From Candidatus Omnitrophota bacterium (lineage in GTDB: Bacteria > Ratteibacteria > UBA8468 > B48-G9 > DTJG01), in the NCBI GenBank assembly GCA_023818375.1, contig JAMWCC010000022.1, positions 1 through 34,366 of the forward strand: a stretch of DNA of 34,366 nt. The letters are read 5' to 3'. The position numbers were made by a program, and so were the translations under genes. Below are positions 1 to 34,366 of the stretch, one piece after another; position 1 is the first letter of the stretch, and every line of letters starts with the position of its first letter. The notes beneath the pieces were generated by a model. That model saw only the letters and a program-made list of their open reading frames with translations. It was not told the origin of the DNA and made no database searches.

Positions 1-93
1 GGAAAATCCTATACCGAAGCAGTGGTCGCTACCTCTACTAAACTCTTGAGAACTATTTATGCCCTGCTTTCTCAGGATAAATCGTTCGTTTAA
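1..93 (+). CDS. IS110-family transposase, C-terminal end (partial)
   Basis: Reading frame 1 is open from the window edge to a TAA at 91-93 and encodes the last 30 residues of a protein. The pattern (GKSYTEAVVATSTKLL followed by RTIYALL) resembles the extreme C-terminus of IS110/IS116/IS902-type transposases, where a K-x(n)-A-x-VA-x(3)-KLL-x-x-IYALL stretch closes the protein. These are DEDD-type transposases that move without terminal inverted repeats. The stop lies next to the point where the opposite-strand gene loses its normal reading, as expected if the right end of the element lies just past the stop. The rest of the gene is outside the window, so the family call rests on a short match. 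Confidence 0.65.
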   Translation, partial: GKSYTEAVVATSTKLLRTIYALLSQDKSFV

Positions 94-107
94 CAGGACC
101 ATTTTAT
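1..107 (+). mobile_element. Right end of an IS110-like insertion sequence (approximate boundary)
   Basis: The transposase tail ends at 93. The interrupted minus-strand gene still reads family-like sequence (KRVNY) down to about base 108, so the element/host junction must lie between about 94 and 110. No inverted repeat or target duplication can be judged because the other end is outside the window. The exact boundary is an inference. Confidence 0.5.
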
Positions 108-434
108 ATAGTTGACTCTTTTTACAATATTATTCACTTTACGATTAACAAAAACTTCCTTTATCGCAACTGCTTTCTTACCTGTTTGGTCTTTTTCAAT
201 CTTCGGGAGAGAATAAACTATACTCCCATCCTTAGTAATGAACACAGTACCACCAAATGTGCTGGCATAAAATCCTACATTGTCATTTATCTGACCTCTA
301 TTCTCTATAAATGGAACTCCTACCTTTCGTAACTTCGCCTTCATTTGCCCTTCATCAATATTTGCTAAACTAAAAGACGAATAACAAAATAAAATCAAAC
401 CAGGAATTATCCACGTAATTTTCTTGTTCTCCAT
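90..434 (-). pseudogene. Secreted DUF7948/SBBP-type protein, truncated by IS insertion
   Basis: A signal peptide occupies residues 1-24 (hydrophobic stretch IIPGLILFCYSSFSLA). It is followed by VGVPFIENRGQINDN and FYASTFGGTVFITKDG, a pattern typical of the N-terminal beta-rich domain (DUF7948) found ahead of SBBP repeats in large secreted proteins. Such proteins are usually many hundreds of residues long; this reading ends after 114. The last family-like residues are KRVNY; the following IKWSC and stop come from the IS110-like element. The start is well supported by a strong ribosome site (AAAGGAGGGGAGG) before ATG at 434. It is the third gene of the cohesin/protease cluster, 44 bases downstream of the protease gene. 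Its missing 3' part may lie on the far side of the element. Function unknown; probably an extracellular surface protein before disruption. Confidence 0.6.
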
Positions 435-478
435 TTTGCCTCCCCTCCTTTAGTATTCACGGCTAACGATAAAAGTAA

Positions 479-2479
479 TCACTCTAAACCTACTGCTTTT
501 CTCAATACCAATATGACATCTGAAATATCAACCACTCCATCAGAATTCATATCTGCCAGTTCTATCAACCAATCAGGATAAGGCAAAGAATAACTTTCAC
601 CTCCAATTGTTACATCGAGACCTACTGCCATCCTGAGACATAAAATAACATCTGAGATATCAATAATGTTGTTGCCAGACAAATCTCCTTTTTTCGGCAT
701 GCCTATTTCCTGTAGTATTTCTATATTGTCAATCGCCCAGTACATGGCATCATAAGCATTTTGATAATTCCACCTGATCTGTATCTGTGCAGTGCCTGTT
801 TTATTGAGATAATTATTCAGCGGCAGAATTAAAGTACCGCGTACATCCTGATATTGAAATCTTGCAATATTCTGCCAGTTTCCTGAATCAACCTTTATGT
901 CAATGTTTCCGATTTCAGAGCCATAGGCATTGAAAAATTGGTCTATTTTCAAAAATATCCTTTTGGATGTATCAATTGTAATATCTGGCGTAATTAGTTG
1001 CTCATTCATCCAGACCCTGCCTGCCCAGTCACTATCAGCAATTACAAAAGGACTGGTTAATTCAGAAATATTTCTGTTCTTGGGGTTTGTTGTTGTCCAT
1101 GTTTTTCCGTCATCGTTTCCATCAATTATTGTCCAGTCAAAAGGTATTCCAGTGTCGAATGATTCTCGTAACAAAACAGCAAAACCCTTTGAAATATTGG
1201 CATTGTGAAATGTATGAAGAAAATTTTTCCATTGGCCTTGAGCAAATTCAAGGTTGTCAGGATTATAGGCAGGATCCACTCCTTTTGATTTGTCAGGAAA
1301 ATAAATTGATAAACCCGTACCTTTTAGTTCCCCAAAATTTTCAACAATCATTGTATTTAGTATTGATAAAATCTGTACAGTGATATTAACCAGCTCGGTA
1401 TTGGATGCATTATCAAAAACAATTTCAAAAAAGGTTTTGAGATCCTTATAATCAGGGTCATCAAAACTTGATGTTTGAGATATGGCAATATAAAAATAAA
1501 GCCACTGGTTATCAATCTCAATTGCTGTTTGACAGAAGTTGTTTATTGCTTCAAATATCTGATTGCAAAAAGTCAGATCAATGGCTGAAAGGGTTTCAGT
1601 TCCATAATGTCCATAATAATCTGCATAATGTTGAACAATCTTTATACAGAATTGTAGCGGAGAATCATCAGGGTTGTTAACAATGTCCTGCGCAATCGGA
1701 GTATAGGGAAAACCTGTTGTATATATTGTTTCTTCTGAAGCAACCATATAGGTGGCACAATTTCTAATTTCATAAGCAACCTCAATCATTCCCATCAGAC
1801 AGGCATCGAAGGCAATAATATCAACATAACAATCTGGATCTGAAAGTGCCTGTCTTATTTCTTTAAGGGTTAGTTCATCAAAGGATGTACTGTCAAAACA
1901 TACACTTTTTTGATACCTTCTTGCGTGGATTTTCCTTTTCAGTTCCTTCAATGTTTTTTCAAGGGATGATCTTTCTTGCAGAGATAACCTGCTTTGTTTC
2001 AGTTGTTGTTCAATATTTTCGGCAACATTGGTCATTGAACGCCAGCCATCTCCATGGTCCCATAAAACGAGAGCATAATAATCAGCAGGATAATTTTGCT
2101 TTGCCCATCTCACGAAGGATGAAAGAGACTCAGGATCTCCTGAATTTACTTCTCTTCCGCCAAAGCCATCTCCCCAGTCCTGTATTGCATTGGAAATCGT
2201 TGGTTCCATGTTTTTCGTGATCCTAAATCTCTGTGTGTTTGTCCAGTTGTCATACCTTGAATCATAACCTGAGATTCTATCAAACTGAACGATAAAATTT
2301 ATTTCAGGGGTTGAACCAACAGAAGCAATTTCAAGGAAATCATTTATTGCGTATTTTTCAAGGTTATTGTCACCATCAAGATAAATCATGATTGTCCACT
2401 TTGAAAGTCCATGTACGGGCAGAAGAAATGAAAAATATAAAAAGGTCAGGACCCAGATTCTGAGCTGAATCTTTTTCAT
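479..2479 (-). CDS. Secreted clostripain-family (C11) cysteine protease with C-terminal dockerin
   Basis: Residues 1-24 form a signal peptide. Residues 26 to about 425 match peptidase family C11: WTIMIYLDGDNNLE at the start, catalytic His142 in LWDHGDGW and Cys227 in FDACLMG. C11 enzymes cut after basic residues. A charged, coiled-coil-like insert (about 152-192) lies between His and Cys, where clostripains may be processed. Residues about 430-590 look like a beta-sandwich domain (DWTIIDGNDDGKTW, YWAIDNIEI). Residues 598-666 are a type I dockerin: two copies of D-x-S/N-x-N/D-x(3)-DISDVIL-x-LR-x-AVGL. The second calcium loop is canonical (DMNSDGVVDISD); the first is degenerate (DLSGNNIIDISD). 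ATG overlaps the stop of the upstream cohesin gene (ATGA), and no ribosome site is seen, so translation is probably coupled. The enzyme is expected outside the cytoplasm, docked on the neighbouring cohesin protein. Confidence 0.9.
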   Translation of the reverse strand: MKKIQLRIWVLTFLYFSFLLPVHGLSKWTIMIYLDGDNNLEKYAINDFLEIASVGSTPEINFIVQFDRISGYDSRYDNWTNTQRFRITKNMEPTISNAIQDWGDGFGGREVNSGDPESLSSFVRWAKQNYPADYYALVLWDHGDGWRSMTNVAENIEQQLKQSRLSLQERSSLEKTLKELKRKIHARRYQKSVCFDSTSFDELTLKEIRQALSDPDCYVDIIAFDACLMGMIEVAYEIRNCATYMVASEETIYTTGFPYTPIAQDIVNNPDDSPLQFCIKIVQHYADYYGHYGTETLSAIDLTFCNQIFEAINNFCQTAIEIDNQWLYFYIAISQTSSFDDPDYKDLKTFFEIVFDNASNTELVNITVQILSILNTMIVENFGELKGTGLSIYFPDKSKGVDPAYNPDNLEFAQGQWKNFLHTFHNANISKGFAVLLRESFDTGIPFDWTIIDGNDDGKTWTTTNPKNRNISELTSPFVIADSDWAGRVWMNEQLITPDITIDTSKRIFLKIDQFFNAYGSEIGNIDIKVDSGNWQNIARFQYQDVRGTLILPLNNYLNKTGTAQIQIRWNYQNAYDAMYWAIDNIEILQEIGMPKKGDLSGNNIIDISDVILCLRMAVGLDVTIGGESYSLPYPDWLIELADMNSDGVVDISDVILVLRKAVGLE

Positions 2480-4095
2480 TGTTTAAGATACAGTATCGGT
2501 ATAGACTCTCCCCTATCATCCCACAGGGAAAATCCAATTATTTTAACCATGTCAGGAGAAAAGTCTTTGGAGTAGTTCAATACAAGAGTAAAGATTGTTC
2601 CATCCTTTATGTTGAAGGATGGAACACAACCACCTTTAATTTCAAAGGTACTCCCCTTATATGATTGTCCACTTAATACCTTTATATCTGGTAAGGTCTC
2701 TATGGCAATGAATCTGATAGTTCGATCAAGTTTCAGATTGATTCCAAAACTTGAGATATTTTTCACCAAACCAGTCAACCTCAGCGGAATTTTTATTGAT
2801 GTCTCATCAATTATTGTTTCTCCAGCACTTGCGTATCCGTACGATATGATGTTAATTTTCTTTTTATCTATGGTTTTTTTGTCTTCAGATTGTGCCAGCA
2901 ATTCCAGTATATATGACCCAGCAGAAAGATCATCTTTCCTGTGTAATATTAGTGTGGACTGATTTTTTTGTGGGGTCAAGCATGTTTCGGTTAAAGTGGC
3001 GTCAAAATTCTGCGCAGCAGCTTGAATATATATAGGTTTATTGAAATTTCCTAAAAATCTTATTTTAATTGGTACAGAAATCTGTTTTTTACTGCTATCT
3101 ATCCTAATTTCATTTTCGGTTTCTATGAGAATTCCAGGTTCAACAGGCAATTTTTTCCATTTCCATATTATTTTTGAATCGCGATCAATGACAAATGAAA
3201 GCGTATTGTTTTTTGTATTGAACGCTGAACCTTTTCCTTCACATCCGATACAAACAACTTTTTCGGTGTCGCTAATTAAAATCTCACTTTCAACCTGGCA
3301 GTTGACTTTTTCCCCTTTTGTAAAACTTGTCACTCCAACACCTGGATAAGGATTCCCATAATCTGAAAGCACAAGTAATGTCACAATATCACCTGGTTTC
3401 TGCCGAGGTATTTCTTTCCTTGTTTCTTTTGTTTCAGTTTTTTCCATTTCAAGCAGGGTTAAAAGTTCATCAATGTCAAGATTTTCAGGTAGAGTTGATA
3501 ATGGTGGTTGACTCTCCTGTAATTTTTGGGATGATCGATCGGACTCTGACTTTGCCGTAGGCCTAACAGTAACGGGTACTGGTTTTTCTTTTGGTTTTGT
3601 TTCTTCAGGTGGTCGTTGTGGTTGAAGTTTTTCAGGTTTTTGAGGAGATTGATCTGTCCTGATGAAACCAGATGAAGCGGAACAAGGTATTGTTTGACCG
3701 TTTGCATCAGAAAGTTTCACTGATGAAAGTATCAGGTTTGAATATCCCGGATTAACAATCTGAAATTTCAATATTGCAAGAATTCCATTTCCTGAAACGC
3801 CTGAAAGGGTTGGATTGAAACCAGCAATTCTTATAGTTCCAGGGGTATTGGTGTTTGTCATCACCGTAAAAAGGGAAACAGCGGGTCCTTTTTGCACATC
3901 CAGTATTTTCAGAACCTGGTGATTATACTGTATCGTTAGTTGGTAGCCAGTAAAATTCTTTTCTGAAGAAAAAGAAATGTTTACATCGACAAAAGTTTGA
4001 GATGGATTGTTTATGGTTATCGAAGGGATTTCCACTATTGCCGCAAAGGAAATTGATATTAGAAGAAAAATCAGAATTAAAAATTTTTTTCTCAT
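2476..4095 (-). CDS. Secreted cohesin-domain protein (small scaffoldin-like)
   Basis: After a signal peptide (1-19), residues 20-147 read as a type I cohesin: FVDVNISFSS, YQLTIQYNHQVLKILDVQKG, GTIRIAGFNPTLSG, GILAILKFQI and a closing VKLSDANGQTIPC. Residues 148-235 are a Pro/Lys/Glu-rich linker. Residues 236-315 form a beta domain with GEKVNCQVES and SFVIDRDSKIIWKW, like InlB-B-repeat/W-x-W surface domains. Residues about 320-415 look Ig-like. The last 121 residues (419-539) resemble a second, divergent cohesin: IPLRLTGLVKNISSFGINL and a closing IIGFSLWDDRGESIPI that parallels the first module. No lipobox, LPxTG, SLH or sorting tail is visible, so how it is held at the surface is unclear. Its stop overlaps the start of the dockerin protease gene, making the two likely partners. 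The start lies 9 bases after tRNA-Pro and lacks a ribosome site. Confidence 0.8.
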   Translation of the reverse strand: MRKKFLILIFLLISISFAAIVEIPSITINNPSQTFVDVNISFSSEKNFTGYQLTIQYNHQVLKILDVQKGPAVSLFTVMTNTNTPGTIRIAGFNPTLSGVSGNGILAILKFQIVNPGYSNLILSSVKLSDANGQTIPCSASSGFIRTDQSPQKPEKLQPQRPPEETKPKEKPVPVTVRPTAKSESDRSSQKLQESQPPLSTLPENLDIDELLTLLEMEKTETKETRKEIPRQKPGDIVTLLVLSDYGNPYPGVGVTSFTKGEKVNCQVESEILISDTEKVVCIGCEGKGSAFNTKNNTLSFVIDRDSKIIWKWKKLPVEPGILIETENEIRIDSSKKQISVPIKIRFLGNFNKPIYIQAAAQNFDATLTETCLTPQKNQSTLILHRKDDLSAGSYILELLAQSEDKKTIDKKKINIISYGYASAGETIIDETSIKIPLRLTGLVKNISSFGINLKLDRTIRFIAIETLPDIKVLSGQSYKGSTFEIKGGCVPSFNIKDGTIFTLVLNYSKDFSPDMVKIIGFSLWDDRGESIPILYLKQ

Positions 4096-4104
4096 TTTTT
4101 AAAG

Positions 4105-4179
4105 TCGGGGCGCCCAGATTTGAACTGGGGACCTCTTGGTCCCAAACCAAGCGCGCTAAGCCAGCTGCGCTACGCCCCG
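4105..4179 (-). tRNA. tRNA-Pro (TGG)
   Basis: A full cloverleaf folds on the minus strand. The acceptor pair is CGGGGCG (4179-4173) with CGCCCCG (4112-4106), and the discriminator is A at 4105. The anticodon arm CTTGG/TTTGGGA/CCAAG gives anticodon TGG (reads CCN proline codons). The T arm is CCCAG/TTCAAAT/CTGGG. Length is 75 bases and CCA is not encoded. A TATAAT -10 box lies 9 bases upstream. The next gene on the same strand starts only 9 bases beyond the 3' end. Confidence 0.95.
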
Positions 4180-4187
4180 CATATATT

Positions 4188-4193
4188 ATTATA
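4188..4193 (-). promoter_or_regulatory. -10 box of the tRNA-Pro promoter
   Basis: Minus-strand TATAAT ends 8 bases before the tRNA 5' end, placing the start of transcription at about 4181. A weak -35 (TTTCTT) sits 18 bases upstream, overlapping the 3' end of the lipoprotein gene. The cohesin gene follows the tRNA without another visible promoter, so this box may serve both. Confidence 0.5.
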
Positions 4194-4203
4194 CAACAAA
4201 TTT

Positions 4204-4527
4204 TTATTTCAAAGAAATTCTTCCTGTTGCTGGATCATAAATATACTGCATCCCAGGTGGTGGTTCTGGAATTTTTTCAATAATTCCTTCATTTACGAGT
4301 TGTTGAAGTGATTCAGGATACCTGCCATTTTGTCTTTTATATGTGTTGATTTTATTTCTCAGGTATAACAAATCATTTTTGCCTGCGCTCTTTTTAAATT
4401 TTAAAAAAAGTTTTGTTCCTGTTTCTTTGGTTTCTTGTATAATCTCATTTGTCTTTTTGTTGCAACCAGAATGGCAAATAACTAAAAGACAAAAAATACT
4501 CAGAACTACAGTCCATTTTTTTATCAC
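4204..4527 (-). CDS. Small lipoprotein with pseudopilin-like C-terminal motif
   Basis: The protein is 107 residues from a GTG start at 4527. That start is chosen because GGAGGTGAT lies directly upstream and the next residues (IKKWTVVLSIFCLLVI) make a clean export signal. The frame also stays open upstream into the GT9 gene, but the long version has no ribosome site. Cys22 in HSGC is a probable lipidation site, although the lipobox is imperfect (His at -3). The mature part has a short helical region, then YKRQNGRYPESLQQLV, IPEPPPG and YIYDPATGRISLK. This resembles the soluble part of type II secretion major pseudopilins (Y-x(4)-GRYP-x-SL-x-x-L ... YDP-x-TG), but without the pilin helix. It sits 5 bases after the GT9 gene and is probably co-transcribed. 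The precise role is unknown; an envelope lipoprotein is most likely. Confidence 0.6.
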   Translation of the reverse strand: MIKKWTVVLSIFCLLVICHSGCNKKTNEIIQETKETGTKLFLKFKKSAGKNDLLYLRNKINTYKRQNGRYPESLQQLVNEGIIEKIPEPPPGMQYIYDPATGRISLK

Positions 4528-4532
4528 TATAA

Positions 4533-5453
4533 TCACCTCCCCATTTCGTTTTCTAATAGATGTATAATATCCTGAGCTGCTATTTTTTTCAAACATATAA
4601 TGTCAATACATTTGTCTCTTTTTGCTCTGACACATGGTGAACAATCAATACTTGTTTTAATGATTCTAACGTTTTTATAGGTAGGTGCCCAGATTTTGGG
4701 GTCAGTGGGACCAAAAATGATAAAAGCCTCTAAACCCAGAAACGCTGCAAGATGGGAAACTCCAGAGTCATTGCCAATAAAATAACTACCAATTTCTAAT
4801 TTATGAGAAAGCTCACTAATATTTTTAGGCAGTATCAAATTCTGTTTTCCTACATTCTTTTCCCAATATTCGTAATTATCCATTTCGCATTCGCCCAGTA
4901 TCAATTTGCACTCAATTTTTGAGGAAAAATGGTAATAAATTTTTAAAAAGTTTTCCTTTGGCCAGTTTTTCTTTTTACTTCCACTTCCAGGATGAATGAA
5001 AAGAATGTCATTAAAGTTTTTTTTATCCGTTTCAGGATAGTAAACTTTTATACCGATACTTTTTAATGGCTGCAAAATATATTCAGTCATATGGCATTCT
5101 GGTTCTTCTTTCAACGGATAAAAGATTACTTTTTTGCCAAATGTTATGTCTAAATTTTGTGAAAATATACTGTTTTCTTCAATGTAAGACAGGACCAGGT
5201 CAAACTCTGGAAAGTCTGGTATTAGAATTTTTTTTATTTTAGTAAAGAACTCTGTAAGTCTTACATCACCAAATGCTATACCTTTTTTTATTATTCTTCT
5301 TTCTTCAAAAAATCCATTAACTTTTTCATTTCCGATCAAATATACATCAAAATTGTTTTTCTGCAAGGAGATAAAAACAGGAACAGTAAGTATAAGATCG
5401 CCGATGCTACCTGGTCTTATAACAAGAGCGTTTTTGCTTTTGTTATGATCCAT
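4533..5453 (-). CDS. Glycosyltransferase family 9 (heptosyltransferase-type)
   Basis: GT9 enzymes transfer ADP-activated heptose to the lipopolysaccharide core at the inner face of the cytoplasmic membrane. The family signature is complete: ALVIRPGSIGDLILTVPVF near the N-terminus, ILFIHPGSGSKKKNWPKENF in the middle, and FIGNDSGVSHLAAFLGL with FIIFGPTDPKIWAP in the nucleotide-sugar site. The C-terminus carries DCSPCVRAKRDKCI, matching the cysteine-rich patch usual after the FGPT motif. From ATG at 5453 it is 306 residues. The frame can be extended to a TTG at 5483, but that adds ten residues ahead of the first Rossmann strand and overlaps the divergent promoter. No ribosome site is evident at either. 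The actual sugar could be a heptose or another ADP/NDP-sugar; the family call is firm, the substrate is not. Confidence 0.85.
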   Translation of the reverse strand: MDHNKSKNALVIRPGSIGDLILTVPVFISLQKNNFDVYLIGNEKVNGFFEERRIIKKGIAFGDVRLTEFFTKIKKILIPDFPEFDLVLSYIEENSIFSQNLDITFGKKVIFYPLKEEPECHMTEYILQPLKSIGIKVYYPETDKKNFNDILFIHPGSGSKKKNWPKENFLKIYYHFSSKIECKLILGECEMDNYEYWEKNVGKQNLILPKNISELSHKLEIGSYFIGNDSGVSHLAAFLGLEAFIIFGPTDPKIWAPTYKNVRIIKTSIDCSPCVRAKRDKCIDIICLKKIAAQDIIHLLENEMGR

Positions 5454-5463
5454 AATATATAAT
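5434..5463 (+). promoter_or_regulatory. Promoter for the rhomboid gene
   Basis: TTGCTT (5434-5439) and TATAAT (5458-5463) are separated by 18 bases. The start would fall near 5470, giving a leader of about 17 bases with a weak AAGGG ribosome site before ATG 5487. The promoter lies within the start of the divergent GT9 gene. Confidence 0.4.
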
Positions 5464-5486
5464 TTTAACAAAAAGGGCAGCAAATT

Positions 5487-6632
5487 ATGTTTTTTTTGTG
5501 GCCAATCAGGGATGAATTTGGAGTAAAAAAGGTACCTTTTGTAAATTATACGATTATTGTCTTCAACGTTGTAATTTACTTGGTTTTTGGTTTAGACAGT
5601 TGTTATCAAGAAATTGTTAATGCGTATGGATTTATTCCTTCCAGGTTTTCCTGGCTTACAATTTTCACCTCCATGTTCTTACATGGAAGCTTGATGCATC
5701 TTATACGAAACATGTGGTATCTGTATTTAATGGGAGACAATCTTGAGGACAGGTGGGGTCATTTCAATTATCTTATCTTTTATCTTTTTTCAGGCGTTAT
5801 TGCAGCATTGTTTTATGGTGCACTGACAACAGGCAGTGCAAGGAACATACCTTCTATAGGTGCTTCGGGGGCAATTTCAGGGGTCCTTGGTGCGTATCTA
5901 ATGCTATTTCCAAGAAGCAGAATCACCTTCTGGTATTATTTGTTTGCTTTCTTTAGGATATACTCGGGTACTTTTGAAATTTTTGCCTGGTTTTGGATTT
6001 CCTTCTGGTTTATTCAACAAATCATTGGAATGTTTGCTAATATGAATTCTACTGCAACTGCAGGTATTGCCTTTGGTGCGCATGTTGGTGGTTTTCTGGC
6101 TGGAATCGGAATTGCATTTTTAACAAGAACTTATCAAGTTGCCAGATACACAAGAAATGTTTGTTCGGGCCGTAATGCTCTTGCAGAAATAACAGGTGAG
6201 GTAGTTTCGAAGATTTTGCCATTCGAACAACAAATAGAATTGTACAAAAAAGAGAAGGAAATAGAAAAATTACTTGAGGAGAATAACGAAAGAGAGGCAG
6301 CTATAGTCTATGGTGATACATTAAAAAAATTTAAGGATGTTTCCATACCACATTCGTATGAATATAAATTTGCAGAAATGCTTCAGGAGATGGGACTATA
6401 TGAGCAAGCCATAGAAGCTTACAGAAGATTTCTCAGAAGAAATCCGTTCAGTTTACTTGCTGATAACGCACTGTATAATCTTGGTAAGATATACCTAGAA
6501 AAAAATGAGAAGAAAAAAGCAAGGGAATGCTTCATGCAGATAGTTTTTTTCTATCCCTATAGTGAGCTGCAGGAACAAGCAAGATATGCCCTTTCAAATA
6601 TAAATGTGGAGCCTGCCTTACTGGAAAAATAA
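5487..6632 (+). CDS. Rhomboid-family intramembrane serine protease with C-terminal TPR domain
   Basis: Residues 18 to about 215 form the six-helix rhomboid core. HLIRNM (71-76) supplies the oxyanion/fold residues, GASGAISG (125-132) carries the nucleophile Ser127, and GAHVGGFLAG (197-206) carries His199, so the catalytic pair is intact. Family members cut transmembrane helices of substrate proteins inside the membrane. A connecting segment (140-195) includes an extra hydrophobic stretch (FEIFAWFWISFWFIQQIIG), as seen in larger bacterial rhomboids. The last 150 residues are soluble and helical, with TPR-like units around YEQAIEAYRRFLRRNP and ALYNLGKIYLEKNEKKKA; they probably face the cytoplasm and bind partners. 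The gene is transcribed alone, divergent from the GT9 gene. Substrate unknown. Confidence 0.9.
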   Translation: MFFLWPIRDEFGVKKVPFVNYTIIVFNVVIYLVFGLDSCYQEIVNAYGFIPSRFSWLTIFTSMFLHGSLMHLIRNMWYLYLMGDNLEDRWGHFNYLIFYLFSGVIAALFYGALTTGSARNIPSIGASGAISGVLGAYLMLFPRSRITFWYYLFAFFRIYSGTFEIFAWFWISFWFIQQIIGMFANMNSTATAGIAFGAHVGGFLAGIGIAFLTRTYQVARYTRNVCSGRNALAEITGEVVSKILPFEQQIELYKKEKEIEKLLEENNEREAAIVYGDTLKKFKDVSIPHSYEYKFAEMLQEMGLYEQAIEAYRRFLRRNPFSLLADNALYNLGKIYLEKNEKKKARECFMQIVFFYPYSELQEQARYALSNINVEPALLEK

Positions 6633-6644
6633 TTATTTGTTGAT

Positions 6645-6650
6645 TATAAT
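6645..6650 (+). promoter_or_regulatory. -10 box of tRNA-Thr
   Basis: TATAAT lies 9 bases before the tRNA 5' end, the right distance for a start just ahead of the tRNA. The -35 region is weak (TGGAAA, 17 bases upstream, inside the end of the rhomboid gene). Confidence 0.4.
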
Positions 6651-6659
6651 TTATGTGTT

Positions 6660-6731
6660 GCCCTCGTAGCTCAGCGGTAGAGCAGTCGCTTCGTAAGCGA
6701 CGGGTCGGGAGTTCGAATCTCCCCGTGGGCT
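6660..6731 (+). tRNA. tRNA-Thr (CGT)
   Basis: The D arm GCTC/GAGC, anticodon arm GTCGC/TTCGTAA/GCGAC (anticodon CGT, reads ACG) and T arm GGGAG/TTCGAAT/CTCCC are all intact. The acceptor pairs GCCCTCG (6660-6666) with CGTGGGC (6724-6730) except for one T5-T68 mismatch in the middle of the stem. Discriminator T at 6731; CCA not encoded; 72 bases. The acceptor mismatch is odd for a functional tRNA but all other elements look normal. The gene runs towards the RND pump gene, whose stop is 8 bases away. Confidence 0.9.
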
Positions 6732-6738
6732 TTCAATT

Positions 6739-9700
6739 TCAAGTTCTGTATTTTTTCTTTGCATAATAAAGGTACACAAGCGGAATGATGAACAAGGTTA
6801 ACATCGTTGAGCTTAGAAGACCACTGATTACCGCAACAGCCATTGGTGCTTTGAATGCTGAGCCTTTTCCTGCGGCAAGTGCAAGTGGAAGCATTCCACC
6901 AACCATTGAAAGAGTGGTCATCAATATCGGTCTTAGTCTCAGCATGCTTGCCTCAAGAATCGCATCTTCTACTTTTCTGCCTGTATTGATAAGATTTTTT
7001 GCAAAATTTATTATCAAAATTCCATTACTTACAACTATTCCCACAAGGACGATTATTCCCATCAAACTGAAGATGTTGATTGTTTTTCCAGTAATGAAAA
7101 GACCTGTGAGAATGCCTATTATTGAAAGTGGAAGAGTTCCCATTATGATGAAAGGTTCAACCCAGCTTTCAAACTGAGCAGCCATCACAAGATAAACTAG
7201 TAGAACTGCAAGTATTATAGCCAAAAAAAGGTCTCTGAAGGCTTCTGTCATTCTTTCGCCCATGCCGCCATAAATGATTGAAACTGACTCTGGTAAATTC
7301 AGCTTTCTTATTTCTTCATCAAGGGATTTTATTACAGTACCGAGAGGTTTATTAATGTTGGCAAACATCGTTATGGAGTATTTTCTATCATATCTTTCTT
7401 TTGTTGTTGGTCCGTATGATTGTTTTATCTCTGCAACCTGTTTTAAGAAAAACAAATTTTGCATAGGATTTACCACAGGCAGGTTTTCAAGATATTTTAG
7501 GTCACTTTTTAAATTTTCAGGGATAGTTACTCTTATGTCATATTCATTGTTCCCGACTCTAAACTTCGTTGGTACAATACCTTCCAGTGCCGCTCTGCAT
7601 ACCATGGCAACCTGATTGGAGCTTAAATTGTATTCAGCCAGTTGAGCTCTTTTTACCACGAAACTGATTTCTGGTTTCCCGGGTTTATATGAAGAATCAG
7701 CGTCAGAAATACCGGGTATGGATTTCATTATATCGAGCAACTGTTTAGAGACCTGAATTACTTCTTTTTCATCGGTTCCGGTGACATAAAATTCAAGCGG
7801 AGGTCTACTTCCAGCACCTCCGATAGATCGTTGCGGTGCAATTGTAATGGTGCCGGGTATACTGGCAATAAACGGTTTTAATTCTTCTATAATTGTATCG
7901 GTGGATTTATCTCTCTTATCTTTAAGTTTTACCTGTATCTGTGCATATTCAGGACCCTGAGCACCAAGTCCTGCAAAAGTACCTATGACTTTGCCAATTG
8001 AAGAGAAAACCACTTCTGTTTCTGGCTGTTTTAATACTTTTTGTTCAATTTTTTTTACAATGGATTCTGTCTTTTCAAGGCTTGTTCCTGGTGGCATTGT
8101 AATTGAAACTGTGTACATCCCTTCATCAGCATTTGTCACCATTTCGAAACCAATTAATGGAACCAACATAAAGCTTGCAGGTATAAGAATTGCAACTATA
8201 AGCAATACCCATTTTGGGTTTTTTAAAAATTTCGAAAGCGTAGATCTGTATCCATTTCTAAAACTATTGAATTTGTTTTCAGCTTTTTTTGCCCATTCCT
8301 TTTCAGCAGTTTCTTTTAGAAACTTGGTTGTTAGCATTGGTGTAAGCGTAAAGCCGACCGCAAGTGCGAGCAGTGTCGTATAAACCTGAACCATCCCAAA
8401 TTCTTTAAAAAACTGTCCAACAAGACCAGACATGAAAACTATTGGTAAAAACACCACCATATGTGTGATCATTGTCGCACTGACAGCGGAAGCAACTTCT
8501 GTTGCTCCCTTTTCAGCAGCGATTTCTTTACTTTCTTTTAGTTCTTTTCTCCTACGGTGAATGTTTTCTATTATAACTATTGAGCTATCAACAACAATTC
8601 CTACAGAGACTGCTAAACTGGACAAAGTCATGATGTTTAGAGTGAAGCCTGAGATATAACAAAGAAACAATGTCCCGATGAGAGAAACAGGGATAGCGAC
8701 GCACACAATAAGAGTGCTTCCAATGCTGTAAAGAAAAGCAAAAAGAATTAATCCGGTTAAAATCGCGGCAATAAAAAGTTTATGCCATACATCCCTTACA
8801 GCGTCTTTAATAAATTCGGAAGTATCAACAACTACATTAATTTTCACATCCTGGGGAAGAAGTTTTTGTATTTCAGGAATAATCTTTCTGACATTATCTG
8901 CAACTTCGATTGTGTTAGCATCGGGCTGCTTCTGGATCGTTATACCAACGGAATCTTTTCCATTTGTACGGGTTTTATCGCGTTGTTCTGCAATGGTGTC
9001 ATAAACATGTGCTATTGCCGCCAGTGGTACTGTCCGAACACTTCCAATTGACATATCAAGTACAGGTACATCAATTAGGCTTATTTCATCTGGAGTCAGA
9101 AATTCTGTATTTACCCTTCCAGAAACTTCTCTATCACCAATTACATAATGGCCTGATGGAATATTTATGTTTTCGAGTTTCAACCTTTGTGCGATGTTTG
9201 TAATATCGATTCCATAATAGGCAAGTTTTTCTGGATCAGTAACAACCCTGATTTCTCTTTTTTCACCTCCCATTATATCTATTTTTCCTACACCTGGGAC
9301 TGTTTGAAGCTTCAGCTTAATAAGATTTTCTGTAAGATCGTAAACTCTTTTCAGATCAGAACCAGAAACACTTAAATACAAAACTGGCTGCGCGTTTATA
9401 TCAACTTTAAGTATTTCTGGTTGTTTGGCATCACTGGGCAGTTGCCCTACAATAGATGATACTTTTTCTCTTACGTCCGTGGCAGCAATATCAACTGATG
9501 AACCCATCTTGAATTCAGCAATGACAATAGAAACACCTTCTATTGAACTTGACCTTATATTTTTCAAGTTGTTTGTTGTACTTATTGCATCTTCGATTGG
9601 TTTTGTAACAAGGGTCTGCACTTGATCAGGACCTGCTCCAGGATAAACGGTTATGACCGTAATTATTGGAATATCAACGCGCGGTGCCAGGTCAACCTTC

Positions 9701-9795
9701 AACCTTGGTAATGAAAAAAACCCAAGGAGTATTACTATAAAAAATAAAACAAGAATCAAAATAGGTCTTTTGATTGCCAGTTTTACTATGTTCAT
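6739..9795 (-). CDS. RND efflux transporter, HAE1/AcrB-type inner-membrane pump
   Basis: At 1018 residues this is full length for the family. The start MNIVKLAIKRPILILVLFF is the usual first helix, followed by the porter-domain motif VITVYPGAGPDQVQTLVTKP. The fourth helix has GIVVDSSIVIIENIHRRR: Asp403 of the proton relay is present, while the position next to it (Asp in AcrB) is Ser404, a variant also common in other RND clades. The C-terminal half repeats the fold, ending with GKTINIFSLMGIIVLVGIVV and MLRLRPILMTT. Such pumps use the proton gradient to expel drugs, lipids or other amphiphiles through a periplasmic adaptor and an outer-membrane channel. The start overlaps the adaptor stop by 4 bases. 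No outer-membrane channel gene is adjacent. The substrate cannot be told from the sequence. Confidence 0.93.
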   Translation of the reverse strand: MNIVKLAIKRPILILVLFFIVILLGFFSLPRLKVDLAPRVDIPIITVITVYPGAGPDQVQTLVTKPIEDAISTTNNLKNIRSSSIEGVSIVIAEFKMGSSVDIAATDVREKVSSIVGQLPSDAKQPEILKVDINAQPVLYLSVSGSDLKRVYDLTENLIKLKLQTVPGVGKIDIMGGEKREIRVVTDPEKLAYYGIDITNIAQRLKLENINIPSGHYVIGDREVSGRVNTEFLTPDEISLIDVPVLDMSIGSVRTVPLAAIAHVYDTIAEQRDKTRTNGKDSVGITIQKQPDANTIEVADNVRKIIPEIQKLLPQDVKINVVVDTSEFIKDAVRDVWHKLFIAAILTGLILFAFLYSIGSTLIVCVAIPVSLIGTLFLCYISGFTLNIMTLSSLAVSVGIVVDSSIVIIENIHRRRKELKESKEIAAEKGATEVASAVSATMITHMVVFLPIVFMSGLVGQFFKEFGMVQVYTTLLALAVGFTLTPMLTTKFLKETAEKEWAKKAENKFNSFRNGYRSTLSKFLKNPKWVLLIVAILIPASFMLVPLIGFEMVTNADEGMYTVSITMPPGTSLEKTESIVKKIEQKVLKQPETEVVFSSIGKVIGTFAGLGAQGPEYAQIQVKLKDKRDKSTDTIIEELKPFIASIPGTITIAPQRSIGGAGSRPPLEFYVTGTDEKEVIQVSKQLLDIMKSIPGISDADSSYKPGKPEISFVVKRAQLAEYNLSSNQVAMVCRAALEGIVPTKFRVGNNEYDIRVTIPENLKSDLKYLENLPVVNPMQNLFFLKQVAEIKQSYGPTTKERYDRKYSITMFANINKPLGTVIKSLDEEIRKLNLPESVSIIYGGMGERMTEAFRDLFLAIILAVLLVYLVMAAQFESWVEPFIIMGTLPLSIIGILTGLFITGKTINIFSLMGIIVLVGIVVSNGILIINFAKNLINTGRKVEDAILEASMLRLRPILMTTLSMVGGMLPLALAAGKGSAFKAPMAVAVISGLLSSTMLTLFIIPLVYLYYAKKKYRT

Positions 9796-10943
9796 TGTGA
9801 GTGTAGTTGGTTGCTAACATTAACTTTTGTACCAGGGGATAAATTTTCTTTGCCGGATATTATTACATGGTCTCCAGCTGAAAGACCTGATAGAATTTCA
9901 ATCTTGCCGTTACTCTCCTGCCCAGTTGTAATTTCCACTTTTTTTGCTTGTTGATTTTCTACGATATAAACAAATTTTTTCCCCTCTTGTTCAAAAATTG
10001 CCTGGCTTGGTATGATTAAAGCATTACTTTTTCTATCTATCACGATTTTGGCTCTTGCAAACATCCCTGGTTTTAACCGTGGGTCTTTTTTGAAGAATGA
10101 TATATGAACTACAAACATCCTTGTTTTTGGTTCAGGTGCACCAGAAATTTTAATAATCTTGCCATAAAATGTCTCATTACCTAATGCATCCACCTCAATT
10201 TTAGCATCTAGCCCTTTCTTAATACTAGGGATATAAACCTCAGGAACTTTCATTTGTGCATCAAGTTTTTCAATATTGTATAAAGTCATGAGAATCTGTC
10301 CGGGACCAACGATTTCGCCAACTTCCACTCTTTTGTTTCCTATAATTCCGTCAAAAGGTGCTCTAACGATGCAGTCATCGATCTGAGTGTTGATAAGCTG
10401 AAGATTATCCATCACTACCTGAAGATTTTTCTGAGCAGAATCATAGCTTTTCTTTACGGTTTCTAGTTTTAGCTGATATCCCTCAAGTTGTTTTTGGGAA
10501 ATAACATTTTCCTTGTAAAGTTCTTCCATCCTCTTGACATCCCTTGCAGCATCATCAAGCTGAATTTTTAAAGAGTCTACATTTGCCTGTGCCATCATGA
10601 TCTGGTTTTGAATCTGGTTTCTTTGAATTTTTAATTGTGAGTCATCAATAACGACAAGGATCTGTCGAGCTTTGACCAGCATCCCTGTATCAGCATTTAC
10701 AGCAGCTACTCTTCCCCCAATTTTTGCTGAGATATTTGCTTCTTCTTCACTTCCTATGGTTCCTGTGAATATAACTTCCTTTGAAGATGGTTGTGGATCA
10801 ACGATGAAAACATCAACCGGAATTCCTGAAATTTTCTGTAACTCAGCCAGACTGGGCTGTGGCTTGGATGTCAATACTCGATAAAGCCGTAAACCGAGCA
10901 CCCCAAGGAACAAAACTATCAATACAGATATTATTTTTTTCAT
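9792..10943 (-). CDS. RND efflux periplasmic adaptor (HlyD/MFP family)
   Basis: A membrane anchor (MKKIISVLIVLFLGVLGLRL) is followed by a barrel-sandwich/lipoyl-like half (SAKIGGRVAAVNADTGMLVK), a long alpha-hairpin of about 100 residues with MEELYKENVISQKQLEGYQL, and the second half of the lipoyl domain (IVRAPFDGIIGNKRVEVGEI). Beta-barrel and membrane-proximal domains follow (PSQAIFEQEGKKFVYIVENQ, TGQESNGKIEILSGLSAGD). It bridges the pump to an outer-membrane channel. The ATG at 10943 is preferred because it starts the anchor directly; an in-frame GTG at 10970 would add nine polar residues. The first gene of a two-gene operon, its stop overlaps the pump start. Confidence 0.92.
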   Translation of the reverse strand: MKKIISVLIVLFLGVLGLRLYRVLTSKPQPSLAELQKISGIPVDVFIVDPQPSSKEVIFTGTIGSEEEANISAKIGGRVAAVNADTGMLVKARQILVVIDDSQLKIQRNQIQNQIMMAQANVDSLKIQLDDAARDVKRMEELYKENVISQKQLEGYQLKLETVKKSYDSAQKNLQVVMDNLQLINTQIDDCIVRAPFDGIIGNKRVEVGEIVGPGQILMTLYNIEKLDAQMKVPEVYIPSIKKGLDAKIEVDALGNETFYGKIIKISGAPEPKTRMFVVHISFFKKDPRLKPGMFARAKIVIDRKSNALIIPSQAIFEQEGKKFVYIVENQQAKKVEITTGQESNGKIEILSGLSAGDHVIISGKENLSPGTKVNVSNQLHSQ

Positions 10944-10970
10944 TTTTTCATGTGATCTGAAATGAAACAC

Positions 10971-10994
10971 AACCTAAGTTATATGCTAACCTAA
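10971..10994. repeat. Direct repeat AACCTAA, 17-base period
   Basis: AACCTAA occurs at 10971-10977 and again at 10988-10994, upstream of the adaptor gene. The second copy overlaps the predicted -10 box at 10983-10988. Two identical 7-base sites flanking a promoter could be an operator; chance is not excluded because the repeat is short and AT-rich. Confidence 0.3.
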
Positions 10995-11011
10995 ATGTTT
11001 GAAAAAGTCAA
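10983..11011 (-). promoter_or_regulatory. Promoter of the RND efflux operon
   Basis: On the minus strand TTGACT (11011-11006) and TAGCAT (10988-10983) are 17 bases apart. Transcription would begin near 10976, about 33 bases ahead of the adaptor ATG. The -35 is close to consensus, the -10 is moderate. Confidence 0.45.
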
Positions 11012-11303
11012 AAGCGCCTTGTACTATCAACATCTTTTTTGAGACATAATTATTGAAACTGATAACAATCGCTACCTTTTTGCTTTTGTTTTAACAACTT
11101 GTTTTCAAATTGTGAGCACATGTTTAGCAGATTGCGAAAATTGTTAGAAAAATAGAAAAGTAGATTTTTTTAATTCTGCATCGCATTTTCACGTAAAGCC
11201 TGCCAATTTTAAACATCCCTTCGGAAAGCTATTTTGAGGTTGTAATTAAAATTTCGGGCGTTGTCTTGGTCTTATGTCTTAATTGCGGATGAAATTTTAA
11301 GTG
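11012..11303. other. Non-coding spacer, nothing recognised
   Basis: About 290 bases lie between the two divergent promoters. Both strands have only very short frames without ribosome sites (for example 11-15 codons). I see no strong hairpin with a T run, no tRNA-like fold and no riboswitch core I recognise. The spacer is longer than any other in the window, so an unrecognised small RNA or regulator site is possible. Confidence 0.5.
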
Positions 11304-11332
11304 TTTACATATTTCAAATAAATAGGTATAAT
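11304..11332 (+). promoter_or_regulatory. Strong sigma-70-type promoter of the HTH/radical SAM cassette
   Basis: TTTACA (11304-11309) and a perfect TATAAT (11327-11332) are exactly 17 bases apart. The start would fall near 11339, leaving a leader of about 16 bases that contains the GGGGG ribosome site of the HTH gene. Confidence 0.65.
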
Positions 11333-11354
11333 AATTTCAAAAAAAGGGGGTTGA

Positions 11355-11813
11355 TTGAGACCGATTTTTGCACGAGTTATTTATCCACAAGAAGAGCGGA
11401 AGTTACGTCAACTTATAAAACATGGAGGTGCGCAAATTAGTAAGAGGGCTAAGGCAATAATTCTTTCCAGCATTCACAGGTATAGTGTAGCAGAGATCTC
11501 ACGAATGGTAAATTTTCATCCCAATCATTTAAGGAAGTGGATTCACAGATTTAATCAAAGTGGGATTGTCTCAATAATAAATTCACCAGAATCGGGTGTA
11601 CAGAAAAAGTTTGACAAAAAGATTAAAGAAAAAATCATAAGCATTGTAAGAAAATCACCCAGAAAATGTGGGCTATTGTTTTCTTATTGGACACTCTATA
11701 AGCTAAAACACTATCTTGAAGAGCAGAAAATAGTGGACAAAATAAGCCATGAAACAATAAGAAGAATTCTTAAGGAATATCAAATAAATTTGAGAAGAAA
11801 ACAGTTCAATTGA
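11355..11813 (+). CDS. Stand-alone IS630-transposase-like helix-turn-helix protein
   Basis: The 152 residues match the N-terminal DNA-binding half of IS630/Tc1-like transposases. A first homeodomain-like HTH covers about residues 28-75 (SKRAKAIILSSIHRYSVAEI, HLRKWIHRFNQSG) and a second winged HTH covers about 85-150 (KKIKEKIISIVRKSPRKCGL, SHETIRRILKEYQINLRRK). It then ends with a stop before any DDE catalytic domain. The start is TTG at 11355, chosen because AAGGGGG lies just upstream and the frame begins with RPIFARVIYPQEERKL, as in IS630 proteins. It has its own strong promoter and is followed 18 bases later by the radical SAM gene, so it looks kept rather than decaying. It may be a transcriptional regulator derived from a transposase, or simply a transposase fragment. 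Confidence 0.7.
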   Translation: MRPIFARVIYPQEERKLRQLIKHGGAQISKRAKAIILSSIHRYSVAEISRMVNFHPNHLRKWIHRFNQSGIVSIINSPESGVQKKFDKKIKEKIISIVRKSPRKCGLLFSYWTLYKLKHYLEEQKIVDKISHETIRRILKEYQINLRRKQFN

Positions 11814-11831
11814 GATTACCAGGAGGCAATT

Positions 11832-13343
11832 ATGGGACTCTGGAATCTCAATGGATTTACGTTTAATCCTGCAGACCTAACAGACTTTCTTAAAAAAAAA
11901 TCAGTGTACAGATTTTTAAACTCTGACTTTACAAAAAGATTTCTAAAAAAATATCTTGAAACTGAAAACGGATTTACTGGTCTTGAAAGATTGATTCAAA
12001 AATACGGTTCCGACGAAAGGGGTTTTTCAAAGAGGTTGTTGGAGGACAGGGAAACATTGATTCCGTATATCATTTTTGAGTATGTCTGCAAGATATTCAA
12101 AATTGATAAGAAAAATCTTGCGGATTGTATTAGGGATCCTAAAATAAGAAAATCGGTACTTAATGTTGCTGAGACAATTGTCGAATTTGGTGTTCAGGAA
12201 CCACTTATATTTGCTCAGCCTCTTATGATTGTGTGGAATATTACATATGGATGTAATCTACGATGTAAACATTGTTATCAAGACGCTGGTATTTTGTCAA
12301 GAACAAAATTTACAGAACTCAATAGAGATGAAAAAATTATGGTTATGGAAGAGATTGTTAAAACAAATATTCCTACTTTTGCTTTTGCTGGTGGAGAACC
12401 GCTTATAGATCCTGTTTTCTGGGATGTTGCAAAGATTGGCAAGGATGCAGGTCTTTACATGTCCATTAATACAAATGGCACATTGATAACAGAAAAAATA
12501 GCAGAAAAACTGAAGGAAATAGGATTTGCATATTATGGTGTCAGCATTGATGGAGCTAGTCCTGAAACTCATGATGACTTCAGGGGGGTAAAAGGAGCCT
12601 TTGAAAAAGCACTGAATGGGATAAAAAATTTGATACGTGTCGGAGAAGCTAACAAGGTATGCATTTCTTTTACTGTGACCCGTGAAAACAAGGATGATAT
12701 AGAAAAAATTATCAGATTACGGGATGAGCTCGGGATAAGAAAGGTTGTTTTTTATAATTACATTCCATGTGGCAGGGCAGGAATAGAAAATGACCTTTCT
12801 CCCTTTGAGAGGGAAAGCATCTTTGAAATTTTTTATAATGACTTAAAAGAAAAAAATAATTCACTACTGAGTACTGCTCCACAGTTTGGAAGATATTGCA
12901 GACAGATGTACGAGAGCCATCTTGGTGATTGTACTGTGATCGGTCATTTTTCTTCTTCTGCTATTACCCAATTGGATAATCTTGCCGAACTGATAGGTGG
13001 ATGCGGTGCATCTCGAGCTTATCTTGCTCTTCAACCCGATGGTAGTATAACACCGTGTGTTTTTATGCCAGATTTGAAGATAGGGAATATTAAAAAGGAA
13101 GGTATTATTTCATATGAAAATCTTTTGAATACTTGGAGACATTCAGGAGTGTTAAACCGAATAAGGGATAGAAGGTTTCATCCCAATCATACAGGTTGTA
13201 ATGGAAAATATTTTTCTGTCTGTGGTGGCTGTGTGGCGCGAATTTATGCTTACACGAGGGATTTTGCATCTTGTGATCCCGGATGTATATACAATTGTAC
13301 TCAATACGAAAAAATTAAGTCCGAGGTTCTTGGAGTCGTTTAA
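11832..13343 (+). CDS. Radical SAM/SPASM-domain protein
   Basis: Residues 134-150 carry the S-adenosylmethionine [4Fe-4S] motif in NITYGCNLRCKHCYQ (Cys141, Cys145, Cys148), followed by FAGGEPL (185-191), and SIDGASPETHDDFRG, the usual SAM-binding landmarks. The C-terminal third is a SPASM-type domain with many cysteines (GGCGASRAYLALQPDGSITP, then CNGKYFSVCGGCVARIYAY and a CDPGCIYNC tail) that should hold auxiliary Fe-S clusters. SPASM enzymes modify peptides, proteins or tetrapyrroles. About 130 residues precede the core, mostly helical and not recognised. ATG at 11832 has a strong AGGAGG site. It is second in a cassette after the HTH gene and ends by overlapping the convergent URO-D-family gene by 4 bases. 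No candidate peptide substrate is visible nearby. Substrate unknown. Confidence 0.88.
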   Translation: MGLWNLNGFTFNPADLTDFLKKKSVYRFLNSDFTKRFLKKYLETENGFTGLERLIQKYGSDERGFSKRLLEDRETLIPYIIFEYVCKIFKIDKKNLADCIRDPKIRKSVLNVAETIVEFGVQEPLIFAQPLMIVWNITYGCNLRCKHCYQDAGILSRTKFTELNRDEKIMVMEEIVKTNIPTFAFAGGEPLIDPVFWDVAKIGKDAGLYMSINTNGTLITEKIAEKLKEIGFAYYGVSIDGASPETHDDFRGVKGAFEKALNGIKNLIRVGEANKVCISFTVTRENKDDIEKIIRLRDELGIRKVVFYNYIPCGRAGIENDLSPFERESIFEIFYNDLKEKNNSLLSTAPQFGRYCRQMYESHLGDCTVIGHFSSSAITQLDNLAELIGGCGASRAYLALQPDGSITPCVFMPDLKIGNIKKEGIISYENLLNTWRHSGVLNRIRDRRFHPNHTGCNGKYFSVCGGCVARIYAYTRDFASCDPGCIYNCTQYEKIKSEVLGVV

Positions 13344-14422
13344 ATAATTGGTGCATTTTCTCTTACAAAGGAAACAATATCATACTGTTGGGATCTCTCC
13401 TTGCAGGGACACAGAAGAAAAAATCTTCCCTGAGAAAGTATTGAAATTTTTTTCTTTATCGAGTCAGGATCAGCAACTATTGCAACAATCTTTTTCTTTG
13501 CTCCTTCCAATAGCCTATCGACAATATTTATTGCTTCAGGAGTATTGGGATCTGGTCTCCAATTGTGTATCGTAAGGTATTTCATGTTGCTTATATTTTC
13601 CATCTGGTGATAGGCTTGGGTATGAACATGAAGAAACCCACCGCTGTGTCTTTTAAAAACTCCATCTGTGTAGGGAACCCCGAACTCTCTATAATGAGCT
13701 GGAGAAAGAAGTCCTGCGGCGTCATCACTCAAAAAAGCAATCCCTTTTTCCATCCACAAAAAACCAGCAACAACTCCATAATTTTCGCTCCTGACATTTT
13801 TTTCAATTAATTCATAAACCCACTTTAGTGCCTGGTCGCATCGCTTTATAAGTACATGAACTTTTTCTGGATTATTGTAGATATCAATAAAGAAGTCAGA
13901 GCCCCTCAGCATAAAAGCAAGTTCAAGCGGTGAGTGATAACCAGAAAGGTAAACATAACACTTGTTTTTCATCCTTTTTGTTGCGTAGTCAAGGCCTTGG
14001 AGTGCAATATCTATAAATTGGTTTTCTTTTTTCCATGGAAAGTCAATTGTTTCATCAATATTCTTGCCAACAGGTTCTATCCATGATGTATCTGCACCAA
14101 ACTTTAGAGACCCGGTTATCATTGCCGCAAAAATTCCTGAGCCATATCTTAAGGCAAGGACAGGTATTGAATCATCTGGATAATTGGAACGGAATTTGTA
14201 TAGTTTTTCTTCTCTATCGCACATCATTTTAGGAAGTGCAAGTACGTCCTTTTTAAAATCAATTTCTTCAAGTGGCGGAATTTTTACTGAATTTATTATA
14301 TCTTGTTCCTCTGGCAGATATGTGTATATCAGACATCCTTTTTCTGCTGATTGAATTTTTATATGTCTCTCAATCGTCTCTTTAAAATTTTTTTTAAATT
14401 CGAAATCTTGGGTGTTTTTCAT
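13340..14422 (-). CDS. Uroporphyrinogen decarboxylase (URO-D) family protein
   Basis: The 360-residue protein shows the URO-D/cobalamin methyltransferase barrel pattern: ALRYGSGIFAAMITGSLKFG, a helix with SGYHSPLELAFMLRGSDFF, the diagnostic LLSPAHYREFGVPY, then GGFLHVHTQAYHQM and LTIHNWRPDPNTPEAI. Classical URO-D makes coproporphyrinogen; relatives move methyl groups to or from corrinoids. The N-terminal arginine/aspartate signature of true HemE is not evident, so this is not the haem enzyme. HVH and CPC (LLCPCKE near the C-terminus) could hold zinc as in methyltransferases. It is translationally coupled to the GH63-type gene upstream (4-base overlap), suggesting a role in sugar or glycoside use rather than tetrapyrrole synthesis; this is inference. 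Confidence 0.75.
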   Translation of the reverse strand: MKNTQDFEFKKNFKETIERHIKIQSAEKGCLIYTYLPEEQDIINSVKIPPLEEIDFKKDVLALPKMMCDREEKLYKFRSNYPDDSIPVLALRYGSGIFAAMITGSLKFGADTSWIEPVGKNIDETIDFPWKKENQFIDIALQGLDYATKRMKNKCYVYLSGYHSPLELAFMLRGSDFFIDIYNNPEKVHVLIKRCDQALKWVYELIEKNVRSENYGVVAGFLWMEKGIAFLSDDAAGLLSPAHYREFGVPYTDGVFKRHSGGFLHVHTQAYHQMENISNMKYLTIHNWRPDPNTPEAINIVDRLLEGAKKKIVAIVADPDSIKKKISILSQGRFFLLCPCKERSQQYDIVSFVRENAPII

Positions 14423-16131
14423 TTTTTCCTTTTTCTCAGTTCATTCAATATTGCGACGTAAATTGCAGCACTCCATTGATAGTCCGAGATTGTCCTTACC
14501 CATCCTTTTTTACCAAGCCAGTCCTTTCTTGGCAGTTGTTTCGGGGGTATTTTGTTATCAGGGTCATAAAATTCAAAGATAGAACCGTTTTTTAGATACC
14601 ACTTTTCAACCCCGGATTTTGTCTTCAATGCCAGTTGTCTTGCAAGTTTTCTAAAACCATATCTTAGTAAACCTCTGTATATCATAAAATTGTAATTCAA
14701 CCATGTTCCACCCCTCCACATGTCTTTTGAAAATGATTTTTCATTTTTTGCAACAGAGGGTAGTGGAAAATCCGTCCAGAAGAGATTTTTGTCCTTGATT
14801 TTGTTTGAGATGGTTATCGCTTTATTTGGATCTGAGATACATGCAAAAAGAGGCAAGAATGAAGATACTGTTTTTATCCTGATAAACTCTCCATTCTGTT
14901 TTCTATCGTAATAGAAGCCATCTTTTTCGTCCCACAAAAACGTATCTACCAGTTTTCTTTTTTCATCTGCCAGAGTTTTCCAGATTGAAGATTCCTTCTG
15001 TCTTTTCAAAATTTCTGCAATTTTTGCGAGGTGTACCATTTCGTTTATTGCAAAACAGTTTAAATCAATTGCGGCAACAGGCTCATTTGGTTTAATTTCG
15101 TCGAATCTTGGGGAATTATCCATTCCTGATTCCCCACATTTTGAAACCAGATCTTTTTCAATACGCCATTCAAGGAGTCCGTCCTGGTCTCTGTCCCTGT
15201 TTTTATAAAGCCATCTGATATATTTTGAAATGTTTTCATAAATAACTTCAAGGAAATCCCGGTTACCTGTTTTCTTGAACAATTCATATCCTGCCCAGGC
15301 AAATAGTGGAGGTTGTGTCACGTTTTCATAGACCCTACCCTTTTCAGGACTCATTGTTATAGAGATGAACCCATCCTCTCTCTGACAGGATAATACTGCC
15401 AGAAGCGTCTGTTCGGCCAATGAGGGTGAAATAAAATAGTTTCCAAAAGTATGAAAGGCAGAGTCCCAGAACCACATATACCTGTGAGGCCATCTATCAG
15501 GAGTTGTCCAGGTATACTTAATTTTTCCCTGAGGGCTTTCACAATTAACCTTCATTACAGAAAGGGCTTTTAAGTAAGTTATTTTTTCTTTTTTATTTTT
15601 GAATTCCGGAAGGTGTGCTTTTTCAAAAAAATCCAACTTTTTTTTGATCTCTTTGCTGATGGGAATTCTATTTAATAGCATTGTCGCTTTTCTTCTCGCC
15701 TTTTCTATACTTTCCGGATCATATACGAGAGAAAATTTCTTACTTTTGTTATCAATCAGAAGTATAATTGCTCCAACATTTGTGAGAAGAGAAGAAACCA
15801 GATACCTTCCATCTGCTTGTGGAGTTGAATTCTCAAGAAATGGAACAAAATCATTGGTATACCTTCCTATAACTGCGTTTCTTTCAATAAAGACTATGCT
15901 AATTGGTGAATTTTTTGTAATGATAATATCTGAAGCAACAATTAGGGGCTCAGGTTTTCTGTTTGGGTTTGTTTTCCTGAAACCAAAATTTATACCATCA
16001 TCAATTCTTAAAACGAAACTGCCAAATTCTTCTTGTGTCCCGGCGATGAAAGGATGAATAACATCTGTTTTTCCTTCAATTCCTGAAAATGCAAAAATAA
16101 TATCTTTACCCCATATATTTGGATATACCAT
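14419..16131 (-). CDS. GH63/trehalase-like alpha-glycosidase
   Basis: The 570-residue protein has an N-terminal beta-rich part (1 to about 150) and an (alpha/alpha)6 barrel. Key barrel motifs are PHRYMWFWDSAFHTFG (215-230), LLEWRIEKD, and ESGMDNSPRF (334-343), where Asp338 matches the catalytic acid of the GH63/GH37 fold. A later GSIFEFYDP matches the segment with the catalytic base Glu. Relatives include glucosidase I, mannosylglycerate hydrolase and other alpha-glycosidases. No signal peptide is seen, so it acts in the cytoplasm. ATG at 16131 has AGGGAG six bases upstream and an extended -10 promoter before that. It is first in an operon with the URO-D-family gene. The substrate cannot be chosen between glucosides, mannosides and trehalose-like sugars. 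Confidence 0.82.
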   Translation of the reverse strand: MVYPNIWGKDIIFAFSGIEGKTDVIHPFIAGTQEEFGSFVLRIDDGINFGFRKTNPNRKPEPLIVASDIIITKNSPISIVFIERNAVIGRYTNDFVPFLENSTPQADGRYLVSSLLTNVGAIILLIDNKSKKFSLVYDPESIEKARRKATMLLNRIPISKEIKKKLDFFEKAHLPEFKNKKEKITYLKALSVMKVNCESPQGKIKYTWTTPDRWPHRYMWFWDSAFHTFGNYFISPSLAEQTLLAVLSCQREDGFISITMSPEKGRVYENVTQPPLFAWAGYELFKKTGNRDFLEVIYENISKYIRWLYKNRDRDQDGLLEWRIEKDLVSKCGESGMDNSPRFDEIKPNEPVAAIDLNCFAINEMVHLAKIAEILKRQKESSIWKTLADEKRKLVDTFLWDEKDGFYYDRKQNGEFIRIKTVSSFLPLFACISDPNKAITISNKIKDKNLFWTDFPLPSVAKNEKSFSKDMWRGGTWLNYNFMIYRGLLRYGFRKLARQLALKTKSGVEKWYLKNGSIFEFYDPDNKIPPKQLPRKDWLGKKGWVRTISDYQWSAAIYVAILNELRKRKK

Positions 16132-16162
16132 TTTTTTCTCCCTTAAACGATTCTTTTGACGA

Positions 16163-16171
16163 ATTATACCA
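16163..16171 (-). promoter_or_regulatory. Extended -10 promoter of the glycosidase operon
   Basis: Minus-strand TGGTATAAT is a perfect TATAAT with the extended -10 TGn. The -35 is poor, as tolerated with an extended -10. The start would be about 16156, giving a 25-base leader with a good ribosome site. Confidence 0.5.
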
Positions 16172-16207
16172 TAAAATTTTCTGCTTTTCTGAATTTTTCT
16201 TATGACT

Positions 16208-16236
16208 TTGACTTAACAGGGCAAATTTTGTATACT
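16208..16236 (+). promoter_or_regulatory. Promoter of the prepilin-Ig gene, apparently leaderless
   Basis: TTGACT (16208-16213) and TATACT (16231-16236) are separated by exactly 17 bases. The ATG begins at 16244, only 7 bases after the -10 box, so the transcript should start at or within a base or two of the ATG. There is no ribosome site between. Confidence 0.6.
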
Positions 16237-16243
16237 TAATTTT

Positions 16244-17998
16244 ATGAGAATCAAGGGATTTACACTAACAGAAATTGCAGCAGTTGCCGCAATTGTATCC
16301 ACGCTTTCTCTTGGTGGCTATCAGCTTGTGAAAAAGGGTAAGGATTCTGTTTGTATCAACAACCTCAAACAGATTGGGCAGGCAATAGCCATGTTTGAAG
16401 CAGATCACGATTCACTTCCCGAGGCGGTTTTTTACCCGAGGGATGCAAATGACCCGCGAGGAATTCATAGTCTTTTAAAGAAATATGGAGCCAGCCCACA
16501 ACTTTTTTTCTGCCCTGCACTATCTGCTGAATTTAATAAATACGGAACAAATTACATTTGGAACGAGGCAGCCTCGAAACGTAAAGAAGCCTCGAATGCA
16601 AGCCGAACCTGGTTGATGACTGAAATAACGTCTCTTTATCCTGAACTACCAACACCCCATACTGGTGGATATGGCATACTTTATGCTGATGGGCATACCG
16701 CGTTTGGAAGAGATATAGGTTTTCCACCTTTTGAAAGGCCAGTGCTTGCTTCAAATATATCGATTGAAAGGGAAAAAGAAGAAAAAACATTGGAAAAAAA
16801 AGAAGATGTTTTTGAGACGAAAGTTTCTACAGAATTAGGATCATATCAAATATTTAATATCCCTAAGGTTGCTCAGGCTGGTAAACCAATATCAATTACA
16901 ATAAAGGCGGTTGACAGGGAAGGAAAAATTTATGAATCTGATGAGAAATTAAAAATAATCGATTTTACTGGTAGTGTTGAACCAAATGAAATTCATCTAC
17001 AGAAAGGAATTGCAAACGCGATGATTCTTTTTAAAAAATCTCATGCTGCCAATACTTTAATTGTTATTGATTCCAAAGGAAGATGGAATGCTTCAAATGA
17101 ATTTACTGTGGAACCGGCGCAGGTGTCATCACTGGAGATTTTCCCACCAACCCATATTTACGCTGGTATAGTAGCAAATTTCAAGATAGTCTTTAAAGAT
17201 TTATACGGTAATCCTATTTTAAAAGATGGTATAAAAATTTCTATTAGGACGGATGTTGACGCAGAATATTCTTCAGAGGTTGTATCTAGTGCGGAAAAAG
17301 ATACTGTTGTTCCAATAATTTTTAAAAAAGCCGGTGAAACAAGGGTAAGTTTTTCGGTATCAGGAACTCTGATTAAGGAAAGCCTTTCGGTAGTTGTCAG
17401 ACCCGGACCTTTGGAAAAATTTGAGATAAGCCAGATCAAGTCACCTATTGAGGCAGGGACACCTGTTTCTATTACAGTTAAAGCACTTGACAAGTATGGA
17501 AACAGGACAAAGGGTTTTCTCATTTCTCAAGATGCATACAATCCTAAATATGTGCAGGAAGATATGTCATCTGGAATATGGATGGAAACAATTACTTTTG
17601 AAAAGGCGGTTTCAGAGACTTTTATTGAGATCAGCGATGGTATGGGGCATACAGGTAGATCTAATACCTTTAGTGTTGTTCCTTCTCAGCCTTCAAGAAT
17701 TAAATTAATCTCTGACAATCTTATAGCGATACAGGAACACGAATTCGGGATTGAATTTTCAGTTTTTGATAGATTTGGCAATGTCATATCTGGACTGGAA
17801 TCTAAGTTAATGGTCGAAGATGGCACGGATGGGAAAATTACTACCTTAGGGGATCATTATCTTTTGACATTGAATTTTAAGGAGCCTGGGAGAAAAAAAA
17901 TAAGGATATATTTGAGCGATAGAAGAGAAACTGTCTTTCTTGATTTTTATGTTGAGGTATTGCCAAAGAAACCAGTTTTAAAAAAGGAGGGTATGTAA
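16244..17998 (+). CDS. Prepilin (H-X9-DG type) fused to Ig-like repeats
   Basis: The N-terminus MRIKGFTLTE is a type IV prepilin leader: cleavage after Gly5, N-methyl Phe6, Glu10 at +5, then a hydrophobic helix (11-28). Residues 35-160 follow the plan of H-X9-DG pseudopilins (CINNLKQIGQAIAMFEADH, CPALSAEF, and His139-x9-Asp149-Gly150 in HTGGYGILYADG). Ordinary members end soon after. Here a charged linker (about 172-195) leads to roughly four beta-rich units of about 95 residues, each like the Ig-type domains of surface proteins (PKVAQAGKPISITIKAVDRE, GIVANFKIVFKDLYGNPI, EAGTPVSITVKALDKYGN, EHEFGIEFSVFDRFGN). The protein would be displayed on, or tether, a type II secretion/pilus-like fibre. 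It overlaps the next gene by one base (TAATG). Confidence 0.82.
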   Translation: MRIKGFTLTEIAAVAAIVSTLSLGGYQLVKKGKDSVCINNLKQIGQAIAMFEADHDSLPEAVFYPRDANDPRGIHSLLKKYGASPQLFFCPALSAEFNKYGTNYIWNEAASKRKEASNASRTWLMTEITSLYPELPTPHTGGYGILYADGHTAFGRDIGFPPFERPVLASNISIEREKEEKTLEKKEDVFETKVSTELGSYQIFNIPKVAQAGKPISITIKAVDREGKIYESDEKLKIIDFTGSVEPNEIHLQKGIANAMILFKKSHAANTLIVIDSKGRWNASNEFTVEPAQVSSLEIFPPTHIYAGIVANFKIVFKDLYGNPILKDGIKISIRTDVDAEYSSEVVSSAEKDTVVPIIFKKAGETRVSFSVSGTLIKESLSVVVRPGPLEKFEISQIKSPIEAGTPVSITVKALDKYGNRTKGFLISQDAYNPKYVQEDMSSGIWMETITFEKAVSETFIEISDGMGHTGRSNTFSVVPSQPSRIKLISDNLIAIQEHEFGIEFSVFDRFGNVISGLESKLMVEDGTDGKITTLGDHYLLTLNFKEPGRKKIRIYLSDRRETVFLDFYVEVLPKKPVLKKEGM

Positions 17999-18549
17999 TG
18001 TCAGCGCTTGTTGTTAGTGATACTCATGGTTCAGTTGCTGCCTGGGAAAAAATTAAAGAGTATCTAAAACCCAACATTGTTTGTATTTTCCATGCTGGAG
18101 ACATATACTATTTCGGACCAAGAAATCCGCTTCCTGATGGACATGCTCCAGGTACTCTTGCGTATGAATTGAATTCATTAAGCATTCCTCTGATATGTTC
18201 AAAGGGTAACTGTGATTCTGAAGTCGACCAGCTGGTAAGTAATTTTCCGTTATGCGATCCTTTTGCTTTTACTTTTTTGTATAAAAAGAAGATACTTGTT
18301 ACCCATGGCCACAAATTTTCAGATCAAGAGATTCTAAATCTTGCAAAACAATGGAAGATTAATATTGTTATCAACGGACATACGCATATTGCACAGTTAG
18401 AAAATAAGGATGGAATAGTGTTTTTAAATCCTGGAAGTTGTGCTCTTCCCAAAAATTTCCCAGGAATAGGATTAATTAGTGAAGATTGTGTTGAACTTTT
18501 CAATCTGCTTGATGGCTCTCTTGTTAAAAAGATAGATTTTTCTGATTGA
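17998..18549 (+). CDS. YfcE/MJ0936-type metallophosphodiesterase
   Basis: All five calcineurin-like metal motifs are visible in 183 residues: SDTHG (7-11), HAGDI (32-36), KGNCD, THGH and NGHTH. Members of this small family hydrolyse phosphodiesters or phosphomonoesters using two metal ions; the natural substrate is mostly unknown. Family proteins are 160-190 residues, so this is full length. The start ATG shares its A with the stop of the prepilin gene, and AAGGAGG lies seven bases upstream, inside that gene's end. There is no export signal, so the enzyme is cytoplasmic. Confidence 0.9.
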   Translation: MSALVVSDTHGSVAAWEKIKEYLKPNIVCIFHAGDIYYFGPRNPLPDGHAPGTLAYELNSLSIPLICSKGNCDSEVDQLVSNFPLCDPFAFTFLYKKKILVTHGHKFSDQEILNLAKQWKINIVINGHTHIAQLENKDGIVFLNPGSCALPKNFPGIGLISEDCVELFNLLDGSLVKKIDFSD

Positions 18550-18563
18550 TCAAAAAAATTTAC

Positions 18564-19826
18564 ATGTTTGGGAATAAAAAAAAGGCGAACGTTGGTATTG
18601 TTTGTGTGGGAAGTGAACTTTTGTTTCATACTGTAAACACAAATATACATACAGCAACAAGATTGCTTGAGACCAAAGGTTTTGGTGTCAGCTATAACGT
18701 AATTGTAGGTGATGAGATTGAAAGGATTCAAACAGCCGTGAAATTTTGTACAGAAAATTGTGATGTTGTTGTTGTTTCAGGTGGGCTTGGACCAACTTTT
18801 GATGATTTAACAAGGGAATCTATATCACAACTGATCGGAAGAAAATTAATTTTTTCGGTCGAAGCATGGAACGAAATACAGGAAAGATTTAAGGCGAGAA
18901 TGATCACAGAGATACCTGAAAAAAATAAAAAGCAGGCAATGATTATTGAAGGTAGCAAGATGTTATCAAATAAGTTAGGTACAGCTCCGGGAATGATGCT
19001 TGAATATAAAGGAAAAACAATTTTTCTTCTGCCCGGCGTACCAGCAGAATTTGAGGAAATGTTTAAAGAATATGTTGTGAGTGAACTTGAGAAAAGATTC
19101 AGTTCACCTGTTGGTATTGTTTGTAGGGGGTTTGGAATAACAGGTGTGCCAGAAGCTGTGGTTGAAGAAAAAACCGAAAAGCTTAGAGAAACAATTAGCC
19201 GTTTTGGTGGTAACTGGGTAGTTTTGGCTTTTCCCTATCTGATTGAGTTATGGCTTAGGTTACCACAAACAGAGTCGAGTCTCTTCAATAAAGTAGAACT
19301 GGAGTTGAGAGAAATTTTTAAAGATTCCTTTCTGGGATTGGATGGAATTTCAATACCGGAGGCACTTTTGAAAATTTTAAAGGAAAAGAAACTTACCTGT
19401 GCTTTTGCAGAATCCTGTACAGGTGGTCTGGCAGGACACCTTATTACCGAAGTTCCAGGTAGCTCAGAATGTTTCAATGGATCAATGGTCGTTTATTCCA
19501 ACACATTGAAAAAGAAAATATTAAAAATTCCAAAAACACTACTAAGAAAATTTGGCGCAGTGAGCGAGGAAACCGCCATAGCAATGTCAAAATCTGCCAG
19601 GAAGTATGGTAAGGCGGATGTTTCCCTCGCGATAACGGGCATTGCGGGACCATCAGGGGCAACGCCTGAAAAACCTGTAGGTCTTGTATGGATGGCTGTT
19701 GCTATTACCAATCATTATTTTGAATCAAAAAAATTTTATTTTTCTGGCACAAGGTCAATGATAAAATTGCGAGCAGCACTTGCGGGAATTGATTTTTTAC
19801 GCAGGACTGTTATGAAAATTCAATGA
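18564..19826 (+). CDS. cinA: CinA-type nicotinamide-nucleotide amidase/ADP-ribose pyrophosphatase
   Basis: The N-terminal MoCF-like half shows VGIVCVGSELLFHTVNTN, VVVVSGGLGPTFDDLTRESI and PGMMLEYKGKTIFLLPGVPA. The C-terminal amidase half shows FAESCTGGLAGHLITEVPG, YSNTLKKKIL, GAVSEETAIAMS and AITGIAGPSG. Two-domain CinA proteins are about 410-430 residues, matching the 420 here. The enzyme recycles NAD breakdown products (deamidation of nicotinamide mononucleotide; ADP-ribose hydrolysis). Two starts are possible: ATG 18564, used here, or TTG 18546, which overlaps the stop of the phosphodiesterase gene as TTGA. Neither has a clear ribosome site. The stop overlaps mltG by 4 bases. Confidence 0.9.
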   Translation: MFGNKKKANVGIVCVGSELLFHTVNTNIHTATRLLETKGFGVSYNVIVGDEIERIQTAVKFCTENCDVVVVSGGLGPTFDDLTRESISQLIGRKLIFSVEAWNEIQERFKARMITEIPEKNKKQAMIIEGSKMLSNKLGTAPGMMLEYKGKTIFLLPGVPAEFEEMFKEYVVSELEKRFSSPVGIVCRGFGITGVPEAVVEEKTEKLRETISRFGGNWVVLAFPYLIELWLRLPQTESSLFNKVELELREIFKDSFLGLDGISIPEALLKILKEKKLTCAFAESCTGGLAGHLITEVPGSSECFNGSMVVYSNTLKKKILKIPKTLLRKFGAVSEETAIAMSKSARKYGKADVSLAITGIAGPSGATPEKPVGLVWMAVAITNHYFESKKFYFSGTRSMIKLRAALAGIDFLRRTVMKIQ

Positions 19827-20803
19827 TGAGGATACTTTTAATCTGTTTGACTATTGTTGTTGGTTTGGGGATTGCGATTTTTTCTGCCAAGTACCACGCA
19901 AGCTTATATGGAGATTATCAGTTGCCAGGAACACTTGTTGAAATTCCAAAAAATGTTAATGCTCAACAGGTGGCAAATTTACTTTTTGAAAAGAAGATTA
20001 TAAAAAATACCAAGGCATTTTTAAAAATCTTGAATAGGAAAAGCGCTGACAGAAAAATAAAATCTGGAATATATGAATTTTCTGGGAAGCCTTACATCTA
20101 CGATGTTATAGATAAAATAGTTCAAGGAAAAGTTGCATATATTAAGGTTGTCTTTTATGAAGGAATAACTTGCCATGAGATAGCCAAAATCCTTGAACAA
20201 GAAGGAATAGCCTCTTCTGATGAATTTATTGAGTTCGCTAGGAAACAAAATCTTGAAGGATTTCTCTTCCCTGATACATATCAATTTCCCTATGGAATTT
20301 CAAAAGAAGCAGTAGCAAGAAGAATGATTGAAAGATTTTGGGAAATTTTCAATCAAATCCAGCCAAAAAATTCTGAATTATCCCAGGAAGAGATTAAAAA
20401 GATTGTTACAATTGCTTCAATTGTTGAAAAGGAAGCAGAGATCAATTCAGAGCGGCCAATAATTGCAGGTGTGTTTTATAATAGACTAAAGAAAAAAATG
20501 CCACTACAAAGCTGTGCTACGATAAAGTATGTAATAGGTAATAAGAAAAATCTTACCATGAGCGATTTAAAAATAGACTCGCCATACAATACCTATAGGT
20601 ACAAAGGTTTACCACCTGGACCTATCTGCAACCCAGGAAAAGAGTCTTTAAAAGCTGCACTCTATCCAACAAAAACACCTTATCTATTTTTTGTTTCAAA
20701 GGGCGATGGTACACACTATTTTTCAACCACATACTTAGAACATCTCAATGCCAAAAGTTTTTATACTGCAAACACCTATACAGAAACAGAAAATGTAAGA
20801 TAG
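19823..20803 (+). CDS. mltG: Endolytic murein transglycosylase MltG (YceG-like)
   Basis: A single N-terminal membrane helix (ILLICLTIVVGLGIAIFSA) anchors the protein in the inner membrane with its domain in the periplasm. A LysM-like subdomain (VEIPKNVNAQQVANLLFEKK) precedes the catalytic domain, which contains LEGFLFPDTYQFPYG, the active-site Glu in ASIVEKEA, and FYNRLKKKMPLQSC, ending with YKGLPPGPICNPGKESLKAA and FVSKGDGTHYFS. MltG cuts nascent glycan strands and so limits their length. The usual LQSDPT motif reads LQSCAT here. Length (326) is normal. ATGATG at the start allows either of two adjacent ATGs. Its stop lies 3 bases from the convergent tsaD stop. Confidence 0.93.
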   Translation: MMRILLICLTIVVGLGIAIFSAKYHASLYGDYQLPGTLVEIPKNVNAQQVANLLFEKKIIKNTKAFLKILNRKSADRKIKSGIYEFSGKPYIYDVIDKIVQGKVAYIKVVFYEGITCHEIAKILEQEGIASSDEFIEFARKQNLEGFLFPDTYQFPYGISKEAVARRMIERFWEIFNQIQPKNSELSQEEIKKIVTIASIVEKEAEINSERPIIAGVFYNRLKKKMPLQSCATIKYVIGNKKNLTMSDLKIDSPYNTYRYKGLPPGPICNPGKESLKAALYPTKTPYLFFVSKGDGTHYFSTTYLEHLNAKSFYTANTYTETENVR

Positions 20804-20806
20804 ATT

Positions 20807-21784
20807 TTACTTTGTTGGAATTACAACTATCTCATATGGATCCGGGCAATCTTTTTCCCTAATAAGATATTGGGTAAGAATTGCAACTTTTGCTCCATTG
20901 TCCATACATAAGTCAGGTCTTGCCATTACTGGTTCAACATTTTTTTCCTTCAATTTCTTTTCAATTTTCTTCCTAAGGTAGTTATTTCTTATTACCCCCC
21001 CACCAAACAAAAAATGTTCTACTTGATATAATTTTAAAGCGTCTTCTATCTTTAGGATTATTGAGTCAACAACTGCTTTTTGAAAAGCAGCTGCTATATT
21101 GGGTGCTTCCTTTAAACCATGTTTCAAAATGTAATAGTATACGGCAGTTTTAATCCCGCTGAAGCTAAAATCAAGAGAATTTTTTACATATGAAACAGGG
21201 AATTTAATTTTATCTTCACATCCTCGTAGCGCAATTTTTTCAACATGTATTCCACCAGGGAAAGGTAGGTTAAGCATTCTTCCAACCTTATCAAATGCTT
21301 CTCCACATGCGTCATCCCGGGTTTTTCCAAGCTGAACAAATTTTGTATAGTCCTTCAGAAGAAATACATTGGGCTGTCCGCCCGAGATGACCAAACCCAA
21401 GCATGGAAAAGAAATTTTCTTTTCAATAAAACACGCTGCTATATGCGCGTATAGATGGTTAATGTTATAAATTGGCTTACTAAGTGCGTATGCAAGACCG
21501 TGGGCAAAGGCATTGCCAACAAGAAGACTTCCTTTCAATCCAGGAGTATTTGTTACACCGAATGCATCTATTTGATATGGTAGTATTTTGCACCTTTTCA
21601 AACCTTCGTTAAAAAGCGGTACAATTTTTTCCAGATGTGCCCGACTTGCTAACTCTGGTACTATACCTCCGAATTTTGCATGAATTTTTTCCTGGCTTGC
21701 CACCAGATTGACAAGAATTCTAGAATTTTCTACTATCCCGATTGATGTTTCATCACATGAAGTTTCAATTCCAACTGTTATCAT
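20807..21784 (-). CDS. tsaD: tRNA N6-threonylcarbamoyladenosine transferase subunit TsaD
   Basis: TsaD transfers the threonylcarbamoyl group to A37 of ANN-decoding tRNAs, with TsaB and TsaE. The family path is complete: GIETSCDETSIGIV, FGGIVPELASRAHLEKI, metal ligands His110 and His114 in NHLYAHIAACF, FSFSGIKTAVYYYI, FGGGVIRNNYLR, and Asp295 in CMDNGAKVA. The SGGH segment of bacterial TsaD reads SGGQ (134-137), a change at a position that also varies in archaeal Kae1. At 325 residues it is full length. It is the last gene of the long minus operon and overlaps the deacetylase gene by 4 bases. Confidence 0.95.
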   Translation of the reverse strand: MITVGIETSCDETSIGIVENSRILVNLVASQEKIHAKFGGIVPELASRAHLEKIVPLFNEGLKRCKILPYQIDAFGVTNTPGLKGSLLVGNAFAHGLAYALSKPIYNINHLYAHIAACFIEKKISFPCLGLVISGGQPNVFLLKDYTKFVQLGKTRDDACGEAFDKVGRMLNLPFPGGIHVEKIALRGCEDKIKFPVSYVKNSLDFSFSGIKTAVYYYILKHGLKEAPNIAAAFQKAVVDSIILKIEDALKLYQVEHFLFGGGVIRNNYLRKKIEKKLKEKNVEPVMARPDLCMDNGAKVAILTQYLIREKDCPDPYEIVVIPTK

Positions 21785-22674
21785 TGTTTAATTACCTGGC
21801 TGATTAAAAGGAATTGATAACCCTGTTCTTTTAATTCCGGGATTTTCTGTTCAAGTACAGTAAATGTACTTGATCTTGCATGACCGATTGCAACAACCAT
21901 TCCTTTCTGAGACGCAATCTTTGCTGCTTTTTCCAAGCAATTTGCTATTTCCGAATACTCGGAAGATCCATCTATAAAAATATCCCGCTTTGTTGATGGT
22001 ACACCCATATCCTTTGCAAGTAGATAACCCACAGACTCTTTTGCAGTAAGACTATCAACATATATGAGTTTTTTTTCCTTGATTTTCTGTAAAAGGATCT
22101 CCATTTTTTCTTTGTCAGTTGTAAACCTTGAACCCATGTGATGATTGACTCCTGTGATATACGGACCAAATTTTTCAAAATACTCATCGATTTTTTTGTT
22201 AATCTCTTCGTTTGACATACTAATTGTAAGGAAGCCTTGCATTAGTCTCGTTTCTGAACTGGAGTTTACTTCGGGTTCAAGTGGTACATGAAGAATCATC
22301 TCAAGATTTTTTCTTCCTGATAGTTGTTGGGCTATTTTTAATCCGAAAGGGCTATCAGGAAGAATAGCCAAAGTTAATGGTACATTAAGTTTGGTTATCT
22401 TGGAAACAATTTCAGGGTTCCATCCCACATCATCAATTATAAGCGCAATCTTTCCGCATTGCCTTTTCTTGGGTAGTGGAACACAGTTTTCTATCTCTTT
22501 TTCCTTTTCGACCTTTATTTTTTCTTCGTGTGTAATTTCATTTACTTTTTTTTGTGGTCGTTGTTTTTTTATTTCCTCGATTAAAAACAAGATTGTCAGT
22601 AAAATTAGTAAAACCAGAAACAATATAACAATTGTTCCTTTTTTAGTGTGGATTGTGTTGTATCTTATTTTCAT
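21781..22674 (-). CDS. Divergent polysaccharide deacetylase family protein (Polysacc_deac_2)
   Basis: An N-terminal membrane anchor (residues about 13-31, TIVILFLVLLILLTILFLI) and a Lys/Glu-rich linker lead into a NodB-like barrel: GKIALIIDDVGWN, PLTLAILPDSPFG, MILHVPLEP, GVNHHMGSRFTTD, YVDSLTAKESVG and VVAIGHARSSTFTVLEQKIP. This matches Pfam PF04748, usually found beside a C-terminal processing protease, as here. The barrel resembles metal-dependent deacetylases, but activity is unproven in the family. It probably acts on peptidoglycan or another envelope polymer in the periplasm. It overlaps the genes on both sides by 4 bases. Confidence 0.88.
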   Translation of the reverse strand: MKIRYNTIHTKKGTIVILFLVLLILLTILFLIEEIKKQRPQKKVNEITHEEKIKVEKEKEIENCVPLPKKRQCGKIALIIDDVGWNPEIVSKITKLNVPLTLAILPDSPFGLKIAQQLSGRKNLEMILHVPLEPEVNSSSETRLMQGFLTISMSNEEINKKIDEYFEKFGPYITGVNHHMGSRFTTDKEKMEILLQKIKEKKLIYVDSLTAKESVGYLLAKDMGVPSTKRDIFIDGSSEYSEIANCLEKAAKIASQKGMVVAIGHARSSTFTVLEQKIPELKEQGYQFLLISQVIKQ

Positions 22675-23855
22675 TTATTTGCAGCGACAAGTGTAGAAAT
22701 TTCCTCGATCGCCTTACGCAGCTGCGGATCTTTATCGATTACGCCAACTTCTATTTTGTCCTCGCTTGTTTCAACGACCACATCGGGTTCAATACCCTTT
22801 CCGTCAATTTTTGTACCAGAAGGCGTATAATAATAAGCAATTGTCAATTTTATTGATGTACCCTCTTCGTCAAGCTTGATAAGATTTTGGACTGATCCTT
22901 TTCCAAATGTTTTCGTTCCGATAGTTTTACACGCAGAAAGGTTATCTCTGAGGGCACCTGTTAGAATCTCAGATGCACTTGCACTTCCATTGTTAATAAG
23001 AATCACAATAGGTTTTGTCCAGATGGCTTGTTTTTGTGAAACGTAAACCTTTTTATCTTCGGGTCTCCTACCCTGAATGGAAACTATTGTTTTTCTTGGT
23101 GGCAGGAATAACTGACTTACATCTATTGCTGAGTTCAGTAGTCCGCCTGGATTATTTCTAAGGTCTAATATCAATCCCTTAACTTTTTGGTTGGTGAATT
23201 CTTTCAGAACCACCTCAAGGTCATCGCTGGTTCTCTCCTGAAAATTTGTTATTCTGATGTATCCTATATCGTCTGGAAGTATTGAGCTCTTCACTGATTT
23301 GACCTTTATAACATCTCTTACAAGCGTAATTTTCAGTATCTTAGTTGCGTGTTCACGCAAAATACTCACTGTCACTGATGTTCCTTTTTTACCTCGCAAT
23401 TTCTGTGCAGCTTCCCATGTATTCATACCTTTTGTGGATTGTCCATCTATCTCTATGATTTTATCACCCGGCTTGATTCCTGCATTCCAAGCTGGCGAAT
23501 CCTGAACAGGACTTACCACGGTTATTATTCCATCCTTGAGTGTTATTTCCATTCCAACCCCCTCAAATTCTCCTGAGGTTTCAATCTGTAGTTCCTTTGT
23601 TGCTTCAGGTTCAAGAAAGGCACTATATGGATCAAGAGAAGAAAGCATGCCTTTTAGTGCACCATAAATCAATTTTTTATCATCTACCGGGTTAACATAC
23701 TCCCTTTTTACGATATTTATTACGTTAACAAATCGTTCCAGTTCTCTGTAGAGTTCTTCTTCATTTTTTCTTGCCTGTGATGTCTCAAGGTTAAAGCCCA
23801 GTAAAAAGCTGAGTAATACAAAACCGACGGTCCATATTACTAACTTCCTTTTCAT
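22671..23855 (-). CDS. ctpA: S41-family C-terminal processing protease (CtpA/Prc-type)
   Basis: Residues 1-28 form a signal or anchor segment (WTVGFVLLSFLLGF). A cap region with MLSSLDPYSAFLEP is followed by a PDZ domain (95-180: FEGVGMEITLKDG, AGIKPGDKIIEIDGQ) and the S41 core: GYIRITNF, GLILDLRNNPGGLL, INNGSASASEILTG with the nucleophile Ser within 291-295, and GTKTFGKGSVQ with the catalytic Lys319. Such proteases trim C-termini of periplasmic proteins and often control peptidoglycan hydrolases. The neighbours, a NlpC/P60 hydrolase and a deacetylase, fit that use. ATG at 23855 has AAAGGAG at good spacing. Confidence 0.93.
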   Translation of the reverse strand: MKRKLVIWTVGFVLLSFLLGFNLETSQARKNEEELYRELERFVNVINIVKREYVNPVDDKKLIYGALKGMLSSLDPYSAFLEPEATKELQIETSGEFEGVGMEITLKDGIITVVSPVQDSPAWNAGIKPGDKIIEIDGQSTKGMNTWEAAQKLRGKKGTSVTVSILREHATKILKITLVRDVIKVKSVKSSILPDDIGYIRITNFQERTSDDLEVVLKEFTNQKVKGLILDLRNNPGGLLNSAIDVSQLFLPPRKTIVSIQGRRPEDKKVYVSQKQAIWTKPIVILINNGSASASEILTGALRDNLSACKTIGTKTFGKGSVQNLIKLDEEGTSIKLTIAYYYTPSGTKIDGKGIEPDVVVETSEDKIEVGVIDKDPQLRKAIEEISTLVAANK

Positions 23856-23872
23856 TTTAACTCCTTTCTTTC

Positions 23873-25303
23873 TTAAGTGTTTTCAGATAATTTCTCCAGT
23901 AGAAGTTTTCTCACCATACCAGGGTTTGCTTTGTTATTAGATTTTTTCATAATCTGTCCTATCAAAAAACCTATTGCCTGAGTTTTTCCAGATCTATAAT
24001 CATTGACCGCCTGAGGATATTGCAAGATTACTTCCTGAATAAATTTTTCTATTTTGTCTCCATCAGATATCTGAATAAGGTTTCTTTCCTTCACAAGGGC
24101 CTCGGGATCTCGACCATTTGAAAAAATTTCACGAAGAATCGTTTTTCCTGTGTTATTACTTATAGTACCTTGCTCAACCATACTTACAATTTTGGCAAGG
24201 AATTCTGGAGTAAGTTTGCATTCATTGATACTGCAATGGTTTTCCTTCAGTAATCCTAGTAATTCTGTTTGAATCCAATTTGCGATCTGCTTTGGTTTTT
24301 TACAATATGACAGGGCATTTTCAAAATAATCTGCTATTAATTTCTCTGACGTTAAAACACCTGCATCATAAGCAGAAAGATTGTATTCCCTTTGAAATCT
24401 TTGCTCCCTGTCATCAGGCAATTCGCCTATTTCTGAACGAACCTTATTTATAAAATCGTCCGAGACATTGAATGGGAGAAGATCAGGCTCTGGAAAATAT
24501 CGATAGTCATGTGCCTCTTCTTTTGTTCTCATACCTTTTGTTATCTGAAGTTCCTCATCCCATAGTCTTGTTTCTTGAACCACAGGTATGCCTTTTTTTA
24601 TCGTTTCAATAATTCTTTTTTCTTCAAAAGCAAGCGCACGTCTTACAGCTTTAAAAGAATTCATGTTTTTCACTTCAATTTTTGTCCCAAGTTTATTTTC
24701 TGAACTCTTTTTCACTGAGATGTTTGCATCGCATCTTAAAGAACCTTCTTCCATATTACAGTCACTAACGCCTATGTAAGAAATAATCCTTTTGAGCTTC
24801 TCAAGAAATTTTTCGGCTTCCTCAGGACTTGAAATTTCAGGTTTTGTCACTATTTCCATCAGTGGTATACCGGATCTATTGAAATCAATCCAGGACCACA
24901 TACCTGTTTTTTCATCGTGTATAAGTTTTCCAGTATCTTCCTCAAGGTGTATCCTGGCAATACCAATTTTTTTTCCACTGACATCAAGGTATCCCTCAAC
25001 TGCAATCGGATCAAGATACTGGGATATTTGGAAATTTTTAGGTAGATCCGGATAAAAGTATGATTTTCTGACAAACACAAATTCATTATTTATTTTACAA
25101 TTCAAGGCTGCAGCGGTTTTCAGTCCTAACCAAATTGCCTTTTCATTTACGACAGGGAGTGCACCAGGAAGTCCAAGACAAACCGGACATACCTGGGTAT
25201 TTGGTTCGCTTCCAAATTTCGTCGAACAGCCACAAAACATTTTTGAATATGTCAAAAGTTCTACGTGGACTTCCAATCCTATTATTGTTTGATATTCTTT
25301 CAT
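23873..25303 (-). CDS. gatB: Aspartyl/glutamyl-tRNA amidotransferase subunit B
   Basis: GatB is the kinase/amidase partner that converts mischarged Glu-tRNA(Gln) and/or Asp-tRNA(Asn) with GatA and GatC. The N-terminus IIGLEVHVELLTYSKMFCGC with CPVCLGLPGALPVVN contains the zinc cysteines. RIHLEEDTGKLIHDE, DFNRSGIPLMEIVTKPE and GSLRCDANISVKK follow, and the C-terminal YqeY-like tail (ATGs to LIGQIMKKSNNKANPGMVRK) is present. Length 476 is normal. gatA and gatC are not in the window. It lies one base after the epimerase gene and 17 bases before ctpA. Confidence 0.96.
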   Translation of the reverse strand: MKEYQTIIGLEVHVELLTYSKMFCGCSTKFGSEPNTQVCPVCLGLPGALPVVNEKAIWLGLKTAAALNCKINNEFVFVRKSYFYPDLPKNFQISQYLDPIAVEGYLDVSGKKIGIARIHLEEDTGKLIHDEKTGMWSWIDFNRSGIPLMEIVTKPEISSPEEAEKFLEKLKRIISYIGVSDCNMEEGSLRCDANISVKKSSENKLGTKIEVKNMNSFKAVRRALAFEEKRIIETIKKGIPVVQETRLWDEELQITKGMRTKEEAHDYRYFPEPDLLPFNVSDDFINKVRSEIGELPDDREQRFQREYNLSAYDAGVLTSEKLIADYFENALSYCKKPKQIANWIQTELLGLLKENHCSINECKLTPEFLAKIVSMVEQGTISNNTGKTILREIFSNGRDPEALVKERNLIQISDGDKIEKFIQEVILQYPQAVNDYRSGKTQAIGFLIGQIMKKSNNKANPGMVRKLLLEKLSENT

Positions 25304-25304
25304 T

Positions 25305-26315
25305 TCAAACCTGGAAGGCTGTTGCTAAAAGTTTTACACTCAGATTTTTACCTGGACCCAAGGTTAACTGGTAACCTTCTTTTACTGCTTCAGAAAGCAT
25401 GGGTTTACCCGAAAAGGGTTCAAGTGCAATATTATATGTACGGCCATACCAGGGATAACCAAAACTTCCACGTGCCACCCGCCAGTACCAGAGGTATCTA
25501 AAAATTTTTTCAGGAAATTCAAGCCTGAAGCCCAATGAAAGATTGGGGTTTATTATTTCGTATTTTCCTTCCTCAAGGTCTGAAAGGAATATTACATCTG
25601 ATACTTTTGCGTCAGGTGCAGGTACTCTGCTTAAGTCTACCATTTTTCCATCAACACCTTCAACCTCAGGCCAGGTACCAGTACCCTGTTTTAAATCTGT
25701 CAGAGAAATTCCATCTCCGGGAATTACCTCCACTTTTGCTTTTTTAATTTTTATTTTGCAATTTCCGCTTATGAATGGCTCACCAAAGGCAGGATGATGT
25801 CCCCACAGAAAGTCTATGTCCTCGCCTGCTTCATTTGTCACGGTTTCTTGAATTTCAAGTTCAGGATAACCTGACTGCATGGTCAAGACCTTCTCAAGAT
25901 AGAAGGGTGTTCGTAAGGTTCTGACAAAAAATTTTATTCTCAAAATTTTTGAGTTTGATTCTAGTATTTCATATTCCCAGGGAAGAGTTGCAACTTCTCC
26001 GTGGAGTCCTATGTCAGCACCTTTATATTCACATGGTCTTCCGGCATTTGGAAAACATTCCTGCCAGCCCCCGGGGTAGTAGTCAATAAACTTTCCAAGT
26101 TTTCCATGAATGGTTTCAGGAAACCCCTGTTTATAAAGTGGAAATGGGCTTCGCCACATAAAATCAACGTCTTTAGGTTTATACAAAAATTCGACAATAT
26201 CTGTTCCTTTATCGACAAGGATTCCTATTCTTAAAAGCTCATTCTCCATAAAAAGAATTCTGCCAAGTTTCCAGTCATAACAAGCCCATCTGCAACCGGA
26301 TTTGTTCGAAAACAT
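25305..26315 (-). CDS. Aldose 1-epimerase-like (DUF4432/galactose mutarotase superfamily) protein
   Basis: The protein shows the beta-sandwich pattern of sugar mutarotases: ELLRIGILVDKGTDIVEFLY, YPGGWQECFPNAG, IGLHGEVATLPWEYEIL, then FLWGHHPAFGEPFISG and PFSGKPMLSEA near the end. LHGEVATLPW and GHHPAFG are the usual carbohydrate-binding landmarks. The start at ATG 26315 is preferred: it follows directly after the stop of the LysM gene (26317-26319) and has GAGGAG ten bases upstream. The longer frame from 26357 would overlap that gene by about 40 bases. Cytoplasmic; the sugar is unknown. Its position in an operon with polyol dehydrogenases would fit hexose handling. Confidence 0.8.
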   Translation of the reverse strand: MFSNKSGCRWACYDWKLGRILFMENELLRIGILVDKGTDIVEFLYKPKDVDFMWRSPFPLYKQGFPETIHGKLGKFIDYYPGGWQECFPNAGRPCEYKGADIGLHGEVATLPWEYEILESNSKILRIKFFVRTLRTPFYLEKVLTMQSGYPELEIQETVTNEAGEDIDFLWGHHPAFGEPFISGNCKIKIKKAKVEVIPGDGISLTDLKQGTGTWPEVEGVDGKMVDLSRVPAPDAKVSDVIFLSDLEEGKYEIINPNLSLGFRLEFPEKIFRYLWYWRVARGSFGYPWYGRTYNIALEPFSGKPMLSEAVKEGYQLTLGPGKNLSVKLLATAFQV

Positions 26316-26316
26316 T

Positions 26317-27810
26317 TCAGTTTTGCTCCTCTTCAATCCAATAGGCTTCTCCACCATTTAAAAAGGTTCTTGCACAAATGAGATGCTTTTGATAATAATT
26401 TTCATCAAGATTGGCAACAACAACTTTTCCTGACTCCCTACTTGCGTGTATAAATTTGTTCTCACCTATATAAATGCCAACATGATTGATCCTTCCCTTA
26501 TGCCCAAAAAAAAGTAAATCGCCGGGTTTAATCGCGCTAAGTGGAACAATTTCTCCTTTTTTTGCTTGCTCCCTTGATGTTCTTGGAAGATTTATTCCAA
26601 CCGCTTCATATGATTTCTTTACAAGTCCTGAGCAATCTATTCCTTTTTCAGACATCCCACCTAACCTATAAGGCGTATTGATAAAATTCAATGCATTTTC
26701 AATTATTTTTGATGCAAGAATTGTAGATGTATGATTTGTTTTTTCTTTTTCTGATACAGAAGTGTCTACAACAGTTGTTTCATTAATATCGGCTATTTGA
26801 GGTATTACAAGGGTCTGTCCAACCTTTATACGCCCGTCATATAGAAGATTTGTTTCTTTAAGGGCAGCTACACTTATCCCGAATTTTGAAGCAATTGACT
26901 CAATAGTATCTCCAATTTTTACATTGTAATAAATTTTTGGAGAAACAGGTGCAATTGGAGTGGGATTTACAATCACAGGCGGTATTTCTTTAACGATTTT
27001 TGCTACTATTATAGTTCGCCCAGGATGTATTGTGTTTGATTTTAGATTATTCAGCTTTTTTATACTTGCAACTGATGTACTGTATTTTTTTGCAATTGAA
27101 GCAAGTGTTTCGCCCTTTTTGATTTTATGGTACTTATTTATTACGATTTTTGAAGGCAGATCCGCAATGTCATCACTATTATCGTTTTCAATTTCTTCCT
27201 TTTGGGATAGTACAAAAACCTGTTGAGTTTCTGTTTCTAATATTTTCTTTTCCTGATAAAGAATAAGTTTTTGCCCCACACTAAGTTTGTTGTCACTTAA
27301 ATTGTTTATTTTTTTTATCTCATCGATAGAAAGTCCTGTCTTTTTACTAATAGAAGAAAGGGTATCGCCCTTCTTTACATAATAAACATTGGATTGTTCG
27401 GTAGATGAGTGAATTGGTCTGTTGTTTGCAGTCTGCACATCCTTCTTTAGTACAAGTTTTTGTCCGGGGTAAAGTTTATCTGATTCAAGATTGTTATAAG
27501 ATTTTAATTTTTCGACTGAGATTTTTGTTTTTTCACTAATAGAAGAAAGGGTGTCGCCTTTTTTTACAACATAAGTATCATCATTTCTTTGCTTTGTTTC
27601 ATATTTTTTAACAATAATATTTTGCCCAGGGTAAATTTTGTTATTTGAAATGTTGTTCCATTTTTTTAATTGCTCTATCGATGTATTGTATTTTGTTGCC
27701 AAGCTCGACAATGTTTCACCTTTTTTCTTTACATGGCGCTGAACAATTTCATTGGCTAGGGAAAAATTTGTCAAAAACATTGCTAAAGAGACGATGATTA
27801 GTTTTTTCAT
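26317..27810 (-). CDS. Peptidoglycan hydrolase: five LysM repeats and NlpC/P60 domain
   Basis: A signal peptide (1-19) is followed by five LysM repeats at about 25-68, 79-122, 143-185, 227-270 and 293-337, each of the type K-x-GDTLSSI-x(25)-GQ-x-L-x-V, which bind N-acetylglucosamine chains. Residues 365-485 form an NlpC/P60 domain with Cys393 (GIDCSGL), His443 (NHVGIYIG) and His455 (FIHASR), the intact catalytic triad region of a gamma-D-glutamyl-diaminopimelate endopeptidase. The enzyme acts in the periplasm on peptide stems. Two of the linkers are Thr/Pro rich. It overlaps cysE by 4 bases and has a good ribosome site (AAGGGGGA). The CtpA protease three genes downstream could control it. Confidence 0.92.
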
Positions 27811-28532
27811 TCTTCCCCCTTTTCCAAAGGCTCAAACATTTTTGCGATTTCCTTTTTCTTTTCTTCAAGGTATATATCAATTTTCGATTTTAAACCTTCC
27901 ATTCCCTCAAGAATTGATATTCTCTCAGCAAGTTTTTCTTGCTCTTCAATAATAATTGTAAGGGCTTTGGCAAGTGGGTCAGGCAGTTTGGAGTGGTCAA
28001 GGTCAACTTTTCTTGCAGGATGAACTCCAGCAACCCTGGCAGGTACACCCACAACAGTAGCACCTGGTGGCACGTCTTTTATTACCACTGACCCTGCACC
28101 GATTTTTGCACCCTCTCCTACTTCTATTGCTCCGAGTATGATAGCTCCTGCTCCTATTACTACATTATCCCTTATGGTTGGGTGTCTCTTTTTCTTTTCA
28201 AGAGATGTTCCACCCAGCACCACTCCCTGATATAATAACACATCATTGCCAATTTCGGAAGTTTCACCTATAACAACTCCCATTCCATGGTCTATGAAAA
28301 ATCTTCTTCCTATTTTTGCTCCTGGGTGTATCTCAATACCAGTTAAAAATCTTGCAAGATGGGAAATAAATCTTCCAAAGGTTTTTGCTCCATGTGTCCA
28401 AAAGAAATGAGATATACGATGCAGCCATACTGCATGTAATCCTGGATAGCACAGCAATACCTCAATTATGTTTCTTGCAGCAGGATCCTTCCTGAATACA
28501 GTCTGGATGTCTTCTTTTATCCTCGCTATCAT
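27807..28532 (-). CDS. cysE: Serine O-acetyltransferase
   Basis: CysE makes O-acetylserine from serine and acetyl-CoA, the first step of cysteine synthesis. The sequence has the helical N-terminal part ([35 protein letters not shown]) and then the left-handed beta-helix: [55 protein letters not shown] and [20 protein letters not shown], with [13 protein letters not shown] closing. A helical tail of about 60 residues follows. Position directly after an acetyl-CoA-producing dehydrogenase complex is metabolically sensible. It overlaps E2 upstream and the LysM gene downstream by 4 bases each. Confidence 0.95.
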
Positions 28533-29701
28533 AATAGTTGTAATCCGGGATTTTCCATAACCATTTTCAATCTTTGTAGAAATGCTCCACCGTATGCACC
28601 ATCCACAACTCTGTGGTCAAGCGAAAGCGAAACCCACATAATCTTACCAATGGTTATGTTTTCACCTATTATTACGGGCTCTTTTTCTATTGAACCAACC
28701 GCCATTATAGCAGTTCCAGGAGGGTTAATAATTGCTTGGAATTGTGTAACCCCAAACATTCCAAGATTGGTAATTACAAACCTACAATTTTCGACATCAT
28801 CTTTTTTTAGCTGTCCACTTCGTGCTTTTTCCACCAACTCATTTCTAAGTTTCGAAATTTCCTCCATGTTTTTTTTCGACGCTTCTCTTATAACAGGTAC
28901 AACAAGTCCATTGTTGGTATTTACGGCGAGTCCTATGTCCACTGAGTCATACCTGCGAACTTCTCCATTTACATAGGCTGAGTTGAGAAGTTGAAAATTT
29001 TTTAATACTCTGGAAACAAAAAACACGATAAAATCAGTATACGTGAAATCCTTACCCTCCGCCTTCATAATTTCTTTGAGTCGCTCAATGTTGTTCATCA
29101 AAATTTTTGTCGAAAGGTAATAATGGGGAATATTTTGTTTGCTCCACAATAGTTTCTCTGCTATGATTTTTCTAACAGGGGACAACTGCTCAGTTTCAAA
29201 TTCTGATCGTGTTTTACTCTGTATCGCTGCGTAGTTTTCAACATCCTTTTTTTCTATCCTTCCACCTTCTCCGGTTCCTTTTACCTCTTCCAGTTTGATA
29301 CCAAGTTCCTGAGCAAGCCTTCTTGCCGCAGGACTTGCTATTATTCTTTTTTCAACATGTGGTTTTTCACTTTGAATAGTAGTCTTTTCTTCAATTTTTT
29401 CTTTTTCCGGCTTGATCCCTGCTTTTTCCTGACCCTTTTCAATAGGAACTTCTTCATCCATGGAATCGGCAATGTAGCCGATAACCGTTGTTACAGGAAT
29501 TGGTTTATCTGAAGGTTGAACAAGAATTTTTCGCAAAAAGCCATCATACTGCGATTCAACCTCAAAATTTGTTTTGTCACTCATTACTTCAAGAATAACT
29601 TCTCCTTTTTTTACGATGTCGCCCTCATTTTTTAGCCACTTATTGATATAGCCTTCTTCCATTGTTTCGCCAAGTTTCGGCATAATAATTTCATGTATCA
29701 T
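28529..29701 (-). CDS. 2-oxoacid dehydrogenase E2 (dihydrolipoyl acyltransferase)
   Basis: Residues 1-76 are one lipoyl domain with Lys43 in [10 protein letters not shown] as the lipoylation site. A charged linker (80-115) leads to the E1/E3-binding domain ([20 protein letters not shown], about 122-158), then the catalytic domain (170-390) with [20 protein letters not shown] and SLDHRVVDG holding His363 and Asp367. E2 passes the acyl group from E1 to coenzyme A. The complex most likely acts on pyruvate or acetoin, given the small E1 subunits. Strong ribosome site GGAGGTAATGAA; overlaps the E1-beta stop by 4 bases. No lipoamide dehydrogenase (E3) gene is adjacent. Confidence 0.92.
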
Positions 29702-30678
29702 TTCATTACCTCCATTATACCTTCAACGATACTTTCCACAGAAGGGATTGCCAGTTTTTCAAGATTTGGTGCCTTGGGCATAGGTACATCAGCACCTGCA
29801 ATCCTTTTTATTGGTGCATCAAGATAATCAAAGCATTCTTCAATTACTGTCATTCCTATTTCTGCTCCTGCTCCAGCGGTTTTTGTATCTTCTTCAACAA
29901 TTACTACCCTATTTGTTTTCATAACAGATTTTCTAATTGTTTCTCTATCAAGTGGTAGAAGCGTTCTCAAGTCAACAACCTCTACACTTATTCCTTCTTT
30001 TTCAAGAATTTCTGCTGCCTGAAGTGAAAAAAGGAGCATCCTTGAATAAGTTAGAATTGTAATGTCATTACCATGTCTTTTTATTTCTGCTTTTCCAATT
30101 GGCGTCAAGTATTCACCATCAGGCACAGGACCCTTTGTGTTATAAAGCATCTTATGTTCTATAAAAACCACAGGATTATTGTCCCGGATGGAACTTTTTA
30201 GCAGTCCTTTCGCATCAACGGGGGTTGCAGGCATAACAACCTTAATACCTGGTATATGCATTAGCCACGCCTCAAGACTCTGAGAGTGATGTGCACCAAG
30301 TGTTCTTCCTGCGCCACCCTCAGTCCTTATGGTTAGAGGAACAGTACATTTTCCTCCAAACATGTACCTTATTTTGGCAACCTGGTTGTTCAATTGATCC
30401 ATACACAATCCGATGAAATCAATATACATTATTTCTACCACAGGTCTGTATCCTAAAAGTGCAGCGCCAAGTCCTGTTCCAACGATTGCCGCTTCAGATA
30501 TTGGTGTATCTCTGACTCTGTCCTCTCCGTATTTATTCAAAAGTCCAGCAGTAACGCCATAGGCGCCTCCATATATCGCGATGTCTTCACCCATAAGAAA
30601 AACCTTTTCATCTCTTGCCATTTCCTCATCAAGAGCTTCATTCAATGCCTGTCTATATGTTATCTCTCTCACATCCAC
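29698..30678 (-). CDS. 2-oxoacid dehydrogenase E1, beta subunit
   Basis: The 326-residue protein follows the transketolase-like beta subunit plan: REITYRQALNEALDEEMARD, VFLMGEDIAIYGGAYGVTAG, DTPISEAAIVGTGLGAALLG, RPVVEIMYIDFIGLCMDQLN and TIRTEGGAGRTLGAHHSQSL, and a C-terminal EDTKTAGAGAEIGMTVIEEC. With E1-alpha it forms the thiamine-diphosphate heterotetramer that decarboxylates the 2-oxoacid (or cleaves acetoin) and reductively acylates E2. Pyruvate, acetoin and branched-chain complexes cannot be separated confidently from these motifs alone. It is 5 bases after E1-alpha and overlaps E2 by 4 bases. Confidence 0.93.
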   Translation of the reverse strand: MDVREITYRQALNEALDEEMARDEKVFLMGEDIAIYGGAYGVTAGLLNKYGEDRVRDTPISEAAIVGTGLGAALLGYRPVVEIMYIDFIGLCMDQLNNQVAKIRYMFGGKCTVPLTIRTEGGAGRTLGAHHSQSLEAWLMHIPGIKVVMPATPVDAKGLLKSSIRDNNPVVFIEHKMLYNTKGPVPDGEYLTPIGKAEIKRHGNDITILTYSRMLLFSLQAAEILEKEGISVEVVDLRTLLPLDRETIRKSVMKTNRVVIVEEDTKTAGAGAEIGMTVIEECFDYLDAPIKRIAGADVPMPKAPNLEKLAIPSVESIVEGIMEVMK

Positions 30679-30683
30679 TCCTT

Positions 30684-31646
30684 TTATACATAAAGATCGG
30701 TGTAAAGTTCTTCAGGATCTGGTAAGGGACTTTTTATTGCGTATTCTGTCGCCTCTTCTATTGCTTTTGTTACGGATGCTTCTATTTGCTTGACTTCATG
30801 TTCAGTTAGCCATCCTTTTTGGATGCAGATTTTTGCAAAATTTGGGATAGGATCCTTTTCCTTGTAGAATTTTTCCTCTTCTTTCGTTCTATATACACGG
30901 GGATCACTCCTACTATGACCATAATATCGATAGGTGTTACAAACCAGTAGGCATGGACCATTTCCATTTCTCACGTATTCAATCCATTTGGTTGCTGCTT
31001 CTTTTACGGCAAGAACGTCCATACCATCAACCACTTCTGCCGGCATATCATATGCTGCAGCTCGCTTTTTAAAATCCTTAACTGAACATGCCCTAAATAT
31101 CGACACGCTCATTGCATAAAGATTATTTTCGCATAGATACAGCACAGGCAACTTCCACAAAGAAGCCATGTTCATGCATTCGTGGGTTATTCCATTATTA
31201 AGAGCGCCATCACCAAAGAAACAAACAACAATCTTTGAGCTTTTTGACATTTTTAGCGCAAGAGCAGCACCTGTTGCGATACCAAGTCCTCCAGCAACAA
31301 TTCCGTTTGCTCCAAGGTTTCCCTTATTAAGATCGGCTAGATGGAGCGAACCACCCTTTCCTTTGCACACGCCTGTTTTTTTCCCAAGAATCTCTGCCAT
31401 TAATGCATTCAAATCTCCATCCTTGGCAATAGCATGTCCGTGTCCCCGATGAGTGCTGGTGATATAATCATCAGGGTTAAGACTGGAAATCACACCAACA
31501 GCAACTGCTTCCATTCCAGCATAAAGATGGGAACCGCCTTCAGCAATATTTTTAGCAAGGAGTTCCATGATCTTATCTTCAAATTGCCTTATCTCCATCA
31601 TCTGTCTTAAAAGCCTTGCTGCTTCCTCCTTTGATGGTTCATACAT
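30684..31646 (-). CDS. 2-oxoacid dehydrogenase E1, alpha subunit
   Basis: The thiamine-diphosphate motif is clear: FFGDGALNNG (Gly145 to Asn151), then HECMNMASLWKLPVLYLCEN. Upstream, SSLNPDDYITSTHRGHGHAI, CKGKGGSLHLAD and GANGIVAGGLGIATGAAL match the family. The loop YYGHSRSDPRVYRTKEE aligns with the conserved active-site loop. At 320 residues it is nearer the size of acetoin-dehydrogenase-type alpha subunits than the longer pyruvate E1-alpha proteins, but size alone does not settle the substrate. A good ribosome site (AAGGGGTG) precedes ATG 31646; 15 bases separate it from the alcohol dehydrogenase gene. Confidence 0.93.
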   Translation of the reverse strand: MYEPSKEEAARLLRQMMEIRQFEDKIMELLAKNIAEGGSHLYAGMEAVAVGVISSLNPDDYITSTHRGHGHAIAKDGDLNALMAEILGKKTGVCKGKGGSLHLADLNKGNLGANGIVAGGLGIATGAALALKMSKSSKIVVCFFGDGALNNGITHECMNMASLWKLPVLYLCENNLYAMSVSIFRACSVKDFKKRAAAYDMPAEVVDGMDVLAVKEAATKWIEYVRNGNGPCLLVCNTYRYYGHSRSDPRVYRTKEEEKFYKEKDPIPNFAKICIQKGWLTEHEVKQIEASVTKAIEEATEYAIKSPLPDPEELYTDLYV

Positions 31647-31661
31647 TTTTTCACCCCTTAA

Positions 31662-32699
31662 TTAAGGATTAACGATTATCTTCATTGCCTTTCTTTCTTC
31701 TACTTCTTTCAGACCTTTTTCAAGTTCTTCAAGTGGAATTTTTTTACTGATATACCTTTCTATCTGGAATCTTCCAGATGCAATGAATTCAAGAGCCATT
31801 TTATTATGAAGTGGAGTTGAACCATGTGTTCCAGTTATAAAGCTTTCTCCATAATGAAGAATGTTGGTGTTTAGTTTTGCAAATGGAGATTCTTTTGGCA
31901 ATCCACCAAAGAAATTTACTGATCCCCTTTTGGCAACAAGTTCCAAAGATTGTTCCTGTGCTTCTGGGACTCCGACTGCGACTATAACCCTGTCTGCCAT
32001 TCTTCCATTTGTGATATCAGCCAAAAACTCCTTTAGATTGATTTCCTTAGAGTTTATGGTAATTGCTCCTGTAAATGATGCCATTTCCAATCTTTGTTGT
32101 ACTATATCGGTGAGAATTACTTTTGATGCCCCAATATTTTTTGCCAGCTCTGCATGTAAACATCCAATGGGTCCTGCTCCAAGAATTAAGACTGTATCTC
32201 CCATTTCTACTTTACTTAGTTGCTGTCCATTTATTACGCAAGCCAATGGTTCTGCAATGGCTGCATGATCAAAGCTTACCCCCTCAGGTATTTTATTTAC
32301 GCAGCCATTTTTAACAGCTGTTTCTGGTACTATCATGTACTCAGCAAAGCCACCATCAAAATGGTATCCTATCGCTTTTAGATTATCACACATTGATTGC
32401 CATCCCTTTCTACAATAGTAACAACTACCACATGGGATTGCAGGAGCCACTGCCACCCTGTCTCCTTCTTTGTACCCAACAACATCTTTTCCTATTTTTT
32501 CAACTATCCCGCTTAGTTCATGTCCTGTAACCCTTGGAAATACTATGTGTTTGTGTCCATGATGATAGACTTTTATGTCTGTTCCGCAGATCGCACAACT
32601 TTTTATTCTTATAAGAATTTCATGATCTCCTGGGGAGGGAATTATTCTATCTTCAATCTCAAGTCTTTCAATGTCTTTAAGTACCGCTGCTTTTGCCAT
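31662..32699 (-). CDS. Zinc-dependent alcohol/polyol dehydrogenase (MDR family)
   Basis: Catalytic zinc ligands are Cys38, His60 and Glu61 (CGTDIKVY, VTGHELSG), structural zinc ligands Cys90, Cys93, Cys96 and Cys104 (CGSCYYCRKGWQSMC), and the NAD site reads LILGAGPIGCLHAELAKNIG. The DIKVYHHGH and GYHFDGGFAEYMIVP segments resemble sorbitol/L-iditol and threonine dehydrogenase relatives. It oxidises a secondary alcohol, probably a sugar alcohol, given that the adjacent upstream gene is a mannitol-phosphate-type dehydrogenase. Start ATG 32699 has TAGGAG upstream. The exact substrate is an inference. Confidence 0.88.
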   Translation of the reverse strand: MAKAAVLKDIERLEIEDRIIPSPGDHEILIRIKSCAICGTDIKVYHHGHKHIVFPRVTGHELSGIVEKIGKDVVGYKEGDRVAVAPAIPCGSCYYCRKGWQSMCDNLKAIGYHFDGGFAEYMIVPETAVKNGCVNKIPEGVSFDHAAIAEPLACVINGQQLSKVEMGDTVLILGAGPIGCLHAELAKNIGASKVILTDIVQQRLEMASFTGAITINSKEINLKEFLADITNGRMADRVIVAVGVPEAQEQSLELVAKRGSVNFFGGLPKESPFAKLNTNILHYGESFITGTHGSTPLHNKMALEFIASGRFQIERYISKKIPLEELEKGLKEVEERKAMKIIVNP

Positions 32700-32733
32700 T
32701 TACTACTCCTAGTAATAGCAGATATTTAGTTAA

Positions 32734-33915
32734 TTATAGCACTCTTTCCCAGATTTTCCAAAACTCAATGTATTTCTGTTTTATAAGGCAAAAAATTTTT
32801 GTGTCAGGACAAAGCCCTGAAATATTTTGGAGTACATAATCTACACCGTAATTTTTTAGCAACGAGATTAGTTTTTGACTTTCAGCATCTGTTGGTTCGT
32901 TATAGTATAGACAACATGCAGCAAAAAAACAAATATTTTCCGGAAAAATACCCTGTTGCTGGCAAAGCTTGGCTGCACCAATTATCCTGTCTTCATTACC
33001 CATCTTTCTTATTGGTTCTCTTCCTACTCTTGCTATAGTATCCCCAAGTGCCTTATTAGAAAATCTTGAAAGAAGGTCGTTGTAATAATCATCCAATTCT
33101 TCTGCTGGAACATTGTATCTTTTATTTATTGCCTGTTTGATTTCGAGATATGCTTTTTTTAAAAGATTTTTTATTTTTTCATCTTCAAGAGCCTGCCAGA
33201 TAAAATTGTATCCCTTTAGGTGCCCTGCATACGCAAGTGCTGCGTGGGTAAAATTGTGTATATAAAGTTTCATCGCTTCATAGGGTTCAATATTTTCAAC
33301 AAAAAGAAAATCCTTGATTTCAGGCAGTTCACCCTTAAACATGCCTTTGGCAACAGGCATTGTTTTATAAGGCTCCGCAAGTATTATTAATGGGTATTGC
33401 CTTTTAAGTTCCTCCGGTACAATAGGAATCATTCTTCCTAAAACTGTCTCCACAAGTCCAACCTTGTCTGTAAAATATGCAATAGCATTATGTTCAAGAT
33501 TCTCCAGCAGCATCTGTCTTAAAATTTTGCTTGCGTCTTTTATATTTTCTCCGATGATAATATCCAGGTAAGAATCAGGAGCCTTTATTGATTTTTCTTC
33601 TATGATTTTTTTTAGAATCGGGATGAGCTGTTTAACATTATTAACGCCAACAGAAAAACTTATAAGGTTAACATCAATTGAAGTATCAACAATTTTTGAT
33701 AATTCTGTACTCTTTATTCCAGAAATGTTCTTAATAGTCAGTTTTTCAGTGTTTTCAGCTACTAACCAGAGTGGATATTCTTTTTTTTTATTCAGAGTTT
33801 CAATAATATCATCAATAACATCGACAAAAATTATATGATATCCAGATTCATAATAAAGCTGTCCAAAAAACCCCCTTCCAATATTTCCTGCACCAAAATG
33901 CAAAACCTTTTTCAT
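32734..33915 (-). CDS. mtlD: Mannitol-1-phosphate 5-dehydrogenase-like protein
   Basis: The N-terminal Rossmann motif HFGAGNIGRGFFGQLYYESG and the mid-protein FTDKVGLVETVLGRMIPIVP match the polyol-specific long-chain dehydrogenase family. IEPYEAMKLYIHNFTHAALA carries the catalytic K-x(4)-N-x-x-H set. Length (393) is close to MtlD (about 380). MtlD interconverts mannitol 1-phosphate and fructose 6-phosphate with NAD. No mannitol PTS gene is in the window, so the substrate is not proven. It is the first gene of the 12-gene minus run. ATG 33915 has no ribosome site, and a -10-like TAAAAT lies 10 bases ahead, so the mRNA may be leaderless. Confidence 0.85.
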   Translation of the reverse strand: MKKVLHFGAGNIGRGFFGQLYYESGYHIIFVDVIDDIIETLNKKKEYPLWLVAENTEKLTIKNISGIKSTELSKIVDTSIDVNLISFSVGVNNVKQLIPILKKIIEEKSIKAPDSYLDIIIGENIKDASKILRQMLLENLEHNAIAYFTDKVGLVETVLGRMIPIVPEELKRQYPLIILAEPYKTMPVAKGMFKGELPEIKDFLFVENIEPYEAMKLYIHNFTHAALAYAGHLKGYNFIWQALEDEKIKNLLKKAYLEIKQAINKRYNVPAEELDDYYNDLLSRFSNKALGDTIARVGREPIRKMGNEDRIIGAAKLCQQQGIFPENICFFAACCLYYNEPTDAESQKLISLLKNYGVDYVLQNISGLCPDTKIFCLIKQKYIEFWKIWERVL

Positions 33916-33924
33916 AACAGCTTT

Positions 33925-33954
33925 ATTTTAGCATCGAATTGGTTCCTCCAACAA
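33925..33954 (-). promoter_or_regulatory. Candidate promoter of the 12-gene operon
   Basis: Minus-strand TTGTTG (33954-33949) and TAAAAT (33930-33925) are 18 bases apart. The start would fall near 33918, leaving only about three bases before ATG 33915. Box quality is moderate. Confidence 0.4.
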
Positions 33955-33965
33955 AATTTTTGTGA

Positions 33966-33971
33966 TATAAT
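33966..33971 (+). promoter_or_regulatory. -10 box of tRNA-Ala
   Basis: A perfect TATAAT ends 9 bases before the tRNA 5' end. A weak -35 (TTCCTC, 33943-33948) lies 17 bases upstream. The box may also serve surE, which follows the tRNA by 24 bases. Confidence 0.45.
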
Positions 33972-33980
33972 AAAATTTTA

Positions 33981-34053
33981 GGGGCAGTAGCTCAGCAGGG
34001 AGAGCGCCAGAATCGCACTCTGGAGGTCGCCGGTTCAATTCCGGTCTGCTCCA
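33981..34053 (+). tRNA. tRNA-Ala (CGC)
   Basis: Acceptor GGGGCAG (33981-33987) pairs with CTGCTCC (34046-34052) and includes the G3-U70 wobble that identifies alanine tRNAs. The anticodon arm CCAGA/ATCGCAC/TCTGG gives anticodon CGC (reads GCG). The T arm is GCCGG/TTCAATT/CCGGT. Discriminator A at 34053; CCA not encoded; 73 bases. Confidence 0.95.
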
Positions 34054-34077
34054 TGTTCTTTTTTGAAAAACACTAAG

Positions 34078-34366
34078 ATGAAAAAAATGGTCCTTGTATC
34101 TAACGACGATGGCATTTTTGCGGATGGTTTAAATATTTTGTGCACTGCACTTTCTTCTGATTTTGATGTTGTTGTTGTTGCTCCTGACTCGGAAAGAAGC
34201 AATGTAGGACACGCAATAACTTTAAGTATGCCGTTGAAGGTTGAACAGGTTCGAATGCCATGTGGAATGATTGGCTATAGCGTCAATGGGATGCCGGCGG
34301 ATTGCATAAAGATTGCGGTCGCAAGTTTGTTAAACAGAAAACCCAACCTTGTAATTTCGGGAATAA
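34078..34366 (+). CDS. surE: SurE 5'-nucleotidase, N-terminal part (cut by window end)
   Basis: The first 96 residues match SurE: MVLVSNDDGIFADGLN contains the metal-binding Asp-Asp, VVVVAPDSERSNVGHAITL holds the conserved PDSERS-x-x-GH loop, and GMPADCIKIAV and PNLVISGI follow. SurE removes phosphate from nucleoside monophosphates and short polyphosphates. ATG 34078 lacks a clear ribosome site; the gene starts 24 bases after tRNA-Ala and may share its transcript. The remaining 3' part is outside the window. Confidence 0.92.
   Translation, partial: MKKMVLVSNDDGIFADGLNILCTALSSDFDVVVVAPDSERSNVGHAITLSMPLKVEQVRMPCGMIGYSVNGMPADCIKIAVASLLNRKPNLVISGI

Follow-up and report, generated by a model that had tools for sequence, protein, structure and literature searches.

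Does a dockerin-bearing protease encoded beside a single secreted cohesin protein form a closed pair with it, or does it belong to a wider cohesin-dockerin system? This question is raised by a Candidatus Omnitrophota metagenome-assembled genome of 2.07 Mb (G000), whose contig C32 begins with the 34,366-nucleotide stretch that constitutes the window analysed here. A preliminary description had recognised there an overlapping gene pair encoding a secreted cohesin protein, hereafter CohA, and a C11 protease with a C-terminal dockerin, and had proposed a translationally coupled one-scaffold/one-protease unit, i.e. a small 'proteosome' on the cell surface. From comparisons across the genome, the genus and the class, the reading favoured here, at a probability of roughly 0.6, is a non-cellulosomal surface-display system based on predicted cohesin-dockerin binding, in which the protease would be docked at the outer surface on another cohesin protein, CohB.

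Table 1. Features of the locus on contig C32 of G000, numbered from the first nucleotide of the window.
Feature	Position	Strand	Evidence and remarks
CohA, secreted cohesin protein, 539 aa	2476..4095	-	PF00963 1.3e-9; without membrane or sorting anchor; orthologues in 10 other genomes
C11 (clostripain-family) protease, 666 aa: signal peptide, C11 domain, Cleaved_Adhesin-type beta domain, C-terminal dockerin	479..2479	-	PF03415 2e-56, PF07675 1.5e-6
Dockerin module of the C11 protease, residues 597-666, two calcium-loop repeats, long linker	482..691	-	Identity to other G000 dockerins; profile match to solved dockerins
N-terminal cohesin of CohA, residues 20-147	3655..4038	-	Pfam; AF2 and Foldseek, best match 2XDH
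C-terminal domain of CohA, residues 419-539, probable divergent cohesin	2479..2841	-	hhalign against cohesin profile; without Pfam match
ATGA overlap of CohA stop and protease start codons	2476..2479	-	Sequence
tRNA-Pro directly upstream of CohA	4104..4179	-	ARAGORN
Start of DUF7948 gene, cut short	90..434	-	PF25778 3.7e-6; frames on both contig ends

Both genes of the described pair are indeed present on the minus strand, sharing four bases (Table 1), and signal peptides are supported for both products. Among the five genus relatives in which the overlap is readable, G002, G003, G006 and G007 retain it and G004 does not; the tRNA-Pro upstream of CohA is apparently kept in relatives as well, judging from the read-through of upstream CohA frames in G003, G004 and G006. 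At the other side of the locus, the truncated DUF7948 gene probably continues on contig C121, where it ends in a dockerin. These two contigs are probably neighbours, since an IS110-like transposase is split between their ends (window 1-434; L021:13200-14824) and relatives have these genes on a single contig; the transposase sits within the DUF7948/SBBP-dockerin gene, which also carries a frameshift. A search for plasmid copies gave no match.

Regarding CohA, a cohesin had been suggested for either end of the protein, and the two ends fared differently. At the N-terminus, PF00963 covers residues 36-143 and is also matched in all nine orthologues scanned. In the AF2 model, built with nine orthologues, the N-terminal cohesin is confident and is followed by a linker of low confidence (most of residues 149-234) and then by beta domains, the best solved match of the cohesin by Foldseek being the non-cellulosomal cohesin 2XDH of Archaeoglobus fulgidus (TM 0.81, by target length). 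The relation of this fold to solved cohesins is borne out by Pfam, by a PDB profile search and by Foldseek. The C-terminal domain, for which Pfam gives no cohesin match, aligns with the cohesin profile over its full length by hhalign (P=1.7e-5, probability 79%), a neighbouring domain of CohA itself serving as a control that gives no match (P=0.12); in a PDB profile search its best match is again 2XDH, at E=0.11, which is not firm. Because the hhalign alignment and its control stand without a firm Pfam or PDB profile match, this second domain is graded as a probable divergent cohesin.

The architecture described for the protease is confirmed. The catalytic His/Cys dyad of the clostripain fold characteristic of peptidase family C11 is intact, His142 and Cys227 being invariant across seven aligned orthologues, and proteolytic activity is predicted from the sequence. 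The dockerin, for which a Pfam check had been suggested, does not itself reach the PF00404 cut-off, owing to about 13 extra residues between its two repeats, and was identified instead through the dockerins of its own genome. It shares 60-75% identity with eight of the nine others and 49% with the remaining one; some of these do pass PF00404, and a PDB profile search with a 19-row dockerin profile finds solved dockerins of cellulosomes, alignment and profile together delineating two calcium-loop repeats. Such long-linker dockerins are missed by PF00404 at several loci (window 482-691; L026:495-704; L028:7270-7479), so that genome counts made with Pfam alone are too low. A literature search for a dockerin combined with clostripain returned no paper from the collection searched.

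Of the seven genus relatives searched, six have CohA, one of them as a fragment at the end of a contig; elsewhere in the order, CohA occurs in four genomes belonging to other families. It adjoins the C11-dockerin gene, or is one gene away from it, in nine genomes, which represent three families: the protease gene lies directly downstream in six genomes of this genus, whereas a single gene intervenes in G011 and G013 (a foldase) and in G018 (a small CohB gene). To judge by this distribution, the pair is old. With the modules confirmed and the pair syntenic across genera, the view of a non-cellulosomal cohesin-dockerin unit around a protease is upheld. Of note, a single contig of G003 (C23, L067:1796-15267) carries on one strand, in a row, CohA, the C11-dockerin protease, an RCC1-dockerin protein, a HEAT protein, a beta-helix dockerin protein, a glucosaminidase, a short dockerin ORF, a cohesin-dockerin protein and CohB fused to a barrel.

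CohB is composed of a cohesin, usually further beta domains, and then a CFI-box-CTERM sorting tag (NF041770), which scores 100 bits in G007 and 105.9 bits in G000, the cut-off being 40. G000 has no other CFI-box protein, and in its assembly a run of N separates the cohesin part of CohB from the tag part. In most genomes, a gene for a TraB-like barrel directly follows CohB or is fused to it in frame, while no such barrel adjoins CohB in G018. TraAB outer-membrane exchange, as recognised by a TraB match over the curated cut-off together with an OmpA domain, was not found: the barrel matches TraB at 29 bits against a cut-off of 700, over the N-terminal barrel part only, and the G007 barrel protein has no Pfam match, OmpA included. 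A PDB profile search gave no hit for the barrel. The evidence for it is treated as weak because the AF2 fold is of low confidence and its best 50 Foldseek hits, nearly all of them outer-membrane barrels, have an E of 2.7e-3 or worse. The named lineages and the outer-membrane barrel are the grounds on which two membranes are presumed here. The proposed location on the cell surface is plausible in itself, not by way of a CohA scaffold, which has no anchor, the anchoring signal being instead the CFI-box-CTERM of CohB. In most of the class genomes having the barrel, its gene comes directly after that of a CFI-box-CTERM protein or forms a fusion with it (L075:3990-5145, L021:9336-10486, L101:3606-5958, L103, L104), and a barrel with a CFI-box protein without detected cohesin occurs in G001, G015 and G016; the barrel may be a general partner of the tag.

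The best evidence that the protease would be held at the surface by cohesin-dockerin binding, indirect but specific, comes from a swap of anchors. In two genomes of the sister family f4, G030 and G032, the orthologous C11 protease (L108:2647-4866 and L109:3337-5172, with 37% and 32% identity to the window protease) itself ends in a CFI-box rather than in a dockerin, and no cohesin or dockerin was found in either genome. One lineage thus has the tag on the protease, whereas the other has a dockerin on the protease and the tag on the cohesin protein, such that a plug appears to replace the tether.

In the favoured display system, the C11 protease would be exported by its signal peptide and would plug its dockerin, with calcium bound in the repeats, into cohesins encoded in its own gene neighbourhood. 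At the outer surface, CohB would act as the anchoring receptor by means of its cohesin, its CFI-box tag and, in most genomes, the adjoining or fused TraB-like outer-membrane barrel. CohA, probably made in step with the protease by coupled translation, would be a soluble partner whose one certain and one probable cohesin could cap or cross-link dockerin proteins, and about nine other dockerin proteins of G000 would probably share the cohesins. Such a system would probably serve to degrade proteins outside the cell or to process surface proteins. Conserved adjacency, co-occurrence, the tag of CohB, the anchor swap and the invariant active site support this system; it is weakened by four genomes with dockerins and no cohesin, by the occurrence of CohA without C11 protease in G016, by the location of CohA and CohB on separate contigs in G000 and by the weakness of the barrel evidence.

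Among the alternatives, the dockerin-like repeats could be general calcium-binding C-terminal modules, contributing to stability or export, with the cohesins having some other ligand. This explanation is favoured by the frequent presence of dockerin-like modules in non-cellulosomal genomes (cited in PMC9012536), by the excess of dockerins over cohesins and by the four dockerin-bearing genomes in which cohesin was not detected (G001, G021, G023 and G025), one of them 92% complete and G023 carrying a C11-dockerin protease. Yet cohesin and dockerin genes adjoin and strongly co-occur: among the 35 genomes of the class, all 12 with cohesins have dockerins as opposed to 4 of the 23 without cohesin (p=2e-6, a figure that ignores phylogeny). 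Natural cohesin-dockerin fusions and the anchor swap likewise argue for recognition between the two modules, and G001 retains the CFI-box protein and the barrel at apparently the same locus, which fits a secondary loss of the cohesin. A general role of the repeats is consequently held to be unlikely.

CohA could also be a co-translated escort or inhibitor, capping the dockerin of the protease or holding the zymogen until the surface is reached. Its position just before the protease, the overlap of the two genes, its signal peptide and its want of an anchor would all suit such a role, and so would the PPIC/SurA-type foldase gene lying between CohA and the protease in G013 (L073:1881-2714) and in G011 (L074:8895-9725, assigned by position and similar ends only). 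The retention of CohA in G016, where the C11 protease was not found, and the probable second cohesin, which better fits bridging, make this role improbable.

The closed unit of the preliminary description, where CohA and the protease would bind each other only, appears very doubtful. The four-base overlap kept in the genus favours it and G018 comes near to it, with two cohesins (CohA and CohB) and a single dockerin, that of the C11 protease, in three adjacent genes forming a minimal set. In G000, however, the search for other dockerin proteins that had been advised returned nine more, i.e. ten similar dockerins for three cohesin genes, namely CohA (C32), CohB (C121) and a 225-aa cohesin-dockerin protein (C100), each of which adjoins or includes a dockerin. 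Besides the C11 protease, the carriers are an M14 carboxypeptidase, an HExxH-motif protein, lipase-like RCC1/PGAP1-like, CARDB, FG-GAP and Fn3-associated proteins, and others. As known from cellulosomal dockerins, specificity is set by the recognition positions of the repeats; nine of the ten G000 dockerins have I-S there in both repeats, which makes a private one-to-one pair unlikely in this genome, and CohA has no anchor with which to form a surface unit. As for a chance pair of unrelated genes, it is ruled out by the conservation in nine genomes.

A cellulosome proper was also considered and rejected, no glycoside hydrolase, carbohydrate-binding module (CBM) or tandem scaffoldin occurring in the proteins scanned. 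Cohesin and dockerin modules do coexist in G000, as in cellulosome producers, and no tandem-cohesin scaffoldin with a CBM was found: the cohesins number one certain and one probable in CohA, one in the 225-aa protein and one in the CohB fragments of G000, and Pfam scans of CohA, of the 225-aa protein and of the G007 CohB revealed no CBM. Likewise, none of the Pfam-scanned dockerin proteins of G000 is a glycoside hydrolase.

Among solved structures, the nearest to the CohA cohesin is 2XDH, which belongs to the non-cellulosomal proteins of A. fulgidus, which we take to be AF2375/AF2376. In this archaeon, the cohesin and dockerin genes adjoin and a cohesin-dockerin protein exists in addition, the same as here; we know of no protease in the archaeal pair, and the present system differs by its wider dockerin set and its CFI-box/barrel anchor. 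In Ca. Stygibacter (Cloacimonadota), a cellulosome-like complex is predicted with dockerins on proteases (S8, C25), glycoside hydrolases, and a 3755-aa scaffold bearing tandem cohesins, CBMs and a surface-attachment C-terminal domain (PMC8542988). Both cases concern an uncultured lineage with dockerin-bearing proteases and a surface-attachment C-terminal domain, but the cohesin proteins are small here, the proteases are of the C11 and M14 types and the tag is a CFI-box. The cellulosomal proteases of Clostridium thermocellum and Ruminococcus, which are secreted, dockerin-attached and S8 or papain-like, operate in cellulose-degrading complexes (PMC12484212); dockerin attachment is common to both, whereas here the protease is C11 and no cellulolytic enzyme occurs among the scanned dockerin proteins. 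Regarding the anchor, the genes for Myxococcus TraA, a surface protein with an essential cysteine in its C-terminal sorting tag, and for the TraB barrel overlap, and a fused tag-barrel protein is known (PMC11980579, PMC3325183). The CohB and barrel genes overlap or fuse in a similar way, with the differences that a CFI-box stands for MYXO-CTERM and a cohesin for the PA14 receptor, that no OmpA domain was found and that the TraB similarity is weak.

According to PMC12997984, cellulosome systems are undescribed outside Firmicutes, the Cloacimonadota case being a predicted one (PMC8542988). While cellulosome-type assembly is thus described almost only from Firmicutes, the present system is compact, syntenic and located in an uncultured lineage presumed to be double-membraned. 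It is tentatively proposed, at somewhat less than even odds, that a cohesin fitted onto a TraA/TraB-like outer-membrane module would turn a directly tagged protease into an exchangeable docked part, giving a protein-degrading cellulosome-like platform outside Firmicutes with about nine other dockerin proteins. The exchange of tag for cohesin-dockerin pair offers a testable example of a shift from direct enzyme tethering to shared-receptor docking, and the small candidate cohesin-dockerin pairs supplied by the locus are amenable to testing in E. coli. Besides, the cohesin-dockerin proteins of G007 and G004 (L075:635-1192, L076:49-618) carry DIFD rather than DISD in both repeats at the recognition positions, possibly reflecting a second specificity.
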